Assembly: GCF_021513255.1 (NCBI RefSeq)
Contig: NZ_CP090977.1
Location: 3,286,001 to 3,350,000, forward strand
Origin: Planococcus sp. 107-1
Lineage (GTDB): Bacteria > Bacillota > Bacilli > Bacillales_A > Planococcaceae
Direction: 5' to 3'
DNA length: 64,000 nucleotides
The translations under genes and the position numbers were made by a program. Each line of letters opens with the position of its first letter. The stretch's first letter is position 1. Below are positions 1 to 64,000 of the stretch, one piece after another. The notes beneath the pieces were generated by a model. The model was given only the letters and a program-made list of their open reading frames with translations, was not told the DNA's origin and made no database searches.

Positions 1-18
1 TTTTTATGAGAAAGAAAA

Positions 19-52
19 AAACTGCCTTTCCATAGTGCGGAAAGGCAGTTTT
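19..52 (-). terminator. Rho-independent terminator after the oxidase operon
   Basis: A stem of about 11 bp (ACTGCCTTTCC and its complement) with a short loop is flanked by A and T runs. Read on the minus strand it ends in a T run just after the 28-residue ORF. It could also work in the plus direction. Confidence 0.8.
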
Positions 53-56
53 CTTT

Positions 57-143
57 CTATTCTTCGTCAGATATACTGGTTTCGATCAGCATGGCGGTAA
101 AAACGATGAAGATAATCATTAATGATAATGCGGTGATCAACAT
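57..143 (-). CDS. 28-residue hydrophobic peptide, last ORF of the oxidase operon
   Basis: Reading MLITALSLMIIFIVF from the start, this is one hydrophobic helix followed by a short acidic tail (residues ETSISDEE). A GGAG ribosome site lies about 9 nt upstream, and the ORF follows the subunit I stop within 15 nt and precedes the operon terminator. Small single-helix proteins accompany many terminal oxidases, so it may be an accessory or assembly peptide of this ba3 oxidase. No family is recognised and expression is inferred from position and ribosome site only. Confidence 0.45.
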   Translation of the reverse strand: MLITALSLMIIFIVFTAMLIETSISDEE

Positions 144-155
144 TGCGCTCAACTC

Positions 156-1807
156 CTACCAAGTTTTGAATCCTTCCGATCCAGGCGGTGCATGGTGAAT
201 CATATGGCTTAGCGGAATCGCATAGGCAGCAACAATTAGGAAGACGGCGATTCCAATCCAAATCCACCAATTTTCCAGCCATTTCGGTGTGTTTTCTTTA
301 TCGCTGTCCGCCATCGGAAATTCAACTACATCTTCAGGCTTCACAGCTTTTGGCGACAAGAACATCGTCATGACGACGATATAGATGAGAATCATGGCGG
401 AAAGGAAGAGGATGCTTCCTCCAACAGCCATCGTTACGTGATTGGTTAAAATCCCATCAAACCATTCAAGAGCGGCGGGATGATCGTTATAGCCTGAATA
501 GGCAGTCCGTCTCGGAGCACCGAGAAGCCCCAAGATGTGCTGGGCTGTCGACATCAGCAGCATTCCGATGGACCACGTGATGATTTGGACGAATCCGAGG
601 ATTTGCATCGATTTTGTAAATTTGCGTCCGGTCAAATACGGAATGAGCCAGAACGTCATCCCCATGAAAGTCATTGCTACCGGCGTTCCGACTGTGATAT
701 GGAAATGCCCGACGATCCATAAAGTATTGTGGACGACTTCGTTCAATTGGAAACTTGCATTGATGATTCCGCCGCGCCGCCAGGAATAAAGAATGCCATC
801 GCAATAAAGATTGACGTGAAGCGGACATCTTTCCATGGAAGTTTTGTGAACCAGCCGAATAGCCCGGTTCCTCCTTTTTTGCGTCCTGAAATTTCAAAGT
901 TGGCAAACATGGAGAATGCCGTCATCAAAGACGGAATAATAACCATGAATGTCAAAACTACCTGAAGGAATTTCCAGAAATTCGAAATCCCCGGTTCCGT
1001 CAACTGATGGTGGAACCCAACCGGAATAGAGAATAAGATAAATAAAACAAACGATAAGCGTGCCAAGGAATCACTGAAAACTTTGACGCCGAGTATTTTT
1101 GGTACGATCACATACCAGGCCATATAAGCAGGCAGCAGCCAGAAGTAGACAAGCGGATGTCCGAAATACCAGAACAGGGAACGGCTCAATTCAACATTGA
1201 TGGTATCTGTCCAGCCGAATGCCCACGGGATGTATTGGAATAAGACCGTTGCCACAACCCCTAAACAGGCAATAATCCAAAGGATGATCGTCGTAATCGT
1301 CATAAAAGCGAATAAAGGGCTGAGTTCCCCTTTATGGTTTCTGCGCCACACCACATAATGGCCGACTAAAGCGAAACTGCTAATCCATGTTCCGACAATG
1401 ACCAATGCCAAGCCGACGTAAAACCAGCCGCTGCCTTTAAGCGGTGCGTAAAATGTATAAAGGACTGAAGCTTCACCGGAAACGATCATGACTGTCGCCA
1501 TCACCGTGCCAAGCAAAGTTACCCAGAAGCCGATCCATGAAAACAGACGGACTTTCGGGCCGAACGTCCCCAAACTTTTACTCATGCCGGTAATGAAAAA
1601 TCCAAAGATGAAAAAGGTCGTAAATATAAGTGCGAGCAGCACACCGTGTGCCGTTAAAATTTGATAATAATCCAGCCAAGCCGGCAATTGAAGTGCATCA
1701 TTCCGGATAAAAACTTGAAGCAGCCCGCATAAGGTCCCGATTAAAAAGGCCGTATACGCAACGCCGATATTCCATAAAGCTATTTTTCGATCTTGTGCAG
1801 CAATCAT
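156..1807 (-). pseudogene. ba3-type cytochrome c oxidase subunit I (frameshifted)
   Basis: Catalytic subunit of a heme-copper terminal oxidase that reduces oxygen to water and pumps protons across the membrane. The intact frame would encode about 550 residues with some 13 helices. Visible ligand motifs include FGHPLVYFW and FHHQLTEPG in the first part and VGHFHITVG in the second. The frame breaks around 765-785 in a GC-rich run (GGCGGCGCGGCGG): after FFIPGGAA the frame must shift for GIINASFQL to follow, which fits one missing base. The upstream piece alone lacks the HFH heme ligands, so a true frameshift would abolish activity. The gene follows subunit II by 2 nt. A sequencing error is likely because both halves are fully conserved. 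Confidence 0.85.
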
Positions 1808-1809
1808 GT

Positions 1810-2277
1810 TTAATACACCTCTATTTCATTGAACATCATATGATGCCCTGTTCCGCAATATTCATTGCAGAGAATCAAGTATTTTCCGGGTTTATCGAAT
1901 GTATAGGATTTTGTCGTGATGCGCCCCGGCACGACCATCATATTCACTTTTGTATCATCAATCGTAAAACTGTGGACCACATCGGTGCTGGTCACTTTGA
2001 AGATGATTTCTTTTCCGGCTGGCACCCGCAGATCCGGCGCATTATAGCCGAAAGCCATAGCGACGATTGCCACTTGGTATGTGTCGTCATCCAATTGCGT
2101 CACTCCCGGTTTATCGAAAGGCGCTGTCTCGTTCACTTTTTTCGGATCGATCGTGTCCATCCCGCCTGCTGGGGTATGGTCCTGTGAAAATGCGCTCACG
2201 CCGACGACGCCTAGAAACACTGCTAACGCAACAATTCCAAACGTCAGCCAAATTTTTTCGAATTTATGAAGATGCAT
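1810..2277 (-). CDS. Cytochrome c oxidase subunit II, ba3 type (CuA subunit)
   Basis: Membrane-anchored subunit carrying the dinuclear CuA centre that accepts electrons from cytochrome c. The 155-residue chain has one N-terminal helix (about residues 11-30), typical of the short ba3 form rather than the two-helix caa3 form. A cupredoxin fold follows, with ligands His102 (VVHSF), Cys137, Glu139, Cys141, His145 and Met148 in CNEYCGTGHHMM. It lies between the subunit IIa ORF and subunit I in one transcription unit. All expected copper ligands are present, so it should be functional. Confidence 0.95.
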   Translation of the reverse strand: MHLHKFEKIWLTFGIVALAVFLGVVGVSAFSQDHTPAGGMDTIDPKKVNETAPFDKPGVTQLDDDTYQVAIVAMAFGYNAPDLRVPAGKEIIFKVTSTDVVHSFTIDDTKVNMMVVPGRITTKSYTFDKPGKYLILCNEYCGTGHHMMFNEIEVY

Positions 2278-2308
2278 ATTCCTCTACTCCTTTTTCTTTG
2301 TTCATTTT

Positions 2309-2431
2309 TCACCTTGCTACATACATGGAATAGACGATGACCCACATGGCCACAATCACAACACCCACAAAAAATACACTGATCAAGGTGCCGCGGAGGT
2401 CTATATTCGCATGATCATTTTTTTTGCTCAT
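2309..2431 (-). CDS. Cytochrome c oxidase subunit IIa (40 aa)
   Basis: A 40-residue protein starting MSKKNDHANIDLRGT with one C-terminal transmembrane helix (residues about 16-37). A strong ribosome site (GGTGAAGGGAA) precedes its ATG. In ba3 oxidases a short subunit IIa supplies the helix that subunit II lacks; size, position directly upstream of subunit II and single-helix topology all match. It is the first gene of the oxidase operon, downstream of the Fnr-type box. Confidence 0.85.
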   Translation of the reverse strand: MSKKNDHANIDLRGTLISVFFVGVVIVAMWVIVYSMYVAR

Positions 2432-2458
2432 TTCCCTTCACCTCTTCTGTCAATCTCT

Positions 2459-2508
2459 TACTCCTAAAGTAATCTTTTCTGCCTTCGAACATTGTGATAT
2501 TTCTCACA
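2459..2508 (-). promoter_or_regulatory. Fnr/Crp-type box and promoter of the oxidase operon
   Basis: A perfect palindrome TGTGA-N6-TCACA lies at 2493-2508, matching the known B. subtilis Fnr consensus. A weak -10-like element (TACTTT, 2466-2471 on the minus strand) places a possible start near 2459, which would centre the box at about -41.5, the usual class II activator position. The promoter is inferred; the palindrome is plain in the sequence. Confidence 0.7.
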
Positions 2509-2545
2509 CATGCCCCTCTTTTTATGGCGTCTGTCGAATTTTAGA

Positions 2546-2590
2546 CAAAAAAAGAAGCGATCTCGGATAAAAATCCAAGATCGCTTCTTT
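2546..2590 (-). terminator. Terminator of fnr
   Basis: Stem AAAGAAGCGATCT (2551-2563) pairs with 2578-2590 around a 14-nt loop. On the minus strand it is followed by a T run. It separates fnr from the oxidase promoter region. Confidence 0.85.
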
Positions 2591-2613
2591 TGATTGAATT
2601 TGGTTTAACTTTC

Positions 2614-3315
2614 CTAGTCGATTTTGCAAAATGAAATCGGGCAATTTTCGCAATTGATCTGGGTTTTCAAATAGGAAAGATCGTGGATCAACATTTTTCC
2701 ACCCACCATCGAAATCATCTTTTCCTTTTTCAAGTCGCTGAGCATCCGGTTCACCACTTCACGGGTCATTCCGCAGAAGTTGGCAAGTTCCTGATTGGTC
2801 AAGATCATATCGATCAAAATGCCTTCAGGCTGCTGGATTCCGTAGCTATTGCTCAAACGAATTAACGTAGAGTAGAGCGCTCCTTTTTTGCCGTGAAGGA
2901 GAAGATCGCGGAATTTTGTCTGTGTCTTTTGCTGATCGATGCCCATCCATTTCATGAAAGCCGCCGATAATCGAGGATTCTTCAGAAGCCCTTCTTCCAA
3001 ATCTTCTATCGCGATTTTCGTACAGACAACATCTTCTATCGCTTTTGCATCCAGCATGTATTTCGCAGCTTCGGAAAACACCGTGACTTCCCCGACAATC
3101 TGTTCCGGCCCGCAAATTTTCAAGGTAAGTTCGCGGCCGTCCGGCGTCACTTTTCCGATCTGGACTTTTCCGGACTCGATGATATAGATTCCTTCCACGT
3201 CATCGCCTTCCCGAAAAAGATAACTATTCTTTTGATAAGACTTCTCTATTTTCTTAATGCCTGCATGCAGGCCCATTTCTATGGTAAATTTTTGAGTTGC
3301 TGCCGTCCGTTCCAA
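2614..3315 (-). CDS. fnr: Fnr-type oxygen-responsive regulator (Crp/Fnr family)
   Basis: A 233-residue Crp/Fnr protein: cyclic-nucleotide-binding fold at about residues 20-135, a long dimer helix, and a helix-turn-helix around residues 172-198 (QELANFCGMTREVVNRML). The C-terminus has Cys222, Cys225 and Cys230 in CENCPISFC. That C-x2-C-x4-C spacing is the arrangement known from B. subtilis Fnr, whose three C-terminal cysteines hold a 4Fe-4S cluster. It therefore probably senses oxygen. The start is TTG with GAGGG six bases upstream; an internal ATG at residue 14 is the alternative. Its neighbour is an oxidase operon with a matching TGTGA-N6-TCACA site, so direct control is likely. Confidence 0.88.
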   Translation of the reverse strand: MERTAATQKFTIEMGLHAGIKKIEKSYQKNSYLFREGDDVEGIYIIESGKVQIGKVTPDGRELTLKICGPEQIVGEVTVFSEAAKYMLDAKAIEDVVCTKIAIEDLEEGLLKNPRLSAAFMKWMGIDQQKTQTKFRDLLLHGKKGALYSTLIRLSNSYGIQQPEGILIDMILTNQELANFCGMTREVVNRMLSDLKKEKMISMVGGKMLIHDLSYLKTQINCENCPISFCKID

Positions 3316-3397
3316 GTTGAACCCTCATTCCTCAGAATATTGTTCCCTGTATGTAAAGATTATCATATTTCGGAAGCAAAAAATGTAATTTCCCAAT

Positions 3398-3420
3398 AAA
3401 AAAACTGCCAACTATGGCAG
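3398..3420 (-). terminator. Terminator after the isoprenylcysteine-type methyltransferase
   Basis: Short hairpin CTGCCA-TAGT-TGGCAG on the minus strand followed by seven T residues. Confidence 0.75.
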
Positions 3421-3428
3421 CTGTGGCA

Positions 3429-3995
3429 TTAATAAATGAAGGGAACCAGTCTTGCTCTTTTTTTCATCCATCGAACATATTCCGGACCGAATTTTTCGAT
3501 CAAAAGCTCTTCTTCGTAGCTGATGCGCTTTAGCAAAGTCCAAATGACGACGGCTCCGCCCAAAATTGCCGCAATCAGGCTTGTACAAAATAAAGCCATG
3601 CCAATACCAATCAGCAGCAAGGCCGTATACAGCGGATGCCGCAGCATCCGGTAAGGGCCGGAACTGACGATTTCATCGCCTTCTCGGACTGTGACATGCC
3701 GGGTAAATTGGCTTTTCAAATGAAGGATTCCCCAGAACCTCAAGAATACACCCATAGCAAATAGCACGAGGCCAGTCCAGCGCATAAATTGGCCAATTTC
3801 TGTGTCTGTTCCGATCTCCTGCAGCAATAATGCCGCAGCAATCGTAGCTCCGAGCGCGGCTAAAATATAATAGAAAGATTTTTTTTCGTAAGGATCGCCT
3901 TCTCCGACGCCCCGATTTCGAAAGAAAATGAATTCTCCGATCCAAACCACGCTAATTCCAATAAAAATCCATTCCGCCATCGCCATCATCTTCAC
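3429..3995 (-). CDS. Isoprenylcysteine carboxyl methyltransferase-like membrane protein
   Basis: A 188-residue membrane protein with about five helices. The C-terminal half carries the family hallmark GPYRMLRHPLYTALLL followed by a hydrophobic hairpin and EELLIEKFGPEYVRW, typical of ICMT and phospholipid methyltransferases that take their methyl group from S-adenosylmethionine. The substrate in bacteria is generally unknown. It stands alone between fnr and uspA with its own terminator. Family assignment is firm; the reaction is not. Confidence 0.8.
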   Translation of the reverse strand: MKMMAMAEWIFIGISVVWIGEFIFFRNRGVGEGDPYEKKSFYYILAALGATIAAALLLQEIGTDTEIGQFMRWTGLVLFAMGVFLRFWGILHLKSQFTRHVTVREGDEIVSSGPYRMLRHPLYTALLLIGIGMALFCTSLIAAILGGAVVIWTLLKRISYEEELLIEKFGPEYVRWMKKRARLVPFIY

Positions 3996-4183
3996 CCAAA
4001 TCTTCAGTTTCTCTTATAGTCAATATATAGAACATTGCTTCTCAAAACAAATCTCTTCCCTTCCCGGGTTAAACTCAACAGCTCTTCACCTTATCGACAT
4101 ACTTTAATGTAAGAATAATGAAATAAAAAAGGAATTTACAGCACGGATGTGGAAAGAGAACAATATAGACAGGAGGAATTCAA

Positions 4184-4645
4184 ATGCCCTTACAATATCA
4201 AAATATCTTAGTTGCGGTGGATGGTTCGAATGAAGCAGACCTTGCCTTTAAAAAATCGATTGGGATTGCATCCCGCAATAAATCCGCCTTGTATCTTGTC
4301 CATATTATCGACAATCAATCTTTTGGTTCAGTGGAGGCTTACAGCCAAGCAATCGCAAAAGAAGCGATGGCATCTTCTGAAAAATTGATGGCGGGCTATA
4401 AGCAAACAGCCGCTTCCGCTGGAGCAGAAAATGTCCACGTCGTGATCGAGTACGGTTCGCCTAAAAAGTTGATTCCCGTCGATTTGGTCAAGAAATACAA
4501 TATCGATTTGATTATTTGCGGAGCTACCGGCTTGAATGCAGCAGAACGCATCTTCCTCGGAAGCGTATCCGAACGGATCATCCGCTCTGCCCATTGTGAT
4601 GTACTTGTCGTCCGAACCGAGGATCCTGAAAGCATTGAAGCGTAA
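4184..4645 (+). CDS. Universal stress protein, UspA family
   Basis: A 153-residue single Usp domain. The N-terminal strand is NILVAVDGSNEA with the nucleotide-contacting Asp. The C-terminal ATP-binding loop GATGLNAAERIFLGSVS matches the G-x2-G-x9-G-S/T pattern of the ATP-binding UspA subclass. These cytoplasmic dimers are induced under stress or growth arrest. An AGGAGG-type site precedes the ATG and a strong terminator follows, so it is a single-gene unit. Confidence 0.92.
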   Translation: MPLQYQNILVAVDGSNEADLAFKKSIGIASRNKSALYLVHIIDNQSFGSVEAYSQAIAKEAMASSEKLMAGYKQTAASAGAENVHVVIEYGSPKKLIPVDLVKKYNIDLIICGATGLNAAERIFLGSVSERIIRSAHCDVLVVRTEDPESIEA

Positions 4646-4678
4646 TCTCTAAGTAAACTTTCCTTTAGGATACACTGG

Positions 4679-4715
4679 CCCCTTCCTTTACATGACCTGT
4701 AAAGGAAGGGGTTTT
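4679..4715 (+). terminator. Terminator of the uspA-like gene
   Basis: A 14-bp stem (CCCCTTCCTTTACA, 4679-4692, with 4698-4711) is followed by TTTTCCTCTTTT. Confidence 0.9.
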
Positions 4716-4911
4716 CCTCTTTTATGAGCATTAGGTCTCTTCATACAAAATATACCGGTATAATTCTGATACAAAACTGTAATAAAAAACAGTTTTCAAT
4801 CATGTTACAATAGGTTCGTTGCTGTTTTTCAGTGCAAAGCAAGGAATGAATTTATTATCCAAGTAAAATATATTATAGAGAGAACCAGTTATGCAGGAGG
4901 GAAATGAACAC

Positions 4912-6213
4912 ATGAAGCAATTATCGAAATGGACTGCGACGGCCATTGCCGCAGTGTTATCTTTGACGCTTATCATGCCATCAGCGAATGCGGATGCGTT
5001 AAGCGACCTGGAGAAAAAGCAACAGCAAGCCGAACAAAAGAAAAACGAATTGAATTCCGGAATCCAGCAAAAAGCGAGCGAGATTTCAGAAAATCAGACA
5101 AAACTTGAAAAGATCATCAGCCAAATCGAGAAATTGGATCAGCAAATCCAGGAAACCGAAGCGAAAATCGACGGGGTCCAAGCGCAAATCGATCAAACAA
5201 AAGTTGAAATCGACGAACTGAAAAAATCCATCGAAGAATTGGAACGGAAAATTGCCGAACGCGAAGAATTATTGAAAGACCGCGCACGCGCTATCCAATT
5301 GAGCGGCGGCTCTGTGGATTACATCGATGTATTGCTTGGAGCAAACAGCTTCATCGATTTTATCGACCGTTTTTCAGCAGTGAATACCTTAATCGAAGCT
5401 GACCGCCAAATCATGAAAGAACAAGCCCACGATAAAAAACTTTTGGCTGAGCAAAAAGCGGAAGTTGAAAATAAATTAGCCGAACAGGAAAAGCAAAAAG
5501 CCGAATTGGTCGGATTGAAAAACTCGCTTGATGCCAAGAAAAAAGAACAGGCAGGGCTTGAGAAAGATTTAAAAGCTGAACAAAACCGTTTGGCTAAAGA
5601 AAAATCCACTTTGGAGAAACAGCGCGATGAAGCCCTTAACTTAAGCGCAAGCTTGGAAAAGAAAATCGCGAAAGAGCAAGCACGTCTAGCTGAAATTGCA
5701 CGCAAAGCTGAAGCAGAGCGCAAGAAAAAAGAAGCAGCTGCCCGTAAAGCGGCAGCAGCTAAAAGCGCAAGCTCCGGTTCTTCTTATGTCGCACCGGCAG
5801 CAGGCAGCGCCAACTTTATCCAACCGGCTCCAGGAAGATTCACATCCGGCTTCGGCGGACGCGACATCGGGGCAGGTGCGGAATCGCATCTTGGAATGGA
5901 TATCGCCAATGTAACAGGCACACCGATTGTCGCTGCAGCAAGCGGCTATGTCACTTATGCCGGCTATATGAACGGCTACGGCAATGTTGTCATCATGACC
6001 CACTCCATTAACGGACGGTCTTACGCAACAGTTTACGGACACATGAGCTCGATTGGCGCTTCTGTCGGCCAATCTGTTTCCCAAGGGCAAAAAGTGGGAG
6101 AAGTCGGCAGTACAGGACGTTCAACCGGTCCTCACCTTCACTTTGAAATCCATATCGGATCTTGGAACGGTGCACGTTCAAATGCAGTAAACCCTGCTCC
6201 ATACATCAGATAA
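4912..6213 (+). CDS. Secreted coiled-coil M23 peptidoglycan hydrolase
   Basis: A 433-residue secreted protein. A signal peptide (residues about 1-29, ending ANADA) is followed by a Lys/Glu/Gln-rich coiled coil to about residue 290, as in the PcsB/EnvC type, an Ala/Ser linker and a C-terminal M23 (LytM) domain. The zinc ligands are visible as His326-x3-Asp330 in HLGMD and His408 in GPHLHFE. Such proteins cut peptide cross-bridges of the cell wall during growth or division. The ATG at 4912 is chosen because AGGAGGG lies ten bases upstream; an in-frame ATG at 4891 would overlap that site. The pairing of coiled coil and hydrolase suggests control by an FtsEX-type partner, which is not in this window. 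Confidence 0.9.
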   Translation: MKQLSKWTATAIAAVLSLTLIMPSANADALSDLEKKQQQAEQKKNELNSGIQQKASEISENQTKLEKIISQIEKLDQQIQETEAKIDGVQAQIDQTKVEIDELKKSIEELERKIAEREELLKDRARAIQLSGGSVDYIDVLLGANSFIDFIDRFSAVNTLIEADRQIMKEQAHDKKLLAEQKAEVENKLAEQEKQKAELVGLKNSLDAKKKEQAGLEKDLKAEQNRLAKEKSTLEKQRDEALNLSASLEKKIAKEQARLAEIARKAEAERKKKEAAARKAAAAKSASSGSSYVAPAAGSANFIQPAPGRFTSGFGGRDIGAGAESHLGMDIANVTGTPIVAAASGYVTYAGYMNGYGNVVIMTHSINGRSYATVYGHMSSIGASVGQSVSQGQKVGEVGSTGRSTGPHLHFEIHIGSWNGARSNAVNPAPYIR

Positions 6214-6220
6214 ACCAAAC

Positions 6221-6255
6221 AAAAGCCCTGCTTGAACCTTCAAGCAGGGCTTTTT
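6221..6255. terminator. Bidirectional terminator between the M23 gene and panB
   Basis: A stem of about 16 bp (AAAAGCCCTGCTTGAA and complement) with a 3-nt loop, with A and T runs on both sides, serves both converging genes. Confidence 0.9.
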
Positions 6256-6256
6256 A

Positions 6257-7093
6257 CTATTTTCCGGCTCCATATAATTGCTGGAGTTCTTCCTCTTTCA
6301 TCGTGAAACGGTGTTCTTCAGCAGGGAATGCCCCGGATTTCACTTCTTCTACATAAGCCGTCAAGCCGTTTTTCATGATTTCTCCGCTTTCTGCATAGGA
6401 ACGGACGAATTTCGGCAAATGGTGCGAGCCGTATTTCAATGTGTCGTGATAAACCAGCACTTGGCCGTCTGTTTCGGCGCCGGCGCCAATCCCGATAACT
6501 GGAATCGATACAGCCGCCGTGACTTCACGCGCCAATTGGTACGGGATGCATTCAAGTACGACCATGCAAGCACCTGCCGCTTCACAGGCTTTGGCATCTT
6601 CGATCAATTTCTGAGCTGCATCTGCCGTTTTGCCTTGTACTTTATAACCGCCGAGAACGCCGGCTGTCTGCGGCAGCAGGCCTAGATGCCCTACTACCGG
6701 AATACCGGTGCGCGTCAGTAAACGGATGACGTCGATCACTTCATCGGCCCCCTCGAGTTTCAAAGCCTCTGCCCCTGTCTCCTGAAAGATTCGGATAGCA
6801 TTTTCAAGAGTGCGGTCCAAGCTGCCATGGAATGAACCGAACGGCATGTCGACGACAAGGAAAGTATCCGGTGCGCCCCGGCGTGCAGCTTTGCCGTGAT
6901 GGATCATGTCTTCGACTGTCACTTTCACCGTGGAATCATAGCCAAGCACGACCATGCCGAGCGAATCTCCCACTAAAATGACATCGATGCCAGCTTCTTC
7001 CGCCAATTTCGCCGATGGGTAATCATACGCTGTCAGCATGGCGATCTTCTCATTTTGTGCTTTCATTTTGCTGAATGATGCGGTGTTCTTCAT
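6257..7093 (-). CDS. panB: 3-methyl-2-oxobutanoate hydroxymethyltransferase (PanB)
   Basis: First committed enzyme of pantothenate synthesis: it transfers a hydroxymethyl group from methylene-tetrahydrofolate to 2-oxoisovalerate, giving ketopantoate. The 278-residue chain shows [25 protein letters not shown] (metal-binding Asp), VVDMPFGSF and [14 protein letters not shown], all family motifs. The ATG at 7093 has AAGGAG upstream; an ORF extension to 7126 lacks a proper site. panC and panD do not follow, unlike in B. subtilis. A promoter about 190 nt upstream and a hairpin terminator just before the ribosome site point to control of transcription elongation. Confidence 0.95.
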
Positions 7094-7123
7094 TTTTTTC
7101 TCTCCTTCCGGGAGGAAAACCGA

Positions 7124-7310
7124 CAAAAAAGCCCGTCTAATCCAAAAATGGACAGACGGACAGAAATTTACGTTAATTGGTTTTCTCCGTCCCTGTCATA
7201 TCAAGATCAAGGCAGAACTATTCATTTGTTGAAAATGGGATTGCCAGGTGCAGTTCAACAATGATACCGCCCTTACTCGTACTATAGCAGAAATGGCAAT
7301 AGTCTGACAA
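7124..7310 (-). promoter_or_regulatory. panB promoter and structured leader ending in a terminator
   Basis: A promoter is visible on the minus strand: TTGTCA (7305-7310), 18-nt spacer, TATAGT (7281-7286). The leader of about 145 nt ends in a hairpin (7131-7144 with 7149-7159) followed by six T, before the panB ribosome site. A second hairpin upstream (GGAC-GG-AGAAA pairing with TTTCT-GTCC, 7158-7192) touches the terminator arm. The pan RNA motif is known upstream of panB in Firmicutes; I could not confirm its consensus by eye. No gene is seen in 7311-7451. Confidence 0.6.
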
Positions 7311-7451
7311 ACGGCTATTTCTGGTGAAATTTTTTATTTTTCCCCATGAACTTTTTGGCTGATGTACAGTCTAATAGTAAACTTACTTGCCTTAAAGCGC
7401 GAAATACTGTCCGTTTTCGCTGTTTTACTGTCCGCACCCAAGAAACCCATA

Positions 7452-7488
7452 GAAAAAGTCTGATTCATCTAAGAATCAGCCTTTTTCT
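7452..7488 (-). terminator. Terminator overlapping the stop of the DUF3885 gene
   Basis: CTGATTC-TTAGAT-GAATCAG on the minus strand, flanked by AAAAAGG and ACTTTTTC. It overlaps the TGA at 7476-7478. Confidence 0.75.
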
Positions 7489-8630
7489 CTTGTCGATCTT
7501 TCGACGATTTCAATTAACTTGGGATAAACATCCACAAAATACGCTTCCATCTTGTTCTCCAATTGCTTTCCAAGGGCTTGGTAAGCTCGATCTGCCTGCT
7601 CAACCGCTTTTAGAAAAGCGTCTTCTTTTTGTTCGTCTTGTTCCAGCTCCTTGTAGAGCTGCCAGATTCCCTTCAAGTAGCGCTGCTCGATTGCTGCGTA
7701 TTCGCCCGCTCCAATTTTCTCCAAGATCGATGTGAGTTTCTCGAGATAAGCATCAATGCCCTGCTCTTCAATGGATTCACTGCCCCAATTCAGCAAAATT
7801 TCATGCCCGCCGCTTTCATTCTCGGAATAGTACTGAAAAAGGATGGAAAGTTCATCGGCGGCCGGATCTCCGGAAGGAAAGTCCACATTGCTGATGGCTA
7901 AGATTACGGCATTCCAGATGTCCTCTTTGCTTTTCAGGTCGCTTCTCTTCATTACCGGCTTCATCGTGTTCCCTCCATTGAAAACTTGATCGATTTGCAA
8001 GCGGTCGTAATCCAATATCCAGCCGTTGAAGGTTTCATACATCGGCCGGATGGCTTCGGCAGACGCGGCGATCAAGTCGCAACCTCGGTCGTCGTACACA
8101 TGGAAAACGGTTTTCCGGGTTTTATTAACAATATAGACCTCTTGATAGACCGTCTTTTTAAATCCCATGTCTTCGTTGCAGCATTCCTTCAATAAACCCG
8201 GGTAATCCATCTCGCTTCGCCGGCACGGCAATACGAAACGATGGGTTTTCCAGTTTCCGCTCTTATTGTCTTCCGGAATCTCGTACGGCCATTCTTGATG
8301 CATCAAGCGGTAACGCAACGATTTCTCTTTGACATAGCGCATCATCATCAGCTTCTTGCGGTTTCGCTTTAACTGGCCAAAATCCGAGACATGCGTGACG
8401 ATGTACAATTCATCCTGTTCGCCGTGCCCCGCTTCAAATAAACGAATGGCCCGGCTATAGACTTTTTCAAGGTAAGGGCTGCCTTCATAGCCTAAACCTT
8501 TGTTCCAGTGAGTGCCCAGTTCAAAACGAATGCCGATTGGCCACGAATAAAACAAGGCAGGCAACAAGGTCAAATCCGGAAAATGGCTATCCATGAAGGA
8601 CGTGAATCTGTCCATTCGCACTTTATTCAT
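7476..8630 (-). CDS. DUF3885 protein with an extra C-terminal helical domain
   Basis: A 384-residue cytoplasmic protein. Residues about 10-200 match the DUF3885 pattern (LFYSWPIGIRFELG near the start, then YLEKVYSRAIRLFE and a tryptophan-rich end at FNGWILDYD). A second part of about 160 residues starts near MKPVMKRSDL, is largely helical and contains ILEKIGAGEYAAIEQ, loosely like DUF4375/DMP19 proteins. So it looks like a two-domain fusion; function is unknown. The ATG at 8630 is preferred because GAGGG sits seven bases upstream; it overlaps the previous gene by 8 nt, implying translational coupling with the upstream genes. Confidence 0.7.
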   Translation of the reverse strand: MNKVRMDRFTSFMDSHFPDLTLLPALFYSWPIGIRFELGTHWNKGLGYEGSPYLEKVYSRAIRLFEAGHGEQDELYIVTHVSDFGQLKRNRKKLMMMRYVKEKSLRYRLMHQEWPYEIPEDNKSGNWKTHRFVLPCRRSEMDYPGLLKECCNEDMGFKKTVYQEVYIVNKTRKTVFHVYDDRGCDLIAASAEAIRPMYETFNGWILDYDRLQIDQVFNGGNTMKPVMKRSDLKSKEDIWNAVILAISNVDFPSGDPAADELSILFQYYSENESGGHEILLNWGSESIEEQGIDAYLEKLTSILEKIGAGEYAAIEQRYLKGIWQLYKELEQDEQKEDAFLKAVEQADRAYQALGKQLENKMEAYFVDVYPKLIEIVERSTREKG

Positions 8631-9063
8631 AAGCATCCCTCTTCTCTTTCTCAAGAAGCCACGGCACTTCCAGTTCAAATTCCCATTGCAGGACCGGTTC
8701 CGGAAATCCTTCCGGCACTAAATCAGTTTGGTCTGAAAAATAAAATCTCAATCCATCTTCTTCGGCCACTGCCTGTTTTGGCCCTTCGATCAGTTCGCCG
8801 ACCACGTGGTAAAACCCCATATAAAGAAGCATATCCTTCCCGTCATCTTCTCCTACAAAAACTTCGCCTTCTTTTTGCGGATCGATGCCGAGCCGTTCAA
8901 AATGAGTTTGCACTTGTTCCGGGAATGAGTCCACAGCCAAACTGTAATTCTCGCAGTGACGGCAGCTGCAATCTTCGATGATGCGATGGTGTTTTTTATA
9001 AAAATCGCGTGTTTTTTCCGTATCGAGTTTCACTGTCCACGGTCCGATTTTCACCGTTTCCAT
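8623..9063 (-). CDS. Hypothetical protein with a CxCxxC motif
   Basis: A 146-residue acidic soluble protein that I cannot assign. It opens with IGPWTVKLDTEKTRDFYK and has DCSCRHCENY at about residues 32-41, a possible zinc or structural cysteine site; the remainder is mixed strand and helix without a signal peptide. It overlaps the methyltransferase gene upstream by 13 nt and the DUF3885 gene downstream by 8 nt, so the three are translated as one operon. Such tight packing suggests a shared process, but none can be named. Confidence 0.6.
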   Translation of the reverse strand: METVKIGPWTVKLDTEKTRDFYKKHHRIIEDCSCRHCENYSLAVDSFPEQVQTHFERLGIDPQKEGEVFVGEDDGKDMLLYMGFYHVVGELIEGPKQAVAEEDGLRFYFSDQTDLVPEGFPEPVLQWEFELEVPWLLEKEKRDAYE

Positions 9064-9698
9064 CTAGTCGCCTCTGGATCCAGTACAATGACACCGCCGC
9101 AATGGGAAAGCGGATAAAACTCACAATGGAAAAGATTTTCCAGACTGTTTTTTATTTCCTCGTAGACGAAATAATGCTCCGATTCATCCCAGTAGCCTTC
9201 ACTGTCTTTTCGGCATTTCTCCAAGTCTGCACGGGTTTGGAACGCAATATCCCCAATATAGATTTTGCCTTCTGCCTTAAGCAGTGGCCGAAGATTCTTC
9301 AGGAAGTCCACTTTTTGTTCATCCGAAAGATGATGCAAAGCGTAAGTGCTGACAATCGCGTCGTATTTTCTGCCTGCCAGCTCGTGTGGCAAGCCTTCCG
9401 TGATGTCCCATTCCAATAAATTCGCTTCCGGCATTTTCGCTTTCGCAATGGCAATCATTTCCGATGAAAAATCGATGCCGTCGATTTGGTGGCCGTTTTC
9501 ATATAACCGGCTCGCCAGTATCCCTGTTCCGAAACCGATATCCAGCACCTCTGAATTTTCCCGTTCTCTAATTTCGTTATAAATTGTATTTAAGATTTCC
9601 TTGTAACCGGCAAACGGGTACTGGTTATTTTCTTCGCTCAGTTGAACCGTCTTGTCATACTGCCCTGCCCATAAATCAAAACCTTGCTTGTTTAACAT
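9051..9698 (-). CDS. Class I SAM-dependent methyltransferase
   Basis: A 215-residue enzyme with a Rossmann-type methyltransferase core. Motif I is VLDIGFGTGILASRL (about residues 51-65), motif II GIDFSSEMIAIAK, and motif IV region YDAIVSTYALHHL. The N-terminus (FDLWAGQYDKTV) resembles small-molecule methyltransferases of the B. subtilis YrrT kind; the substrate is unknown. It has a strong AGGAGG site eight bases before the ATG. That start region can fold into a hairpin, and a 19-codon ORF with its own ribosome site lies upstream, suggesting translational control. Confidence 0.85.
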   Translation of the reverse strand: MLNKQGFDLWAGQYDKTVQLSEENNQYPFAGYKEILNTIYNEIRERENSEVLDIGFGTGILASRLYENGHQIDGIDFSSEMIAIAKAKMPEANLLEWDITEGLPHELAGRKYDAIVSTYALHHLSDEQKVDFLKNLRPLLKAEGKIYIGDIAFQTRADLEKCRKDSEGYWDESEHYFVYEEIKNSLENLFHCEFYPLSHCGGVIVLDPEATRWKR

Positions 9699-9739
9699 TG
9701 AATACTCCTCCTGTTAGCTGAACCAAACCGAGAGTATTC
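9696..9739 (-). promoter_or_regulatory. Hairpin covering the methyltransferase start region
   Basis: Inverted repeat GAATACTC (9732-9739) and GAGTATTC (9700-9707) on the minus strand gives 8 bp, plus one G-U pair, around a 24-nt loop. The 3' arm fills the space between the AGGAGG site (9707-9712) and the ATG. The 5' arm begins 8 nt after the stop of the leader ORF. Confidence 0.55.
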
Positions 9740-9747
9740 TCCACTCT

Positions 9748-9807
9748 TCAGTTGGTGCGCTGTTGTCCTCGTTTTGTTTGTCTTTTACTTAATTTTGCCT
9801 GTTTCAT
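9748..9807 (-). CDS. 19-residue leader peptide candidate
   Basis: ATG to TGA encoding MKQAKLSKRQTKRGQQRTN, very rich in Lys, Arg and Gln. A good ribosome site (AGGTGGAG) lies upstream. It ends 50 nt before the methyltransferase start and just before the hairpin there. The layout is that of a translational attenuator; whether it is translated is unknown. Confidence 0.45.
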   Translation of the reverse strand: MKQAKLSKRQTKRGQQRTN

Positions 9808-9866
9808 TTTAATCTCCACCTTTCATTGTTAATTAAATATTAGCATAATTTTACAGAAAAATATTC

Positions 9867-10373
9867 TCAAACTTTCAACGCATAAACCCATACTTCTTTT
9901 TCATTCATGACAATTTTTTTCTCGAACGCCATGCCGATCGATTCGGCTACTTTTTGCGAAGCGATATTCCCGGGCTGGATGAGGGAAATGAAGCGTTTTT
10001 TGGCAAGGTAATGGGTGCCGTAATAGCGGAGGCCGTTTGCTGCTTCTTTTGCATACCCTTGCCCCCAAAATTCCTTGGCGATCCAATAGCCGATTTCAAG
10101 TTCCGGCTGCCCTTCGACTGTTTGTCTGACAAGGCCCGCATGTCCGATGGGCTGTCCGTCGCTTTTCCGGACAAGCACGCGCAAACCGAAGTCCGGATCT
10201 TCCCGATAAGAGCGGTAAATCCAGTACAAAAATTCCATTGCGCCTTCACGAGTCCGCGTCTGGCCATTGCCGATATAGCGAACGACATCCGGGTCCGACA
10301 GCATGGAATAAAGGAATTCGAAATCCTCGTCGCGATAGAAGCGGAAATCCAATCGTTCTGTCTGTATTTTCAT
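9867..10373 (-). CDS. GNAT N-acetyltransferase, RimJ/RimL type
   Basis: A 168-residue acetyl-CoA-dependent acyltransferase. It starts ERLDFRFYRDEDFEFLYSML as in the RimJ/RimL branch and has the acetyl-CoA loop in GYWIAKEFWGQGYAKEAANG (Q/R-x-x-G-x-G/A type). The acceptor is unknown. The gene is 17 nt after the nucleotidyltransferase gene, with AAAGGACC before the ATG, so it is likely the last gene of the operon 12225-9867. Confidence 0.85.
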   Translation of the reverse strand: MKIQTERLDFRFYRDEDFEFLYSMLSDPDVVRYIGNGQTRTREGAMEFLYWIYRSYREDPDFGLRVLVRKSDGQPIGHAGLVRQTVEGQPELEIGYWIAKEFWGQGYAKEAANGLRYYGTHYLAKKRFISLIQPGNIASQKVAESIGMAFEKKIVMNEKEVWVYALKV

Positions 10374-10390
10374 GGTGAAAGGTCCTTTCG

Positions 10391-10966
10391 CTAACTGTTT
10401 TTGTCCATCTGGTCAATCGTTAATTTCGGCCATTTTACAAGCCAGTCCTTTGTCTTCAAGCGTTTTTCGTAAATCGCTTTCAGTTCTTTATTTTCACTAA
10501 AATGCGGTGTCGGTTTCACGATGAAGTTCAATACATCGTTTAATCCGCAAGGAGCTGCTAAAACCAATTGCCCTCGCTCGTCCAATTTAACGGCAAGCGC
10601 CGTTGCCGTTTCCGGGAATTTCGAAATGGCATCGATAGAAGATGCGTATGGCGGAAGGTTATTGATGTGATGCATCCTGGCTTCATTCTTCACCGACCAA
10701 GGCAAATCCGGCATCAGCTGACGGAGCTTTTCTTCATAGCGCTTCTCTTCCGCTTCATCCACCGCTTCCGGATTAAAGTAAACCACATCAATATCTCCAA
10801 GCGGTGTCCGTTCGTTAAAGCCATGCAATTCATCCCAGATTTTGGTCCGGACAAAGCCTGCACAGATCCACCAATCCGGCAGATTCAGTCGCTCCGCTGT
10901 CTCGAGTACAGCCATCATCCAACCGTCCGCTTGGATCGCGCGTAAAATATCTTCTTCGTTTTTCAT
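10391..10966 (-). CDS. Nucleotidyltransferase family protein (COG3575 type)
   Basis: A 191-residue protein of the NTP_transf_6 type. It shows WWICAGFVRTKIWDELHG, then the nucleotidyltransferase metal motif LGDIDVVYFN, then the INNLPPYASSIDAISKFPET segment typical of the family. The substrate is unknown. The ATG at 10966 is chosen because GAGGAG lies six bases upstream; the longer ORF to 11134 runs into the upstream gene and lacks a site. It lies between the peptidase E gene and a GNAT gene in the same direction. Confidence 0.8.
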   Translation of the reverse strand: MKNEEDILRAIQADGWMMAVLETAERLNLPDWWICAGFVRTKIWDELHGFNERTPLGDIDVVYFNPEAVDEAEEKRYEEKLRQLMPDLPWSVKNEARMHHINNLPPYASSIDAISKFPETATALAVKLDERGQLVLAAPCGLNDVLNFIVKPTPHFSENKELKAIYEKRLKTKDWLVKWPKLTIDQMDKNS

Positions 10967-10976
10967 CTTTTTCTCC

Positions 10977-11680
10977 TCAGTCATTCCGGTTGCCCAAGTA
11001 AACGACTGGCAATTCCATTTCCTGCAAAGCCCCATCAAAAGAAACTTGGTACGCTTTTGCAGCCAGCCTTGAACTGACGATTTGGTGGAGTTCCGTTCCG
11101 ATATAATGCAAAGCGGCTCCATCATCTGCAGCAATTCCGCCTTTTATCGCTCCCGATGCAATTGAATGCTGATATACCGGCCGTCGATTTTCTTCGCCGT
11201 CGTAATGCGGGCAATTGCTGCCTTCTAAAAAACCGAGGCAGTGAATCGGCTCCAACTGTTCCCCGTAAGAATCCGTGATGCCATCTTCGAACCAGCAGAG
11301 AGACCCTGCACTGATTCCCGCAAGCACCGTCCCTTGTTTCCAAGCTTTTCGGATGATGCCGTCCAATCCCCAGTCTTTCCATAAAACCAAAAGGTTTTTG
11401 TGTTGCCGCCTCCGACGTAGAGAATGTCCTGATCCATGACAAATTCCTCAAGGTCTCCGGCAGGCGGCTTGAATAAAGAAAGGTGCGAAGGCGAACATGC
11501 CTGCTTCTCAAAAAAATCATAGAAACGCTGCGTATAAGATTCCGAATCGCCACTTGCTGTCGGGATAAAACAAATCTTAGGATTTGCTTTTCCAGATTGC
11601 TGAAGAATGTATTGATCCAATAACGGGTTATCCGGCTCCATGGAAAAGCCGCCTCCACCAAGCGCGATAATTTGCTTCAT
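10977..11680 (-). pseudogene. Peptidase E-like S51 serine peptidase (frameshifted)
   Basis: The intact frame would give about 234 residues, the size of B. subtilis YgaJ. The N-terminal piece has IIALGGGGFSMEP and VGGGNTK; the C-terminal piece has the nucleophile serine in GISAGSLCWF and SNCPHYD. The frame breaks at 11395-11399, where five T on the plus strand (five A in the coding sense) would need to be six for VGGGNTKNLL to continue. Family S51 enzymes remove N-terminal Asp residues from dipeptides. The ATG at 11680 overlaps the GNAT stop by four bases (ATGA). A homopolymer miscall is likely. Confidence 0.8.
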
Positions 11681-12225
11681 GTTCTTTCCTCCCATTCCGG
11701 CTTCAACAATGAAAAAATCAATGCATCATGCGATTCGCCTTTTTGATAGAGGTAGCCGCGCAAACGTCCTTCCTCGCTGAAACCTAGTTTCTTCAAGAGC
11801 CCGCTAGATGGTTCATTTTCCGGGAAAGTCACGGCTCCGATACGGTACAACTCGTGTTCTTCAAAGCAATACCGCAAGATCTCACTGACCGCCTCTTTCG
11901 TAATCCCTTTCCCCCAAAAGTCCGGATGCAGTTCGTAGCCGACCTCCGCTTTCTTTGCACGGACATTCAAATTATTCAATCCGACCGTCCCCAGAAATTG
12001 TCCACTCTCTTTCCAGATGATTCCCCAGCGCATGCCTCGTCCGCTTTCATATCCAAACTGAAAGGCATCAATGAGACGGGCTGCTTCTTCCGGATCGGTT
12101 AAACTTTCGCTCCCGTAGTATTTTGTCACTTCATCCCGTGACATGATATCAAAAAACTCGTCTTTGTAGCGCTGTGTAATATGTACTAAATTCAATCGTT
12201 CCGTTTCAAATATAGGAAATGCCAT
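11677..12225 (-). CDS. GNAT N-acetyltransferase, RimJ/RimL type
   Basis: A 182-residue GNAT protein beginning FPIFETERLNLVHITQRY. The acetyl-CoA site is visible in YELHPDFWGKGITKEAVSEI and the C-terminal part (NEPSSGLLKKLGF) matches ribosomal-protein alanine acetyltransferase relatives. The acceptor is unknown. It begins the minus-strand operon GNAT, peptidase E, nucleotidyltransferase, GNAT, with GAGGAGG before the ATG and a 4-nt overlap with the next gene. Confidence 0.88.
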   Translation of the reverse strand: MAFPIFETERLNLVHITQRYKDEFFDIMSRDEVTKYYGSESLTDPEEAARLIDAFQFGYESGRGMRWGIIWKESGQFLGTVGLNNLNVRAKKAEVGYELHPDFWGKGITKEAVSEILRYCFEEHELYRIGAVTFPENEPSSGLLKKLGFSEEGRLRGYLYQKGESHDALIFSLLKPEWEERT

Positions 12226-12343
12226 TAGGTTGCCTCCTCAAGTTAACGAATCCATCTACCTGTTTTCGCCACGGCCGGCTGTTTCCCCTGCCTCGCTCGG
12301 AAGTTCGCAGTTTTTTCCGTCCGTAAATGGCGGCTCCTTCTTT

Positions 12344-12443
12344 TACTCCCAACTTTAACTGGAATACTCTCAACTTTAGTTGAAATACGCCCAACTTTAA
12401 CTGAAATACTCCCAACTTCTCTATAAATACGCCCAACTCCGCC
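12344..12443. repeat. 21-bp tandem repeat array, about 4.7 copies
   Basis: Units start at 12344, 12365, 12386, 12407 and 12428, with core TACKCCCAACTTTAACTGAA; the last two copies are diverged. Because 21 is a multiple of three, an 84-residue ORF runs through it, repeating LGVFQLK. It sits between the nitroreductase terminator and the GNAT gene, so I treat it as an intergenic array and not a gene. Confidence 0.85.
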
Positions 12444-12461
12444 GATTGGCCGCGATTCAAT

Positions 12462-12497
12462 AAAAAAACCTGAACTGCCGGCCGGCAGTTCAGGTTT
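12462..12497 (-). terminator. Terminator of the nitroreductase gene
   Basis: A near-perfect palindrome centred at 12481 (AACTGCCGGCCGGCAGTT core) with about 16-bp arms is followed by seven T on the minus strand. Confidence 0.9.
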
Positions 12498-12501
12498 TGT
12501 T

Positions 12502-13131
12502 TTAGATGAATTTTGCTACTTCTTCTAACGGCAGACGCGTTGTTCCGAAAGCTGGAGCCGCCGCTTTTCCGACAGCAATCAAGACGATCGGGAAAAGGTG
12601 TTCCGGCAGTTCGAATCTCTCAGCAAATTTCGCTTTGTCGAAACCGCCCATTGGGATTGTATCGTATCCGCGCTCTTTTGCAATCAGCATCAATTGCATG
12701 GAGACAAGCCCAGCATCGTATGCTGCGATATTCATTCGCGCTTCAACAGGTGCGTTCGGGTACATTGCATACGTATTAGCGACAGTCCGTTCTTTAATGG
12801 ACTCATCCATATGTCCGGCTTCTACATTTTGCGTGTAGATTTTTTCAACGTTTTTGTATGCGTCGATATTGCCGAGTACCGCAATAACAGCTGATGATTG
12901 CTCGACTTGCGCTTGGTTATTCGCAATAGCGCGCAATTCTTTTTTAACGTCTTGATCTTGGATCACGATGAAGTTCCAAGCTTGAAGATTGCTAGAAGAC
13001 GGAGCACTTGTTGCAATTGTCAGCATTTCTTCCAGTTCTTCTTTTTCGATTTTGAAGCTCGGATCGTAAATACGCACCGATTTTCTTTCTTTCATTACTT
13101 TATATAAGGGTGATTCTACGTTTACTGACAT
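12502..13131 (-). CDS. Nitroreductase-family NAD(P)H oxidoreductase (FMN)
   Basis: A 209-residue flavoenzyme of the nitroreductase fold, a dimer binding FMN. Early residues ERKSVRIYDPSFKIEKEEL and SAPSSSNLQAWNFIV match the FMN-contacting RxSxRxY and P(S)S.N.QPW regions, and the C-terminal part has IPMGGFDKAKF. Substrates of such enzymes include quinones and nitro compounds. It is monocistronic with an AGGAGG-type site and a promoter whose spacer is filled by an inverted repeat, indicating control by a repressor, probably of the HxlR/MarR type. Confidence 0.9.
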   Translation of the reverse strand: MSVNVESPLYKVMKERKSVRIYDPSFKIEKEELEEMLTIATSAPSSSNLQAWNFIVIQDQDVKKELRAIANNQAQVEQSSAVIAVLGNIDAYKNVEKIYTQNVEAGHMDESIKERTVANTYAMYPNAPVEARMNIAAYDAGLVSMQLMLIAKERGYDTIPMGGFDKAKFAERFELPEHLFPIVLIAVGKAAAPAFGTTRLPLEEVAKFI

Positions 13132-13145
13132 GGAAATGCCTCCTC

Positions 13146-13175
13146 TGTTTACACTTACTTTTAGTAAGTTGACAA
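13146..13175 (-). promoter_or_regulatory. Nitroreductase promoter with operator in the spacer
   Basis: On the minus strand TTGTCA (13170-13175), an 18-nt spacer and TAAACA (13146-13151). The spacer is almost wholly the inverted repeat ACTTACT-N3-AGTAAGT (13153-13169). This resembles known HxlR-family (YodB/HypR-like) operators; the cognate regulator is not adjacent. Confidence 0.65.
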
Positions 13176-13233
13176 GGAGTAATTTATCACGCAGCCTTTA
13201 GCCTGTCAAAGAAGTTGACCTGCACGCCTTCCG

Positions 13234-13767
13234 TTAATCGTTCGGATTGATGATGGCAAGCATTTGGTGGTCTTCCCAGACGCCATTGATCTGAACGTTT
13301 TTCTGGCTGATCCCTTCTTTATGGAAGCCTGCTTTCTCCAGAACCCGGATGGACGCGATATGATCCGGCTTGACCCCTGCTTCGATGCGGTGCAGCAATA
13401 ATTCTTCAAATGCATAGTTGACGAGCAGCTTCACGGCTTCTGTGGCATAGCCTTTGCCGTTATGGTCCTGGTCTACGGTGTAGCCCATGATGGCACTTTG
13501 AACAGGGCCGCGAACCACTTGAACCAAGTTGATGCTGCCGATCAAAGTCCCGTCTTTTAAGATGATCCCGAAATTATACTCTTTATCTTTTTGGCGGTTT
13601 TCTTCTTGCCTTTGCAGCCTCGCTGCCTGTCCTTCTAAGGTGTAGTAATCCGCACTCCGCGTTACTGAAAATTGTTCAAATAAGTCTTTGTTCTTGATTT
13701 CCACTGCTAAAATATCCGGCAAGTCCGCTTCTGTCAATTTTCGCAAAACAATTTTTTCACTTTCCAT
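13234..13767 (-). CDS. GNAT N-acetyltransferase, RimJ/RimL type
   Basis: A 177-residue GNAT protein: EKIVLRKLTEADLPDILA at the start, acetyl-CoA loop in DQDHNGKGYATEAVKLLV, and a family C-terminus (IRVLEKAGFHKEG). The ATG at 13767 is chosen for its GGGGAGA site; upstream in-frame starts to 13815 lack one. It is a single gene upstream of the nitroreductase promoter in the same direction. Acceptor unknown. Confidence 0.85.
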   Translation of the reverse strand: MESEKIVLRKLTEADLPDILAVEIKNKDLFEQFSVTRSADYYTLEGQAARLQRQEENRQKDKEYNFGIILKDGTLIGSINLVQVVRGPVQSAIMGYTVDQDHNGKGYATEAVKLLVNYAFEELLLHRIEAGVKPDHIASIRVLEKAGFHKEGISQKNVQINGVWEDHQMLAIINPND

Positions 13768-13862
13768 ACTTCTCCCCATTTCTGCTAGAATCATCTTGTC
13801 ATTCAACTTTATCACAATTCCCTAACTTCCATGTTCCACATGAAACTTTCATTTTGATTAAA

Positions 13863-13892
13863 TAAAAAGCCGGTCCTTTGATGGACCGGCTT
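13863..13892 (-). terminator. Terminator of the GGDEF-EAL gene
   Basis: AAGCCGGTCC (13867-13876) pairs with 13883-13892 around a 6-nt loop; the T run follows on the minus strand. Confidence 0.9.
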
Positions 13893-13904
13893 GAATGGTT
13901 ATTT

Positions 13905-15785
13905 TTACTGAAGTTCGATCGAAAATTCTTCTTTGGGTTTATTCCATTGCTTGATTTGATGGATTTCAACGGGCTTAGCGTAATAATAGCCCTGGACTTC
14001 CTGGCAGATGAGCTGACGGAGAAACGTGCTTTCCTCTTCCCGCTCAATGCCTTCGGCAAGGCAGGTCAACTCGAAACGCTCTGCCATCGAGGTGATGGTC
14101 TCTACGATGCGCTGACTGTTTTGGTTGCTGTCGACCCGGTCGATGAATTCGCGCGGCACTTTGATTTTATCGACTTTGACCTTAGCTAAGATGCCGAAAG
14201 AAGAATAGCCGGTTCCGAAATCGTCGATGGCAATGCGGATGCCATGGGACCTCAGTTCTTCGATTTTTTGAAGATCTTCCATCCGGTTTTCAAACAGCGA
14301 CCGCTCCGTCAATTCAATTTCCAGATTTTCCGGCGGGAATCCCGTTTTTTTCAGGATGGCTAGCGTTTCTTCCACAAAATGCTCTTGCTGAATCTGGATA
14401 AAGGAGACATTGACCGCCAATTTCAGCGGCTCTTCGGAAACCCCCGTAAGCTCCTGTACTTGCCGGCATGCCCGCTCTAAAATCCAATTGCCCAATGGGA
14501 CAATGAAGCCGTTCTTCTCCGCAATCTCGATAAAGACTCCTGGAGAGATGGTGCCGATTTCCGGATGCTGCCAGCGCACGAGCGCTTCGACTCCCACCAT
14601 GCGGTTTGTCTCCAATTGAACTTGAGGCTGATAGACAACACAGAATTCCTTTTCCAAATCCGCTTGGTATAAAGCTTCAGAAATTCTTACTTGGTTCATG
14701 CTATCGCGTTTGATTTCTTCAGAACAATACACCCAGCGGTTGATGCCCGAATCTTTCGCTTTATCCAGCGCAAATTGTGCATGGCGCATCAATTCATCGC
14801 TGGTCTGGCCATCTGTTTTGGAGCAGCTCGTCCCAATGCTGAATGTCAGCATGTAATTGTGATTTTTCAATTCATAAGGTGCTGACAAGACCTGGAGAAT
14901 ATCTTGAAAATAGGAAACGACTTCTTCTTTTGCAAAATTATTTTCTACAGCAATCAAAAATGTGCTGCCTTCCGCTTTTGCCAAATAGGAATGGCCGGTC
15001 AGCTTATCTTCCAAGCGAACTTTGACTAAGTTCAGCAATTCATCGCTTTTTTGATGCCCCAGCACATCATAAACCGATTGAAAATGATTGATTTCAATTT
15101 TGCCGACAATGAAATGCTTTTCTTTTAGCATGTAATCTATGTATAAGTTAAAATCCATCCGGTTCGGGATTTTCAGGAAGGGATCCTGATAAGCCATCTC
15201 TTCCGCTTGATCCATATAGTGAAAAAGCATCTTTTCCCGTTTGTTCATCGATTTCAGCCCCCAATAGGCGAGCCCTGCAGCCAAAATCATTAAAGCCAAG
15301 CGGAAAAGATGATGATCTGTACCAATCACGACCATTAGCTCCTCCGGCACGAGGACGATCAAGCTCACTAATACAGCGAGTGAAACCGCCAGCACGTAGG
15401 AAACCAGCAAAAAACTTTGAAGGATCAAAGCCACCATCAAATATAAAAAGACGACGGCCCAAATCGAAACCGCCACTTCATCGATAAAATAAAACAAAAT
15501 AAGCGGAATCGATACGTAATTTATGGCGTATAAATGCTCTTTAACCGTACCTTGAATCGTAGTCTTCCCAAGCCATAGCGAAAATCCGCCTAAAATAAGC
15601 ATGGCGAGAGGCACCGGGTATTCGCTAAAAGTCGCGCCCTGCTCACTGGCGATTACAAACCATCCAAAAGCCAATCCGCCGATAATATTTCCCCAACCGA
15701 TGACATACCCGATTAAACTGTAGAAACGGGCCTTCAACCGATCAGCCTCACTTATATAACTTCCATTCACGCGATGAATGTTCAT
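13905..15785 (-). CDS. Membrane GGDEF-EAL protein, probable c-di-GMP phosphodiesterase
   Basis: A 626-residue protein with about six or seven N-terminal helices (residues about 20-180), a GGDEF domain (about 190-345) and an EAL domain (about 365-610). The GGDEF signature is replaced by AEGSTF, so cyclase activity is not expected. The EAL side keeps EALVRW, NVSFIQ, ELTE, DDFGTGYSS, AEGIE and QGYYY, the metal and catalytic set of active phosphodiesterases. It should therefore degrade c-di-GMP, with the degenerate GGDEF perhaps acting as a GTP sensor. GGAG precedes the ATG. It is monocistronic. Confidence 0.9.
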   Translation of the reverse strand: MNIHRVNGSYISEADRLKARFYSLIGYVIGWGNIIGGLAFGWFVIASEQGATFSEYPVPLAMLILGGFSLWLGKTTIQGTVKEHLYAINYVSIPLILFYFIDEVAVSIWAVVFLYLMVALILQSFLLVSYVLAVSLAVLVSLIVLVPEELMVVIGTDHHLFRLALMILAAGLAYWGLKSMNKREKMLFHYMDQAEEMAYQDPFLKIPNRMDFNLYIDYMLKEKHFIVGKIEINHFQSVYDVLGHQKSDELLNLVKVRLEDKLTGHSYLAKAEGSTFLIAVENNFAKEEVVSYFQDILQVLSAPYELKNHNYMLTFSIGTSCSKTDGQTSDELMRHAQFALDKAKDSGINRWVYCSEEIKRDSMNQVRISEALYQADLEKEFCVVYQPQVQLETNRMVGVEALVRWQHPEIGTISPGVFIEIAEKNGFIVPLGNWILERACRQVQELTGVSEEPLKLAVNVSFIQIQQEHFVEETLAILKKTGFPPENLEIELTERSLFENRMEDLQKIEELRSHGIRIAIDDFGTGYSSFGILAKVKVDKIKVPREFIDRVDSNQNSQRIVETITSMAERFELTCLAEGIEREEESTFLRQLICQEVQGYYYAKPVEIHQIKQWNKPKEEFSIELQ

Positions 15786-15823
15786 CTATTCAAACTCCAT
15801 TCAAAAAAACTTGTGCTGCTCAA

Positions 15824-16750
15824 TTATAGCGCTTTTTTTCGATTCGCATTCCGGACTTTCATCCGCCAGAGTTCTTCTGCAGCGCCTGAACCAAAAAGCA
15901 CCCCAAACATAATGACGACAAATCCTGCCAAATGTACGGCTGTAATCGTTTCCCCAAGAAAAACCGCAGAACCGAGCAAAGCGAATAATGTATTTAAATT
16001 AATGAAAACTGCCGCTTTTGGCGGCCCGACTTGGCCCAGTGAATAATTATAAAGCATATGGCCAAGTGCCGTCGCAATCACACCGGAGGCAATCACCAAT
16101 AGCCAAAATGCTGCATTCATTTCAGCGAACATCCGCCATTCCCCGGGCTCTTGGATCAAACTGATTATAAACAGGCCAGCCGATCCCACAAGAAACATAT
16201 AGCCTGTTTGCAGCCTTGGATCCAAGGTTTCAGAAGCTTTGCTGATGACCAAAAAGCTCAACACCTGGCCAAGAATGGCGAGTAATATGTATACATCCCC
16301 TATAGATACTCGGCTCGTTTCGCTATTTCCGGACAATACGGTCGCGGATACGCCGATAAACCCGAGCATTAGGCCAATCCACTGCAGTTTCGACGGCCGC
16401 ATGCGAAGCAGTGCCAAACTGAAGATAGCCGTCAGGATAGGGCTGGTCCCGAGAATCAATCCGGCGTTTGTTCCGGAAGTTAAAGAAAGCCCAACCGAAA
16501 TAAAGTAATGGTGGATGACGACATTGAGCAGCGATCCGACCGCTACGTACCGCCACTCTTTAGCTGTGAGTTTTCGGACCATGCCAAATGAAAACAGGAC
16601 GCCAAAGACCATTAACGCCGCTAAAAAAATACGGAGTGAAGTCATGGTGACAGGTCCCATTTGTGCAGTTAAATATTTTACCGCTGGAAGATTAACGCCC
16701 CATATAAACATAATAGCAACCAGCAACAGATAAACTTTAAATTGGCTCAT
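15824..16750 (-). CDS. EamA-family (DMT) transporter
   Basis: A 308-residue membrane protein of two EamA repeats and about ten helices. The first opens with LLLVAIMFIWGVNLPAVKY and the second with GDVYILLAILGQVLSFLVIS, with the family signature region GVIATALGHMLYNYSLGQVG near the end. Such carriers usually export small metabolites or amino acids; the substrate is unknown. The start at 16750 has GAGGG at a suitable distance, which an ATG two codons upstream lacks. Confidence 0.88.
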   Translation of the reverse strand: MSQFKVYLLLVAIMFIWGVNLPAVKYLTAQMGPVTMTSLRIFLAALMVFGVLFSFGMVRKLTAKEWRYVAVGSLLNVVIHHYFISVGLSLTSGTNAGLILGTSPILTAIFSLALLRMRPSKLQWIGLMLGFIGVSATVLSGNSETSRVSIGDVYILLAILGQVLSFLVISKASETLDPRLQTGYMFLVGSAGLFIISLIQEPGEWRMFAEMNAAFWLLVIASGVIATALGHMLYNYSLGQVGPPKAAVFINLNTLFALLGSAVFLGETITAVHLAGFVVIMFGVLFGSGAAEELWRMKVRNANRKKAL

Positions 16751-16893
16751 GCTCATCCCTCTTTTTATCGGCTATAATTCCCTTTTTCTTAACGTTAAGC
16801 TTTCAAAAGGGGCTGTTCGTCATGTAATGTCTTAGATTTCCCTTTTTCCGGATCTTTGTAAACACATTTTTTACTACTTCAATAGAAAAGTAC

Positions 16894-16980
16894 AAAAAGG
16901 AGTTGTCCCAAATTAATTTTGGGACAACTCCTTTTTGTGGCGAAGCTAGCGCAAAGACAGAGATAGGAGCAATCGTATTC
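16894..16980. repeat. Dispersed palindromic element, copy 1
   Basis: A long hairpin (AAAAAGGAGTTGTCCCAAA, 16894-16912, with 16918-16936) plus a flank GCGAAGCTAGCGCA and AGGAGCAAT. The same hairpin and flank recur in inverse orientation at 43742-43833. It may serve as the terminator of the following minus-strand GNAT gene. The stretch 16757-16893 shows nothing else. Confidence 0.75.
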
Positions 16981-16982
16981 CC

Positions 16983-17420
16983 CTATGCTTCATTAGAATC
17001 AACGGGGCTTTCCAATTCCTCTAGTGTTTTCCGAAATCCATAGAAGGGACGGAATTTCTGTTTTTCATAGAATGTTTGTGAAGTCGTGCTCGCGAGCAGC
17101 TCCATCCGTGTTTTCGGATAAAGTTTATGCACATATGCCAACAACGCTTGGCCTATGCCTTTGCCGCGTTCTTTTTCATCGACTAGCAGTTCACATATAT
17201 ACAAACTAATCGATTCGTCAGTCAACCCTCTTACGCAGGCGATGACTTCTCCATCTCGCTCCGCTACAAAAGCGATTTGGGAATGGTTCCAGGCTGATTT
17301 CGTTTCGTCTTGTTTAGCTGCCAGATTGGTCCAGCCTTCTTTTTGATTTAATTGGTGAATGGCTGGAAAATCGGATTCTTTATATGGACGTATTGAAAAA
17401 TCGCTTTGTTTTATGGTCAT
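16983..17420 (-). CDS. GNAT N-acetyltransferase
   Basis: A 145-residue GNAT protein with FSIRPYKESDFPAIHQLN at the start and the acetyl-CoA loop in LLVDEKERGKGIGQALLAYV. The C-terminal strand (LASTTSQTFYEKQKFRPF) is shorter than in RimI-type enzymes. AAAGGAAGAGGAG lies before the ATG. The acceptor is unknown. It stands alone, with a palindromic element at its 3' end. Confidence 0.82.
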   Translation of the reverse strand: MTIKQSDFSIRPYKESDFPAIHQLNQKEGWTNLAAKQDETKSAWNHSQIAFVAERDGEVIACVRGLTDESISLYICELLVDEKERGKGIGQALLAYVHKLYPKTRMELLASTTSQTFYEKQKFRPFYGFRKTLEELESPVDSNEA

Positions 17421-17461
17421 GCTCCTCTTCCTTTACTATTTTATTCACTCTCCATTCTTTC

Positions 17462-17926
17462 CTAGGCGCTTAGCAACTCTCCAAAAACCTCAGGAAACGC
17501 CGCATAAGCCAAAGTGAAAATTACGATGATCGACAATGGAAATTGAATCAAAGTGAAAAGGTAATCATTCGGATTTTCAGCATACTTTTTCTCCATGACG
17601 GCCCGGACCGTTTCCTGGATGGCACCAAAGATGACAAAGATGAATATCATGTAAATCTGAATGGAATAGAACGCAAAAATGGCAGTGATGACAACCGCAA
17701 ATACTGCCACCATCCGAATGGTCCAATCGATTCTTTGATGCTTTTCATTTACATAATTATTAGAGAATCTTTTTCTTTTCTCGACGCCTAACATTTTTCT
17801 TAATAGCATATTCAAAAGGAAAATCACCACTGCACTCCCAATCAAGAAAAATGCCATGCTCCACCAGAATTCCGAAGTGAACTGAGAAGTGTATTCAGGC
17901 GGCAAGCCGCTCGGATAAGTACTCAA
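17462..17926 (-). CDS. DUF4181 membrane protein
   Basis: A 154-residue membrane protein with four predicted helices. The loop after helix 1 (RKMLGVEKRKRF, NNYVNEKHQRIDWTIRM) matches the DUF4181 pattern of small Bacillales membrane proteins. The start is TTG with GGGGA eight bases upstream. No function is known. It is downstream of the FAD dehydrogenase gene by 22 nt in the same direction and could share its transcript. Confidence 0.7.
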   Translation of the reverse strand: MSTYPSGLPPEYTSQFTSEFWWSMAFFLIGSAVVIFLLNMLLRKMLGVEKRKRFSNNYVNEKHQRIDWTIRMVAVFAVVITAIFAFYSIQIYMIFIFVIFGAIQETVRAVMEKKYAENPNDYLFTLIQFPLSIIVIFTLAYAAFPEVFGELLSA

Positions 17927-17948
17927 ATCAATCTTCCCCTTTCTAGCG

Positions 17949-19604
17949 TTATTTTTGTTTGTTTGCTATTGCACGGCCTGCCACTCTTCCTGAAAACAGG
18001 CAGCCGCCGAGAAACGTTCCTTCAAGCGAACGATAGCCATGGACACCGCCGCCGCCAAAACCACAGACTTCCCCTGCAGCATAAAGCCCGGGAATCGGTT
18101 GGCCGGCCTCATCAAGGACACGGGCTGACAAATCGGTCTGCAAACCGCCAAGCGTTTTGCGGCTGACGATATTCAAACGGACCGCAATGAGCGGACCTTT
18201 TTTCGGATCGAGCATCTTATGCGGCGCCGCTACCCGGATCAGCCGGTCGCCCCGGTAATTTCTAGCTCCGCGCAACGCAGTAATTTGAAGGTCTTTCGTA
18301 AACGCATTGTCCATTTGCCGGTCCCGTGCAACAATTTGGCGTTCGATTTCTTTAACATCCACCAGATTTTCGCCGGTCAACCGGTTCATTCCGGCTACCA
18401 GCTCTTCTAACGAATCGGCAACAATAAAATCTTCCCCTTTGTCCATGAACGCCTGAACCGGTGCAGTCGCCCCTTTTCGCACGCGCGAAAGCACTTGCGG
18501 GATGCTTTTGCCGGTTAAATCGGGATTCTGTTCCGAACCGGACAAAGCAAATTCCTTTTCGATCATCGCCTGCGTCAAAATGAACCACGAATAATCGAAG
18601 CCGCTCTTTTGAATCGTTTCCAATGTTCCTAAAGTATCGAATCCCGGAAAGTTCGGCGCCGGAAAACGCTTGCCTGTAGCATCGAACCACATCGATGACG
18701 GCCCCGGCAAAATCCGGATGCCGTGCTTGTGCCAGACCGGATTCCAATTTTTAATGCCTTCCGTGTAATGCCACATCCGGTCCCGGTTCACAAGCCGCCC
18801 GCCTGCTTTTTCAGTGATGGCGAGCATGCGCCCGTCCACATGGGCAGGGACACCCGACAGCATATTTTCAGGAGCTGCCCCTAGCCGCTCCGGCCAATTC
18901 TTCCGAATCAATTCATGGTTCCCGCCAATTCCGCCGCTTGTCACTACGACCGCTTCTGCGTGATACAGAAAATCCCCGACCACTTTTTTGGAACTCGCTT
19001 CTCCTCTTGCTGCCTCGCTTGGTTCAAGCACCGAACCAAACACTCCTGTAACATCATGGCCTTCTTTTACCAGTCCATCCACTTGATGGCGCGGCTTATA
19101 GTCGACCAATCCTGCTTTCATGTGCGCGCGTACACGGCGTTCAAAAGGTGCCACAATCCCCGGGCCAGTACCCCACACGATATGGAAACGCGGTACGGAA
19201 TTGCCGTGGCCTTCCGCTAAATAGCCGCCGCGTTCTGCCCAGCCGACGACAGGAAAAAACTTTACGCCCATACTCGCTAGCCACGCCCGCTTTTCACCCG
19301 CAGCAAAATCCACATAGGCTTCCGCCCATTTTCTTCCCCAGTAATCTTCGTCTTGTTCGCGGTCAAAACCGGCTGCCCCAAGCCAGTCCTGCCATGCAAG
19401 CTCTTTCGAATCTTTGATCCCCATGCGTTTCTGTTCAGGTGAATCCACTAAAAACAATCCGCCAAATGACCACCACGCTTGGCCGCCAAAAGATGCTTCA
19501 GGTTCTTGATCCAATAGTAAAACCCTTTTTCCTGCATCCGCAATTTCCGCTGCTGCCACCAATCCGGCTAAACCTGCCCCCACTATAATCGCATCATATC
19601 CCAC
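17949..19604 (-). CDS. FAD-binding dehydrogenase (ketosteroid dehydrogenase-like)
   Basis: A 551-residue flavoprotein of the FAD_binding_2 type (COG3573). The dinucleotide site is IIVGAGLAGLVAAAEIADAG at residues 6-25, followed by EASFGGQAWWSFGGLF, and the C-terminal FAD-contact segment GLYAAGEVCGFGGGGVHGYR and LEGTFLGGCLFSGR closes the fold. Relatives are annotated as 3-oxosteroid or fumarate-type dehydrogenases, but the true substrate of this branch is unknown. It starts at GTG with AAAGGGGA upstream. Confidence 0.85.
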   Translation of the reverse strand: MGYDAIIVGAGLAGLVAAAEIADAGKRVLLLDQEPEASFGGQAWWSFGGLFLVDSPEQKRMGIKDSKELAWQDWLGAAGFDREQDEDYWGRKWAEAYVDFAAGEKRAWLASMGVKFFPVVGWAERGGYLAEGHGNSVPRFHIVWGTGPGIVAPFERRVRAHMKAGLVDYKPRHQVDGLVKEGHDVTGVFGSVLEPSEAARGEASSKKVVGDFLYHAEAVVVTSGGIGGNHELIRKNWPERLGAAPENMLSGVPAHVDGRMLAITEKAGGRLVNRDRMWHYTEGIKNWNPVWHKHGIRILPGPSSMWFDATGKRFPAPNFPGFDTLGTLETIQKSGFDYSWFILTQAMIEKEFALSGSEQNPDLTGKSIPQVLSRVRKGATAPVQAFMDKGEDFIVADSLEELVAGMNRLTGENLVDVKEIERQIVARDRQMDNAFTKDLQITALRGARNYRGDRLIRVAAPHKMLDPKKGPLIAVRLNIVSRKTLGGLQTDLSARVLDEAGQPIPGLYAAGEVCGFGGGGVHGYRSLEGTFLGGCLFSGRVAGRAIANKQK

Positions 19605-19810
19605 GCCGACATCCCCTTTGCAGTCCCCTATTCTTTCTTCTTTTATCGTAGCAGAAACGATTGGTAAATTATAGATATTTTCTGATAATTAATCGGATCG
19701 TGTATTGAGGCGGGAATGACGATGAATTTATTTTGTTTTGGATTTGGTTTATATTAGAATATTATTTTATTGTTTTAAAAATTTTTGAGAAAAGTGGTCG
19801 AATCTACGAC

Positions 19811-19910
19811 GAACGCGCGTAAATGATTTTGAACGCGCGCATTTCTGTCTGAACGCACGCAAACTTCAGTGAGCGCGCGCATTTTCATTTGAACGCGCGC
19901 AAATTCATAG
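19811..19910. repeat. 20-bp tandem repeat array, five copies
   Basis: Five consecutive 20-bp units start at 19811, 19831, 19851, 19871 and 19891. Each has a near-constant first half (GAACGCGCGC) and a variable AT-rich second half. The gap 19605-20016 holds this array and the gntK terminator; no gene is seen in it. Confidence 0.9.
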
Positions 19911-19980
19911 CCATGGAGAAAATGCAGCTTTCAAATAAAATAATAGAAAATATTTCCACCCACCACTCCATATCAACAAT

Positions 19981-20015
19981 AAAAGCCGAAACCTTTATCC
20001 GGTTTCGGCTTTTTT
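19981..20015 (-). terminator. Terminator of gntK
   Basis: AAAAGCCGAAACC (19981-19993) pairs with 20001-20013 around a 7-nt loop; T-rich on both sides. Confidence 0.9.
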
Positions 20016-20016
20016 C

Positions 20017-21564
20017 CTATCCTTCTAAATGCTTTCGCTGGAATTCAGAAATGCTTTCATATTCTTCCGTCAGCAAACGCGACAAGCGAATGTAGATCGG
20101 CAATAATTCACGGTAGATTTCACTCGTTGCAGCTTCGGGATAGTGGGTATGGGTTTCTCCGATCATTTCCGAAACGATGGAGAAATCTTTTATTTCGCCG
20201 AGGGCGTACATGCCAAGCACGACAGCCCCAAGACAAGAACTTTCGAAGCTTTCCGGCACGATTACCGGTTTATCAAACACATCCGCCATCAGCTGGCGCC
20301 ACATTTCAGAACGGGCAAAGCCGCCGGATGCCTGGATGCGCAATGGTTCACCCGTCAATTCTTCAACCGCAAGCAGGACCGTGTACAGATTGTAGACGAT
20401 GCCTTCCAAAACCGAACGGATCATATGCTGTTTTTGGTGGTGAATGCTGAGGCCGAAAAACGATCCCCGTGCATTGGCATCCCATAACGGCGCCCGTTCA
20501 CCGGTCATATACGGGTGGAACAGAAGGCCGTCCGATCCCGGATTGACAGTCGATGCAATTTTGGTCAGCACGTCGTAAGGGTCGATTCCTAAGCGTTTGG
20601 CCGTTTCGACTTCAGAGGATGCGAACTCGTCCCGCAGCCACCTCAGCACGATGCCGCCGTTATTGACGGGACCGCCGATAATCCAGTGGTCTTCCGTCAA
20701 AGCATAGCAGAACGTCCGCCCTTTTGGATCTGTTTTCGGAACAGGTGAAACGGTGCGGATGGCCCCGCTTGTGCCGATCGTGACAGCGATGACGCCCGGT
20801 TCGATGGCGTTCACGCCGAGATTCGCTAAGACGCCGTCGCTCGCACCTACCACAAACGGCAGCTGCTCAGGAATCCCCATGAACGCGGCATACTCCGGCA
20901 AGACTCCCTTCATCTGGTGGGTTGTCGGCACAGGACGCGACAACTCGTTTGGTGAAATACCTGCCAGTTCGAGTGCTCCCCGGTCCCAGTCCAACTTTTC
21001 CAGGTTAAATAAGCCGGTAGCAGAAGCGATGGAATGATCGACGACATATTCGCCGAAAAGCTTAAAGAAGACGTATTCTTTGATGCCGATAAATTTAGCC
21101 GCCCGTTCACAAACTTCCGGCTTTTCATCTTTCAGCCAAACCAATTTCGCAAGCGGCGACATTGCGTGGATCGGCGTTCCGGTGCGCAAGTAAATTTCGT
21201 GTCCATCTTGCTGTTCCTTGATTTTTTTCGCATGCCTTGAACTTCTCGTATCCGCCCACGTGATGCTTTTCGTCAGCAATTCCCCTTCACTGTCGATTGC
21301 GATCAAGCTGTGCATCGCCGAACTGAACGATACCAACTTCAACTGATCCGGACCGATGCCGCTTTTTCGAATCGTTTCTCTTATCGTCCCCAGGACAGCG
21401 CGGAAAATTTCTTCCGGATCCTGCTCTGCGATAATCGGGCTTGGTGTATCCAGCGGATAAAGAATCGTGTCGCTTGCGATAACATTTCCTTTTTTATTGA
21501 ATAAAACCGATTTTGTCGACGTCGTGCCGATATCGACTCCTAAGTAATATGCTTGTTCAGGCAT
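20017..21564 (-). CDS. gntK: Gluconokinase (FGGY carbohydrate kinase)
   Basis: Phosphorylates gluconate with ATP to 6-phosphogluconate. The 515-residue protein has the FGGY first ATP-binding motif in LGVDIGTTSTKSVLFN, the SFSSAMHSLIAID and TWADTRSS segments of gluconate kinases, and the C-terminal signature IQASGGFARSEMWRQLMADV. Length equals that of B. subtilis GntK. It is the third gene of the operon gnd-gntP-gntK; an AGGAGGG site precedes the ATG. A hairpin lies between gntP and gntK. Confidence 0.93.
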   Translation of the reverse strand: MPEQAYYLGVDIGTTSTKSVLFNKKGNVIASDTILYPLDTPSPIIAEQDPEEIFRAVLGTIRETIRKSGIGPDQLKLVSFSSAMHSLIAIDSEGELLTKSITWADTRSSRHAKKIKEQQDGHEIYLRTGTPIHAMSPLAKLVWLKDEKPEVCERAAKFIGIKEYVFFKLFGEYVVDHSIASATGLFNLEKLDWDRGALELAGISPNELSRPVPTTHQMKGVLPEYAAFMGIPEQLPFVVGASDGVLANLGVNAIEPGVIAVTIGTSGAIRTVSPVPKTDPKGRTFCYALTEDHWIIGGPVNNGGIVLRWLRDEFASSEVETAKRLGIDPYDVLTKIASTVNPGSDGLLFHPYMTGERAPLWDANARGSFFGLSIHHQKQHMIRSVLEGIVYNLYTVLLAVEELTGEPLRIQASGGFARSEMWRQLMADVFDKPVIVPESFESSCLGAVVLGMYALGEIKDFSIVSEMIGETHTHYPEAATSEIYRELLPIYIRLSRLLTEEYESISEFQRKHLEG

Positions 21565-21586
21565 GGTAGCCCTCCTTTAGATACAA

Positions 21587-21621
21587 GAAAAAGAAAAAGG
21601 AATCTCCCCTTTTTCTTTTTC
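21587..21621 (-). terminator. Hairpin between gntP and gntK
   Basis: GAAAAAGAAAAAGG (21587-21600) pairs with 21608-21621. In transcript order it lies downstream of gntK's start codon region boundary, i.e. between gntP and gntK is 21565-21629. It may act as a partial terminator or mRNA processing site. Confidence 0.45.
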
Positions 21622-21629
21622 GAAGTTGT

Positions 21630-22970
21630 TTAAATGAAGAAACTGATGATTAAAACGACCACGAATCCGGTTAACCCGATAATAGTTTCCATAATGGTCC
21701 ATGATTTAAGTGTATCCTTCACGTCAAGCCCGAAATACCGGTTTACTAGCCAGAACCCCGAGTCGTTGACATGCGACAGAACCGTCGCACCTGAAGCGAT
21801 GGCAATAACGACTAAACCGAGTGCCGGCCCCGTCATATTGACCATTTCCAAAAGCGGCGTAATTAATCCGGCTGCAGTTACCATAGCGACTGTTGCCGAT
21901 CCTTGCGCTACCCGGACAGCTGTGGCAATTAGGAAAGCGAGAACGATTGGCGGCAGCGGTGAACCCGCCATCATATCCCCAAGCACTTCCCCAACGCCTG
22001 AATCGATCAGAACTTGCTTGAAAACACCGCCGGCTCCAGTAACAAGGATGATGATTCCTGCTGGCTCAAGCGATTTCGTCGCGATATCCTGAACTTCCTG
22101 GCGTGTGTAGCCGCGTTTCGTTCCAAGAATATAGAAAGTCAATAATGTAGCAATTGTCAAAGCCACAAATGGATGGCCCAGGAATGTCAAAATATCCCGT
22201 ACTGTATTTCCTTCTTCTAAAACAACCCCTGAAACCGTATTCATCAAAATCAAGATAAGCGGAATCAAAATAAGGAAAGTGATCAAACCAAAACTCGGCA
22301 GTTCCTTATCGTACTCTTTCTGTTCCAATTCCATGTAATCCGGAATGGCGACGTGAATTTTCTTTCCTATGTAACGGCCAAAGAGCGGCCCGGCTAAAAT
22401 CATTGCGGGCACCCCTGCAATTGCGCCGAATAAAATAACCCAGCCCATATCCGCATTGACTAATTGCGCAACGGCAATCGGCCCGGGAGTCGGGGGGATA
22501 AAGCTATGCGTCACGGCAAGACCCGCGAGCAGCGGAATTCCGTAATGAAGAAGCGACTTTCCGGTTTTGCGGGCCAGACCATAGACGATCGGCACCAAAA
22601 TGATAAAACCGACATCAAAGAAAACGGGAATGGCAACGATGAATCCGGTAAGCCCAAGAGCCCAAGGCGCTTTTTCCTCTCCGAATTTACTGATCAACGT
22701 ACCTGCCAAGCGCTCAGCGCCACCCGATACTTCGAGCATTTTACCGAACATTGCACCAAGTCCGACGACGACTGCGACGAATCCGAGCGTACCGCCCATA
22801 CCATTTTGAACCGATTCAATTACTTGGCCAAGCGGCATGCCAGCCGCAATGCCGACTAATAAACTGACAAGCAATAATGCCACAAACGCATGCAATTTCG
22901 TGCGCATAACCAAAAACAATAAAAGAAAAATACCGGCTACCGCCACCAAAATCAATGTTGAACCTGACAT
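21630..22970 (-). CDS. gntP: Gluconate:proton symporter (GntP family)
   Basis: A 446-residue membrane carrier with about 12 helices that imports gluconate. Family segments include MGGTLGFVAVVVGLGAMFGK, VTHSFIPPTPGPIAVAQ (the conserved PPTPGP loop) and SHVNDSGFWLVNRYFGLDVK. It lies between gnd and gntK in the gluconate operon, with GGAGGG before its ATG. The neighbours make gluconate the most likely substrate. Confidence 0.94.
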   Translation of the reverse strand: MSGSTLILVAVAGIFLLLFLVMRTKLHAFVALLLVSLLVGIAAGMPLGQVIESVQNGMGGTLGFVAVVVGLGAMFGKMLEVSGGAERLAGTLISKFGEEKAPWALGLTGFIVAIPVFFDVGFIILVPIVYGLARKTGKSLLHYGIPLLAGLAVTHSFIPPTPGPIAVAQLVNADMGWVILFGAIAGVPAMILAGPLFGRYIGKKIHVAIPDYMELEQKEYDKELPSFGLITFLILIPLILILMNTVSGVVLEEGNTVRDILTFLGHPFVALTIATLLTFYILGTKRGYTRQEVQDIATKSLEPAGIIILVTGAGGVFKQVLIDSGVGEVLGDMMAGSPLPPIVLAFLIATAVRVAQGSATVAMVTAAGLITPLLEMVNMTGPALGLVVIAIASGATVLSHVNDSGFWLVNRYFGLDVKDTLKSWTIMETIIGLTGFVVVLIISFFI

Positions 22971-23005
22971 CTTCGTCCCTCCTCGTTGTGTAAAGCCTTA
23001 TTATC

Positions 23006-23890
23006 TTACTTTTTTTCTACTGCATGCCCGCCGAATTCATTGCGCAGCGCAGCCACGACTTTTCCTGTGAAGGTGTCATCTTCCAACGAACGGTAGCGCA
23101 TCATCAGCGATAATGTGATAACCGGAGCCGGAACATTCAAGTCCAAAGCTGTCTCAACTGTCCATTTGCCTTCACCTGATGAGTTCATGACGCCGCGGAT
23201 GCCATCCAATTTTTCGTCTTTTGAAAATGCATTTTGCGTCAAGCCCATCAAGTACGAACGGATGATAGATCCGTTGTTCCAAACGCCCGCCACTTTCTCG
23301 TAGTCGAAATCGAAATTGCTTTTATTCAGAATTTCAAATCCTTCGGCAATCGATTGCATCATGCCGTACTCAATTCCGTTATGCACCATTTTCAAGAAAT
23401 GCCCGCTTCCCGGTTCTCCCGTATACAAATAGCCGTCTTCTACCGAAATGTCTTTGAACAAAGGTTCGATTTCCTTGAACTTCTCAGCGTCTCCGCCGAT
23501 CATCGAACAAATTCCTTTGCGCGCCCCTTCTGTTCCACCGCTTGTTCCGCAGTCAAAAAAGTAAAGGCCCTGTTCCTTTAATTGCTCAGCACGGCGCACC
23601 GTGTCTTTGTAATTGGAATTTCCGCCGTCAATAATCGAATCGCCTTTTTCCAATAGCGGCGTGAGTTCCGTAATCACCGACTCCGTAATTTCTCCTGCCG
23701 GCACCATTAGCCATACTGTGCGAGGTGTTTCCAATTTCTCCACAAGCTCTGAAATCGAAGAAGTTTTCTTGAAACCGCTTTCTTCAATTGCCGCATGGCT
23801 ATCGTAGCCAATCACTTTATGTCCGTGGTCCACCAAGTTAAGGGCCAAGTTCAATCCCATTTTGCCTAAACCGATTACACCGATTTGCAT
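23006..23890 (-). CDS. gnd: 6-phosphogluconate dehydrogenase, decarboxylating (short form)
   Basis: Oxidises 6-phosphogluconate to ribulose 5-phosphate and CO2. The chain of 294 residues is the short form found in many Firmicutes, which is usually NAD-linked. It has the dinucleotide site IGVIGLGKMGLNLA, DGGNSNYKDT, CGTSGGTEGARKG and the catalytic lysine region GSGHFLKMVHNGIEYG. The ATG at 23890 is chosen for its GGAGG site; the ORF upstream of it is not conserved. It is the first gene of the operon, right after a promoter with paired operators. Confidence 0.92.
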   Translation of the reverse strand: MQIGVIGLGKMGLNLALNLVDHGHKVIGYDSHAAIEESGFKKTSSISELVEKLETPRTVWLMVPAGEITESVITELTPLLEKGDSIIDGGNSNYKDTVRRAEQLKEQGLYFFDCGTSGGTEGARKGICSMIGGDAEKFKEIEPLFKDISVEDGYLYTGEPGSGHFLKMVHNGIEYGMMQSIAEGFEILNKSNFDFDYEKVAGVWNNGSIIRSYLMGLTQNAFSKDEKLDGIRGVMNSSGEGKWTVETALDLNVPAPVITLSLMMRYRSLEDDTFTGKVVAALRNEFGGHAVEKK

Positions 23891-23913
23891 AATAAAACCT
23901 CCTATGAATAAAA

Positions 23914-23980
23914 GAATATTTTTCCGTATTAAAAATATTATATCAAATATTTTTCCATACACAACATGTTATTCTATAAT
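23914..23980. promoter_or_regulatory. Divergent gnd/rpiR promoter with two operator copies
   Basis: AATATTTTTCC occurs at 23915-23925 and 23946-23956, 31 bp apart (three helical turns), followed by RTAY in both. On the minus strand TTGTGT, 16 nt, TATAAT form a promoter for gnd that the copies overlap; on the plus strand TATAAT at 23975-23980 may serve the regulator. The adjacent RpiR protein is the likely ligand. Confidence 0.6.
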
Positions 23981-24016
23981 TAAAGGAAACCCACCAAAGA
24001 AATGAGGCGCGAATTT

Positions 24017-24867
24017 ATGAAAGAACAGGCATTTGCGCTGGCTGCCATCCGGGGCAGTTACCGCCACTTCAGCGAAAAAGAAAAAAGATCGCCGACTATG
24101 TCTTGAACGATCCTAAAAATATTATCCATTTGACCATCAACCAAATTTCCGATGAACTCGGCTTAGCTGAGTCCACCATCTTCCGTTTCTGCCAGCGGAT
24201 CGGCTTTAAAGGTTTTCAGGCATTCAAAATTTCATTAGCCGCTGAAGTAGTAGCGCCGCTGAAAGACATCCATGAAAAAATCGAAGAAGGCGACAGCGTC
24301 GAGCGCGTCACGGAAAAAGTTTTCCGCTCCAATATCAAGACGATAGAAGATACGCTGCAGATCGTGGACGCTTCTGCGATGGAGCAAGCGGTCGATGCAG
24401 TCATAACGGCACGAAGAATCGAGTTTTTTGGGAACGGCGGCTCGGCGGCTATTGCCATGGACGGCTACCATAAGTTCATCCGGCTCGGCCTCCAAGTGTC
24501 CATCAACCTTGATGCCCATATGCAGCTGATGGCTGCTTCCCAGCTTCAGCAAGGAGACGCGGCCATTGTCATTTCCCATTCCGGATCAACCAATGACGTC
24601 CTTGATGTTCTGCGCATCTTAAAAGAAAAAGGTGTGACCATTATTTGCATCACCAATTTCGGCAAGTCCCCGCTGTCTAAAGACGCGGATATCGCCTTAT
24701 ACACCTCGTCTGAAGAAACGGATTTCCGTTCTGAGGCACTTTCTTCCCGCATTGCTCAGCTCACCTTGATCGATGCCCTTTATACGAACTTGATGATTGC
24801 ACGCGGAGAAGAAGGCAAAAAAGCTCTTCAAAGCATGCGCGAAGCGATGTCCCAAAAGCGGCTGTGA
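24017..24867 (+). pseudogene. RpiR-family regulator of the gluconate operon (frameshifted)
   Basis: The intact frame would start at ATG 24017 (FALAAIRGSYRHFSEKEK) and give about 283 residues. It has an N-terminal RpiR helix-turn-helix (INQISDELGLAESTIFRFCQ) and a C-terminal SIS sugar-phosphate domain (ARRIEFFGNGGSAAIAMD, VISHSGSTNDVLDVL). The frame breaks at 24081-24086, where six A would need to be seven. The SIS domain probably binds 6-phosphogluconate or a related sugar acid phosphate. It is divergent from gnd and the likely controller of gnd-gntP-gntK. In B. subtilis this role belongs to a GntR protein, so the regulator type differs here. Confidence 0.8.
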
Positions 24868-24870
24868 CTT

Positions 24871-24916
24871 AAAAAATACTCGGTAATCCAGTCGACTGGC
24901 TACCGAGTATTTTTTT
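24871..24916 (+). terminator. Terminator of the rpiR gene
   Basis: AAAAAATACTCGGTA (24871-24885) pairs with 24901-24915, followed by T residues. The stretch 24917-25140 is AT-rich and shows no gene. Confidence 0.88.
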
Positions 24917-25143
24917 CTCTATGAAATTTATGTAGCTGTTTGATAATTGCTTGTATAAATATGAATGTCACTTTTAAATAAAAATTGTATCAATTCAGGA
25001 TTTAATCTGCATAAAATTTGAAAGACCAATAACCTTAAATAAAGAGGTCACTAGCTTTTCAAGTTCTTTACTTCGTATATAAACTTCCGATAAGCCCTCA
25101 TATGTTAACTAAAAATAAATATCGTGAAAATTTCATTCTCCCC

Positions 25144-25174
25144 TTGAACCTTACGTAGGGTAATGTTTTATAGT
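25144..25174 (+). promoter_or_regulatory. MerR-type promoter of the hslO-merR operon
   Basis: TTGAAC (25144-25149) and TATAGT (25169-25174) are 19 bp apart, too long for a normal promoter but typical of MerR control. The spacer carries the dyad ACCTTAC-GTAGGGT (25148-25161). The MerR protein of the same operon is the likely ligand. Confidence 0.75.
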
Positions 25175-25209
25175 AAAGCTAGCTTACTTTTGCAAAAGGG
25201 GGAATCGTT

Positions 25210-26070
25210 GTGCAAAATGCCATTGTTAAGGCATTAATTAAAGAAGAACAGATTCGTCTATATTTTATTGATAATTCCCAGTTGCTTCGCGATATCTATG
25301 CCTTAAACCAGGAACTTCCTAAACCGCTTAAACTACTGTTAGGCAAAACGATATCAGCAATGAGCATACTCTCTGGTACGCTCAAAGGGAACCAGCGAAT
25401 GAGCCTCCAGGTAACGTTGAGCAACACTCGCCATAAGATTTTTGCGGAAGCCGAAGCCAATGGAAATGTCAGAGGATACCTGAACGAGGAACTTTTGAGA
25501 TCTTCTAATATAGAAGAAAAGTCGATGCAAGATTTGATTGGACCTTCTGGGATGATCCGTGTCATAAAGGGTTCTGAGATGAATCAATTCACCAGCATTA
25601 CCGATATGCCAAATCAACATATCACGGATGATATCGCCAACTATTTTGTGCAGAGTGATCAGACGCCGACCTATCTTTATTCCGACATTCAGTTGGATAA
25701 GGGAGGTTCCCTTCTTTCCAGCCATGCACTATATGCACAACTGCTTCCCGGTGCACCACCACAACTGCTTTCAGAAGTGAAAATGATTGTGAAAGCCAAT
25801 CCGGATATTTTCAGTAAACTAAACGCTGAAGAAGCGAGTGACAGCGAAGAAGCGTTAACCCAGTTGTTTGGGGATGCAAAAATTATTGGCCATAGCTCCA
25901 GTCAATTTTTCTGCGGATGCAGTAAAGAAATGTTCTATGGCATGCTTTATTCATTGAGTGAAGAGGAAATCAAACGGAGCATTGAACGAAAGGAAGACAT
26001 TGAAGCTTTTTGCCATATTTGCGGGAAAACCTACACGTTTGAGCAAAAGGAGATGCAGCAACTCTTCTAA
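25210..26070 (+). CDS. Hsp33-family redox chaperone (HslO-like)
   Basis: A holdase activated by oxidation. The 286-residue chain has the N-terminal substrate-binding fold and the C-terminal zinc switch Cys235-x-Cys237 (FFCGCSKE) and Cys268-x2-Cys271 (FCHICGK). The 30-residue gap fits the C-x-C-x27-32-C-x-x-C pattern of Hsp33. The sequence is diverged from typical Bacillus HslO, and it is not beside cysK or the genes hslO usually sits with, so it may be a second copy. It starts at GTG with GGGGGA upstream. A MerR-type promoter precedes it and a MerR/TipAS regulator follows in 59 nt. Confidence 0.88.
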   Translation: MQNAIVKALIKEEQIRLYFIDNSQLLRDIYALNQELPKPLKLLLGKTISAMSILSGTLKGNQRMSLQVTLSNTRHKIFAEAEANGNVRGYLNEELLRSSNIEEKSMQDLIGPSGMIRVIKGSEMNQFTSITDMPNQHITDDIANYFVQSDQTPTYLYSDIQLDKGGSLLSSHALYAQLLPGAPPQLLSEVKMIVKANPDIFSKLNAEEASDSEEALTQLFGDAKIIGHSSSQFFCGCSKEMFYGMLYSLSEEEIKRSIERKEDIEAFCHICGKTYTFEQKEMQQLF

Positions 26071-26129
26071 CTTCGAATTTCTCGGTTTTAGTTGGTGAAT
26101 AGAAATGTTGTTAAATGGAGGCTAAGCGA

Positions 26130-26857
26130 ATGAAGGAACATTGGAAAGTCGGAGAAGTTGCCGAATTGGCGGGTTTAACGATTCGAACTTTACGCTATTA
26201 CGATCAAATCTGTTTATTTTCACCTTCTCAGTATACGGAGTCAGGGCATCGGCTTTACACGAAAGCAGATTTGGTCCGTCTTCAGCCCATTTTGTCCTTA
26301 AAGCAGATGGGCATGTCGTTAGAAGAAATACAACTTCTGTTGTCTAATCCGGAGGAACAAACCGTTGCAGAGATTTTGCAAACCCAAATTTCCGCGTCAA
26401 AAAAGAGATAGAGGTTCAGCAAAAACTAGTAGCAGAGCTGGAAAATGCGTTATCGGCTGCGCGCAGCAATCGGACCATGTCGATTCCAGAACTTACTAAA
26501 TTAATGGAGGCGCTGAAAATGAATAAGGAAAAATACTTTTCGAAGCAGCAATTGGATACCATGGAAAGCAGATATGAGAATGCTGATAAACAACTCTTAA
26601 AGCAGGCCGAGCAAGAGTTTAACGATCTTATCAAGGAAATACGTTTGGAAAAAGAAAAAGGCGCTTCTCCTTCCGATGAAAAAGTACAAGATTTAGCGAA
26701 AAAATGGAATGACATCGTGAATGCCTTTTCCGAAGACGATAGGACTTTCCGCAAGCAAGCCGAACATTTCCACGCCGAAAACCCAGGAAACGAACTGCAA
26801 TATGAAATAGATGGCGAGCTATACCAATTTATCAGTCAAGTATTGAATCATAAGTGA
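26130..26857 (+). pseudogene. MerR-family regulator with TipAS domain (frameshifted)
   Basis: The intact frame would give about 242 residues: a MerR winged helix (WKVGEVAELAGLTIRTLRYY), a coiled coil, and a TipAS-type antibiotic-binding domain near the C-terminus (WNDIVNAFSEDDRTFRKQ, FHAENPGNELQYEID). The frame breaks at 26399-26404, where six A should be seven for SASKKEIEVQQ to continue. The ATG at 26130 has GGAGG eight bases upstream. TipAL proteins respond to thiopeptides or other ligands and twist long-spacer promoters. Such a promoter lies in front of hslO, so this gene probably regulates its own operon. Confidence 0.8.
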
Positions 26858-26865
26858 TTTTATAT

Positions 26866-26915
26866 GAAAGGAAGAGGAAAAGCTGATAAGTTGGCTTCCC
26901 TCTTCCTTTCTTGTA
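26866..26915 (+). terminator. Terminator of the hslO-merR operon
   Basis: GAAAGGAAGAGG (26866-26877) pairs with 26899-26910, followed by TTGTATTTGTTTTT. The rest of the gap to 27159 holds only a minus-strand ORF without a ribosome site. Confidence 0.75.
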
Positions 26916-27159
26916 TTTGTTTTTAACGAACTTCCGATAAATTATTGATACGTAAACTAGATTTGTTTTGGATTTACGATTCAGATTCAACTTGTCCAGC
27001 TACTATACATGACTTTTCACCTTTCATATTTCCACATATCGGAGTAATACTGAACGTATATACATGACAGAAATCAACTATTTTACATTTGGTTATAATG
27101 TCACCCTGTTTATTGAAGCAGATTTCCCATGAGTGATCACTTGGTAAAATTCCAAGCAT

Positions 27160-27684
27160 TTGATGACAAATTTATTTTCATTTCGCAAACCAGTACCGAG
27201 TATTATGATTGACGAACGTCTGTTACAAAGAGCCGAAAAAGTGGTACTGTTCGATCATCACCGCCGAGGTGTAGAATTTATCGACAATACGCTACTTGTC
27301 TATTTGGAGCCATATGCTTCTTCTACACCAGAACTCGTGACCGAATTGATCGAATATCAGCCGAAACACGACAAAATGACGATGCTCGAAGCAACATCGA
27401 TGCTTGGTGCACGTTATAGAAGAGTAAGGAGCGAACAAGACAAGCGTCCGATGATTTCCGGTCTTCGTGAATCGGGTTCGATTGAGCAAGATGCCGATAG
27501 CGTATCCTTCTTATACCGTGAAGATTACTATGACAAAGAAACAGAAAATCAAAACATGCTTGAAATCACCATTGCCACGCAGTGTAACGGTCTAACGGAT
27601 GCCGTGACCTTGGCCTTTGTGAAAGAGTTCAATAAGTTTGTCAAAATTGATTGGAGCCAGCATACGGCTCCGCCGGCCCCCTAA
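27160..27684 (+). pseudogene. Relic joining a GdpP (DHH) fragment to a DnaB helicase fragment
   Basis: A 174-codon ORF without a ribosome site. Residues about 11-82 match the DHH part of the c-di-AMP phosphodiesterase GdpP (VVLFDHHRRGVEFIDN, YLEPYASSTPELVTELIEYQ, MLEATSML). From residue 83 the match is the C-terminus of replicative helicase DnaB (SEQDKRPMISGLRESGSIEQ, YREDYYDKETENQN, LAFVKEFNKFVKID). In Bacillales the intact order is gdpP-rplI-dnaB, so this looks like a duplicated copy with rplI and most flanking sequence deleted, leaving an in-frame joint. Changes such as ATQCNG for AKQRNG suggest decay. The true genes must lie elsewhere. Confidence 0.75.
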
Positions 27685-27756
27685 AAGAGTCCGGTTTTTT
27701 TGTAACTTTTTCAGTGTTTGTACGTATTTATTGGGAACGAAAGGAGTGGAATTAAC

Positions 27757-28122
27757 ATGAAATGGTTGATCGGCTGTTTAGGCTTCATTGTATTAGCTGT
27801 ATTCGGATACTTTGGCTATTTCGCGTTTGCGACAGAAGAGTCTAATGAATCATCAGATCCGAGGAAGGAATTAATCAGTGTCTCTCCAAATGAAGAATGG
27901 CGAATTGAACTAGTTGAAGCGGAAATAGACGGGAAAGCGCATAAAGCCTACTATGGAAAAAATGAGGATCAATCAAGAAATAGAATGAGCAGTATCAATA
28001 TTGACCCGGAAGGCAAAGAGAACACGACCATGGATATTGAATGGATTTCTGATGAATCAGCCGACATCTTGCTCCTCGAAGAAGGGGTTGAAATCAGACG
28101 AATGAACTTAACGTTAGAATAA
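27757..28122 (+). CDS. Hypothetical membrane-anchored protein
   Basis: A 121-residue protein with one N-terminal helix (MKWLIGCLGFIVLAVFGYF) and an acidic extracellular part of about 95 residues that appears to be mostly strand. No family is recognised. The ATG at 27757 is chosen because AAGGAGT lies nine bases upstream; a longer ORF from 27718 lacks a site. It stands alone between the GdpP-DnaB relic and a terminator shared with the CPBP gene. Confidence 0.6.
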   Translation: MKWLIGCLGFIVLAVFGYFGYFAFATEESNESSDPRKELISVSPNEEWRIELVEAEIDGKAHKAYYGKNEDQSRNRMSSINIDPEGKENTTMDIEWISDESADILLLEEGVEIRRMNLTLE

Positions 28123-28179
28123 GTGTGTTTTCTGAAAAAAAGTAGTAGTTTCAAGCTGGTATATTAAACAATTTAATCA

Positions 28180-28221
28180 AACACGAACATCTAATTCGCA
28201 ATAAAATTAGATGTTCGTGTT
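28180..28221. terminator. Bidirectional terminator
   Basis: AACACGAACATCTAATT (28180-28196) pairs with 28205-28221 around an 8-nt loop, between two converging genes. Confidence 0.8.
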
Positions 28222-28230
28222 AAATGGGGA

Positions 28231-29088
28231 TTAGTTCCCTAACAGTCTACTAATAATCTCCAGAGGGAAATTTGTTAATCCATGAACAATGATGAGAACC
28301 CAAAAGTTTCGATATTTTGACCATAAAAGTCCTAAAAACAAGCCCATGAGTCCATGGTTCGCCATGGAATTTGCTAATGTCACATCAAAACTGCCTGCGC
28401 TCTGTATAGTAACGTGCCAAACAGCCCATAACAAAGCAGTTACACAAATGGCCGGCCATGTTCCTAAAAAAATCTCCAATCGAGTTTGTAACCAAACACG
28501 ATAAAATAATTCTTCCAGAACACTGTTAAGCAAAAAAGAAACTAAAGCACCGGTCAATAAAATAAGAAAATTCATTTCGTATGTATTCGACTCTGAAGAA
28601 CTCCATGGACTGAAAAAATACATAAACATCCATACGACAACGGGTATGAGGGCAAATTTCCACTGTTTTTTTGCAGAATGTCTGTGAAGTTTTATTTTTG
28701 GTTTCCATTTGAAAATTATAAGAGGAACAAAAAGCAGAAAAACAAGTTTGTAAATATAAAAAAAGTCAAAAACATGTTCAGCAGGCGTTATAATTAGAGC
28801 GAGAAAATAAAAAAGAGCAGCAATCAATAGATAATGCGTTTGTGATTTTAGAGTCTGTTTTTCCTCCTCTTGTAAGGAGAGGATTTTTGGGTTTTTATAT
28901 GGTAACAAATATAAAATAATAAAAGGTAACCCGACTATTAACCAGTGATGCCACAGTAAAAGCGAATCATCAAAGTCTGCACTGACGATGATACGCCCGT
29001 TATTCGATAGAATAATCCATATAGAGGATACTACAAGAATGACTATGGTTATATAAATTAAGTAAGAGTTCTTCGATGTATTTATCAT
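28231..29088 (-). CDS. CPBP-family intramembrane metalloprotease
   Basis: A 285-residue membrane protein with about eight helices. The CPBP (CaaX protease and bacteriocin-processing) motifs are present: Glu192-Glu193 with Arg197 in LEELFYRVW, then LLWAVWHVTIQ, then IIVHGLTNF. These glutamates and histidines form the metal site. Roles in bacteria include bacteriocin self-immunity and cleavage of membrane proteins. A MerR regulator gene lies 93 nt upstream in the same direction, so the protease may be its target. Confidence 0.85.
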   Translation of the reverse strand: MINTSKNSYLIYITIVILVVSSIWIILSNNGRIIVSADFDDSLLLWHHWLIVGLPFIILYLLPYKNPKILSLQEEEKQTLKSQTHYLLIAALFYFLALIITPAEHVFDFFYIYKLVFLLFVPLIIFKWKPKIKLHRHSAKKQWKFALIPVVVWMFMYFFSPWSSSESNTYEMNFLILLTGALVSFLLNSVLEELFYRVWLQTRLEIFLGTWPAICVTALLWAVWHVTIQSAGSFDVTLANSMANHGLMGLFLGLLWSKYRNFWVLIIVHGLTNFPLEIISRLLGN

Positions 29089-29181
29089 GTCTTTCCTCCT
29101 TTGTTTGCTTGCCGATATAAAAATTTCTTCCGACTTTTTCCTCTCAGCCTTTAGGGCTTCCGCTCGTTTCCTTTGTTCAAT

Positions 29182-29922
29182 TCACTCCTCATTCTTAAAC
29201 TCATTTGCTTCGTAAAAATCGATAATTTTATTAATATATTCAATTACGTTTTCTTCCACCAAAATTAATCCGCCTTTTTCTGGTGCTTCCTTTTGTAGCC
29301 TCCAATACTTTTCGATTAGTTCTTTATCACCGTTAAACGCCTCATCAAGAAACAAAACAAGTTTTCTAGCCAAGGTCTGAGATTTCATCGAGCTTGGATG
29401 TTCATATTTCTGTTCCCTGGCTATTCTCAATAAGTAAACTATTTCCATAGATTCCTTCTCACCCATATGAAATAGGGGATTGTTAAAAACCTCCCTCTCT
29501 TTTTCACTAAAGAATTCTTTCAAATAAGCCATTTGCTTAACTTGATCTTCTTCCGTTTGTCCTATGTAATGGAATAGGTTGGTCCAATTTATGTCTTGTT
29601 CAATAAAAGATAGTTGCTGGGTTAACCTAAGCATTTTTTCCAAATAATCAAGGTGTGCTTTTTCTTTTGCAATAATAATCAATTGCTCTTCAAAAATATC
29701 CTCCCAGTCATTTTCATTCAAAATAGATTTAACCTGTTCCAATTGAAATCCTAGTTTCTTTAAGGCAATAACTCGCTGCAGAACTAGAATATCTTCTTTT
29801 GAATAATAACGATAACCTGAATCTGCAATTCGGGAAGGTGTCAATAAATCGATTTCATCGTAATAGCGCAATGTCCGAACAGTCAGGTTAAATTCTTTTG
29901 CTACTTTTCCAATACTATACAT
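29182..29922 (-). CDS. MerR-family transcriptional regulator
   Basis: A 246-residue regulator: MerR winged helix at residues 1-70 (YSIGKVAKEFNLTVRTLRYY, then ADSGYRYYSKEDILVLQRV), a dimer helix, and a long helical C-terminal part of about 130 residues without metal-binding cysteines, so a drug-type or unknown ligand is likely. GGAGGTG precedes the ATG. Its own promoter has a 19-bp spacer filled by a dyad, the standard arrangement for MerR autoregulation. The CPBP protease gene follows. Confidence 0.9.
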   Translation of the reverse strand: MYSIGKVAKEFNLTVRTLRYYDEIDLLTPSRIADSGYRYYSKEDILVLQRVIALKKLGFQLEQVKSILNENDWEDIFEEQLIIIAKEKAHLDYLEKMLRLTQQLSFIEQDINWTNLFHYIGQTEEDQVKQMAYLKEFFSEKEREVFNNPLFHMGEKESMEIVYLLRIAREQKYEHPSSMKSQTLARKLVLFLDEAFNGDKELIEKYWRLQKEAPEKGGLILVEENVIEYINKIIDFYEANEFKNEE

Positions 29923-29951
29923 AAGACACCTCCGATAGTTCTTTCCTTTTC

Positions 29952-29982
29952 AGTATAACTCTACCGTAAACGGAAGAGTCAA
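29952..29982 (-). promoter_or_regulatory. MerR-type promoter with 19-bp spacer
   Basis: On the minus strand TTGACT (29977-29982), 19 bp, TATACT (29952-29957). The spacer and edges form the dyad CTCTTCCGT-TT-ACGGTAGAG with one mismatch. Confidence 0.85.
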
Positions 29983-30038
29983 CAGGCGCCATACACTATT
30001 CTGTGAATTTTACAAGAATATGAATCCTTGGTCTAGAA

Positions 30039-30163
30039 AGCGTTCGTAAAAGTACACTTTTCCGAACGCTTTAAAAAGGGCCAAAATGATCGAAAAGAGC
30101 GTTCGTAAACGTGTCAAAATACTTTACGAACGTCCGCCGATTCGGACACATGTTTACGAACGG
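30039..30163. repeat. Array of GTTCGTAAA repeats in both orientations
   Basis: The core GTTCGTAAA or its complement appears near 30042, 30100, 30123 and 30153, and GCGTTCG/CGAACGC arms at 30038 and 30064 form a hairpin. The gap 29983-30202 holds this array only. Confidence 0.7.
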
Positions 30164-30202
30164 TTTATAGGCCGATTTTTGAAGCAACAAGCCCTTCCGC
30201 TT

Positions 30203-31439
30203 CTATGATTTCTTCAAAGAAGTTCCTGCATTCAACTGTTGCACCCTACTGTTTGGAAAGTCCAACCGCCAAAGAACCAGTGCAATAGCTGCTATCCCGA
30301 AACAACCGATAATGACAGCCAACCGGATGGAAAAGAAATAAGACACCGAACCGAATCCCATTGTCAGGACGATAATGCCCATCGCTTCTACAAGACCATA
30401 GATGCTGGATACTCTCCCCAACACTTCTGCAGGAATCTGCTCTTGATAAAAAGTCTGAAAGCCTGTGTTGGCAAATGCGAGGGCAAATGCCAACACAAAG
30501 AAACCGGCTGCAGCACCGCAGAAAGACGATGAAAATGCATAAATCAAATATCCGCCAGCCGTACCCGCTGCACCAATTTGCATAAGAAATGATACTGCGA
30601 GCTTCTTTATAAAAATCGCTGTCGTAATGGAGCCAGCGATGATTCCGCTCCGCGATGCTGACTAAAAATCCGTATTCATCCTCTTCCAACTGCAGGATTT
30701 CAGTGGAAAAAGCCGCTTCCATTGAATCTAAAGCAGTGGCAGCTACCATCATTCCGCTGAAGATCAAATACACTCTCGCGACGTTAGGGTTAGATTTGCT
30801 GAAAGCAAAGACCATCGCAAGATCTTTTCTTAATAGAGTCCAAGAGATCGATTCGGCATTTTCTCCTCTCGCTTTCTTTCCTTCTAAATTCGGCAAAGCC
30901 ATTACGAGCAGACCGGATGCCAACAAAGCGGCTGCATTTATCTCTATCGCTATTTCCGGTGTGCTTATGACGAATAATACTCCCGCAATTGCCGGACCTA
31001 GTAAAAAGGCTCCTGAATCCACCAGACTCCGAAAGGAATTGAAGCGTTTGCGCTGTTCCGGCGCCAGCAGCATGCTGACATACACCATGGATGCAGGTAC
31101 GAAAATGGCGTTTAATATCCCCAATAAAAATACGAATAAATAAATCATCTCAAGTGAGTGGATAAATGGCAGCAGCCCAATCAATATTGCCCGGGAAATA
31201 TCCAAGCCGATCATCAGCCGCTTCTTATTTATCCGATCCACTACGCTGCCGCTCCAGCCGTTCGTCACTAACATGGCAGCAGGAGCAATGGCATATAATG
31301 CCGCAACGGCGAAAGCGGAGCCCTCTGCCATTTCTAGCACCGTTAGATTTAAAGCGATTAAATAGATCCAGGCACCGATATTCGCAATCCCAATGCTCAT
31401 CAATAAAATTACTGGATTTCTCCATCGTGTTTCAGCCAT
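30203..31439 (-). pseudogene. MFS exporter, MFS_3 type (frameshifted)
   Basis: The intact frame would give about 412 residues and 12 helices. The N-terminal part has LLMSIGIANIGAWIYLIALN, the loop WSGSVVDRINKKRLMIGLD and FNSFRSLVDSGAFLLGPAIA, as in the macrolide-efflux/enterobactin-exporter type. The C-terminal part, in another frame, has QEQIPAEVLGRVSSIYG. The break is near 30640-30650, where one extra G (or two missing bases) explains the shift. The ATG at 31439 has GGGTGG upstream. A T-box leader precedes it, so expression should respond to an uncharged tRNA. The substrate is unknown. Confidence 0.75.
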
Positions 31440-31471
31440 GTGCACCCACCCTTTCGATTTTCATGAAACGC

Positions 31472-31794
31472 AAAAAATCCCACCTCCAAGACCTGTTTGT
31501 CTTGGAGGCGGGATTCGAAAATCGCGGTGCCACTCCAGTTCCTTTAATATGTCGCCATATTAAGCTCATTAAGTACGGCAGTTCTCACTGCTTATACTCT
31601 TGCCCGATAACAGGAGCTCCTGTCGCATCATCCCCGAAAAACAGTTCCGATGCGCTGCTCAGAGTTTTGGTTCAGTGAATGGTTCTTGCCCATTTTCAGC
31701 ATACAAGGCTCTCTTTGAAGAAATTCCTCACTTACTCTTCTCTTCATTGCATTTGATTTTGCTAATAATAGCATTTGACAGAATGGAAAGTAAA
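31472..31794 (-). promoter_or_regulatory. T-box riboswitch in front of the MFS gene
   Basis: On the minus strand: promoter TTTACT-18 nt-TATTAT (31789-31794, 31765-31770); Stem I with AAGAGAGCC and the AGTA/GAA loop-E halves; the T-box bulge sequence GGAGTGGCACCGCGA (31522-31536); and a terminator (31477-31492 with 31499-31514) followed by T6. The specifier lies in GAACCAAAAC; CCA, CAA or AAC cannot be separated by eye. The bulge TGGC favours a tRNA with discriminator G. Confidence 0.9.
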
Positions 31795-31874
31795 CAAAAA
31801 AATGAAAATCGTCCTATCAGTAATGGGAGATTATGTTAAAGTTAATAGACACCTATCCGAAATGAGGTATTTTT

Positions 31875-32354
31875 ATGAATAAAAACTACGCTGGATTTTG
31901 GATCCGCTTTTTTGCGAATCTAATTGACGGAATTATTCTTGGCATTCCAATTTTCATTGCAGATAAACTTATTTTCAAGCAAGTAACCGGCATGACCGAA
32001 GAGGAATACTATGCCATACAAGCACAGCAAAATGCGTTTAATGAACTCTATACTGCTGCCGCTCCATCGTCTTATTTATGGTACAGTTTCCTTTTCACTA
32101 CCTTAGCCGGTATCCTATACTACGGAATTCTGACCTCGTCTAAAAAACAAGCGACGTTCGGCAAAATGGCGATGGGCATTAAAGTTGTAGATGCTAATGG
32201 ACAGCGCATGAGCTTCCTCCGTTCAGCAGTCCGTTATTTAGGCTATATCCCTTCCGGCTTTCTGTTGTTTTTCGGCTACATTATGGTCGCTTTCAATGAA
32301 AAAAAGCGCGGCCTTCACGATTACATTGCAAATTCATATGTGGTCTATAAATAA
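31875..32354 (+). CDS. RDD-family membrane protein
   Basis: A 159-residue membrane protein with three to four helices. The RDD signature residues lie in AGFWIRFFANLIDGIILGIP near the N-terminus and KMAMGIKVVDANGQ in the loop, ending FNEKKRGLHDYIANSYVV, a typical RDD C-terminus. Some RDD proteins exchange sodium or other cations; most are uncharacterised. GAGGT precedes the ATG. It is divergent from the T-box transcript and stands alone. Confidence 0.85.
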   Translation: MNKNYAGFWIRFFANLIDGIILGIPIFIADKLIFKQVTGMTEEEYYAIQAQQNAFNELYTAAAPSSYLWYSFLFTTLAGILYYGILTSSKKQATFGKMAMGIKVVDANGQRMSFLRSAVRYLGYIPSGFLLFFGYIMVAFNEKKRGLHDYIANSYVVYK

Positions 32355-32363
32355 TTGAATGGC

Positions 32364-32400
32364 AAAAGCGGCTTGGAGAAGCTCCAGCCGCTTTTCTTTT
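32364..32400. terminator. Bidirectional terminator
   Basis: AAAAGCGGCTTGGAG (32364-32378) pairs with 32382-32395 and is followed by CTTTTCTTTT. It serves the RDD gene and the converging araC-like gene. Confidence 0.85.
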
Positions 32401-32401
32401 C

Positions 32402-33259
32402 TTATTTTTTCAACGGGATCCAAATTTCGGAGTAATAGTCATCTCGATAAGCATCGCCAGCCGGATAAACTTCCAACTCAGGAGACGGTGCATGTTCATA
32501 CTGGTTTGACGGAAACCATTCCGAGAAAATTTGCTTCCATACAATCGGCATGGCTTCCGGCATGGCGCCGTGCACTTCGAATACCGCCCATTTTGCAGCG
32601 GGTATTTTAATGGCCGTTAGATTAGCCGGTGCTTTTTCAGTCGACTCTGCACCAATCCAATAGTCCATTTTTTGGCCATCCGTATTGCCATCGCAAACCC
32701 CGAGCAGCCCTTTGATTTCTCCATTGTTCAAGCCGGCTAACAAATCACTTGTCCCGTCGGCATTGGCTCTTTCCCACATTTTCGGGATGCCTTGCATATT
32801 TTCTCCGTCTACCAGTGAAAACTCTTCCTTGATGCCCACTGCCTGAAAGCTTTCCTTTTCCACAATACGGTACTTCATCGGACTTGCCCCTTTCAGATTC
32901 ACCTGGATTCCCAGGCGATTATAGGATTTCAGCTCTCCTACATGCTTTCGCGCATCGCTCGGCGTGACGCCGTGCTGTCGCCGAAAAGCTTTCGTGAAAG
33001 CCTCGGGGGTGTCATAGCCATATTTAGAGGCGATATCGATGATTTTATGGTCTGTACTCGCCAATTCATGTGCAGCTAAAGTCAAGCGCCTGCCCCGCAA
33101 ATACTCGCCTACTGACATATCGGTCAAAATCGAGAATGTCCGTTGAAAGTGGAACACCGAACTATTCGCTTCGCGTGCAATATCTTCCATGCTGATCGAT
33201 TCCGTTATATTCGCTTCCATGTAATCGATTGCCTGCTGCAAAGATTCTACCCACCCCAT
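32402..33259 (-). CDS. AraC-family regulator with GyrI-like effector domain
   Basis: A 285-residue regulator. The two AraC helix-turn-helices are at residues about 8-105 (ISMEDIAREANSSVFHFQRT, then IIDIASKYGYDTPEAFTKAF). A GyrI-like effector-binding domain follows (residues about 125-285; KWAVFEVHGAMPEAMPIVW, ELEVYPAGD). This layout is that of Rob/SoxS-like multidrug sensors such as B. subtilis YdeE relatives. The start at 33259 has GGGGTGA upstream; the ORF extends further without a site. The target is unknown. Confidence 0.88.
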   Translation of the reverse strand: MGWVESLQQAIDYMEANITESISMEDIAREANSSVFHFQRTFSILTDMSVGEYLRGRRLTLAAHELASTDHKIIDIASKYGYDTPEAFTKAFRRQHGVTPSDARKHVGELKSYNRLGIQVNLKGASPMKYRIVEKESFQAVGIKEEFSLVDGENMQGIPKMWERANADGTSDLLAGLNNGEIKGLLGVCDGNTDGQKMDYWIGAESTEKAPANLTAIKIPAAKWAVFEVHGAMPEAMPIVWKQIFSEWFPSNQYEHAPSPELEVYPAGDAYRDDYYSEIWIPLKK

Positions 33260-33335
33260 ATTGCTCACCCCTTGCTTCCATCTTATCGGCATCTTTTGCG
33301 TTTTTCCTGTCCGTTTGTGCTTTCTTCAGACCATT

Positions 33336-33893
33336 TCAAAATTCCTCTTTTAAAATCGAATACTGCGCTAAGTCGACGAGTTGCCCTTTTATCCGAAAAT
33401 GCTGCCTCGCTACGCCTTCAAATTTCATTCCCGCTTTTTCAAGGACACGCTGCGATTGGAAATTATCCGGTACAATCGGTGCTTCAATTTTATTCAGCTG
33501 CATTTCTGTAAAACCGAATTCAAGCAGTGCTTTTACAGCTTCTGCTGTAAAGCCTTTTCCCCAATACCGGTGCGATAGCGTATAGGCGATTTCCCCCCGT
33601 GAATGTTTCGGCAGCCATTTTACAAAATCGATGGTGCCAATCATTTTTCCATCCGTTTTCAATTCGATTGCCCATGTCAGTTTATTTTTTTGCTTGTACG
33701 CATTTAATACAAAGGCGATGAATTCTTTGGAGTCTTCAATGGTTCTATGGGCTTCCCAAGGCATAAAACGTGAAACTTTTGCTTCTGAAGCATAGTCAAA
33801 CAAATCCTCTGCATCCCCTTCTCTTAAACTCCTCAATATCAGTCTTTCCGTTTCAATAATTGGCATTTTTCCATAAAACTTTTCAGCGTCCAT
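33336..33893 (-). CDS. GNAT N-acetyltransferase, RimJ/RimL type
   Basis: A 185-residue GNAT protein: IIETERLILRSLREGDAEDL at the start, acetyl-CoA loop in LSHRYWGKGFTAEAVKALLE, and NFQSQRVLEKAGMKFEG near the end. The acceptor is unknown. It lies 12 nt after the PP2C-like gene with GGAGGAGAG before the ATG, so the two are probably cotranscribed. Confidence 0.88.
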   Translation of the reverse strand: MDAEKFYGKMPIIETERLILRSLREGDAEDLFDYASEAKVSRFMPWEAHRTIEDSKEFIAFVLNAYKQKNKLTWAIELKTDGKMIGTIDFVKWLPKHSRGEIAYTLSHRYWGKGFTAEAVKALLEFGFTEMQLNKIEAPIVPDNFQSQRVLEKAGMKFEGVARQHFRIKGQLVDLAQYSILKEEF

Positions 33894-33904
33894 TCGCTCT
33901 CCTC

Positions 33905-34717
33905 CTATTGATCACTCGGCATCGCAGCTGTTTCTTTCCTCTTGATGTTCCAGGATACAATTGTCGTGCTGTCTCTGACGCCATGCTTCTGTATCGTTTT
34001 CAATAATTTTTTAACGCCTTGCTCATTTGTTGCCCCTTCAAAGCTTTTGGCAATCGCTTTTGGGTCAGCAAAAGGAAGGCCAGGGCATTCAACCAAACCA
34101 TCTGTGGTAAGGAATACATGATTTTCCCCTTGCCGCAATTCACGCGTGCCGCTGGAGTAGCAAGGAACGGCCTTTCCGAAAGTATTGGCTTCTCCGATCC
34201 ACTCAAAAAACTGGCGTTGATTTACCGCATATTGGCCAAGCTTCATCAATTCAGGGTGGAATAAATACAGCAAGCAATCACCGACCGAAAACCACCAGAG
34301 GTATTTTTCTTTTCGAACCGCAATCAAACATGCTGTCTCTCCTTGAACGCTCCTGCAAGCATCTAAAAATCGCGCTTCTTCAAAAAGGGAGACGAAATAG
34401 TTTTCCAACTCCTTAAAATAGGCGGTATGGATGTTATGGTTCAATAGTTTATGCAAATCTGTTTCGCCCTGCTGGACCCAATTTGCAACAAGTTCTGCAC
34501 TCTCCGCTGTTTTATGGGCATCCAGAAGCAGAACGAATTCCCATTGCTTGTCGCCATCTGCCCATATTAGGCAGCCGTCTTCGTTCTTATACTGCCCTGC
34601 CGACGAGTTGCCGCCAAAACGCCCAAGAACCAGATCCTTAAACTCCGTTACATCCGGCTCATTAACGAAAGAATATTCATTGCCTGTCCACTTGATACGT
34701 TCTTCAACTTTTCTCAT
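33905..34717 (-). CDS. PP2C-like protein phosphatase
   Basis: A 270-residue protein with a diverged PP2C fold. Recognisable are GGNSSAGQYKNEDGCLIW near residue 40, VLLLDAHKTAESAELV (where the usual DGHGG is DAHKT), WWFSVGDCLLYLF, VFLTTDGLVECP and RDSTTIVSWN. Asp residues of motifs near the end (TTDG, RDSTT) are kept, but the altered second motif may weaken metal binding. It may reverse Ser/Thr phosphorylation. The ATG at 34717 has GGGGAGC eight bases upstream; a TTG seven codons upstream is the alternative. Confidence 0.72.
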   Translation of the reverse strand: MRKVEERIKWTGNEYSFVNEPDVTEFKDLVLGRFGGNSSAGQYKNEDGCLIWADGDKQWEFVLLLDAHKTAESAELVANWVQQGETDLHKLLNHNIHTAYFKELENYFVSLFEEARFLDACRSVQGETACLIAVRKEKYLWWFSVGDCLLYLFHPELMKLGQYAVNQRQFFEWIGEANTFGKAVPCYSSGTRELRQGENHVFLTTDGLVECPGLPFADPKAIAKSFEGATNEQGVKKLLKTIQKHGVRDSTTIVSWNIKRKETAAMPSDQ

Positions 34718-34874
34718 ATCTGCAGCTCCCCGTGACAATATTCTTACAATTATAAGGCACGTACCGGTTATTGGTATATGGCCTCATGCAAATAATAGAT
34801 TCCTATTTATCGCTTCGTTATAATAGAAACGAATAGAAAAACGAAAACAAATCATATTAAAGGAGATCTGCCTC

Positions 34875-35213
34875 ATGTATATCGTAACGAACCGCATTAA
34901 AATGAAACCCGGCTTTGCCGAAAGAATGGCGCCGAACTTCACTCGCCCAGGAGCTTTGCAGCAAATGAAAGGTTTTGTAAAAGTCGAAGTGACGATTACA
35001 CAAAACTTGACTGAATACGATGAGCTGAATGTGAACATGTATTGGGAAGACCTTGAAAGTTTTGACGCTTGGAAAAACAGCGACGCTTTCAAAGAGTCCC
35101 ATAAACGCCCAGAAGCCGATTCCAGCGAAGCTCCAAAAGAATCTCCAATGCTTGGCAGCGAACTGGTCATCACAAAAGTGGCTTCATCAATTGAAGCAGC
35201 ACCAGCTGAATAA
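34875..35213 (+). CDS. hmoA: Heme-degrading monooxygenase, IsdG/HmoA type
   Basis: A 112-residue ferredoxin-like dimer subunit that opens the heme ring to release iron. The family triad is present: Asn6 (MYIVTN), Trp66 (FDAWKNSD) and His76 (ESHKR). The C-terminal tail after SSEAPKES is longer than in Staphylococcus IsdG. AAGGAGAT precedes the ATG. It is a single gene with its own terminator; no clear Fur box is seen in front of it, though the iron uptake genes lie 3 kb downstream. Confidence 0.9.
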   Translation: MYIVTNRIKMKPGFAERMAPNFTRPGALQQMKGFVKVEVTITQNLTEYDELNVNMYWEDLESFDAWKNSDAFKESHKRPEADSSEAPKESPMLGSELVITKVASSIEAAPAE

Positions 35214-35220
35214 GACGAAA

Positions 35221-35266
35221 AAAACGATCCACCTCTTGCTTTTGTAAGAGGCGGATCGTTTTTTAT
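35221..35266 (+). terminator. Terminator of hmoA
   Basis: AAAACGATCC-A-CCTCTT (35221-35237) pairs with 35246-35262, followed by a T run. Confidence 0.9.
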
Positions 35267-35352
35267 TGGTCTTGTCTATTGGACAACTTTATTTTAATTT
35301 GTTATTGTTATTTAGTTACCTAAGCTAACCATTAGCCGAACTAACTAAAGGA

Positions 35353-35796
35353 GTGAGTCCGATCAAAACGTTTCAGGAATTTTTTCAGCAATACATGTTA
35401 ATGTACCGACCATTCGAAAGCCAGCTGAACCAGGAGCTTGGCAAGCATGGTTTACATAGAGCCCAATGGACCATTCTTTATTACTTGGTCAATGAAGGCC
35501 CATCCACCCTTGTTGAACTTGCGCATTACCAACGCGTCGAGAAACCGACCATGACACGCACAGTCAGCCGTTTGGAAGAATTGGGCTATGTCGATCACAT
35601 CCCCGGCAAAGACCGCAGGGAAAAACGCATGCAGCTGACAGCTGAAGGCACCAAAGTCTACAAGAAAGTACGGGTGACCATCGATAAGTTCGAACAGGAA
35701 ATTCTTGAAGGAATTCCTGAAGATACTCAACAGCTAATCATCGAATCGATGAAAGCGATCCGTATGAATTTAATCAATAAGGAGTCAGCGAAATGA
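35353..35796 (+). CDS. MarR-family transcriptional regulator
   Basis: A 147-residue winged-helix regulator with LHRAQWTILYYLVNEGPSTL, VEKPTMTRTVSRLEELGYVD as recognition region and KDRREKRMQLTAEG as the wing. The start is uncertain: the GTG at 35353 lies inside the AAAGGAGTG ribosome site, and the next in-frame ATG is 14 codons on. An ATC about eight bases after the site is another option. TTAGTT and AACTAA motifs just upstream may be its operator. Its stop overlaps the MFS start by four bases, so it most likely represses this exporter operon. Confidence 0.85.
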   Translation: MSPIKTFQEFFQQYMLMYRPFESQLNQELGKHGLHRAQWTILYYLVNEGPSTLVELAHYQRVEKPTMTRTVSRLEELGYVDHIPGKDRREKRMQLTAEGTKVYKKVRVTIDKFEQEILEGIPEDTQQLIIESMKAIRMNLINKESAK

Positions 35797-36992
35797 ACGA
35801 AAACAAACCTAAATTATGGACAAAAAACTTTATCGCCGCTTCCGGAATCAATTTTTTCCTCATTCTTATCTTCTATCTATTGATGGTCACCATTGCCACT
35901 TTTGCAGTTAAAGAATATGGCGCCACTACAAGTGAAGCCGGCCTCGTAACCGGCATCTTCATCATCGGGACATTAATCGGGCGTCTTGCTATCGGACGCT
36001 ATATCGATAAGATCGGGCGCAAACGGACCTTGATCATCGGGCTCATCCTATTTACAGCCACCAGTCTCTTGTACTTCGTGCATCTCGGGACTGCGTTCCT
36101 CATCGTCACCCGGTTGCTGCACGGCATGACACTCGGTTTAGCGAGCACAGCTGCCGGAACAATTGTCGCGCAAATCATTCCGATGTCGCGTAAAGGGGAA
36201 GGGATCGGTTATTTCAGTATGAGCGCCACCATGGCAACGGCCATCGGACCATTTATCGGGCTGTTCATGAGCCAGCGCACCAGCTTTGAAACCATCTTTG
36301 CGCTTTGCCTTGCTTTAGGCGTCATCAGTTTCCTGATTTCCTTATTAGTGCAAGTTCCGCCATTGGAAGAAGCGCCAAAAGGAGACGACTCTAAAGGCTT
36401 TAAGCTTTCGAACTTCCTGGAACCAAAAGCGGTTCCAATTGCCGTCATTACGTTAGCGGTCGGCCTTTGCTATTCAAGCGTCCTATCGTTCATCAATTTC
36501 TATGCCATTGAAATTGACCTGGTCGACGCCGCCAGCTTTTTCTTTGTGGTTTATGCATTAGCGGTGTTGGTTTCCCGTCCCTTTACCGGGCGTTTGATGG
36601 ATATCAAAGGAGCCAATTATGTCATGTATCCAGCCTTTATCCTTTTCGCCGCCGGCTTGCTATTGCTCAGCACCGCGGGCAATAGCGTTACGTTATTGCT
36701 TTCGGGTGCATTGATCGGTCTCGGCTTCGGGAACATGCAGTCCACGACTCAAGCCGTGGCCGTTAAATTGACGCCGCCGCATCGGATGGGGCTGGCAACT
36801 TCGACCTTCTTCATCTTTATGGATGCCGGACTCGGTTTTGGGCCTTATGTTTTGGGCTTCATCATTCCGTTGATCGGCTATAGTTCCATGTACGTCATTC
36901 TAGCTTTTGCAGCACTTGGTTTTGCCGTTCTGTATTACTTCCTGCACGGCATAAAAGAACACCGAACCAACCGCACAACCATTCTTCAATAA
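35793..36992 (+). CDS. MFS drug-type exporter
   Basis: A 399-residue carrier with 12 helices. The loop 2-3 signature is IGRLAIGRYIDKIGRKRTLI and motif C-like sequence is RLLHGMTLGLASTAAGTIVA. The family resembles multidrug exporters of the YfkF/QacA-like 12-helix group. It is translationally coupled to the MarR gene by an ATGA overlap, a common drug-responsive arrangement. The substrate is unknown. Confidence 0.88.
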   Translation: MNENKPKLWTKNFIAASGINFFLILIFYLLMVTIATFAVKEYGATTSEAGLVTGIFIIGTLIGRLAIGRYIDKIGRKRTLIIGLILFTATSLLYFVHLGTAFLIVTRLLHGMTLGLASTAAGTIVAQIIPMSRKGEGIGYFSMSATMATAIGPFIGLFMSQRTSFETIFALCLALGVISFLISLLVQVPPLEEAPKGDDSKGFKLSNFLEPKAVPIAVITLAVGLCYSSVLSFINFYAIEIDLVDAASFFFVVYALAVLVSRPFTGRLMDIKGANYVMYPAFILFAAGLLLLSTAGNSVTLLLSGALIGLGFGNMQSTTQAVAVKLTPPHRMGLATSTFFIFMDAGLGFGPYVLGFIIPLIGYSSMYVILAFAALGFAVLYYFLHGIKEHRTNRTTILQ

Positions 36993-37000
36993 ATAAAAAA

Positions 37001-37027
37001 AGAGGTTCCTCATCTCGAGGAACCTCT
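37001..37027. terminator. Bidirectional terminator
   Basis: AGAGGTTCCTC (37001-37011) pairs with 37017-37027, with A and T runs at the two sides, between the MFS gene and the converging reductase gene. Confidence 0.85.
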
Positions 37028-37033
37028 TCTATA

Positions 37034-38083
37034 TTAAGACATCATTTGTTTGACAAGCTCTTTATTGCGTTTCTTGAAGACGTCGTTGTGCGAGGAAACC
37101 ATCGCGATGCCGTTTGCATCCGGCTCGATGTATTTCTTCGCTTTATTGACCGCATTCGCTGCATCTTGGAAAGTGCCGGCAATGAGGTTCAGTTTCCCGG
37201 GGTGCTGCAGAATATCGCCTGCTGCGTAAAGCCCTGGAACCGATGATTCGCTGTTGGCGTTGCCTGAGATGTAATAGCCGTCAGCAATTTCAATATCCAG
37301 ATCGCTTTCTTCCAATAAGGTCGCATCCCGTTCATAGCCATGGTTGATGATTACTTCGTCAATCGGCAATAAGGAAACCTCGCCGTTTTCCTGGTTTGTC
37401 AGTTCCACCAACTCAATCGCATCCCGTCCGTCCGAAGCGATCAATTTTGTGATGGTGGTATTCAGGAGGCAATGGGCTGAGCTGTTCATCAATTGTTTAA
37501 CTTGCGCTTCGTGGCCAGCCAACTCACCTTTTCGGTATGTGACGAAAACTTTTTCAGCAATCGGCTCCAATTCGTTTGCCCAATCCACTGCGGAATTGCC
37601 GCCGCCGGAAATTAAGACAACCTTATCTTTAAACCGTTCCAGGGATTTTACTGTATAATTCAAGTTTGAGACCTCGAAACGTTCTGCACCTTTGATCTCG
37701 AGTTTCTGAGGGTTCAAGATTCCGCCGCCGACTGCAACGATTACGGTTTTTGAGAGATGGATTTCACCTGAAGAGCCTGTTAATTCGAACAGCCCTTTTT
37801 CATTGCGTGAAATCATTTCAACTTTTTCATTCAGCACGACTTCGGGATTGAAAGTCAGTCCTTGGGCAACCAGTTGGTCAATGAGCTTCGCTCCTTGAAT
37901 CGGCATTTGGCCGCCAACATCCCAAATCATTTTTTCAGGATAGACATGAATCTTTCCGCCTAATTGCGGTTGATATTCAATCAGTTTCGCTTTCATCTCT
38001 CTCAACCCGCTATAGAAAGCTGAATACAATCCAGCCGGACCCCCACCAATAATCGTTACGTCGAAAACCTCTTGTTCCCTCAC
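37034..38083 (-). CDS. Ferredoxin/flavodoxin-NADP+ reductase, IruO/YcgT type
   Basis: A 349-residue thioredoxin-reductase-like flavoprotein without the redox CxxC. The FAD site is TIIGGGPAGLYSAFYSGLRE, the NADPH site VLISGGGNSAVDWANEL, and the C-terminal FAD contact GLYAAGDILQHPGKLNLIAG. In Staphylococcus, IruO reduces iron in siderophores or supplies electrons for heme breakdown. Here it is divergent from a siderophore transporter with a Fur box between them, supporting that role. It starts at GTG with GGGAGTG upstream. Confidence 0.88.
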   Translation of the reverse strand: MREQEVFDVTIIGGGPAGLYSAFYSGLREMKAKLIEYQPQLGGKIHVYPEKMIWDVGGQMPIQGAKLIDQLVAQGLTFNPEVVLNEKVEMISRNEKGLFELTGSSGEIHLSKTVIVAVGGGILNPQKLEIKGAERFEVSNLNYTVKSLERFKDKVVLISGGGNSAVDWANELEPIAEKVFVTYRKGELAGHEAQVKQLMNSSAHCLLNTTITKLIASDGRDAIELVELTNQENGEVSLLPIDEVIINHGYERDATLLEESDLDIEIADGYYISGNANSESSVPGLYAAGDILQHPGKLNLIAGTFQDAANAVNKAKKYIEPDANGIAMVSSHNDVFKKRNKELVKQMMS

Positions 38084-38112
38084 GTGATCACTCCCGTTTC
38101 ACATATTTTCAA

Positions 38113-38174
38113 TTGACATTGAAAAAATTTCATCTTATAGTATGTATTGTACCGAAAATGATAATCATTATCAA
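38113..38174. promoter_or_regulatory. Fur box and divergent promoters
   Basis: The 19-mer at 38154-38172 (GAAAATGATAATCATTATC) differs from the Fur consensus at one position. It lies just downstream of the plus promoter TTGACA-17-TATAGT (38113-38118, 38136-38141) and overlaps the minus promoter TTGATA-17-TACAAT (38169-38174, 38146-38151). One repressor site can thus silence both units when iron is plentiful. Confidence 0.93.
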
Positions 38175-38216
38175 TTGATTTGTTAATAAATTTTTGAGAA
38201 ATGGAGGGCCTTCATT

Positions 38217-39008
38217 ATGGTTCGTCTCTTTACAGAGGATTTGAATGTAAGTTATGGTGAGCGATTAATCGTAAAAGACTTAAGCATTGAAATTCCGGAT
38301 AAAAAAATCACAACAATTATCGGTTCGAATGGCTGCGGCAAATCGACGCTTCTGAAAACGATTACGCGCATTATTTCCCATCAATCAGGTTCTGTTGTAT
38401 TGGATGGCGGCAATATTGCCAAGGAAGGCACCAAAGCATTGGCGAAAAAGATGGCGATTCTTCCCCAGACGCCGGAAAGCGCCAATGGATTGACCGTTGG
38501 AGAGCTGGTCTCTTACGGACGCTTCCCTTACCAAAAAGGATTCGGCCGCCTTTCGAAAAAAGACTATGAAATCATCAATTGGGCATTGGATGTCACAGGC
38601 ACACAATTCTTTAAATACCACCCGGTAGATGCTTTATCAGGCGGACAGCGCCAGCGCGTTTGGATTGCGATGGCACTCGCCCAGGAAACGGAAATGATTT
38701 TCCTCGATGAACCGACCACTTATCTGGACATGGCCCATCAGCTGGAAATCCTTGAACTTCTTGAAAAGTTGAACCGCGAACAGCACCGCACTATCGTTAT
38801 GGTGCTCCATGATTTAAACCAGGCTGCCCGCTTCGCCGACCATATCATTGCGATGAAAGACGGCCAAGTGGTGAAAGCAGGAAATTGCCATGAAATCATC
38901 ACACAACCTGTGTTAAAAGAAGTGTTCCGAATCGACGCAGAAATCGGCCTGGATCCGCGAACGCAAAAACCGATGTGCATTACTTATAACTTAATAAAAG
39001 GGGCTTGA
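38217..39008 (+). CDS. Siderophore ABC transporter ATP-binding protein (FecE/FhuC type)
   Basis: ATPase of an iron-siderophore importer. The 263-residue protein has Walker A IIGSNGCGKSTLLK, the Q-loop region, signature ALSGGQRQRVWIAMALAQ and Walker B EMIFLDEPTTYLDMAHQ followed by the H-loop in VMVLHDLNQAARFAD. GGAGGG precedes the ATG. It is the first gene of the Fur-controlled unit and is 3 nt from the binding-protein gene. Confidence 0.95.
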   Translation: MVRLFTEDLNVSYGERLIVKDLSIEIPDKKITTIIGSNGCGKSTLLKTITRIISHQSGSVVLDGGNIAKEGTKALAKKMAILPQTPESANGLTVGELVSYGRFPYQKGFGRLSKKDYEIINWALDVTGTQFFKYHPVDALSGGQRQRVWIAMALAQETEMIFLDEPTTYLDMAHQLEILELLEKLNREQHRTIVMVLHDLNQAARFADHIIAMKDGQVVKAGNCHEIITQPVLKEVFRIDAEIGLDPRTQKPMCITYNLIKGA

Positions 39009-39011
39009 ATC

Positions 39012-39938
39012 ATGTTAAAGAAATTAATCCTTCCATTTTTACTGATCGTTGTCATGCTGCTGGCAGCATGCGGAAATGATGAAGCAAAAGATGAAAATGC
39101 GGCAGAGAAACCGGAAGAGGATTCTGGAACCATCACATTTGAATCTGAAAACGGACCTGTCGAAGTACCTGCAGATCCTCAACGTGTCATCGTGCTGTCT
39201 ACATACGCCGGTGATGTTATGGCGCTTGACGTGCCTTTAGTTGGCGTTGATTCTTGGTCGAAGATGAACCCTCGTTTCGATAAAGATCTGGAAGGCGTAG
39301 AAGAAGTGACCGACCAGAACCTTGAGAAAATCATCGAATTGGATCCCGATTTGATTATCGGCTTGTCTACGATCAACAATATCGATAAACTAGAAGAAAT
39401 CGCTCCAACCGTGACATTCACATACGGCAAACTCAGCTACCTTGATCAGCATTTAGAGATTGGCAAGCTGTTGAATAAAGAAGAAGAAGCAAAAACGTGG
39501 ATTGAAGATTTCCAAAAACGCGCTCAGGAAGCTGGAGAAGAAGTCCGTGCTGAAATCGGCGAAGACGCTACAGTTTCGGTCATCGAAAATTTTGATAAGC
39601 AATTATACGTTTTCGGGGATAACTGGGGCCGCGGCACAGAAATCCTTTATCAGGAAATGAAATTGAAAATGCCTGAAAAAGTAAAAGAAATGGCATTAGC
39701 TGATGGATTCTATGCATTGTCTCAGGAAGTGCTTCCTGAATACATGGGTGATTATGTCATCTTCAGTAAAGACAGCGAGCAAGATAATTCATTTGAAGAA
39801 ACCGATTTGTTCAAAAATACGCCTGCTGTTAAAAACGGCCAAGTATTTGAAGCCAATGCAAAAGAATTTTACTTTAATGACCCCATTTCATTAGAGTATC
39901 AGCTTGAGTTCTTCTTGGAGAATTTTTTAGGCAAGTAA
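39012..39938 (+). CDS. Siderophore-binding lipoprotein (FecB/FhuD type)
   Basis: Extracellular substrate-binding component of the iron importer. A lipoprotein signal (LPFLLIVVMLLAACGND, Cys at about residue 20) anchors it to the membrane. The body has the two-lobed helical-backbone fold of class III binding proteins, with LIIGLSTINNIDKLEEIAPT and the Glu-containing start EEVTDQNLEKIIELDPD. It lies in the unit fecE-binding protein-permeases. The siderophore class cannot be read from sequence alone. Confidence 0.93.
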   Translation: MLKKLILPFLLIVVMLLAACGNDEAKDENAAEKPEEDSGTITFESENGPVEVPADPQRVIVLSTYAGDVMALDVPLVGVDSWSKMNPRFDKDLEGVEEVTDQNLEKIIELDPDLIIGLSTINNIDKLEEIAPTVTFTYGKLSYLDQHLEIGKLLNKEEEAKTWIEDFQKRAQEAGEEVRAEIGEDATVSVIENFDKQLYVFGDNWGRGTEILYQEMKLKMPEKVKEMALADGFYALSQEVLPEYMGDYVIFSKDSEQDNSFEETDLFKNTPAVKNGQVFEANAKEFYFNDPISLEYQLEFFLENFLGK

Positions 39939-39960
39939 TTTTAGAATCTGGACCATACAA

Positions 39961-39995
39961 AAAAGAGGGATTCTGCTTATGAGAATCCCTCTTTT
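39961..39995 (+). terminator. Hairpin terminator inside the iron operon
   Basis: AAAAGAGGGATTCT (39961-39974) pairs with 39982-39995, loop GCTTATG, followed by CACTC and no long T run. It lies between the binding-protein and permease genes and may lower permease expression. Confidence 0.7.
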
Positions 39996-40023
39996 CACTC
40001 TATAACAGAAATGATGGTAGACT

Positions 40024-41022
40024 ATGCCCGGGAAAATGTCTTTTTCAATCAAAATAATAATCAGCCTCGCTGTATTCATCATCATGTTCGTTGCTTCTAT
40101 CGTCTTTGGTGCAGCAGATATCAGCCTGAAAGATGTTTGGCTTGCCCTCTTCTCGAATGCCTCGAATGACAGCATTGCCATTATCCAGGAAATTCGCCTG
40201 CCGCGTGAATTAGCCGCTATTGTTGTTGGTGCCGCTCTTGCGGTTTCCGGTGCCATGATGCAAGGAATGACCCGGAATCCCCTAGCGGATCCCGGACTTC
40301 TCGGACTTACAGCGGGCGCTAACGCTGCTTTGGCCTTAACGCTTGCCTTCATCCCTGCGGCAAATTATTTCTGGATTACGGTTGCCTGCTTTATCGGAGC
40401 AGCGGCTGGCGCCGGCATCGTTTTCGGCCTTGGTGCATCCAAGCGCGGCGGCTTTTCGCCTTTTCGCATTGTCCTTGCGGGAGCCGCTGTGTCGGCCTTC
40501 CTTGCCGCTATTGCGGAAGGCATCGGCCTTTACTTTAAAATTTCAAAAGACGTCTCCATGTGGACTGCAGGCGGTTTAATCGGCACTTCCTGGGGACAAT
40601 TGCAGATCGTCGTGCCGTTTATCGCCGTTGGATTGATTATCGCCATGATCCTTGCCAGACAATTGACGATTTTAAGTTTAAGCGAAGAAACAGCTATCGG
40701 CCTTGGGCAAAAAACAGGCTTGATCAAAGCCGTGCTGTTTTTTGGCATCACCATTTTAGCCGGGGCCGCAGTGGCCCTTGCAGGAAATATGGCCTTTATC
40801 GGTTTGATGATCCCGCATATCGTCCGTGCGATTGTCGGAACCGATTATCGTTTCATCATCCCGATGTCTGCCATTGCCGGTGCTATTTTTATGCTGTTTG
40901 CAGATTTGCTTGGACGCACGATCAATGCGCCTTTCGAAACGCCGGTCGCTGCCATCGTTTCCATTTTCGGCTTGCCGTTCTTCTTATTCATTGTCCGTAA
41001 AGGAGGGCGAGCTTTCTCATGA
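40024..41022 (+). CDS. Siderophore ABC transporter permease (FecCD family)
   Basis: A 332-residue membrane protein with about nine to ten helices. The FecCD core is visible as IRLPRELAAIVVGAALAVSG, MQGMTRNPLADPGLLGLTAG and the ATPase-contact loop MAFIGLMIPHIVRAIVGTDY. The ATG at 40024 has only a weak ribosome site, so translation may be low. Its stop overlaps the next permease start by four bases (ATGA). The two permeases form a heterodimeric channel. Confidence 0.93.
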   Translation: MPGKMSFSIKIIISLAVFIIMFVASIVFGAADISLKDVWLALFSNASNDSIAIIQEIRLPRELAAIVVGAALAVSGAMMQGMTRNPLADPGLLGLTAGANAALALTLAFIPAANYFWITVACFIGAAAGAGIVFGLGASKRGGFSPFRIVLAGAAVSAFLAAIAEGIGLYFKISKDVSMWTAGGLIGTSWGQLQIVVPFIAVGLIIAMILARQLTILSLSEETAIGLGQKTGLIKAVLFFGITILAGAAVALAGNMAFIGLMIPHIVRAIVGTDYRFIIPMSAIAGAIFMLFADLLGRTINAPFETPVAAIVSIFGLPFFLFIVRKGGRAFS

Positions 41023-42027
41023 TGCAACCTGCCTTATTGCGAAAACAACGCATACTTATGATAATTCTCTTGGCTATGATCCTTACCACGATTGTTCTGG
41101 GACTCAGTTTAGGCTATTCTTCCATCCCGATTGACCGACTGTTGCCCGCTTTTCTTGGAAACGGAACATTCAAAGAGGATTTCATCTTATTCTCTATCCG
41201 CTTGCCGCGCATTTTGATCACTTTGCTCGCCGGCATGGCTCTTGCGTTATCTGGTGCCATCCTCCAAGGAGTGACGCGGAATGACTTAGCAGATCCCGGC
41301 ATTATCGGCATCAACTCCGGTGCTGGCGTTGCCATTGCTGTGTTCTTTTTGTTCATCCCAGTTGAAGCCGGTTCTTTCGTTTACTTGATGCCGGTTGTGG
41401 CATTCTGTGGCGCCTTGCTTACAGCTGTACTGATTTATGTGTTTTCTTATAGCCGCCAGACGGGCTTGCAGCCTGTTCGCCTCGTATTGACAGGGATCGG
41501 TTTTTCCCTAGCTTTGTCAGGTGTCATGATTGTCCTGATATCCTCTACCGAGCGGGGAAAAAGTCGACTTCATCGCAAGCTGGCTTGCCGGCAATATCTG
41601 GGGGGCCGATTGGCCGTTTATCTGGGCATTACTGCCTTGGCTGCTCATTTTGATCCCTTTCACTTTATACAAAGCGAATAAGCTGAATATGCTGAGCCTT
41701 AGCGAACCTGTCGCCATCGGCCTTGGCCTTTCCATCGAGAAAGAACGGATTGTGCTGCTGCTTGCCGCTGTGGCTTTAGCAGCTTCTGCTGTATCGGTTA
41801 CGGGCGGAATTGCTTTTATCGGACTGATGGCACCGCACATCGCTAAATCATTAATCGGTCCGCGCAATCAATTGGCACTGCCGCTCGCTATTTTAATCGG
41901 CGGCTGGCTGCTGCTTTTGGCAGATACGATCGGCCGGAATGTTTTAGAACCTACGGGCATTCCAGCTGGAATTGTCGCTGCTCTGATCGGTGCACCGTAT
42001 TTTATGTATTTATTGCTTAAAAAATAA
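41019..42027 (+). pseudogene. Second siderophore permease, FecCD family (frameshifted)
   Basis: The intact frame would give about 335 residues. The N-terminal piece has IRLPRILITLLAGMALALSG, LQGVTRNDLADPGIIGINSG. The C-terminal piece has SEPVAIGLGLSIEKERIVLL, GGIAFIGLMAPHIAKSLIGP. The frame shifts at 41558-41562, where five A after GCGGGG should be four for ERGKVDFIASW to be read. One extra base in a homopolymer is a typical read error. It is coupled to the first permease and completes the importer. Confidence 0.85.
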
Positions 42028-42066
42028 AGCACTTGGGAAGCGGCCGCTTCCCAAGTGCTTTTTTGA
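42027..42066. terminator. Terminator of the iron operon
   Basis: AAGCACTTGGGAAGC (42027-42041) pairs with 42046-42060; nearly perfect palindrome followed by TTTTT. It also serves the converging EAL gene. Confidence 0.92.
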
Positions 42067-42068
42067 TT

Positions 42069-43070
42069 TTATGCAAATGCGAGTTCCGTTCTCGGTTCCG
42101 CTTCCGGTTTGCCGAAATAATAGCCTTGGAATAATTCATAGCCTTTTTCTTTCAGCCAATTGAAGTCTTCCTCGGTTTCCACCCCTTCAGCCAGTGGCAC
42201 AGAACCCACAGCAAGCGCTTTTTCCAGGAATGACAAGGCAACTTTTTGCTTGCCAGTTTCCTCGGCGACGCCTTGTACATATTGCATATCAAGCTTCATG
42301 TATTTCGGTTTCAGCTCAGCCAATACTTCCGCCGTACTGAACCCTTCGCCCACATCATCCAAGGCGTAATTAAAGCCTTTTTCTTTGTAGTAGGTAAGGA
42401 TTTTCTTTAAATGATCCAAATCGTCGACTTGTTCCGTTTCCACGACTTCAAATACCAATTGCTTAGGATCCACGTCCAATTGATTTGCCAAAAGCGTCGT
42501 AGAACGCAGGCAAAATTCTGGAGAATAAATCGATGTCGGAATGAAATTGATGAATGCTTTTTTATCTGCAAGTTTAGCTGCATATTTCACAGCGGTCATC
42601 CTGCACACCCGGTCAAGCGCGTATAAGCGGCCGCGGCTTTTCGCAGCCGGGAAAATTTCATTCGGATAAATCATCGAACCGTCTTCGTTCTTGAAGCGCG
42701 AGAGCATTTCATAAGCGAACACGTTTCCTCTTGCATCGACAATCGGCTGATAATGGCACGTGATCAACTCTTTTTTGATGACGTTATCGATCCATTGCAT
42801 ATCCATGACGGTTTCAATTTGAGAAAACGGCTTCCACTCTTCTTTGTTGATACGGAATTCGACTTGCTCCGTCACCATGAAGTGCTCACAAAAATCCATG
42901 AATTCTTTCGCGCCGGATTCCGGAATAACGATGCCCTGCTCTTTTTCTTTTACTTCTATATCTCTTCTCATTAAATGGTCAATGACTTGCGGCAGAATCG
43001 ACTGATTCAATTCGCCTTCGACTTTAATCTCATACTTCAATTCATTAACGGAACAATTATTGCATTCCAA
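42069..43070 (-). CDS. EAL-domain c-di-GMP phosphodiesterase, cytoplasmic
   Basis: A 333-residue soluble protein. Residues 1-95 are a small unassigned domain beginning with a Cys pair (MECNNC). The EAL domain occupies about residues 100-325: the signature is YEMLSRF, with NFIPTS, FEVVETEQ, DDVGEGFST, KLDMQY, AEGVE and QGYYF. All metal and catalytic positions are kept with Met in place of Ala of EAL, so activity is likely. The start is TTG with GGGGG about ten bases before. It is the second c-di-GMP phosphodiesterase of the window. Confidence 0.85.
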   Translation of the reverse strand: MECNNCSVNELKYEIKVEGELNQSILPQVIDHLMRRDIEVKEKEQGIVIPESGAKEFMDFCEHFMVTEQVEFRINKEEWKPFSQIETVMDMQWIDNVIKKELITCHYQPIVDARGNVFAYEMLSRFKNEDGSMIYPNEIFPAAKSRGRLYALDRVCRMTAVKYAAKLADKKAFINFIPTSIYSPEFCLRSTTLLANQLDVDPKQLVFEVVETEQVDDLDHLKKILTYYKEKGFNYALDDVGEGFSTAEVLAELKPKYMKLDMQYVQGVAEETGKQKVALSFLEKALAVGSVPLAEGVETEEDFNWLKEKGYELFQGYYFGKPEAEPRTELAFA

Positions 43071-43266
43071 ATTAGGATGGCCCCCTTTTTTCGTGTATAA
43101 GTTGAGTCTACTTCAAAATACCTAATTAAAGAAAGTATTTTGTACCTAACTTGCAGGAAATATTTATTTAAAGCAAAATCTTTTACTATTGAGAAGATAA
43201 ATAGGATGGAAGTCTTTTATTCCGAGTAAACGACCTGGTATAATAATAAAAAAAGGAGGGCTCTTC

Positions 43267-43680
43267 TTGACCATTCCAAAACCGCTTGTGCAAACCAATC
43301 AAGCTTTTATCGTTTTAACCGTAATAATAGCTCTTATTTTCCATAAAGCGATTTTGCTTCTTCCTTTTGCAGTCGGCGTCTATACTCTGGCTACAAAATC
43401 CAATCCGGTCATCCGCTTCAGCAAACGATTCTTGAAAAATCCTCCCATGTCTTATATTCAGGAAGACAGAGACCAGCAATTGTTCAACCAATGGATTGCG
43501 ACAATCTGCCTTGGCTTGTCGCTGGCATTTTTCGCTTTTGGCCTTACCATAATAGGCTATGCTTTTAGCATCATGGTCGTGGTTGCAGCAGGCGTGGCCC
43601 TCCTCGGATATTGCATCGGCTGTACCATCCGCTACCGTTATATGATGTGGAAGCATCATCGCACGAAAGCGGCAAATTAA
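43267..43680 (+). CDS. DUF4395 membrane protein
   Basis: A 137-residue membrane protein with four helices in two pairs. The opening IPKPLVQTNQAFIVLTVIIA and the central loop (KRFLKNPPMSYIQEDRDQQ) match DUF4395, a family of unknown role sometimes linked to thiosulfate or redox proteins. The start is TTG with AGGAGGG seven bases upstream; no better ATG exists. It is monocistronic with a strong terminator. Confidence 0.75.
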   Translation: MTIPKPLVQTNQAFIVLTVIIALIFHKAILLLPFAVGVYTLATKSNPVIRFSKRFLKNPPMSYIQEDRDQQLFNQWIATICLGLSLAFFAFGLTIIGYAFSIMVVVAAGVALLGYCIGCTIRYRYMMWKHHRTKAAN

Positions 43681-43683
43681 AAA

Positions 43684-43732
43684 GGGGCTGTCCAATAAGT
43701 CAAATAAAGACTTATTGGACAGCCCCTTCTTT
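43684..43732 (+). terminator. Long-stem terminator after the DUF4395 gene
   Basis: GGGGCTGTCCAATAAGTC (43684-43701) pairs perfectly with 43709-43726, followed by TTCTTTT. An 18-bp stem with GGGCTGTCC ends is typical of repeat-derived terminators in this group. Confidence 0.8.
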
Positions 43733-43741
43733 TCTAATAAA

Positions 43742-43833
43742 GCGTGTGATTATACTATTGCTCCTGCATCGCTGCGCTAGCTTCGTCGCAAAAAAGGAGT
43801 TGTCCCAAATTACTTTTGGGACAACTCCTTTTT
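43742..43833. repeat. Dispersed palindromic element, copy 2
   Basis: Inverse-orientation copy of the element at 16894-16980: hairpin AAAAAGGAGTTGTCCCAAA (from 43791) and a flank reading, on the minus strand, CGAAGCTAGCGCA then AGGAGCAATAGTAT. It supplies the terminator of proA. Confidence 0.75.
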
Positions 43834-43840
43834 CATACAC

Positions 43841-45103
43841 TTATTTTGTTTGGCCATTGCCTTTAATCAAGTATTTCGTCGATGTTAAAGCTGGCAGCCC
43901 CATAGGGCCCCGTGCATGCAATTTTTGCGTGCTGATGCCGATTTCTGCGCCGAAACCGAATTCAAAGCCATCCGTGAAACGCGTAGAAGCATTGTGATAG
44001 ACTGCCGCTGCATCTACTTCCATAAAGAACTTTTCAACATTTCCAGGGGCTTCTGAGATAATGGCTTCCGAATGTTTGGTGCCGTATGAATTGATGTGCC
44101 GGATCGCTTCTTCCACTGTATCCACCACTTTCACTGAAGCTTCAAGACCGAGGTATTCGGTCCCCCAATCTTCTTCCGTTGCCGGAATCACTTGTCCCCA
44201 TTGCTGCACAAAAGAATCGCCATGAATCACGACTTCTCTTTCCTGCAAGGCTTCAATCAACTTTCCAAGATGGGCAGCCGCCCAATTTTTCTCCACTAAA
44301 ATCGTTTCACACGCATTGCAGACGGATGGACGCTGCGTTTTCGCATTCAGTGCAATGGCGATAGCCATCTCCACATTCGCCGTTTCATCAATATAAACAT
44401 GGCAATTGCCCGCTCCTGTTTCCAGAACGGGAACGGTAGAGTTTTCCACCACTGTCTTGATCAATTTAGCACCGCCTCTTGGGATTAAGACATCCAAGTG
44501 AGAATTCAGCTTGAACATATCGGATGCGGTTTCCCTGCTGGTATCTTCGATCAATTGAACCGCCTCGACCGGCAATTCGCTTCTTTTCAGCGCCCGGTGA
44601 ATGACGGCAACCAAAGCTTTATTGGAATGGATGGCAGTTGAACTGCCGCGAAGCACCACAGCATTCCCTGTCTTCAGGCAAAGGCTCGATGCATCGACCG
44701 TCACGTTAGGGCGCGCTTCATAAATCATGCCAATGACACCGAGCGGCACACGGATTTTGGTCATTTCGAGACCGTTCGGCTGCTTCCATGATTCAAGCAC
44801 TTCTCCAACCGGGTCCTCTAATTTGGTCAATAAAACCAGCGCATCCGCTATATCTTTTAAACGGTTTGCATCCAATCGGAGCCGGTCAATCAGCGAATCG
44901 CTCATTCCTGCAAGCTTGCCGGCAGCGATGTCTTTTTCATTTTCAGCCAGAAGAAAATCCTGTTCTTCCAACAGTTGACTCGCCATCAGCAACAAAGCTT
45001 TATTTTTTGCGTCAGTGGACTGTTTGGCCATTTCAGCAGCCGCTTTTTTGGCAAGCGCTGCTTTTTCTAAAAGGTCATTGGTTTTCTGAAGAATTCCACT
45101 CAT
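43841..45103 (-). CDS. proA: Glutamate-5-semialdehyde dehydrogenase (ProA)
   Basis: Second step of proline synthesis: NADPH-dependent reduction of glutamyl 5-phosphate to the semialdehyde. The 420-residue aldehyde-dehydrogenase-fold protein has [20 protein letters not shown], the catalytic cysteine region [15 protein letters not shown], and the C-terminal [18 protein letters not shown]. It follows proB directly (TGA then ATG) with AAAGGAG inside the end of proB, so the two are coupled. Confidence 0.95.
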
Positions 45104-46226
45104 TCACAACTGCTCCTTTCGGGTAGCGCTGAACCACTGGTCTCGATGGATGACGACTTGCCTTTTTCCCGTCTTCGTAATGACTCGGGCTTCCTCGCTG
45201 CACAACCCTTTAATTTCCGCTAAATCTTCCGAAGAGAAATTCACTTGCCCTCTGCCGATTACTTCGCCGGCTGGATTTAAGACTTCGACAACATCATCCG
45301 CGTTAAAGCGGCCGCCAATTCTTGTAATGCCTACCGGCAGCAAACTTCTTCCTTGCGCTGAAATTGCCAGCGCTGCTCCGTCGTCCACTTCGATTTTTCC
45401 TGTCGGCATCGAATGGAGCGCGAGCCATTGTTTGGAATTCTTGACCGTCGCCTGCGGATCGTCGCCGATGTATGTGCCATCGCCATTGCCTTCAAGAATC
45501 TGCACGAGTTTATCGCTGCCAGAACCCGTACCGATGAAAATTCGCGCTCCAAGTGCCAAAGCAGTTTGTGCCGCTTCGACTTTGGATTTCATGCCGCCGG
45601 TTCCCACCAGTGAACCTTCACTGGACGTGGCTTTGATCAGCTCATCCGGAATCTCCGACAAAAACTCATATTTTCCGGCTTCCGGATTCACGCGCGTCAT
45701 CCCGGTAAATTCCGTTTACATCCGTCAGAATGATGAGCATCTGTGCTTGTACCAATCCACTGACAAGCGCCGACAGCATATCGTTGTCTCCAAATGTGAG
45801 GCCGTCTACGGATACCGAATCATTCTCATTGATGATCGGCAGCACATTGCGTTTTAATAATTCGGTTAAAGTCGCTGTCGCATTCTGGTAAAGGTCTTTG
45901 GCCAGCAGGTTCTGCTTAGTCAATAACAATTGGGCTGACACGATTTCATGTTTTTTGAATTCCTGAGAATAGGCGTGCAGCAATTGCCCTTGGCCGACAG
46001 CAGCCGCCGCCTGTTTTCCGACAATGCTGACCGGACGCGTTGTATAGCCAAGATCAGTAAAACCGGCCGCGACCGCCCCAGACGAAATTAAAATTACATC
46101 ATGGCCCAATTCTTTTAACCGGGCAAGCGCCTCGACGTGTTCCTGCAATTTCTCCAGGCACAGGCCCCCATTTTTGTTCGTCAGCGAGCTGCTGCCGATT
46201 TTCACTATGATTCTTTTCTTTTTCAC
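45104..46226 (-). pseudogene. proB: Glutamate 5-kinase (ProB), frameshifted
   Basis: First step of proline synthesis: phosphorylation of glutamate. The intact frame would give about 374 residues: amino-acid kinase domain ([42 protein letters not shown]) and a C-terminal PUA domain (GRGQVNFSSEDLAEI, VIHRDQWFS). The frame breaks near 45690-45700 after [11 protein letters not shown]; two missing bases within GACGCGCG would restore the conserved DPRVNPEAG. A GTG start follows AGGTGG. Loss of ProB would cause proline need unless a paralogue exists, so an assembly error is plausible. Confidence 0.88.
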
Positions 46227-46282
46227 GCACCGACACCACCTGTTTGTATTCCGAGACTTTTCCGAAAAAGAATAATAGCATT

Positions 46283-46311
46283 ATTATGCGTTATATTGAA
46301 TTTTTAGTCAA
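46283..46311 (-). promoter_or_regulatory. proBA promoter
   Basis: On the minus strand TTGACT (46306-46311), 17 nt, CATAAT (46283-46288). The leader of about 50 nt is too short for a T-box, unlike the proBA unit of B. subtilis. Confidence 0.75.
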
Positions 46312-46413
46312 CAATATACTAGAAATCATTTCGGATTATTTCTTTTATTTTCTGGCTTTTCGACAATTTCAATTTACCTGTTATGTATATTTATTCTTTT
46401 TCAATGCATAATA

Positions 46414-46442
46414 AAAGCCCGAGAATGACTTTCTCAGGCTTT
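46414..46442 (-). terminator. Terminator of the PepSY-YtkA unit
   Basis: AAAGCCCGAGAA (46414-46425) pairs with 46431-46442 (one mismatch) and is followed by TTATT on the minus strand. Confidence 0.78.
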
Positions 46443-46480
46443 CGTAGAAATGGAATTGTTGAATTCGCAGCAAAACACCT

Positions 46481-46951
46481 TCAATGATGGCGTCCCGGAA
46501 CTTCCTGCTGAGTTGGAGCACCTTGCTTCAAGCTCTCCATCTCCTGTTCGGACAATTCACCAACAATGAATTGCCAGACCGGGCTGACCAGCGAACCTTC
46601 GTTGCCGGCATGGACTTCCAGGTAATACAGGCCATCTTCTTTAAATCGGATATCCATCTGGTAGACGCCATTTCCGATTTCTGCCGCTTCTTCCATTGGA
46701 TAACGGATTGAATGATCCTGTTTCCAAATTTCAAAATGGACAAACCCGGCGCCTTCCACCGGTTTTCCATCTTGTTTTAATACAGCTTTGACTGTCTGTG
46801 TGGTTTCTGCCGATAGCGGTTCCGGCATATCGACTTCCACTTGGAGCGGCTTTTCTTTTTTATATAAGTCTGCCGCATCCTCGCTTGCAGAACAAGCGGA
46901 AAGAATGCACAAACTGCTAAAGAACAACAGCAGTAAACGAATTGATTTCAT
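46481..46951 (-). CDS. YtkA/FixH-like lipoprotein
   Basis: A 156-residue lipoprotein: signal LLLLFFSSLCILSACSA with the lipid Cys near residue 20, then an immunoglobulin-like YtkA domain (VKAVLKQDGKPVEGAGFVHF, DIRFKEDGLYYLEVHAG, WQFIVGEL). It ends in RHH. YtkA domains are found with copper and oxidase-assembly genes. It is the last gene of the unit ycnK-PepSY-ytkA, 18 nt after the PepSY gene, with GAGGGAG before the ATG. Confidence 0.82.
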   Translation of the reverse strand: MKSIRLLLLFFSSLCILSACSASEDAADLYKKEKPLQVEVDMPEPLSAETTQTVKAVLKQDGKPVEGAGFVHFEIWKQDHSIRYPMEEAAEIGNGVYQMDIRFKEDGLYYLEVHAGNEGSLVSPVWQFIVGELSEQEMESLKQGAPTQQEVPGRHH

Positions 46952-46969
46952 CTGGATCTCCCTCTTTCA

Positions 46970-48349
46970 CTAAGCATTCAACCATCGTTTAACTGCAGGC
47001 ACGCGCTGGATGATTGCCCAATCCACAAGCCAAACAATCAGGATCGACAATCCGACCAATGGGAATAGAATCCCCAATACGATCATTAGCGCCAAGAATG
47101 GTTTTGTTTTGAAGATGGCCGGTGCTTTAGGAGCGCCTGACCCCTTTTTCGGTTTGCGCTTCCACCAAAGATAAATGCCGGTGAAAACGGTGAAAATCAC
47201 CCCTAGGCAGATAATTAAACTGATTAACTGGTTAACCAATCCAAACTGCGATCCCTTATGAAGTGTAATTCCCCATGCCACTATTTTTCCGATGATTCCG
47301 TAATTGTCATACCGATAATCGGCCAAAACAGCACCTGAGTATTGATCGATATGCATCGTCGCTTCATCCTGTGCTTTCGGCGGGAAGACTGATAAGGTGT
47401 AAACCCCGTCTTGCTCCTGCGGTATGAAAATCGAATATCCCGGATAGATTCCTTGCTGATCTGCAATTTCCACTACTTTATCTATTGGCATGGGAATCAG
47501 TCCCTGCACAGATGAAAGCGGGACATCCAATGTTTCTGCTGCCCATGGAACTTCTGCAATTTCCTGGGTCTCGATGTCTGAAGACGGGGCATCCCCGATC
47601 CAGACTGACGGTGGATAGCCTTCACCGGAATTTGTGATGATGGCTTGGAAATTGTTTCCCCAAAAGCCGGACCACGGCAAGCCGGTCATTACTAGAAACA
47701 GCAGACCGCCCGTTAACCAAAAAGCCGGGACGGCGTGTAAATCGCGCCGAAGGATTTTTCTGCCTTTTCCAAAGCGGGGAAATAATACGCCGCCGAAGCC
47801 TTTCCGCTTTTTCGGAAACCACAGGAAAAAGCCTGTAGCCATGAGCACAATCGTCCAACAGGCAGCTAACTCTACAATGCGGTCGCCAATCTTACCGGTC
47901 ATCAGCTCCCCATGAATCTCCTCGATTTTATCCATGATCCGGTCGTCGTCTTTTAATTCACCAACCGATTTGCCCGTATAAGGATCCATGAATACTGTAA
48001 GCGATTCTCCATTTGAACTGACCGTCACTTCGTTGGATCGCGCTTCATCTTCTCCGGGACGATATTTGGTGACAATTGCCCCTGGATACAAAGCCTGCAC
48101 TTCCTCTAGCTGCGCCGAAACGGATACTTGCTCGCCCTGCGGCTCCACTTGGTAATAATCCGCGTACAGTACATTCTCAATCTCCGCCTTGAAAAGATAA
48201 ATGGACCCTGTCACGGCCAATAGTACGAGAATCGGTGCAAAGATAATGCCCGCATAAAAATGCCAACGCCAAATGGTTTTATGGAGCTGATTATTTTTTG
48301 AACTTTTTTGTGCACCAGAAATACCTTTTTGTTCTTTGTTTTCTTCCAT
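46970..48349 (-). CDS. PepSY-associated transmembrane protein
   Basis: A 459-residue protein with four helices (N-terminal WRWHFYAGIIFAPILVLLAV, a middle pair, and two at the end) and two extracytoplasmic PepSY-like domains (about residues 60-130 and 280-345). This is the PepSY_TM family, related to iron- and siderophore-linked reductases (PiuB-like), with conserved HFYAG and LHKG histidines that could bind heme. It lies between the ycnK-like regulator and the YtkA lipoprotein, so a copper or redox-metal role is suggested. Confidence 0.85.
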   Translation of the reverse strand: MEENKEQKGISGAQKSSKNNQLHKTIWRWHFYAGIIFAPILVLLAVTGSIYLFKAEIENVLYADYYQVEPQGEQVSVSAQLEEVQALYPGAIVTKYRPGEDEARSNEVTVSSNGESLTVFMDPYTGKSVGELKDDDRIMDKIEEIHGELMTGKIGDRIVELAACWTIVLMATGFFLWFPKKRKGFGGVLFPRFGKGRKILRRDLHAVPAFWLTGGLLFLVMTGLPWSGFWGNNFQAIITNSGEGYPPSVWIGDAPSSDIETQEIAEVPWAAETLDVPLSSVQGLIPMPIDKVVEIADQQGIYPGYSIFIPQEQDGVYTLSVFPPKAQDEATMHIDQYSGAVLADYRYDNYGIIGKIVAWGITLHKGSQFGLVNQLISLIICLGVIFTVFTGIYLWWKRKPKKGSGAPKAPAIFKTKPFLALMIVLGILFPLVGLSILIVWLVDWAIIQRVPAVKRWLNA

Positions 48350-48437
48350 TTGGTTTTCCTCATTTCAGAAACTTACGGATTTCCGGTGAATTCCTGCAGT
48401 TTGATTTTTTACTTTATCTAACGGAAGAAATCCCGTT

Positions 48438-49016
48438 TTAGATCTCTTTTTTGCTGCAGCAATGTCCGCCGCCCATCTCTTTGGCTAAGCGTTCCACCGC
48501 TTCTTCAAAGGGATAACTCTCACCGCTGAACCCAAGCTGGAAGCGATCTGCCTGGCTGCTGTTTGCAAACGGGATCAATTGTGGTTCACAGCAATTGAGT
48601 TTAAGTTCCGCGTTCATTAAAAAAGTCCCCATTTTCGCATTGAAGGTTGTATCCGTTAAATAATCTTTGCCGATGATGTAGGCCACTTCATCAGCGATGT
48701 CGCGATAACGCAGCAGCCCGCAATGAGCACAGCAAGCCTGTTCTACCTGATGGTTCGTTTTGATCAGTTGGAACGCTAAGCGCGTATCCGCTTTTTTAAA
48801 ACAATAAGAACACGTATCTGCCGTAGCGGAAACCGCTGCTTTTAGCGCTACCCCGTTCGACGTCTTTTCCACTTTCTGCTCTTCAACGAGTGATTGTATA
48901 TCGCGGTAGACGGTCATTTCTGAGATGCCTAAGCGACTGCTGATGGCGGAAACTTTTAATGGCCCTTCTTTTTCTAACCAGTCTAAAATTTGTTGTTGCC
49001 GTTCAATAGGAAGCAT
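48438..49016 (-). CDS. ycnK: YcnK-type copper-responsive regulator (DeoR HTH + NosL-like)
   Basis: A 192-residue regulator with a DeoR-type winged helix (residues 1-60: RQQQILDWLEKEGPLKVSAI, SRLGISEMTVYRDI) and a C-terminal NosL-like domain rich in cysteine: CSYC (about 69-72), CCAHC, NCCEP and a terminal GGHCC. B. subtilis YcnK has the same layout and size and represses a copper importer when copper is bound. Here the genes behind it are PepSY and YtkA, not ycnJ/ycnI. GAGGGA precedes the ATG. Confidence 0.82.
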   Translation of the reverse strand: MLPIERQQQILDWLEKEGPLKVSAISSRLGISEMTVYRDIQSLVEEQKVEKTSNGVALKAAVSATADTCSYCFKKADTRLAFQLIKTNHQVEQACCAHCGLLRYRDIADEVAYIIGKDYLTDTTFNAKMGTFLMNAELKLNCCEPQLIPFANSSQADRFQLGFSGESYPFEEAVERLAKEMGGGHCCSKKEI

Positions 49017-49107
49017 GGCTTTGTCCCTCTTCTCATTTATATTTTCTGCTCTTAAGTTTCATCTTAAAAGAAAGGTTAAGAAAGAACTAGCACTTCTTGT
49101 TAATAAA

Positions 49108-49132
49108 TGTGAATTTATGATGAACATTCACA
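49108..49132. promoter_or_regulatory. Inverted repeat between ycnK and the LOV gene
   Basis: TGTGAAT (49108-49114) and ATTCACA (49126-49132) are exact complements 11 nt apart in the divergent region. It could be the YcnK operator. The spacing differs from the Fnr box at 2493. Confidence 0.45.
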
Positions 49133-49246
49133 AATTCTTGTTTCCGGTTTGCTGAAACCACTCACATTCTGTAGAATTCAATTTATCTATAAAATTGAAA
49201 TAGTTGAAAACAGTATGAGAATCCACAATAGACTGGAGTAACCTTC

Positions 49247-50041
49247 ATGAAAAATTTAACCCCTGAAACACAAATCGCTATTTTTGAAGCCATGCTGAAT
49301 GGCAGTCGAGTAGCAACTGTGGTGACAGACCCGCAACAGCAAGATAACCCGATCATTTATACGAATAAGACTTTTGAAAAACTGACCGGCTACTCCCGCG
49401 AAGAGTCGATCGGACACAATTGCCGCTTCTTGCAAGGGCCGGAAACGGATCAAGCAGCGATTCAGCAATTAAGAGATGCCATTGCCAACAAAGAGCAAAC
49501 TACTGTGACTATAAAGAATTTCAGAAAAGACGGCTCAGCTTTCTGGAATCGTTTGAACATTGAGCCTGTCACTGTTGAAGACCATCTGTACTTCATCGGG
49601 ACCCAGACGGATGTTTCAACTGAAGAATATCAACGCCTTCTGCTCGCAGAAAAAGAGGATGAAATCAATCGCCTGCTGCTGCCGATTTTACCCATCCACG
49701 AAAACTTGGGTGCTGTGTCACTAGTCGGCAAGATGAATGAAGAGCGTTTTACTGTTCTGACTGAAAAATTAAGTGAATATGTCCAAAAGAATGCGACTCG
49801 CCATATTATCATTGATATTTCCGGCGTCATCTGGGAAGAAAGTTTCTTATTTGCCCGCCTCTTGATGATTCAGGATGTCCTTCGCCTAATGGGCGGAACT
49901 TTGTATATTACCGGAATCACACCAAAGACTGCTATTGAAATCTCCAGCATGCAAGCACCTGAGCATTCCCTTCGGACGTTCTCGACCGTTCAGCAAGCGA
50001 TCGAAACCGTGATGGGAGCTAACGGAAAACTGAACAACTAA
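49247..50041 (+). CDS. ytvA: Blue-light photoreceptor, LOV-STAS (YtvA type)
   Basis: A 264-residue soluble photoreceptor. The LOV domain (residues about 12-125) holds flavin and has the photo-adduct cysteine Cys59 in GHNCRFLQGPETD, with TNKTFEKLTGYSREE before it. A J-alpha helix links to a STAS domain (about 150-260; IDISGVIWEESFLFARLLM). In B. subtilis, YtvA feeds blue-light signals to the stressosome and so to sigma B. Motif conservation is complete. The gene stands alone with its own terminator. Confidence 0.93.
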   Translation: MKNLTPETQIAIFEAMLNGSRVATVVTDPQQQDNPIIYTNKTFEKLTGYSREESIGHNCRFLQGPETDQAAIQQLRDAIANKEQTTVTIKNFRKDGSAFWNRLNIEPVTVEDHLYFIGTQTDVSTEEYQRLLLAEKEDEINRLLLPILPIHENLGAVSLVGKMNEERFTVLTEKLSEYVQKNATRHIIIDISGVIWEESFLFARLLMIQDVLRLMGGTLYITGITPKTAIEISSMQAPEHSLRTFSTVQQAIETVMGANGKLNN

Positions 50042-50059
50042 AACAACTAGATAAATCAG

Positions 50060-50105
50060 AAGCCTTAATCCTTTCGCAACCAACGAAGGATTAAGGCTTA
50101 TTTTT
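50060..50105 (+). terminator. Terminator of ytvA
   Basis: AAGCCTTAATCCTT (50060-50073) pairs with 50086-50099, then ATTTTT. Confidence 0.88.
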
Positions 50106-50118
50106 AAGGAGGCTGTTT

Positions 50119-50709
50119 ATGTTTTCAAACGACGACTTGCAACAATTGATCGCCGGAAAAATCATCAGCAATCAATTCCCATACGATACTCGGGACGAAA
50201 AGGAAGTCAACGCCCATATTAACCGCTTGTTCCACCGGATCTGCAGGATTCCACATGTGGTGTGCGAAGCCGAATGGAATCATTTCGGCAGCGGCTACGC
50301 TTCTTTTGTGGAGTTTTTCTGTTATCGAAATGAGGATGTTTCTGTCATTCAAGAAAAAGCAACGATCCGTGAGGAAAAAAGAGAAGGCTTGATTATTGAT
50401 ATATGCCGATTGGCACCCGCAGCCATTTTGGGTGGAGATATCCGCTATCGAACCACCGACAGAAGGACAAGTGAAGAAATCAGCGGAGCATACGGCTCAC
50501 TTCTGGACGGACCAGAACGATTAAACGTGCCGGAGAAATTAAAGCCTCTTGCCTCTCAATTGTCCCAAGCATTGAGAGAATTTGGCTACGAAGAAATGGA
50601 AGCGGAAAAGCTTGTCGAACTTCTCCCATTTAAGAGCCGGATTCCTACCCTTTATCGCAAGCCGAAGGATTACTTGATACTTGATGCTTTCTTTTATTGG
50701 GAAGACTGA
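50119..50709 (+). CDS. Hypothetical protein, 196 aa
   Basis: A soluble 196-residue protein that I cannot assign. It begins FSNDDLQQLIAGKIISNQFP, has an aromatic strand region (GSGYASFVEFFCYRNEDVSV), a central RLAPAAILGGDIRYR segment and a helical C-terminus ending DYLILDAFFYWED. There is no signal peptide or membrane segment. AAGGAGG precedes the ATG. It sits after the ytvA terminator and before the MarR-paiAB unit, so it is probably a unit of its own. Confidence 0.6.
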   Translation: MFSNDDLQQLIAGKIISNQFPYDTRDEKEVNAHINRLFHRICRIPHVVCEAEWNHFGSGYASFVEFFCYRNEDVSVIQEKATIREEKREGLIIDICRLAPAAILGGDIRYRTTDRRTSEEISGAYGSLLDGPERLNVPEKLKPLASQLSQALREFGYEEMEAEKLVELLPFKSRIPTLYRKPKDYLILDAFFYWED

Positions 50710-50803
50710 CTGGATTTTTTGCTTGATTATTAATTCATAAAAAATAAGATTACGATTGCAATTGATCTTAAAATGAATTAAATTGAATCTAACGTATTTT
50801 TTG

Positions 50804-50815
50804 TTGCATTTGCAA
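50804..50815. promoter_or_regulatory. Palindrome in front of marR-paiAB
   Basis: TTGCATTTGCAA, a perfect 5-bp-arm palindrome 20 nt before the marR start; ATTGCAAT occurs again at about 50755. Likely operator of the adjacent MarR protein. Confidence 0.45.
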
Positions 50816-50835
50816 TAAAAAGAAAGGCGGCAGCC

Positions 50836-51829
<994 letters not shown>

Positions 51830-51842
51830 AAGGCGGAACGCT

Positions 51843-52454
51843 ATGTATATTCCAAAACAGTTTAAAGTCAACGATTTCGAAGAAGTCCATGGGTTTCTCC
51901 AGCAGCACGCGTTTGGAACGCTCGTCACCACGAGAAAAGGACGGCCCATTGCCACCCACCTCCCTTTCCAGTTTACAAAAGAACAGGAAGACTATTATTT
52001 AACCGGGCATATGGCTTATGGAAACCCCCAGTGGCGGACATTCGAACATACGGAGGAAGTGCTCGCTATGTTCCAAGGGCCGCACGCCTATATCTCCTCT
52101 TCCTGGTACGAACAGGAAAATGTTCCGACCTGGAACTATCAGTCTGTCCACATTTACGGAACGCCGCAAATTCTTTCCGGACAAGAATTGGAGCACGACT
52201 TATCGGAGCTTTTGAATAAATACGAGAAACACCGCGAACACGCTGTACTCTGGGATACTTTGTCTCCTGAATTGCTCGAAAAAGAACTGAAAGGCATCGT
52301 CGGTTTTAAGATCCGTGTGACCGAAATCCAGGCTGCCAATAAACTCAGCCAAAATCGCAATGAAGCAGATTACCGGAACATCGTTCAAAAATTGCAGGAA
52401 GAAAAGTCAGCTGCTTCTCAGGAAATGGCACATGTGATGGAAAAGAAACGTTGA
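51843..52454 (+). CDS. paiB: PaiB, FMN-binding negative regulator
   Basis: A 203-residue protein of the PaiB family with a split-barrel flavin-binding fold: YIPKQFKVNDFEEVHGFLQQ, GTLVTTRKGRPIATHLPFQF, AYISSSWYEQENVPTWNYQS and VHIYGTPQIL. In B. subtilis, paiAB together reduce sporulation and protease gene expression. Gene order and spacing are conserved. The start has AAAGGCGGAACGCT upstream. Confidence 0.92.
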   Translation: MYIPKQFKVNDFEEVHGFLQQHAFGTLVTTRKGRPIATHLPFQFTKEQEDYYLTGHMAYGNPQWRTFEHTEEVLAMFQGPHAYISSSWYEQENVPTWNYQSVHIYGTPQILSGQELEHDLSELLNKYEKHREHAVLWDTLSPELLEKELKGIVGFKIRVTEIQAANKLSQNRNEADYRNIVQKLQEEKSAASQEMAHVMEKKR

Positions 52455-52537
52455 GCGCAGCTTTTTCTGTCCCCTCAACCCTTTTGGATTGAAACATCGT
52501 TCTAAATAAAGTAAGCTTTGAATTAACTGCATATCGG

Positions 52538-52667
52538 AAATGTTTTCTAGGGTTCCGCAGCCTCCGTGCTGGCCTGGTCCGAGAGAAAACTCATAGCTTT
52601 TGCTATGCCACGGAAGGACAAAAGCCTGGGAGAAACTGTTTTTACAGTTCTCCCGGGCTTTTTTTAT
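52538..52667 (+). promoter_or_regulatory. Guanidine-I (ykkC) riboswitch with terminator
   Basis: The aptamer core is seen as TTTCTAGGGTTCCG, CTGGTCCGAGAGAAAAC and CCACGGAAGGACAAAAGCC. It runs into a terminator (GCCTGGGAGAAACTGT, 52625-52640, with 52645-52659) and eight T. Guanidine binding would prevent termination and turn on the two SMR genes downstream. Confidence 0.93.
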
Positions 52668-52695
52668 TTTTATTATCCAAAAGGAGGAAGCAATC

Positions 52696-53037
52696 ATGAA
52701 TGTAAATTGGTTAAAAGTCATACTAGCAGCTGTTTTTGAAGTGGTTTGGGTCATCGGATTAAAGCATGCGGATAATTTTTTGGAATGGACGATTACGGTC
52801 ATTGCGATCATCATCAGTTTTACCGTGATGATTATGGCTGGCCGGAAGCTGCCCGTCGGAACAGTTTATGCAGTATTTGTCGGGCTTGGCACCGCTGGGA
52901 CGGTTCTCTCAGACATTCTATTATTCGATGAACCGCTAAAAATCGAGAAGTTGATTTTGGTCGGCGTTTTGCTGGCTGGCGTCATCGGGCTGAAGCTCGT
53001 AACCCCTGATGCAAAACACGAAGGAGGCGATTCGTAA
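52696..53037 (+). CDS. ykkC: Guanidinium exporter subunit, SMR family (YkkC)
   Basis: A 113-residue four-helix small multidrug resistance protein. The active glutamate lies in [17 protein letters not shown] (helix 1), and [20 protein letters not shown] is the conserved helix 3 region. With its partner it forms a heterodimer exporting guanidinium by proton exchange. The guanidine-I riboswitch in front supports this. The ATG at 52696 is chosen for AAGGAGGAAG. Its stop overlaps the partner start (TAATG). Confidence 0.93.
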
Positions 53038-53351
53038 TGGCTTGGGCAGCACTAATACTAGCTGGCATCTGTGAAATGTTCGGTGTCTCAATGATCAATA
53101 AACTGCATCAGGACCGCAATTGGCAGTCCGCTGTTCTACTCGTTTTAGGGTTCGGGGCAAGCTTTGTCTTTTTGGCCTACGCGATGGAAACTTTGCCGAT
53201 GGGAACCGCTTATGCCATCTGGACCGGCATCGGTGCATCCGGCGGCGCTATTCTCGGAATGCTTTTTTACAACGAATCAAAAGACTGGAAACGGATTTTC
53301 TTCATTGCGCTGGTATTGGGGGCAGCTGTCGGATTGAAATTGGTTTCTTAA
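53037..53351 (+). CDS. ykkD: Guanidinium exporter subunit, SMR family (YkkD)
   Basis: A 104-residue SMR protein with the helix 1 glutamate in LILAGICEMFGVSMIN and helix 3 ETLPMGTAYAIWTGIGASGG. It overlaps the end of ykkC by one base and has the GGAGGCGATTCGT site inside that gene. The second subunit usually inserts in opposite orientation. A strong terminator follows. Confidence 0.93.
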   Translation: MAWAALILAGICEMFGVSMINKLHQDRNWQSAVLLVLGFGASFVFLAYAMETLPMGTAYAIWTGIGASGGAILGMLFYNESKDWKRIFFIALVLGAAVGLKLVS

Positions 53352-53354
53352 ACG

Positions 53355-53395
53355 GAAAAGAAGGCAAAGTCTGCAGTAGACTTTGCCTTCTTTTC
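53355..53395. terminator. Bidirectional terminator
   Basis: GAAAAGAAGGCAAAGTCT (53355-53372) pairs with 53378-53395 around a 5-nt loop. It serves ykkD and the converging TerC gene. Confidence 0.92.
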
Positions 53396-53412
53396 ATTTC
53401 TTATACAGTTAT

Positions 53413-54183
53413 TTATTGCGCTTGTTCCTGTTTCTTCTTTTTCACACTGATCAACGCGCCGACTGCTACAATTCCGAGTAGGACTCCCCAGAAAATCAGT
53501 TTCCATTCTGTCGAATGGGCAAATTCATAAGGGATGATCTCAAGCTCTTTATGTCCCAGAGTGAGGACAGTCAATTTGACGCCCACCCACCCGACAATGA
53601 CAAAGGCCGTCGTTTCTAATTGCGGATAGTTCGCCAATAGTTTAACGAATTTATGGGCAGCAAATCGCATAATGACGAGTCCGACCAATCCACCCGCTAG
53701 CATCACTGCAAATTGCCCGGAGTTGATGCCGCCAATTTCACGGACGCCGAATAAATCCAAATGCGGTAAGGTAATCGCCAGAGCGACTGCTGCCAACATG
53801 GAATCGATCGCAAAAGCGATATCCGCCAATTCGACTTTCAATACTGTCATCCAGAAACCGGAGCCTTTTGTCGCTTCTGGCTCAATTGTGTGGTCTTTCC
53901 CTTTTCGCTGATCGTAAATATGCTTAAAGGCGATAAACAGCAGGTACGCTGCCCCAAGCGCTTGAATCTGCCAAACGTCTACCAACAATGTAATCATGAA
54001 CAATGCCGCAAAGCGGAAGACAAACGCTCCTAGAAGACCGTAGAATAACGCTTTTTTCTGTTGCTCTTTCGGCAAATGCTTCACCATGACCGCCATGACC
54101 ACCGCATTATCGGCCGCCAATAACCCTTCCAGTGCTACCAGTACGAGCAGCACCCATAAATATTCCAATAAAATTGCTTCCAT
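53413..54183 (-). CDS. TerC-family manganese exporter (YkoY/MeeY-like)
   Basis: A 256-residue membrane protein of the TerC family with seven helices. The metal-site aspartates are in VALEGLLAADNAVVMAVM and KVELADIAFAIDSMLAAVAL, the two family repeats. B. subtilis relatives (YkoY, YceF) export manganese for secreted enzymes. The yybP-ykoY-type leader in front predicts induction by manganese. AGGAGGAGG precedes the ATG. Confidence 0.92.
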   Translation of the reverse strand: MEAILLEYLWVLLVLVALEGLLAADNAVVMAVMVKHLPKEQQKKALFYGLLGAFVFRFAALFMITLLVDVWQIQALGAAYLLFIAFKHIYDQRKGKDHTIEPEATKGSGFWMTVLKVELADIAFAIDSMLAAVALAITLPHLDLFGVREIGGINSGQFAVMLAGGLVGLVIMRFAAHKFVKLLANYPQLETTAFVIVGWVGVKLTVLTLGHKELEIIPYEFAHSTEWKLIFWGVLLGIVAVGALISVKKKKQEQAQ

Positions 54184-54214
54184 CTTTCATCCTCCTCCTA
54201 ATTTTTACCAACAG

Positions 54215-54378
54215 AAAAGACCCTTGCCTAATAAAAGGCAAAGGTCTTGCTAAGCAAAATTGTTTGCTATCACAACCGATGGCTACGAACCATGTAATGA
54301 CGACTGTGAAATAGGTTTCCCTATAGCTACTCCCCTTTGACATAAAGTCAAAGTCTATTGAGTTGTACGGTTAGTATA
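54215..54378 (-). promoter_or_regulatory. yybP-ykoY manganese riboswitch
   Basis: On the minus strand: TATACT as -10 (54373-54378), the GACTTTGACT...GTCAAAGG stem, the conserved AAAGGGGAGTAGC (GGGGAGTAGC at 54326-54335), a CGTAGCC arm and a terminator (54217-54228 with 54237-54248) followed by TTTTCT. Mn(II) binding should favour read-through into the TerC gene. Confidence 0.9.
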
Positions 54379-54477
54379 GCATCTCTTTAAACATGATGAA
54401 TCATCACATTTGTCTAAATTATGGCACAGTCATTTTTCTAAAGAAGAAGCTTTACTGTCCAGCGATTTCTTGACTTT

Positions 54478-55475
54478 TTAAATTTTTCTTTTCGCCTCTT
54501 GGATGCGGGCTTTTTGGAAACCTTGCACAATATCCATTAAAGCGGTCACGATGACAAGCAGTAAAATACCGCCAATCACCCAGTTCATATTGAAATCTGC
54601 GCCGAATATCGCGTTGATTTCAACTAGGAAGCGCTCGTTGAATAACGTCGCATCTGTGAAAATGACGACGAAAACAACGGTCGAAATTGCTTGGACAGCA
54701 GCATTCAACACGGCCAACCTCACTGTCCACTGCTCCTCGCGCCATTTATAGATTGATAATGCAATCTCCAATACGATGACAAGTGCCACGAGCAGCCAAT
54801 AGGACACAAGAACTTCCTGGTTGAACGTCGGCGTGATCAATTCACCGTTTCGGTAAACCCCTACCCAGTTGTCCGCATTAAAGTAGAACACAGACCAAAT
54901 AGCCGTCCAAATCAAACTTCCTGCAATTTGATATTTGGTGATCTTTTTTCTTTCGGAATATGGATCGTTTCCTTTAAATCGTCCGGCGTCCATTCCTGGT
55001 ATTTCGATGTCAAAGGTGTATGGGAAGTTGAATGATCGGCCCTTTCGATAATCGCGAAAACAATCGTCAGCCAGAAAAACACTTGGATGGCTGCATTGAC
55101 GCTCGCTGAAATGGCATTCCCGACAATCGCAGTGATGGTTTCTGTGATCGTAGCGCCTCCATCTGCAGTGAAAATCGATGTAATGACGACTGCGATCAGT
55201 GAGACAAGGACAGCAATCGGCAATATCAGTTTCAATAAGTCGATGTAAAGATCATAGAATCGCGGCCCGATTAAATGCATCGGCCGTTCTTTATAGCCGC
55301 TGGCGAGAATCGCGGGATTTCCGAGCTTCGCCAGCACTTCCTTTACATCATGCAGCGTATAATCCTCTGGCAGCATGTCTTCAATGGTCGATCGCAATTC
55401 CAAGGCAATGTCTTCCCTGTTCTTCTCAGGCAGCCTGCGCGTCACTTCTCCAATGTACAGCTCAATCAGATTCAT
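54478..55475 (-). pseudogene. HAAS-domain membrane protein (frameshifted), PadR partner
   Basis: The intact frame would give about 332 residues: a cytoplasmic N-terminal HAAS-type helical domain (YIGEVTRRLPEKNREDIALE, VLAKLGNPAILASGY) and about six membrane helices in three pairs. The frame breaks at 54944-54949, six T on the plus strand that should be seven, within PKEKK-ITKYQIAG. In HAAS/PadR pairs the HAAS domain contacts the PadR repressor and relays membrane signals. It overlaps the padR gene by 14 nt. AAAGGAG lies before the ATG at 55475. Confidence 0.78.
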
Positions 55476-55812
55476 TTGTCTCCGCTCCTTTAAGTAAAAT
55501 GTAGAGCTCACGCGACGTCTTTTCCCATTCTTCTTTCAGCATGCCAAAAATCTCTGTTCCGTAATCGCTCAAAACATAATATTTCCGCGGACGGTTTTCG
55601 GTCGTATCCCAACTGCTTGTGACAAGTTCCTGTTTTTCCAGCCTGCGGAGCAACGGATACAAGGTGCTTTGTTCCATTGAAATTCCGCTGCTTTCCAATA
55701 ACTGAACAAGCGAATAACCGTATTGCGGAGTTTGGAGCTGACTCAACACGGCTAACGTCAAAGTTCCTCTTCGCAGTTCAGTGGATAAGCTATTAAATAA
55801 GGAATTGTCCAT
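55462..55812 (-). CDS. PadR-family transcriptional repressor
   Basis: A 116-residue PadR winged-helix regulator of the short class: RRGTLTLAVLSQLQTPQYGY, then TLYPLLRRLEKQELVTSSWD as recognition helix and wing, then PRKYYVLSDYG. The C-terminal dimer helix is short. It is cotranscribed with the HAAS membrane gene (14-nt overlap). Two palindromes in front (55835-55847, 55859-55869) fit the usual PadR operator type, so it probably controls itself. GGGAGGTG precedes the ATG. Confidence 0.9.
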   Translation of the reverse strand: MDNSLFNSLSTELRRGTLTLAVLSQLQTPQYGYSLVQLLESSGISMEQSTLYPLLRRLEKQELVTSSWDTTENRPRKYYVLSDYGTEIFGMLKEEWEKTSRELYILLKGAETNESD

Positions 55813-55834
55813 TTTTACACCTCCCTAGCTATAC

Positions 55835-55869
55835 TGTACGACGTACACCTTTATACTATGTATCATACA
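55835..55869 (-). promoter_or_regulatory. Paired palindromic operators of padR
   Basis: TGTACG-A-CGTACA (55835-55847) and TGTAT-C-ATACA (55859-55869), centres 23 bp apart, lie 23-57 nt upstream of the padR start. Known PadR sites have the form TGTAT-N-ATACA. Confidence 0.7.
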
Positions 55870-55925
55870 CTATTATGAAAAATAAAACAATAATAATCTG
55901 ATAATTCAACTATATTTATGGATAT

Positions 55926-55955
55926 AAAAAAATTGGCCCCGTAAAGAGCCAATTT
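55926..55955 (-). terminator. Terminator of the Bcr/CflA gene
   Basis: AAATTGGC (55930-55937) pairs with 55948-55955; the T run follows on the minus strand. Confidence 0.75.
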
Positions 55956-55991
55956 CCCATTGCAATTCGTTCCTATTAATTCCTGCTTTAC

Positions 55992-57200
55992 TTATAAACT
56001 TGCGGCTTTTTTCACCGTCTTCTTAACTAAGAACAAATAAGCCATTAAAGCAATCAGACACATGGAAAAAATGGTCAAGCCCATGGGCACCGCTGTTTCT
56101 TCTCCAGCAATCCCGACGAGCGGCGCACTTAACGCACCCAAAACAAACGGCAAAAGCCCCAATAGCGCTGAAGCACTGCCGGCCGCTTGGCTTTGCGATT
56201 CCATCGCCAATGTGAATGAAGCCGTGCTGACAATCCCGATTGATGTAACGAAAAAGAAAATCGGCACTACGACTGCCCATAATGGCCCCTGTAAAATCAC
56301 TACGGAGAGCAGCACAGCTCCGGCAAGAGTCGCCCCGTAAAGAGCGGTTTCAAGAAATTTCTTTTCTGAAAATACATGGCTGAACCGTCCTACCGCATAA
56401 CTGCCGGCAATCAAGCCGATGCCATTCATGCCGAAAAGCAAACTGAATACTTGAGGGGACACGCCGTAAATATTTTGATAAATGAAAGGCGTTCCGGAAA
56501 CATAGGCGAACACGCCGCCGATTAAAAAGCCTTGCGCCAGTGCATACCCCGTAAATTGTTTGTCCTTTAATATGGAAGCGAAATTGGAGAATGTAGCTTT
56601 TAAATTGCTTGGCACTCTCCGTTCTACCGGCAAGCTTTCAGGAAGGCGGAAACCGGTAATCAATAATAGAACCATTCCCAAAATCGTTAGGGCCAGGAAA
56701 ATCCCTTTCCAGTCGGCAAACAATAACACGCCGCTGCCTACAGATGGTGCCAATAAGGGCACAAGATTATTTACCACCATTAACAGTGCAAACAGCCGAG
56801 TCAATTCTGCCCCACTGCTCACATCTCTTACTATTGCCCGGGAAATAACGAGGCCGGCAGAAGCCGCAAAGCCTTGCAAAAAACGAAGCAAGACAAAAAT
56901 ATAAATGTTGGGAGCAAATACACAAGCTGCAGAAGCTGCTGCGTAGACAAACAGCGAAATCACCAAAGGCTTGCGCCGTCCATGAACGTCACTTAAAGCC
57001 CCTGCGACTAGCTGTCCTACGGCAAGTCCAAGCAAACAAGCCGTCAAACTTAATTGGATAGATGAAGCATTTGTTTCAAATACCTCTGCCAGGACTGGAA
57101 AAGACGGCAGGTACATATCGATGGTAAAGGGGATCAAAGAAGTAAGAGCTCCTAATAAAAGAATGAAGCGGATACGTTTAAAGCCAACCAGTGTTTCCAT
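55992..57200 (-). CDS. Bcr/CflA-type multidrug MFS exporter
   Basis: A 402-residue carrier of 12 helices. The first helix region FTIDMYLPSFPVLAEVFET is the Bcr/CflA hallmark (D-x-Y-L-P), followed by loop QLVAGALSDVHGRRKPLVIS and motif C RFLQGFAASAGLVISRAIVR. Relatives export bicyclomycin, chloramphenicol or sulfonamides; the actual substrate is unknown. It is a single gene with no adjacent regulator. Confidence 0.9.
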   Translation of the reverse strand: METLVGFKRIRFILLLGALTSLIPFTIDMYLPSFPVLAEVFETNASSIQLSLTACLLGLAVGQLVAGALSDVHGRRKPLVISLFVYAAASAACVFAPNIYIFVLLRFLQGFAASAGLVISRAIVRDVSSGAELTRLFALLMVVNNLVPLLAPSVGSGVLLFADWKGIFLALTILGMVLLLITGFRLPESLPVERRVPSNLKATFSNFASILKDKQFTGYALAQGFLIGGVFAYVSGTPFIYQNIYGVSPQVFSLLFGMNGIGLIAGSYAVGRFSHVFSEKKFLETALYGATLAGAVLLSVVILQGPLWAVVVPIFFFVTSIGIVSTASFTLAMESQSQAAGSASALLGLLPFVLGALSAPLVGIAGEETAVPMGLTIFSMCLIALMAYLFLVKKTVKKAASL

Positions 57201-57366
57201 TCGTGCAACAACCTTTCTGCATAAAAAACATGAAATCTTGCTTTTTATTTCGAGACTTGAAATACATCTTTATACAGTAGCATAAAACTTTTTCGGCTTG
57301 AATTTATTTGACTTTTTTTATCCAACCAGAAAACCTTCATTCTGAGAATGAAGGCATGGAATCCAC

Positions 57367-58239
57367 TTATGTTTTCTCGTAATTTAAAAATTCCTGGATT
57401 TTTTTCGTGTATGCTTCCGGTTCTTCCACACTTGGCATATGGGAGCTGTTTTCAAATACATGAAATTGAGAATCCCGCACTAGACTCGCATAATAAGCAG
57501 TGGCTTCCGGTGTCGCTTCATCGTAGCGGCCACAAGTGAAAAGGGCCGGCATCTTCAATTCTCGAAGCCACTCTGCAGCATCATAATCTTGCAATGTACC
57601 CGTCACTGTAAATTCTGAAGCCCCCCACATGAAATTATAGATTTGCTGATTCATATTCTCTAATTCCTCGCTTACTTCCGGCGGCCACGGATCGAGCCTG
57701 CAAAGGTGACGATGATAGAAGCCATACATAGCCGATTGATATTCAGGGGAATCGGTTGTCTTCTGGAGCTCGTTTTTTTCAATGGCTGCCTGCAGTTCCA
57801 AAGGCATTTTTTTCAGATGATTTCGCTGGTCTCGCTCCCACCTTCGCGCTTGCAGGGCCGGCCCTGAAAAAATGACGCTTTTTACCCCTTTCGGCTGTTT
57901 CGAAAGAAAGGCTGCTAAAAGCATCGTTCCCCACGAATGGCCAAGAATATGGACTTCTTCCAGCTCAAGCGCTTTTCGAACCTGTTCCAGTTCTTCCACA
58001 TAGCGCTCGACTGTCCAAAGTTCGGTATTGCGCGGATGCCCTGAATTGCCGCAGCCTAGTTGGTCGTATTGAATAATTGGACGTTCCTGTCCTAGCGAGC
58101 GCAGCGGATCTCGATCACTGCTTTTCCCTCCAGGGCCGCCGTGCAGGAGAAGGAGCGGTGTTCCTCGTCCATTGCCCGTAATGCGGTACCAGACATTCCC
58201 GCCATTGACGGAAATAAACCCTTCCGTTACGTCATCCAT
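57367..58239 (-). CDS. Prolyl aminopeptidase-like alpha/beta hydrolase (S33)
   Basis: A 290-residue alpha/beta hydrolase of the proline iminopeptidase type. LLLLHGGPGGKSSD gives the oxyanion segment, ILGHSWGTMLLAAFL the nucleophile serine, TCGRYDEATP the aspartate and ENSSHMPSVEEP the histidine. Such enzymes remove N-terminal proline from small peptides. The ATG at 58239 has GGGGGAG nine bases upstream; the longer ORF start is not supported. It follows the ilvE terminator region on the opposite side and is monocistronic. Confidence 0.88.
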   Translation of the reverse strand: MDDVTEGFISVNGGNVWYRITGNGRGTPLLLLHGGPGGKSSDRDPLRSLGQERPIIQYDQLGCGNSGHPRNTELWTVERYVEELEQVRKALELEEVHILGHSWGTMLLAAFLSKQPKGVKSVIFSGPALQARRWERDQRNHLKKMPLELQAAIEKNELQKTTDSPEYQSAMYGFYHRHLCRLDPWPPEVSEELENMNQQIYNFMWGASEFTVTGTLQDYDAAEWLRELKMPALFTCGRYDEATPEATAYYASLVRDSQFHVFENSSHMPSVEEPEAYTKKIQEFLNYEKT

Positions 58240-58340
58240 TGTTTTTTCTCCCCCTTTTTCACCATCACTCGTTTTATTGATTCTCCAGGTGGCGTTTAAT
58301 TCCTTTATTTCAGCCATTTACGGCCAACTTTCACGTTTAC

Positions 58341-58376
58341 AAAAAAAGGCACGCATCCATTGCAGATGCGCACCTT
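58341..58376 (-). terminator. Terminator of ilvE
   Basis: GGCACGCATC (58348-58357) pairs with 58365-58374 with two G-U pairs in RNA, followed by seven T on the minus strand. Confidence 0.75.
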
Positions 58377-58382
58377 CTTTTC

Positions 58383-59459
58383 TTATTTCACTTCCACAGT
58401 CCAGCCAAGCGAATCTTCCACTTTTCCTGTCTGGATGCCCGTGATCGTGTCATATAATTTTTGAGACAATTCACCGATTTGGTGATTGTTGACGACCATT
58501 TTCTTCCCTTGCCAGTTCAATTCGCCGACTGGCGAAATAACAGCAGCCGTTCCAGTTCCGAATACTTCCTCCAACTGTCCCGCTTCGTATGCTTCATGAA
58601 TTTCGTTGATCGATATTTTACGCTGCGTGACTGAAATGCCCCATGAACCCAGCAATTCGATGATCGATGTTCGGGTAATGCCATTCAAGATGCTGCCGTT
58701 AAGCTCCGGTGTTATGATTTCTCCGTTAATCTTGAAGAAAATATTCATGCTCCCGACTTCTTCGATGTATTTCTTCTCAATTCCATCAAGCCATAATACA
58801 TCGGCATTCCCAGCTTTTTTCGCATTCGCTTGTGCCTGGTAGCCGGAAGAGTAATTCCCGGCCGTTTTCGCCATTCCTGTGCCGCCTTTTACCGCTCTTG
58901 TAAACTGGTCTTCAACATGGATGATGACAGGCGTCAATCCGCCTGTGAAATACGAACCTACCGGTGAAAGGATGATCATCAGCTTGTAAGCTTTTGCCGG
59001 GGCTACTGCAAGGTTCGCTTCTGTCGAAATGATGAACGGACGGATGTATAAGGAAGTGCCCTGTGTGGCGGGTACCCAATTTTTCTCAAGTTTGATCAGC
59101 TCCGTCAAATAGTCAAGCATCGCTTTTTCATCTACCGGCGGAATGCTTAAACGTTCACTTGATAAATTCAAGCGTTCAAAGTTCTTTTCCGGACGGAACA
59201 ATAAGACGCGGCCATCTTCTGTGCGGTAAGCTTTCATGCCTTCAAAAACGGTTTGCCCATAATGGAAAATCATTGCTGCCGGATCCAATGTGATCGGGCC
59301 ATAAGGAACGATTTTCGGTTCATGCCAACCTTTTCCTTCTTCATATTCCAACGTGAACATGTGATCCGTGAAGATGGTGCCAAACGGCACTTGGTCATGC
59401 AAAGGCTTGTCCTTCTTATTTGTGCTTTCTACAACTTCCAATTGATATGTATTCACCAT
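58383..59459 (-). CDS. ilvE: Branched-chain amino acid aminotransferase
   Basis: Transfers the amino group between glutamate and the 2-oxo acids of leucine, isoleucine and valine, with pyridoxal phosphate. The 358-residue fold-type IV enzyme has the BCAT-II features FHYGQTVFEGMKAYRTEDG, RPFIISTEANLAVAPAKAY, the MAKTAGNYSSGYQAQANAKK loop and EVFGTGTAAVISPVGEL. The size matches B. subtilis YbgE/YwaA. GAGAGGAG precedes the ATG. Upstream 59460-59590 shows no leader RNA. Confidence 0.95.
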   Translation of the reverse strand: MVNTYQLEVVESTNKKDKPLHDQVPFGTIFTDHMFTLEYEEGKGWHEPKIVPYGPITLDPAAMIFHYGQTVFEGMKAYRTEDGRVLLFRPEKNFERLNLSSERLSIPPVDEKAMLDYLTELIKLEKNWVPATQGTSLYIRPFIISTEANLAVAPAKAYKLMIILSPVGSYFTGGLTPVIIHVEDQFTRAVKGGTGMAKTAGNYSSGYQAQANAKKAGNADVLWLDGIEKKYIEEVGSMNIFFKINGEIITPELNGSILNGITRTSIIELLGSWGISVTQRKISINEIHEAYEAGQLEEVFGTGTAAVISPVGELNWQGKKMVVNNHQIGELSQKLYDTITGIQTGKVEDSLGWTVEVK

Positions 59460-59593
59460 TGTGAGGCACTCCTCTCATTTAAACAATATAATTGCAGGTA
59501 TTTGAATAATTATACATTCTCTTAAATTAATTTCAAGTTTATTTTTATCCACTTAGTGAAAATTAAGAAAAAAGACCCGAACCATTTTTTCAT

Positions 59594-59622
59594 AAAAAAG
59601 AGACCATTCAGCGAATGATCTC
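59594..59622 (-). terminator. Terminator overlapping the Nudix gene end
   Basis: GAGACCATTC (59600-59609) pairs with 59613-59622 (two mismatches/wobbles) and is followed by TTTTTT on the minus strand. It overlaps the stop codon. Confidence 0.7.
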
Positions 59623-60222
59623 CATAAAATGTGCCAATATACGGGCCGTTAGCCCCCAAATGACCTTGTCTTCGTATAAATAAAAGTACTCTTCCATCTG
59701 CCTTGGCTGAAAACTGTAATCTTGTCCGCCTTCAATCAAGTCATATGGGAAATTTTCTTCTGGCTGTATATTAAAATTCATATAGTAAATTTCCGGCCGG
59801 GTTTCTAAGAAAAAAGACAAAGGCACACTAAAAAGGCTATCGACTTCGGAAGGGTTTGGTTTAAATTCCGCTTCTGCGTCGATTGTACCTGCAAAAGCAT
59901 AAATGATCATGCCGAACGGCGAGACCATGTAATCGAGCGGATAAACAGCGGAAATTTCTTCTGAACGGATGCCAAGTTCCTCTCTTGTTTCCCGAAGCGC
60001 CGCAGCTTGCGGGGTCGCATCTCCCGCATCAATCCGGCCGCCCGGGAAACAGATTTCTCCCGGCTGCCTCCGCAATGTATGGGCCCGGACTTCAAAAACA
60101 ATGTGGATTTCTCCGTTCCGCTCCAACAGCGGCAACAAGATGGCGTACTTCGAGAAATCCTTGCTGCCCAAGACAGCCGGGTCATGTGCTTGTATCTTTT
60201 CGAGTATTTTTTCCGGTTGCAT
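59608..60222 (-). CDS. Nudix hydrolase, CoA pyrophosphatase type
   Basis: A 204-residue Nudix enzyme. The Nudix box lies in the stretch starting EICFPGGRIDAGDA and ending ALRETREELGI, with the catalytic REELG end conserved; the FPGG and D-A-G-D form is that of coenzyme A diphosphatases (YeaB/NudL), which cut CoA to 3',5'-ADP and phosphopantetheine. It lies 9 nt after the SNF2 helicase gene, with GAGGTGATGGA before the ATG, so the two share a transcript. Confidence 0.88.
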   Translation of the reverse strand: MQPEKILEKIQAHDPAVLGSKDFSKYAILLPLLERNGEIHIVFEVRAHTLRRQPGEICFPGGRIDAGDATPQAAALRETREELGIRSEEISAVYPLDYMVSPFGMIIYAFAGTIDAEAEFKPNPSEVDSLFSVPLSFFLETRPEIYYMNFNIQPEENFPYDLIEGGQDYSFQPRQMEEYFYLYEDKVIWGLTARILAHFMEIIR

Positions 60223-60231
60223 TCCATCACC

Positions 60232-63200
60232 TCATTCAATCATCAAGATTTCCCGGATGTCTTCTTCTGTCATTGCCGTCAGCGCTTCACTTCCAGGTTG
60301 GATGACTTCATCAATCAGGTTCTTCTTTTTCTCCTGAAGTTCGTTGATTTTTTCTTCGATTGTCCCTTTGGCCACCATACGAATCACCTGCACCGTATTT
60401 TGCTGGCCCATCCGGTGGGCACGGTCTGTTGCCTGCTGCTCAACTGCAGGGTTCCACCAAAGATCGTACAAAATCACCGTATCAGCCCCTGTCAGATTCA
60501 AGCCCGTACCTCCCGCTTTCAATGAAATCAAGAAGAGATTGCCTTCCCCTTCATTGAAGCGGTCGCAAAGCGCTACACGTTCTGCAGCAGGCGTCTGTCC
60601 ATCCAAATAGAAGTACGGCTGGCCTTGGCGTGCAAGCTGTCGGCCGATAAGTCCGAGCATTTGGGTAAACTGCGAGAAGATCAGCACTCTGCGGCCCGAT
60701 AGCCGGCTTTCTTCAATAATCTCGAACAACTGCTCGAATTTCGCAGAACTTCCCGTGTAGCCTTCTACAAAGAGCGCAGGGTGGCAACAGATTTGGCGAA
60801 GCCTCGTGAGTCCGGCTAAAATCCGGATTTTGTTTTTCTTCAGGCTGCCTTTCGCTAAATGCTTCAACGCGTCATGTTTGAGTTCAGCCAAATAGGCGGC
60901 ATAGACTTTTTTCTGTTCTTTCTGCAGATCAGAATACTGCATCGTTTCTATTTTCTCTGGCAGCTCGGTCAATACCTCTTTTTTCAAGCGGCGGAGAATG
61001 AAAGGACGAACCCTTTTCGCAATTTCTTCCCGTCTGAGTTCACTGAATGCCCTTCTTCCCGGCAGCAGCTCTGGAAAGACCACATGGAAAATCGACCATA
61101 ATTCATCGATGGAGTTTTCTATTGGTGTTCCCGTTAATGCAAATTTATAATCCGCTTCTATCGACTTCAGCGACCGGGCGGTTTTCGTTATTGGATTTTT
61201 GAATGCTTGGGCTTCGTCCAAAAACAGGCTATGAAAAATTTTTCCGCTGTAAAAAGCGGCGTCCGAGCGCAGTGAAGGATAAGAGGTGATGAAGATATCC
61301 GTATCCACCGAACTTTCGAAGATGGCTTTTCTTTTTGCTTTTGTCCCGTCGATGATGCGGACATTCAGCTCGGGTGCGAATTTTTTCATTTCATTTAGCC
61401 AATTGTAGGTGAGCGATGCCGGTGAAACGACGAGCACCGGCCGTTTATGTGCTCGGATTTCCGGCAGCACCGACACGATATAAGCAATGCTCTGCAAGGT
61501 TTTCCCAAGTCCCATATCATCCGCCAAAATGCCGCCGAATTGATATTTCGCAAGCAGTTTCAGCCATCTGTAGCCGGCTTTCTGATAGTCCCTCATAATG
61601 CTTTCCAAACGTTCCGGAACAGCCGCCGCATGGTCAAGCGGATGGTTCAAGTTCTTGAGAAGCCGCGCAAAATTCTCGCCTGGCTCAATCACTTCGCCGC
61701 CTTCTACCACATCCAACATTTTCATCGCCTGCAGCAGCGGAATCCGGAATTCCTGCTCATCCAATTGCTGCGCTGTCAGTTCCACTTCATTCATAAAATC
61801 GTTGAATGCAAGAAAATCCGGCGTTTCAAGCGACAACAGCTGGCCATTCGGAATCCGGTAATATTTTCGTTTATGTTCAAGAGCTTTCAGGAGTTTTTGG
61901 ATCTCTTTCTCCGGAATCCCCTGCAAATCAAAGCGGAATTCAAGCCAGTCCGTCCTTTCGCCAAAATCCATTTTGATTTTCGGTCCAATGTAGCCGGTAT
62001 GGAGGCGCATCTTTACCGAAGTGGTGGCATATACTTCAACCACCTCTTCAAATTTCGGGATCCAGTGATAAAGGAAATCGTATTCCGCCTCTTCGTTATG
62101 GATATAAAAGCCGCCGTCTGTTTGGTTGAACAGGCTGTCGTGCATCATCTGCATGATGCGCTGCTCTTCCGCGATATGCCGGCGAAGCCCCGGGTAATGT
62201 TCAAGCCCTGCTTCCTCTTCTTCACACGGATTGATGATCAATTGCCCATAATGAAATTCAAGGCCTGCTAAAAGCCGGTTGCTGACGCGATCCAGATATA
62301 ATTTTGCCCGAAGCGGCACTTCGCCTAAACTTCTGGCTACGCCATCATCCATTTTCACATTTCCAAGCTTCATCAGTCCTGGAATGGCCGTTTTCATGAA
62401 ATGCTCCATCTGGCTTGCCGGAATCGTTAAACGCGGTTCTCCCGCCAACTCCAGCAGGTTCTTCAGTTCCACCAGCTGCCTGCAGCTTTCTTCGGGCAGC
62501 GGCACAAGCTCTCCGCCAGTAAACGCATAGCCGTAAGCACTTAATACCAAAATGCCATTCAGGCCTTTTGCTTCCAGTACATAACTCCCCGACGGCCCTT
62601 CTTCAATTTCAAAACGGACAGGGAGCCGCTCCGCTAACCGCAGCCCTTTATATAATTGATCTCCTTGCTGGGTGCTGACGTGGGGCGCTTGCTGCAATAG
62701 CGGCAGAAGCTGCAGCCAATCCGACACCGAAACGAAGATCATGCCTTCCCGGTCCGTCAGCAAACTTGGAATACGAGAGCTCTTAATAAGGAACTGCAGG
62801 ACCGCATCGGTTTCACGGTTGAAATTATGCCATTCTGGATTATAAGTAAAATCACTGGTGATTTCCGCCGGTTCTTTCCGTTCGACTTTCTTCAAGAACT
62901 CTAAAACCCTTAGGACGCGGTGCCGTTCGCTAATCCCTGCCTGCAAGCGAAGGCCAATTCCATATTCCGCGTTTTCCAGCAAAAAAGGAAAGCAGGTAAA
63001 CTCCACCGCTACTGTTTGGCGCGTATCAAAATGGAGCTGCTTTCCGGCAGGACGCCCCGATGGATTGCTGAACAAACTCAGCATCTGGTCAGCCAATGGA
63101 CTGCCAACGGCCTGAACATCTCTTGCTGCAAGCAGTACGGCTGCAATGTGCTGGCAATGGGTTTTGATAAAACCGACAGGCGGGCAGCTGCATTCGGCGA

Positions 63201-63396
63201 CAAGCTGATTGTGCTCGCCTTGGCGAATCAAAACAGTGAAATCTTCCCCAGCTTTTACTGTCGCTTTAATCGCTGCTTCCTCTTTGGAGTCCGCATGCAG
63301 CACTACTTTATTTGCTTCGAAATATGCTTTTCCTTTTTTATAAGCGGCGATTCCGCACAGTTCTTTAATCATTTGTTCACTCAATGCAAAGTTCAT
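60232..63396 (-). CDS. SWIM-domain SNF2/DEAD-like helicase
   Basis: A 1054-residue ATPase. A SWIM zinc finger lies near residues 68-85 (AECSCPPVGF, THCQH), then a bacterial SNF2-associated region, then the SNF2 motor in the C-terminal 450 residues: GGILADDMGLGKTLQSIAYI (motif I), FLDEAQAFKNP (motif II), LIFSQFTQML, SLKAGGTGLNLTGADTVILY and ATDRAHRMGQ (motif VI). In B. subtilis the SWIM part (YwqB) and motor (YwqA) are separate neighbours; here they are fused. A role in nucleoid or RNA polymerase remodelling is inferred. GGAAAGGA precedes the ATG. Confidence 0.92.
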   Translation of the reverse strand: MNFALSEQMIKELCGIAAYKKGKAYFEANKVVLHADSKEEAAIKATVKAGEDFTVLIRQGEHNQLVAECSCPPVGFIKTHCQHIAAVLLAARDVQAVGSPLADQMLSLFSNPSGRPAGKQLHFDTRQTVAVEFTCFPFLLENAEYGIGLRLQAGISERHRVLRVLEFLKKVERKEPAEITSDFTYNPEWHNFNRETDAVLQFLIKSSRIPSLLTDREGMIFVSVSDWLQLLPLLQQAPHVSTQQGDQLYKGLRLAERLPVRFEIEEGPSGSYVLEAKGLNGILVLSAYGYAFTGGELVPLPEESCRQLVELKNLLELAGEPRLTIPASQMEHFMKTAIPGLMKLGNVKMDDGVARSLGEVPLRAKLYLDRVSNRLLAGLEFHYGQLIINPCEEEEAGLEHYPGLRRHIAEEQRIMQMMHDSLFNQTDGGFYIHNEEAEYDFLYHWIPKFEEVVEVYATTSVKMRLHTGYIGPKIKMDFGERTDWLEFRFDLQGIPEKEIQKLLKALEHKRKYYRIPNGQLLSLETPDFLAFNDFMNEVELTAQQLDEQEFRIPLLQAMKMLDVVEGGEVIEPGENFARLLKNLNHPLDHAAAVPERLESIMRDYQKAGYRWLKLLAKYQFGGILADDMGLGKTLQSIAYIVSVLPEIRAHKRPVLVVSPASLTYNWLNEMKKFAPELNVRIIDGTKAKRKAIFESSVDTDIFITSYPSLRSDAAFYSGKIFHSLFLDEAQAFKNPITKTARSLKSIEADYKFALTGTPIENSIDELWSIFHVVFPELLPGRRAFSELRREEIAKRVRPFILRRLKKEVLTELPEKIETMQYSDLQKEQKKVYAAYLAELKHDALKHLAKGSLKKNKIRILAGLTRLRQICCHPALFVEGYTGSSAKFEQLFEIIEESRLSGRRVLIFSQFTQMLGLIGRQLARQGQPYFYLDGQTPAAERVALCDRFNEGEGNLFLISLKAGGTGLNLTGADTVILYDLWWNPAVEQQATDRAHRMGQQNTVQVIRMVAKGTIEEKINELQEKKKNLIDEVIQPGSEALTAMTEEDIREILMIE

Positions 63397-63499
63397 TCAG
63401 CAATCCTTTCCTAGCTTTTCAGATCAAGCTAACTTACTTGTCTTTTCACCCTACCACCCGCTCAACAAAGGGTCAAAATTTCCGGCGGCGGTAAAAGAA

Positions 63500-63528
63500 A
63501 ACAAAACCAGCTCGGTTTAAAGAGCTGG
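63500..63528 (-). terminator. Terminator of mnmH
   Basis: CCAGCTC (63507-63513) pairs with 63522-63528 around an 8-nt loop; followed by TTTTG on the minus strand. Confidence 0.72.
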
Positions 63529-63540
63529 CTTTGGGCACAT

Positions 63541-64000
63541 TTATGAATTTATTGGGCTCGACGGTTTGCTTTCCGTTTCTGGCAATTGCTCTTTGACTGC
63601 CTGAATGGCTTCTTCAAGATTTTTGACGTCTAAATGCAGTTTTTGGGAATCCGGGTATTGCAGGCCGGTATGCTTGTACCGGGAATCGTAATAATACTCC
63701 AGCAGCAGGCGAATAGCGGATTCAAAATTACCCGTTTGGAGATCTTCTTCGATTTTTTTCGCAACCGGCACATGGATGCGCGACTGGATGCGATGGAAAG
63801 CTTCCAAGCATTCCTCTTGGTATTTTGAAGGCGTGTAATCTTCCATGATTTCCTTGATGCGCTCTTCCATCGGCAAGTCGATGATCAGATGAAGGCTGGT
63901 GTTTTTCAAATCACTGAGAAACGGTGGAATGACGACTCGGCCAATCCGGGTGCTTTCCGCTTCAAAAATAACATAAGGCGAATCCTTGAGTTCAATCAGG
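63541..64000 (-). CDS. mnmH: tRNA 2-selenouridine synthase MnmH, C-terminal part
   Basis: The gene continues beyond the window edge; about 152 C-terminal residues are present. The segment reads FEAESTRIGRVVIPP, then LIIDLPMEERIKEIMEDY and LLLEYYYDSRYKHT, the P-loop-domain end of MnmH (SelU/YbbB), which changes the 2-thiouridine at tRNA position 34 via geranylated to selenouridine forms. The reading frame is open to the edge, so TTG at 63909 is an internal Leu and not a start. The N-terminal rhodanese domain with its cysteine would lie outside. Confidence 0.88.
   Translation of the reverse strand, partial: LIELKDSPYVIFEAESTRIGRVVIPPFLSDLKNTSLHLIIDLPMEERIKEIMEDYTPSKYQEECLEAFHRIQSRIHVPVAKKIEEDLQTGNFESAIRLLLEYYYDSRYKHTGLQYPDSQKLHLDVKNLEEAIQAVKEQLPETESKPSSPINS

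Follow-up and report, generated by a model that had tools for sequence, protein, structure and literature searches.

A probable gdpP-dnaB relic in Planococcus lies in an apparently mobile module between a dif-like Xer site and a res-like palindrome

Results

A probable chimeric relic within a module that has moved between species

In Planococcus sp. 107-1, an open reading frame built from fragments of gdpP and dnaB is most likely a non-functional, decaying relic of the gdpP-rplI-dnaB locus, devoid of catalytic or helicase function and serving as spacer DNA at most. We consider it highly probable that this relic is a passenger in a mobile module that extends from a dif-like Xer site to subsite I of a res-like repeat, and that would be mobilised by XerCD. 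The features are listed in Table 1; the window is the whole stretch of 64,000 nucleotides that was analysed (NZ_CP090977.1, positions 3,286,001 to 3,350,000), and its genome is referred to as G000. The ORF had originally been predicted to join a DHH segment of GdpP to the C-terminus of DnaB; a third gene remnant and the site-specific borders are additions to that reading.

Table 1. Coordinates of the features in the window, with the basis of each assignment
Feature	Position	Strand	Basis or remark
dif-to-dif module with hslO and a MerR-family gene	25083..26958	+	recurs in G008, G022, G033, G021 and G062
dif-like Xer site, left border of the hslO module: ACTTCCGATAA gccctc ATATGTTAACT	25083..25110	+	homology ends here
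Third Hsp33 (hslO) paralogue, module cargo	25210..26070	+	PF01430
MerR-family gene of the hslO module, split into two ORFs here	26115..26857	+	G008 and G022 carry it intact (247 aa)
dif-like Xer site, left border of the chimera segment: ACTTCCGATAA attattg ATACGTAAACT	26930..26958	+	homology of four genomes begins here
NTF2-like gene remnant	26931..27195	-	alignment to a G012 stretch; relative on Listeria innocua plasmid pLIS35
Reported ORF, probable chimeric relic	27160..27684	+	TTG start, 174 aa; ORF list, Pfam, comparison of copies
gdpP-derived piece, end of DHH domain	27208..27406	+	74% DNA identity to own native gdpP; PF01368
Joint, about 20 nt of uncertain origin between the gdpP and dnaB pieces	27407..27426	+	DNA alignments
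dnaB-derived piece, 3' end with native stop position	27427..27684	+	DNA alignments; PF03796
Small protein, family uncertain, good ribosome site	27757..28122	+	no Pfam match
CPBP/Rce1-like membrane protease	28231..29088	-	PF02517
MerR-family regulator; cut to 185 aa in G033	29182..29922	-	PF13411
28-bp palindrome (PAL), res subsite I, right border of the segment: CGTTCGTAAAA GTACAC TTNNNCGAACG	30041..30068	.	homology end
res-like repeat	30037..30166	+	subsites I 30041-30068, II ~30100-30132, III ~30138-30162; no resolvase gene beside it

The open frame and its constituent pieces

The predicted union of GdpP and DnaB fragments was borne out by the ORF itself, by Pfam and by DNA alignments. Residues 24-80 match the DHH domain (E 1.2e-8, profile positions 62-120 of 125) and residues 87-161 match DnaB_C (E 3.6e-23, profile positions 180-254 of 255). 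Both halves align to genes of the same genome, the front half to gdpP and positions 27436-27662 to dnaB at 79% DNA identity, with similarity from 27427 under permissive settings; the end of the chimera coincides with the position of the native dnaB stop. The intact gdpP-rplI-dnaB locus that was expected elsewhere in the genome was found about 84 kb away on the same chromosome (G000:C1 3397856-3400304). The assignment of residues 1-82 to GdpP stood for the DHH piece; however, it failed for the first ~12 codons, which are antisense to an NTF2-like remnant. That remnant is 74% identical to part of G012, at a place where a complete 132-aa gene adjoins a dif-like site, and 77% identical to the gene on pLIS35. 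As judged from these alignments, the open frame is composed of pieces of three genes.

Matches to the chimera were obtained in 53 of 60 genomes searched, nearly all of them to native genes, and the joint was present in four: G000, G022, G033 and G027. Because it occurs in three assemblies besides that of G000, the joint cannot be put down to misassembly in G000, and the expectation that related genomes would carry it was confirmed. Two of these three assemblies, in which the exact joint was found, are those of Planococcus maitriensis S1 and uncultured Planococcus 2-10-3Z. When the sequence was read by eye, no ribosome site was seen upstream of the chimera's start, in agreement with the original prediction, and the next gene (27757) is preceded by an AAAGGAG ribosome site. 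The chance that both pieces share a frame is one in three, and the open frame is therefore weak evidence of a gene.

Evidence for a relic rather than a working protein

The ORF had been proposed to be either a decaying relic or a small new protein with an HHRR segment and a partial RecA core from DnaB. The former is favoured because one of the four copies is frameshifted, DHH is changed to DYH in three of four, and both domains are truncated, and a new protein is accordingly regarded as very unlikely. The frame is open in three of the four copies, as would suit a protein; however, the copy in G027 carries a 13-bp duplication and a frameshift and reads only 138 aa. The motif reads DYHRRG in G022, G033 and G027 and DHHRRG in G000 and the native genes. 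Substitutions at conserved positions, which had been noted from the sequence, were borne out across each half: among the 10 of 24 native loci listed, the gdpP half differs from the natives by 11-14 of 66 residues (with the gdpP half of G019 left out) and the dnaB half by 14-15 of 74, whereas the natives differ among themselves by 1-4 and 0-1 residues, respectively. The front halves of the DHH and DnaB_C domains are missing, and the ORF contains neither a complete DHH/DHHA1 domain with an intact DHH motif nor a complete C-terminal RecA core with Walker A, the position of which we take to lie in the missing part of DnaB_C. The dN/dS of the chimera was 0.73-0.90 between G000 and each of the remaining copies and 0.27-0.45 within those three, based on 4-15 changes, too few to decide, and with the G027 columns of the 13-bp duplication skipped. 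The lower values would speak for a protein, though on few changes; the MerR gene gave 0.24-0.95 and hslO 0.11-0.23, likewise on few changes. The absence of a ribosome site also argues against a new protein.

The 3.14-kb segment is shared between species

When 25 kb of the window was compared with the three other loci that carry the joint, a single common block was found, from window position 26931 to 30068 (to 30166 in G033). This 3.14-kb segment (26930-30068) is 97.6-98.3% identical in G022, G033 and G027, whereas the native dnaB regions of these genomes are only 77.8-78.0% identical to that of G000 over ~6.3 kb; the segment has therefore moved recently between species. These alignments indicate that it moved between Planococcus species as a unit. 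The original prediction had instead taken the chimera for a duplicated copy of the genome's own locus. A local duplication of gdpP-rplI-dnaB followed by one deletion would fit with the intact locus on the same chromosome, 84 kb away; however, we regard it as most improbable, as the chimera is 74-79% identical to its own native genes and 95-98% identical to the copies in other species, which lie in other places. Furthermore, a tree of both halves (without support values) puts the copies outside all native Planococcus sequences used. A tree of the dnaB half alone puts them inside the native Planococcus sequences; the halves disagree, and the donor is not placed. Loss of rplI and most of both genes by one deletion is plausible, and no deletion intermediate of the chimera was found.

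No transposase gene was found in the segment (26930-30068) by ORF list and Pfam. A 17-bp perfect inverted repeat, AACACGAACAT...ATGTTCGTGTT, lies at 28180-28221 between convergent genes and resembles one 3' of native dnaB in G022; it may be a terminator or PurR-box-like. Beside the array, the MFS transporter at 30203-31445 consists of overlapping ORFs of 126 and 399 aa, compared to a single ORF of 412 aa in G008, and may be frameshifted.

The left border is a dif-like site of a type found throughout the genus

All four copies of the chimera segment begin with ACTTC(C/T)GATAA, 6-7 bp and ATA(T/C)GTAAACT, and the four spacers are all different. To the same design of XerC arm, spacer and XerD arm, the rest of the G000 genome holds one near-dif, ACTTCCGATAA tttata TTATGTCAACT, at 1670016, with the XerC arm of the module sites. 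A search for chromosomal dif in 46 genomes of the genus gave one site in 44, two in G018 and none in G016, and the site lies near mid-chromosome in the complete genomes looked at (e.g., 1.69 of 3.26 Mb in G022). In 24 of 45 genomes, among them G000, chromosomal dif has the same XerC arm as the module sites; in the other 21, which include G022, G033 and G027, the chromosomal arm is of the CTTCCTATAA type, one base off the module arm. The borders thus resemble the host chromosomal dif in all three elements, with that one-base difference in 21 of 45 genomes.

With the pattern ACTTCYGATAA-5to7-ATRYGTNAAC, 155 module-type sites were found in 42 of 46 Planococcus genomes, and the reversed pattern, used as a control, gave 0 in all 46. 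The same pattern was present in 6 of 215 further genomes of the order, all labelled as the same family (control, 0). Across 29 loci, mostly fetched for holding dif-like sites, there were 101 sites with no more than 3 mismatches; 69 of 72 neighbouring sites within 10 kb were in the same orientation, and the spacer was 6 bp in 65 sites, 7 bp in 32, 8 bp in 3 and 5 bp in 1. Two dif-like sites of G012 (L058, 13312 and 15287) are opposite to the rest of their array and are among the few exceptions. Five shuffles of the window gave 0-3 matches each at 5 mismatches, which sets the noise level for weak sites; a degenerate dif-like site after the segment in G022 falls at this level and was not relied on.

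The right border is part of a res-like repeat

The segment closes on the right with the palindrome PAL, which in the window forms the start of a 130-bp repeat found scattered across the genus. This border was considered as the end of a mobile insertion element, and that candidate was rejected, as on plasmids the repeat is a res-like site before a recombinase gene. In four of five plasmid regions (P. maritimus twice, P. lenghuensis and S. aureus pSA8589), the repeat lies 42-46 bp before such a gene, and all four recombinases match PF00239; no recombinase gene is listed beside the repeat in the P. glaciei plasmid region. The repeat comprises three inverted repeats of 28, about 33 and 25 bp, which resemble a Tn3-type res layout, the subsites being named by reading the sequence against that layout. 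Three inverted-repeat subsites next to a PF00239 gene are accordingly found for four of the five plasmid copies, and the copy in the window is the repeat only. Close copies of the resolvase (86-94%) are present in 5 of 10 genomes searched, and among these 10 the close gene is absent from G000 and G008. A PAL is located 53-95 bp away on the XerC side of 25 of the 101 dif-like sites, and within 130 bp on the XerD side of none of the 101.

The repeat at 30037-30166 matches, at 86% identity, the one that adjoins the recombinase gene on pSA8589, a cfr plasmid of S. aureus. Plasmids from Proteus, E. coli, Salmonella, Pasteurella and Providencia give the same match.

A neighbouring module carries hslO

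The dif-like site at the left border of the chimera segment also closes a second module, which holds hslO and a MerR-family gene between dif-like sites in direct orientation. This module is 94-98% identical in five other genomes with nearly the same ends; in G062, one end extends 130 bp beyond the site. Its Hsp33 is 22-26% identical to two other Hsp33 genes present in each of the 7 genomes searched, and at 95% identity or more it was found only in module carriers, four of those 7.

Module ends coincide with dif-like and res sites

Module ends were analysed in the 29 loci as the ends of stretches of at least 500 bp with at least 88% identity between genomes, with ends cut by a locus edge left out. 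Of 95 ends, 68 were no further than 40 bp from a dif-like site (57) or a PAL (11), compared to 4.8% of random positions, although 68 of 95 is not to be read as a probability, as the loci were chosen for their sites and the same module was counted in several genome pairs; the remaining 27 ends were not near any site. At least 9 different modules end at dif-like or PAL sites, including those of the chimera and hslO, one of 1038 bp that G008 and G022 share in identical form, one of 915 bp with a RelE-annotated relative, one of 1001 bp of the MazF family and one of the SMI1 family. The same module was found in different contexts with its ends at sites, and G022 and G033 have 6.6 kb in common at 97% up to one dif-like site, directly followed by different modules.

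Two of these modules also occur on Planococcus plasmids, and a third has a relative there. The MazF-family toxin module is present over its whole length, at 92%, on P. maritimus pKRIBB-KS-1-1 between a dif-like site and the palindrome; the SMI1 module is present in three plasmid records of Planococcus, where it ends at dif-like sites, one of which has 4 mismatches; and a P. lenghuensis plasmid carries a relative of the RelE module, at 87%. No plasmid in PLSDB was found to carry the chimera module, the hslO module or the 206-aa module, and neither an excised circle nor an empty site was seen. The 5.1-kb record NZ_CP025128.1 was considered as an excised module circle and rejected, since it is annotated as linear and is 97% similar to a piece of another plasmid. 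Taken together, these comparisons indicate that module ends coincide with dif-like or res sites, and that other modules of the same kind occur on chromosomes and plasmids.

The coincidence of ends and sites could also arise if ordinary homologous recombination, or transposition, had carried the segments, with the dif-like sites and PAL being mere landmarks, for example as targets of insertion elements. PAL is part of a dispersed res-like repeat, which offers possible homology, and the IS1202 family targets dif sites. However, the borders fall inside the dif-like site itself, between a common flank and different modules; in one module, the spacer at the left end differs in each of four copies; and the segment is free of transposase genes. 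We therefore consider it unlikely that the sites are landmarks only.

Discussion

The preferred reading, a passenger relic in a module mobilised at Xer sites, would work as follows. Host XerC/XerD (CodV/RipX type) would join and excise modules at dif-like sites on plasmid and chromosome, and junctions of the second type, formed at res subsite I, would be the work of a plasmid resolvase or of homologous exchange. Plasmids would carry the modules between species, and one module would have picked up a scrap of gdpP-rplI-dnaB that is now decaying. More tentatively, and with somewhat less than even confidence, we propose that Planococcus possesses an integron-like, integrase-free cassette system with composite junctions (res subsite I, terminator, dif-like site), in which XerCD and a plasmid serine resolvase would shuffle direct-repeat modules, and of which the relic would be captured host DNA.

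The dif module system is called unique to Acinetobacter in a 2026 paper (PMC13141974), and chromosomal dif modules in Acinetobacter are described in another (PMC12907356). Among the literature matches listed, with subscription journals mostly outside their scope, none reported dif modules for Planococcus or for any other Gram-positive bacterium. If the present reading is correct, dif modules are not confined to Acinetobacter, and a Gram-positive genus has its own direct-orientation version on chromosomes and plasmids. Direct orientation, unlike the Acinetobacter layout, would permit modules to be excised singly, and the puzzle of dif-module movement would therefore become testable in a harmless environmental genus. 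Such a system would also explain near-identical scraps of host genes in different species, and since a related res site is found on a S. aureus cfr plasmid, the pool may be connected to other hosts.

Compared with the dif (pdif) modules of Acinetobacter, as described in PMC13141974 and PMC12907356, those of Planococcus are alike in being short gene modules, often toxin-antitoxin, with dif-like XerC/XerD sites and variable spacers, in arrays, on plasmids and chromosomes. However, sites in Acinetobacter alternate between C/D and D/C, whereas almost all in Planococcus have one orientation (69 of 72); in addition, 7-bp spacers are common in Planococcus, a quarter of its sites have a res-subsite palindrome on the XerC side, and the host is Gram-positive. 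Because sites, modules and toxin-antitoxin cargo are alike but the alternating orientation is lacking, we regard the Planococcus arrays as a variant rather than as members of the dif module system. Similar to IMEX elements (PMC5357621), the Planococcus modules would use host dif-like sites with no integrase of their own; however, the IMEX elements described there are phages or islands at chromosomal dif, whereas the modules lie away from dif, in arrays.

The 130-bp repeat is similar to the res sites of serine resolvases from plasmids and Tn3-type elements in its three inverted-repeat subsites and, for four of the five plasmid regions, in a PF00239 gene close by; unlike them, it stands alone in the window and on several chromosomes and marks the border of a module. 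Inspection by eye revealed nothing resembling an attC site. Chromosomal integrons are nevertheless similar in their layout, as they too are direct-repeat arrays of promoter-poor cassettes that end in a terminator and a recombination site.
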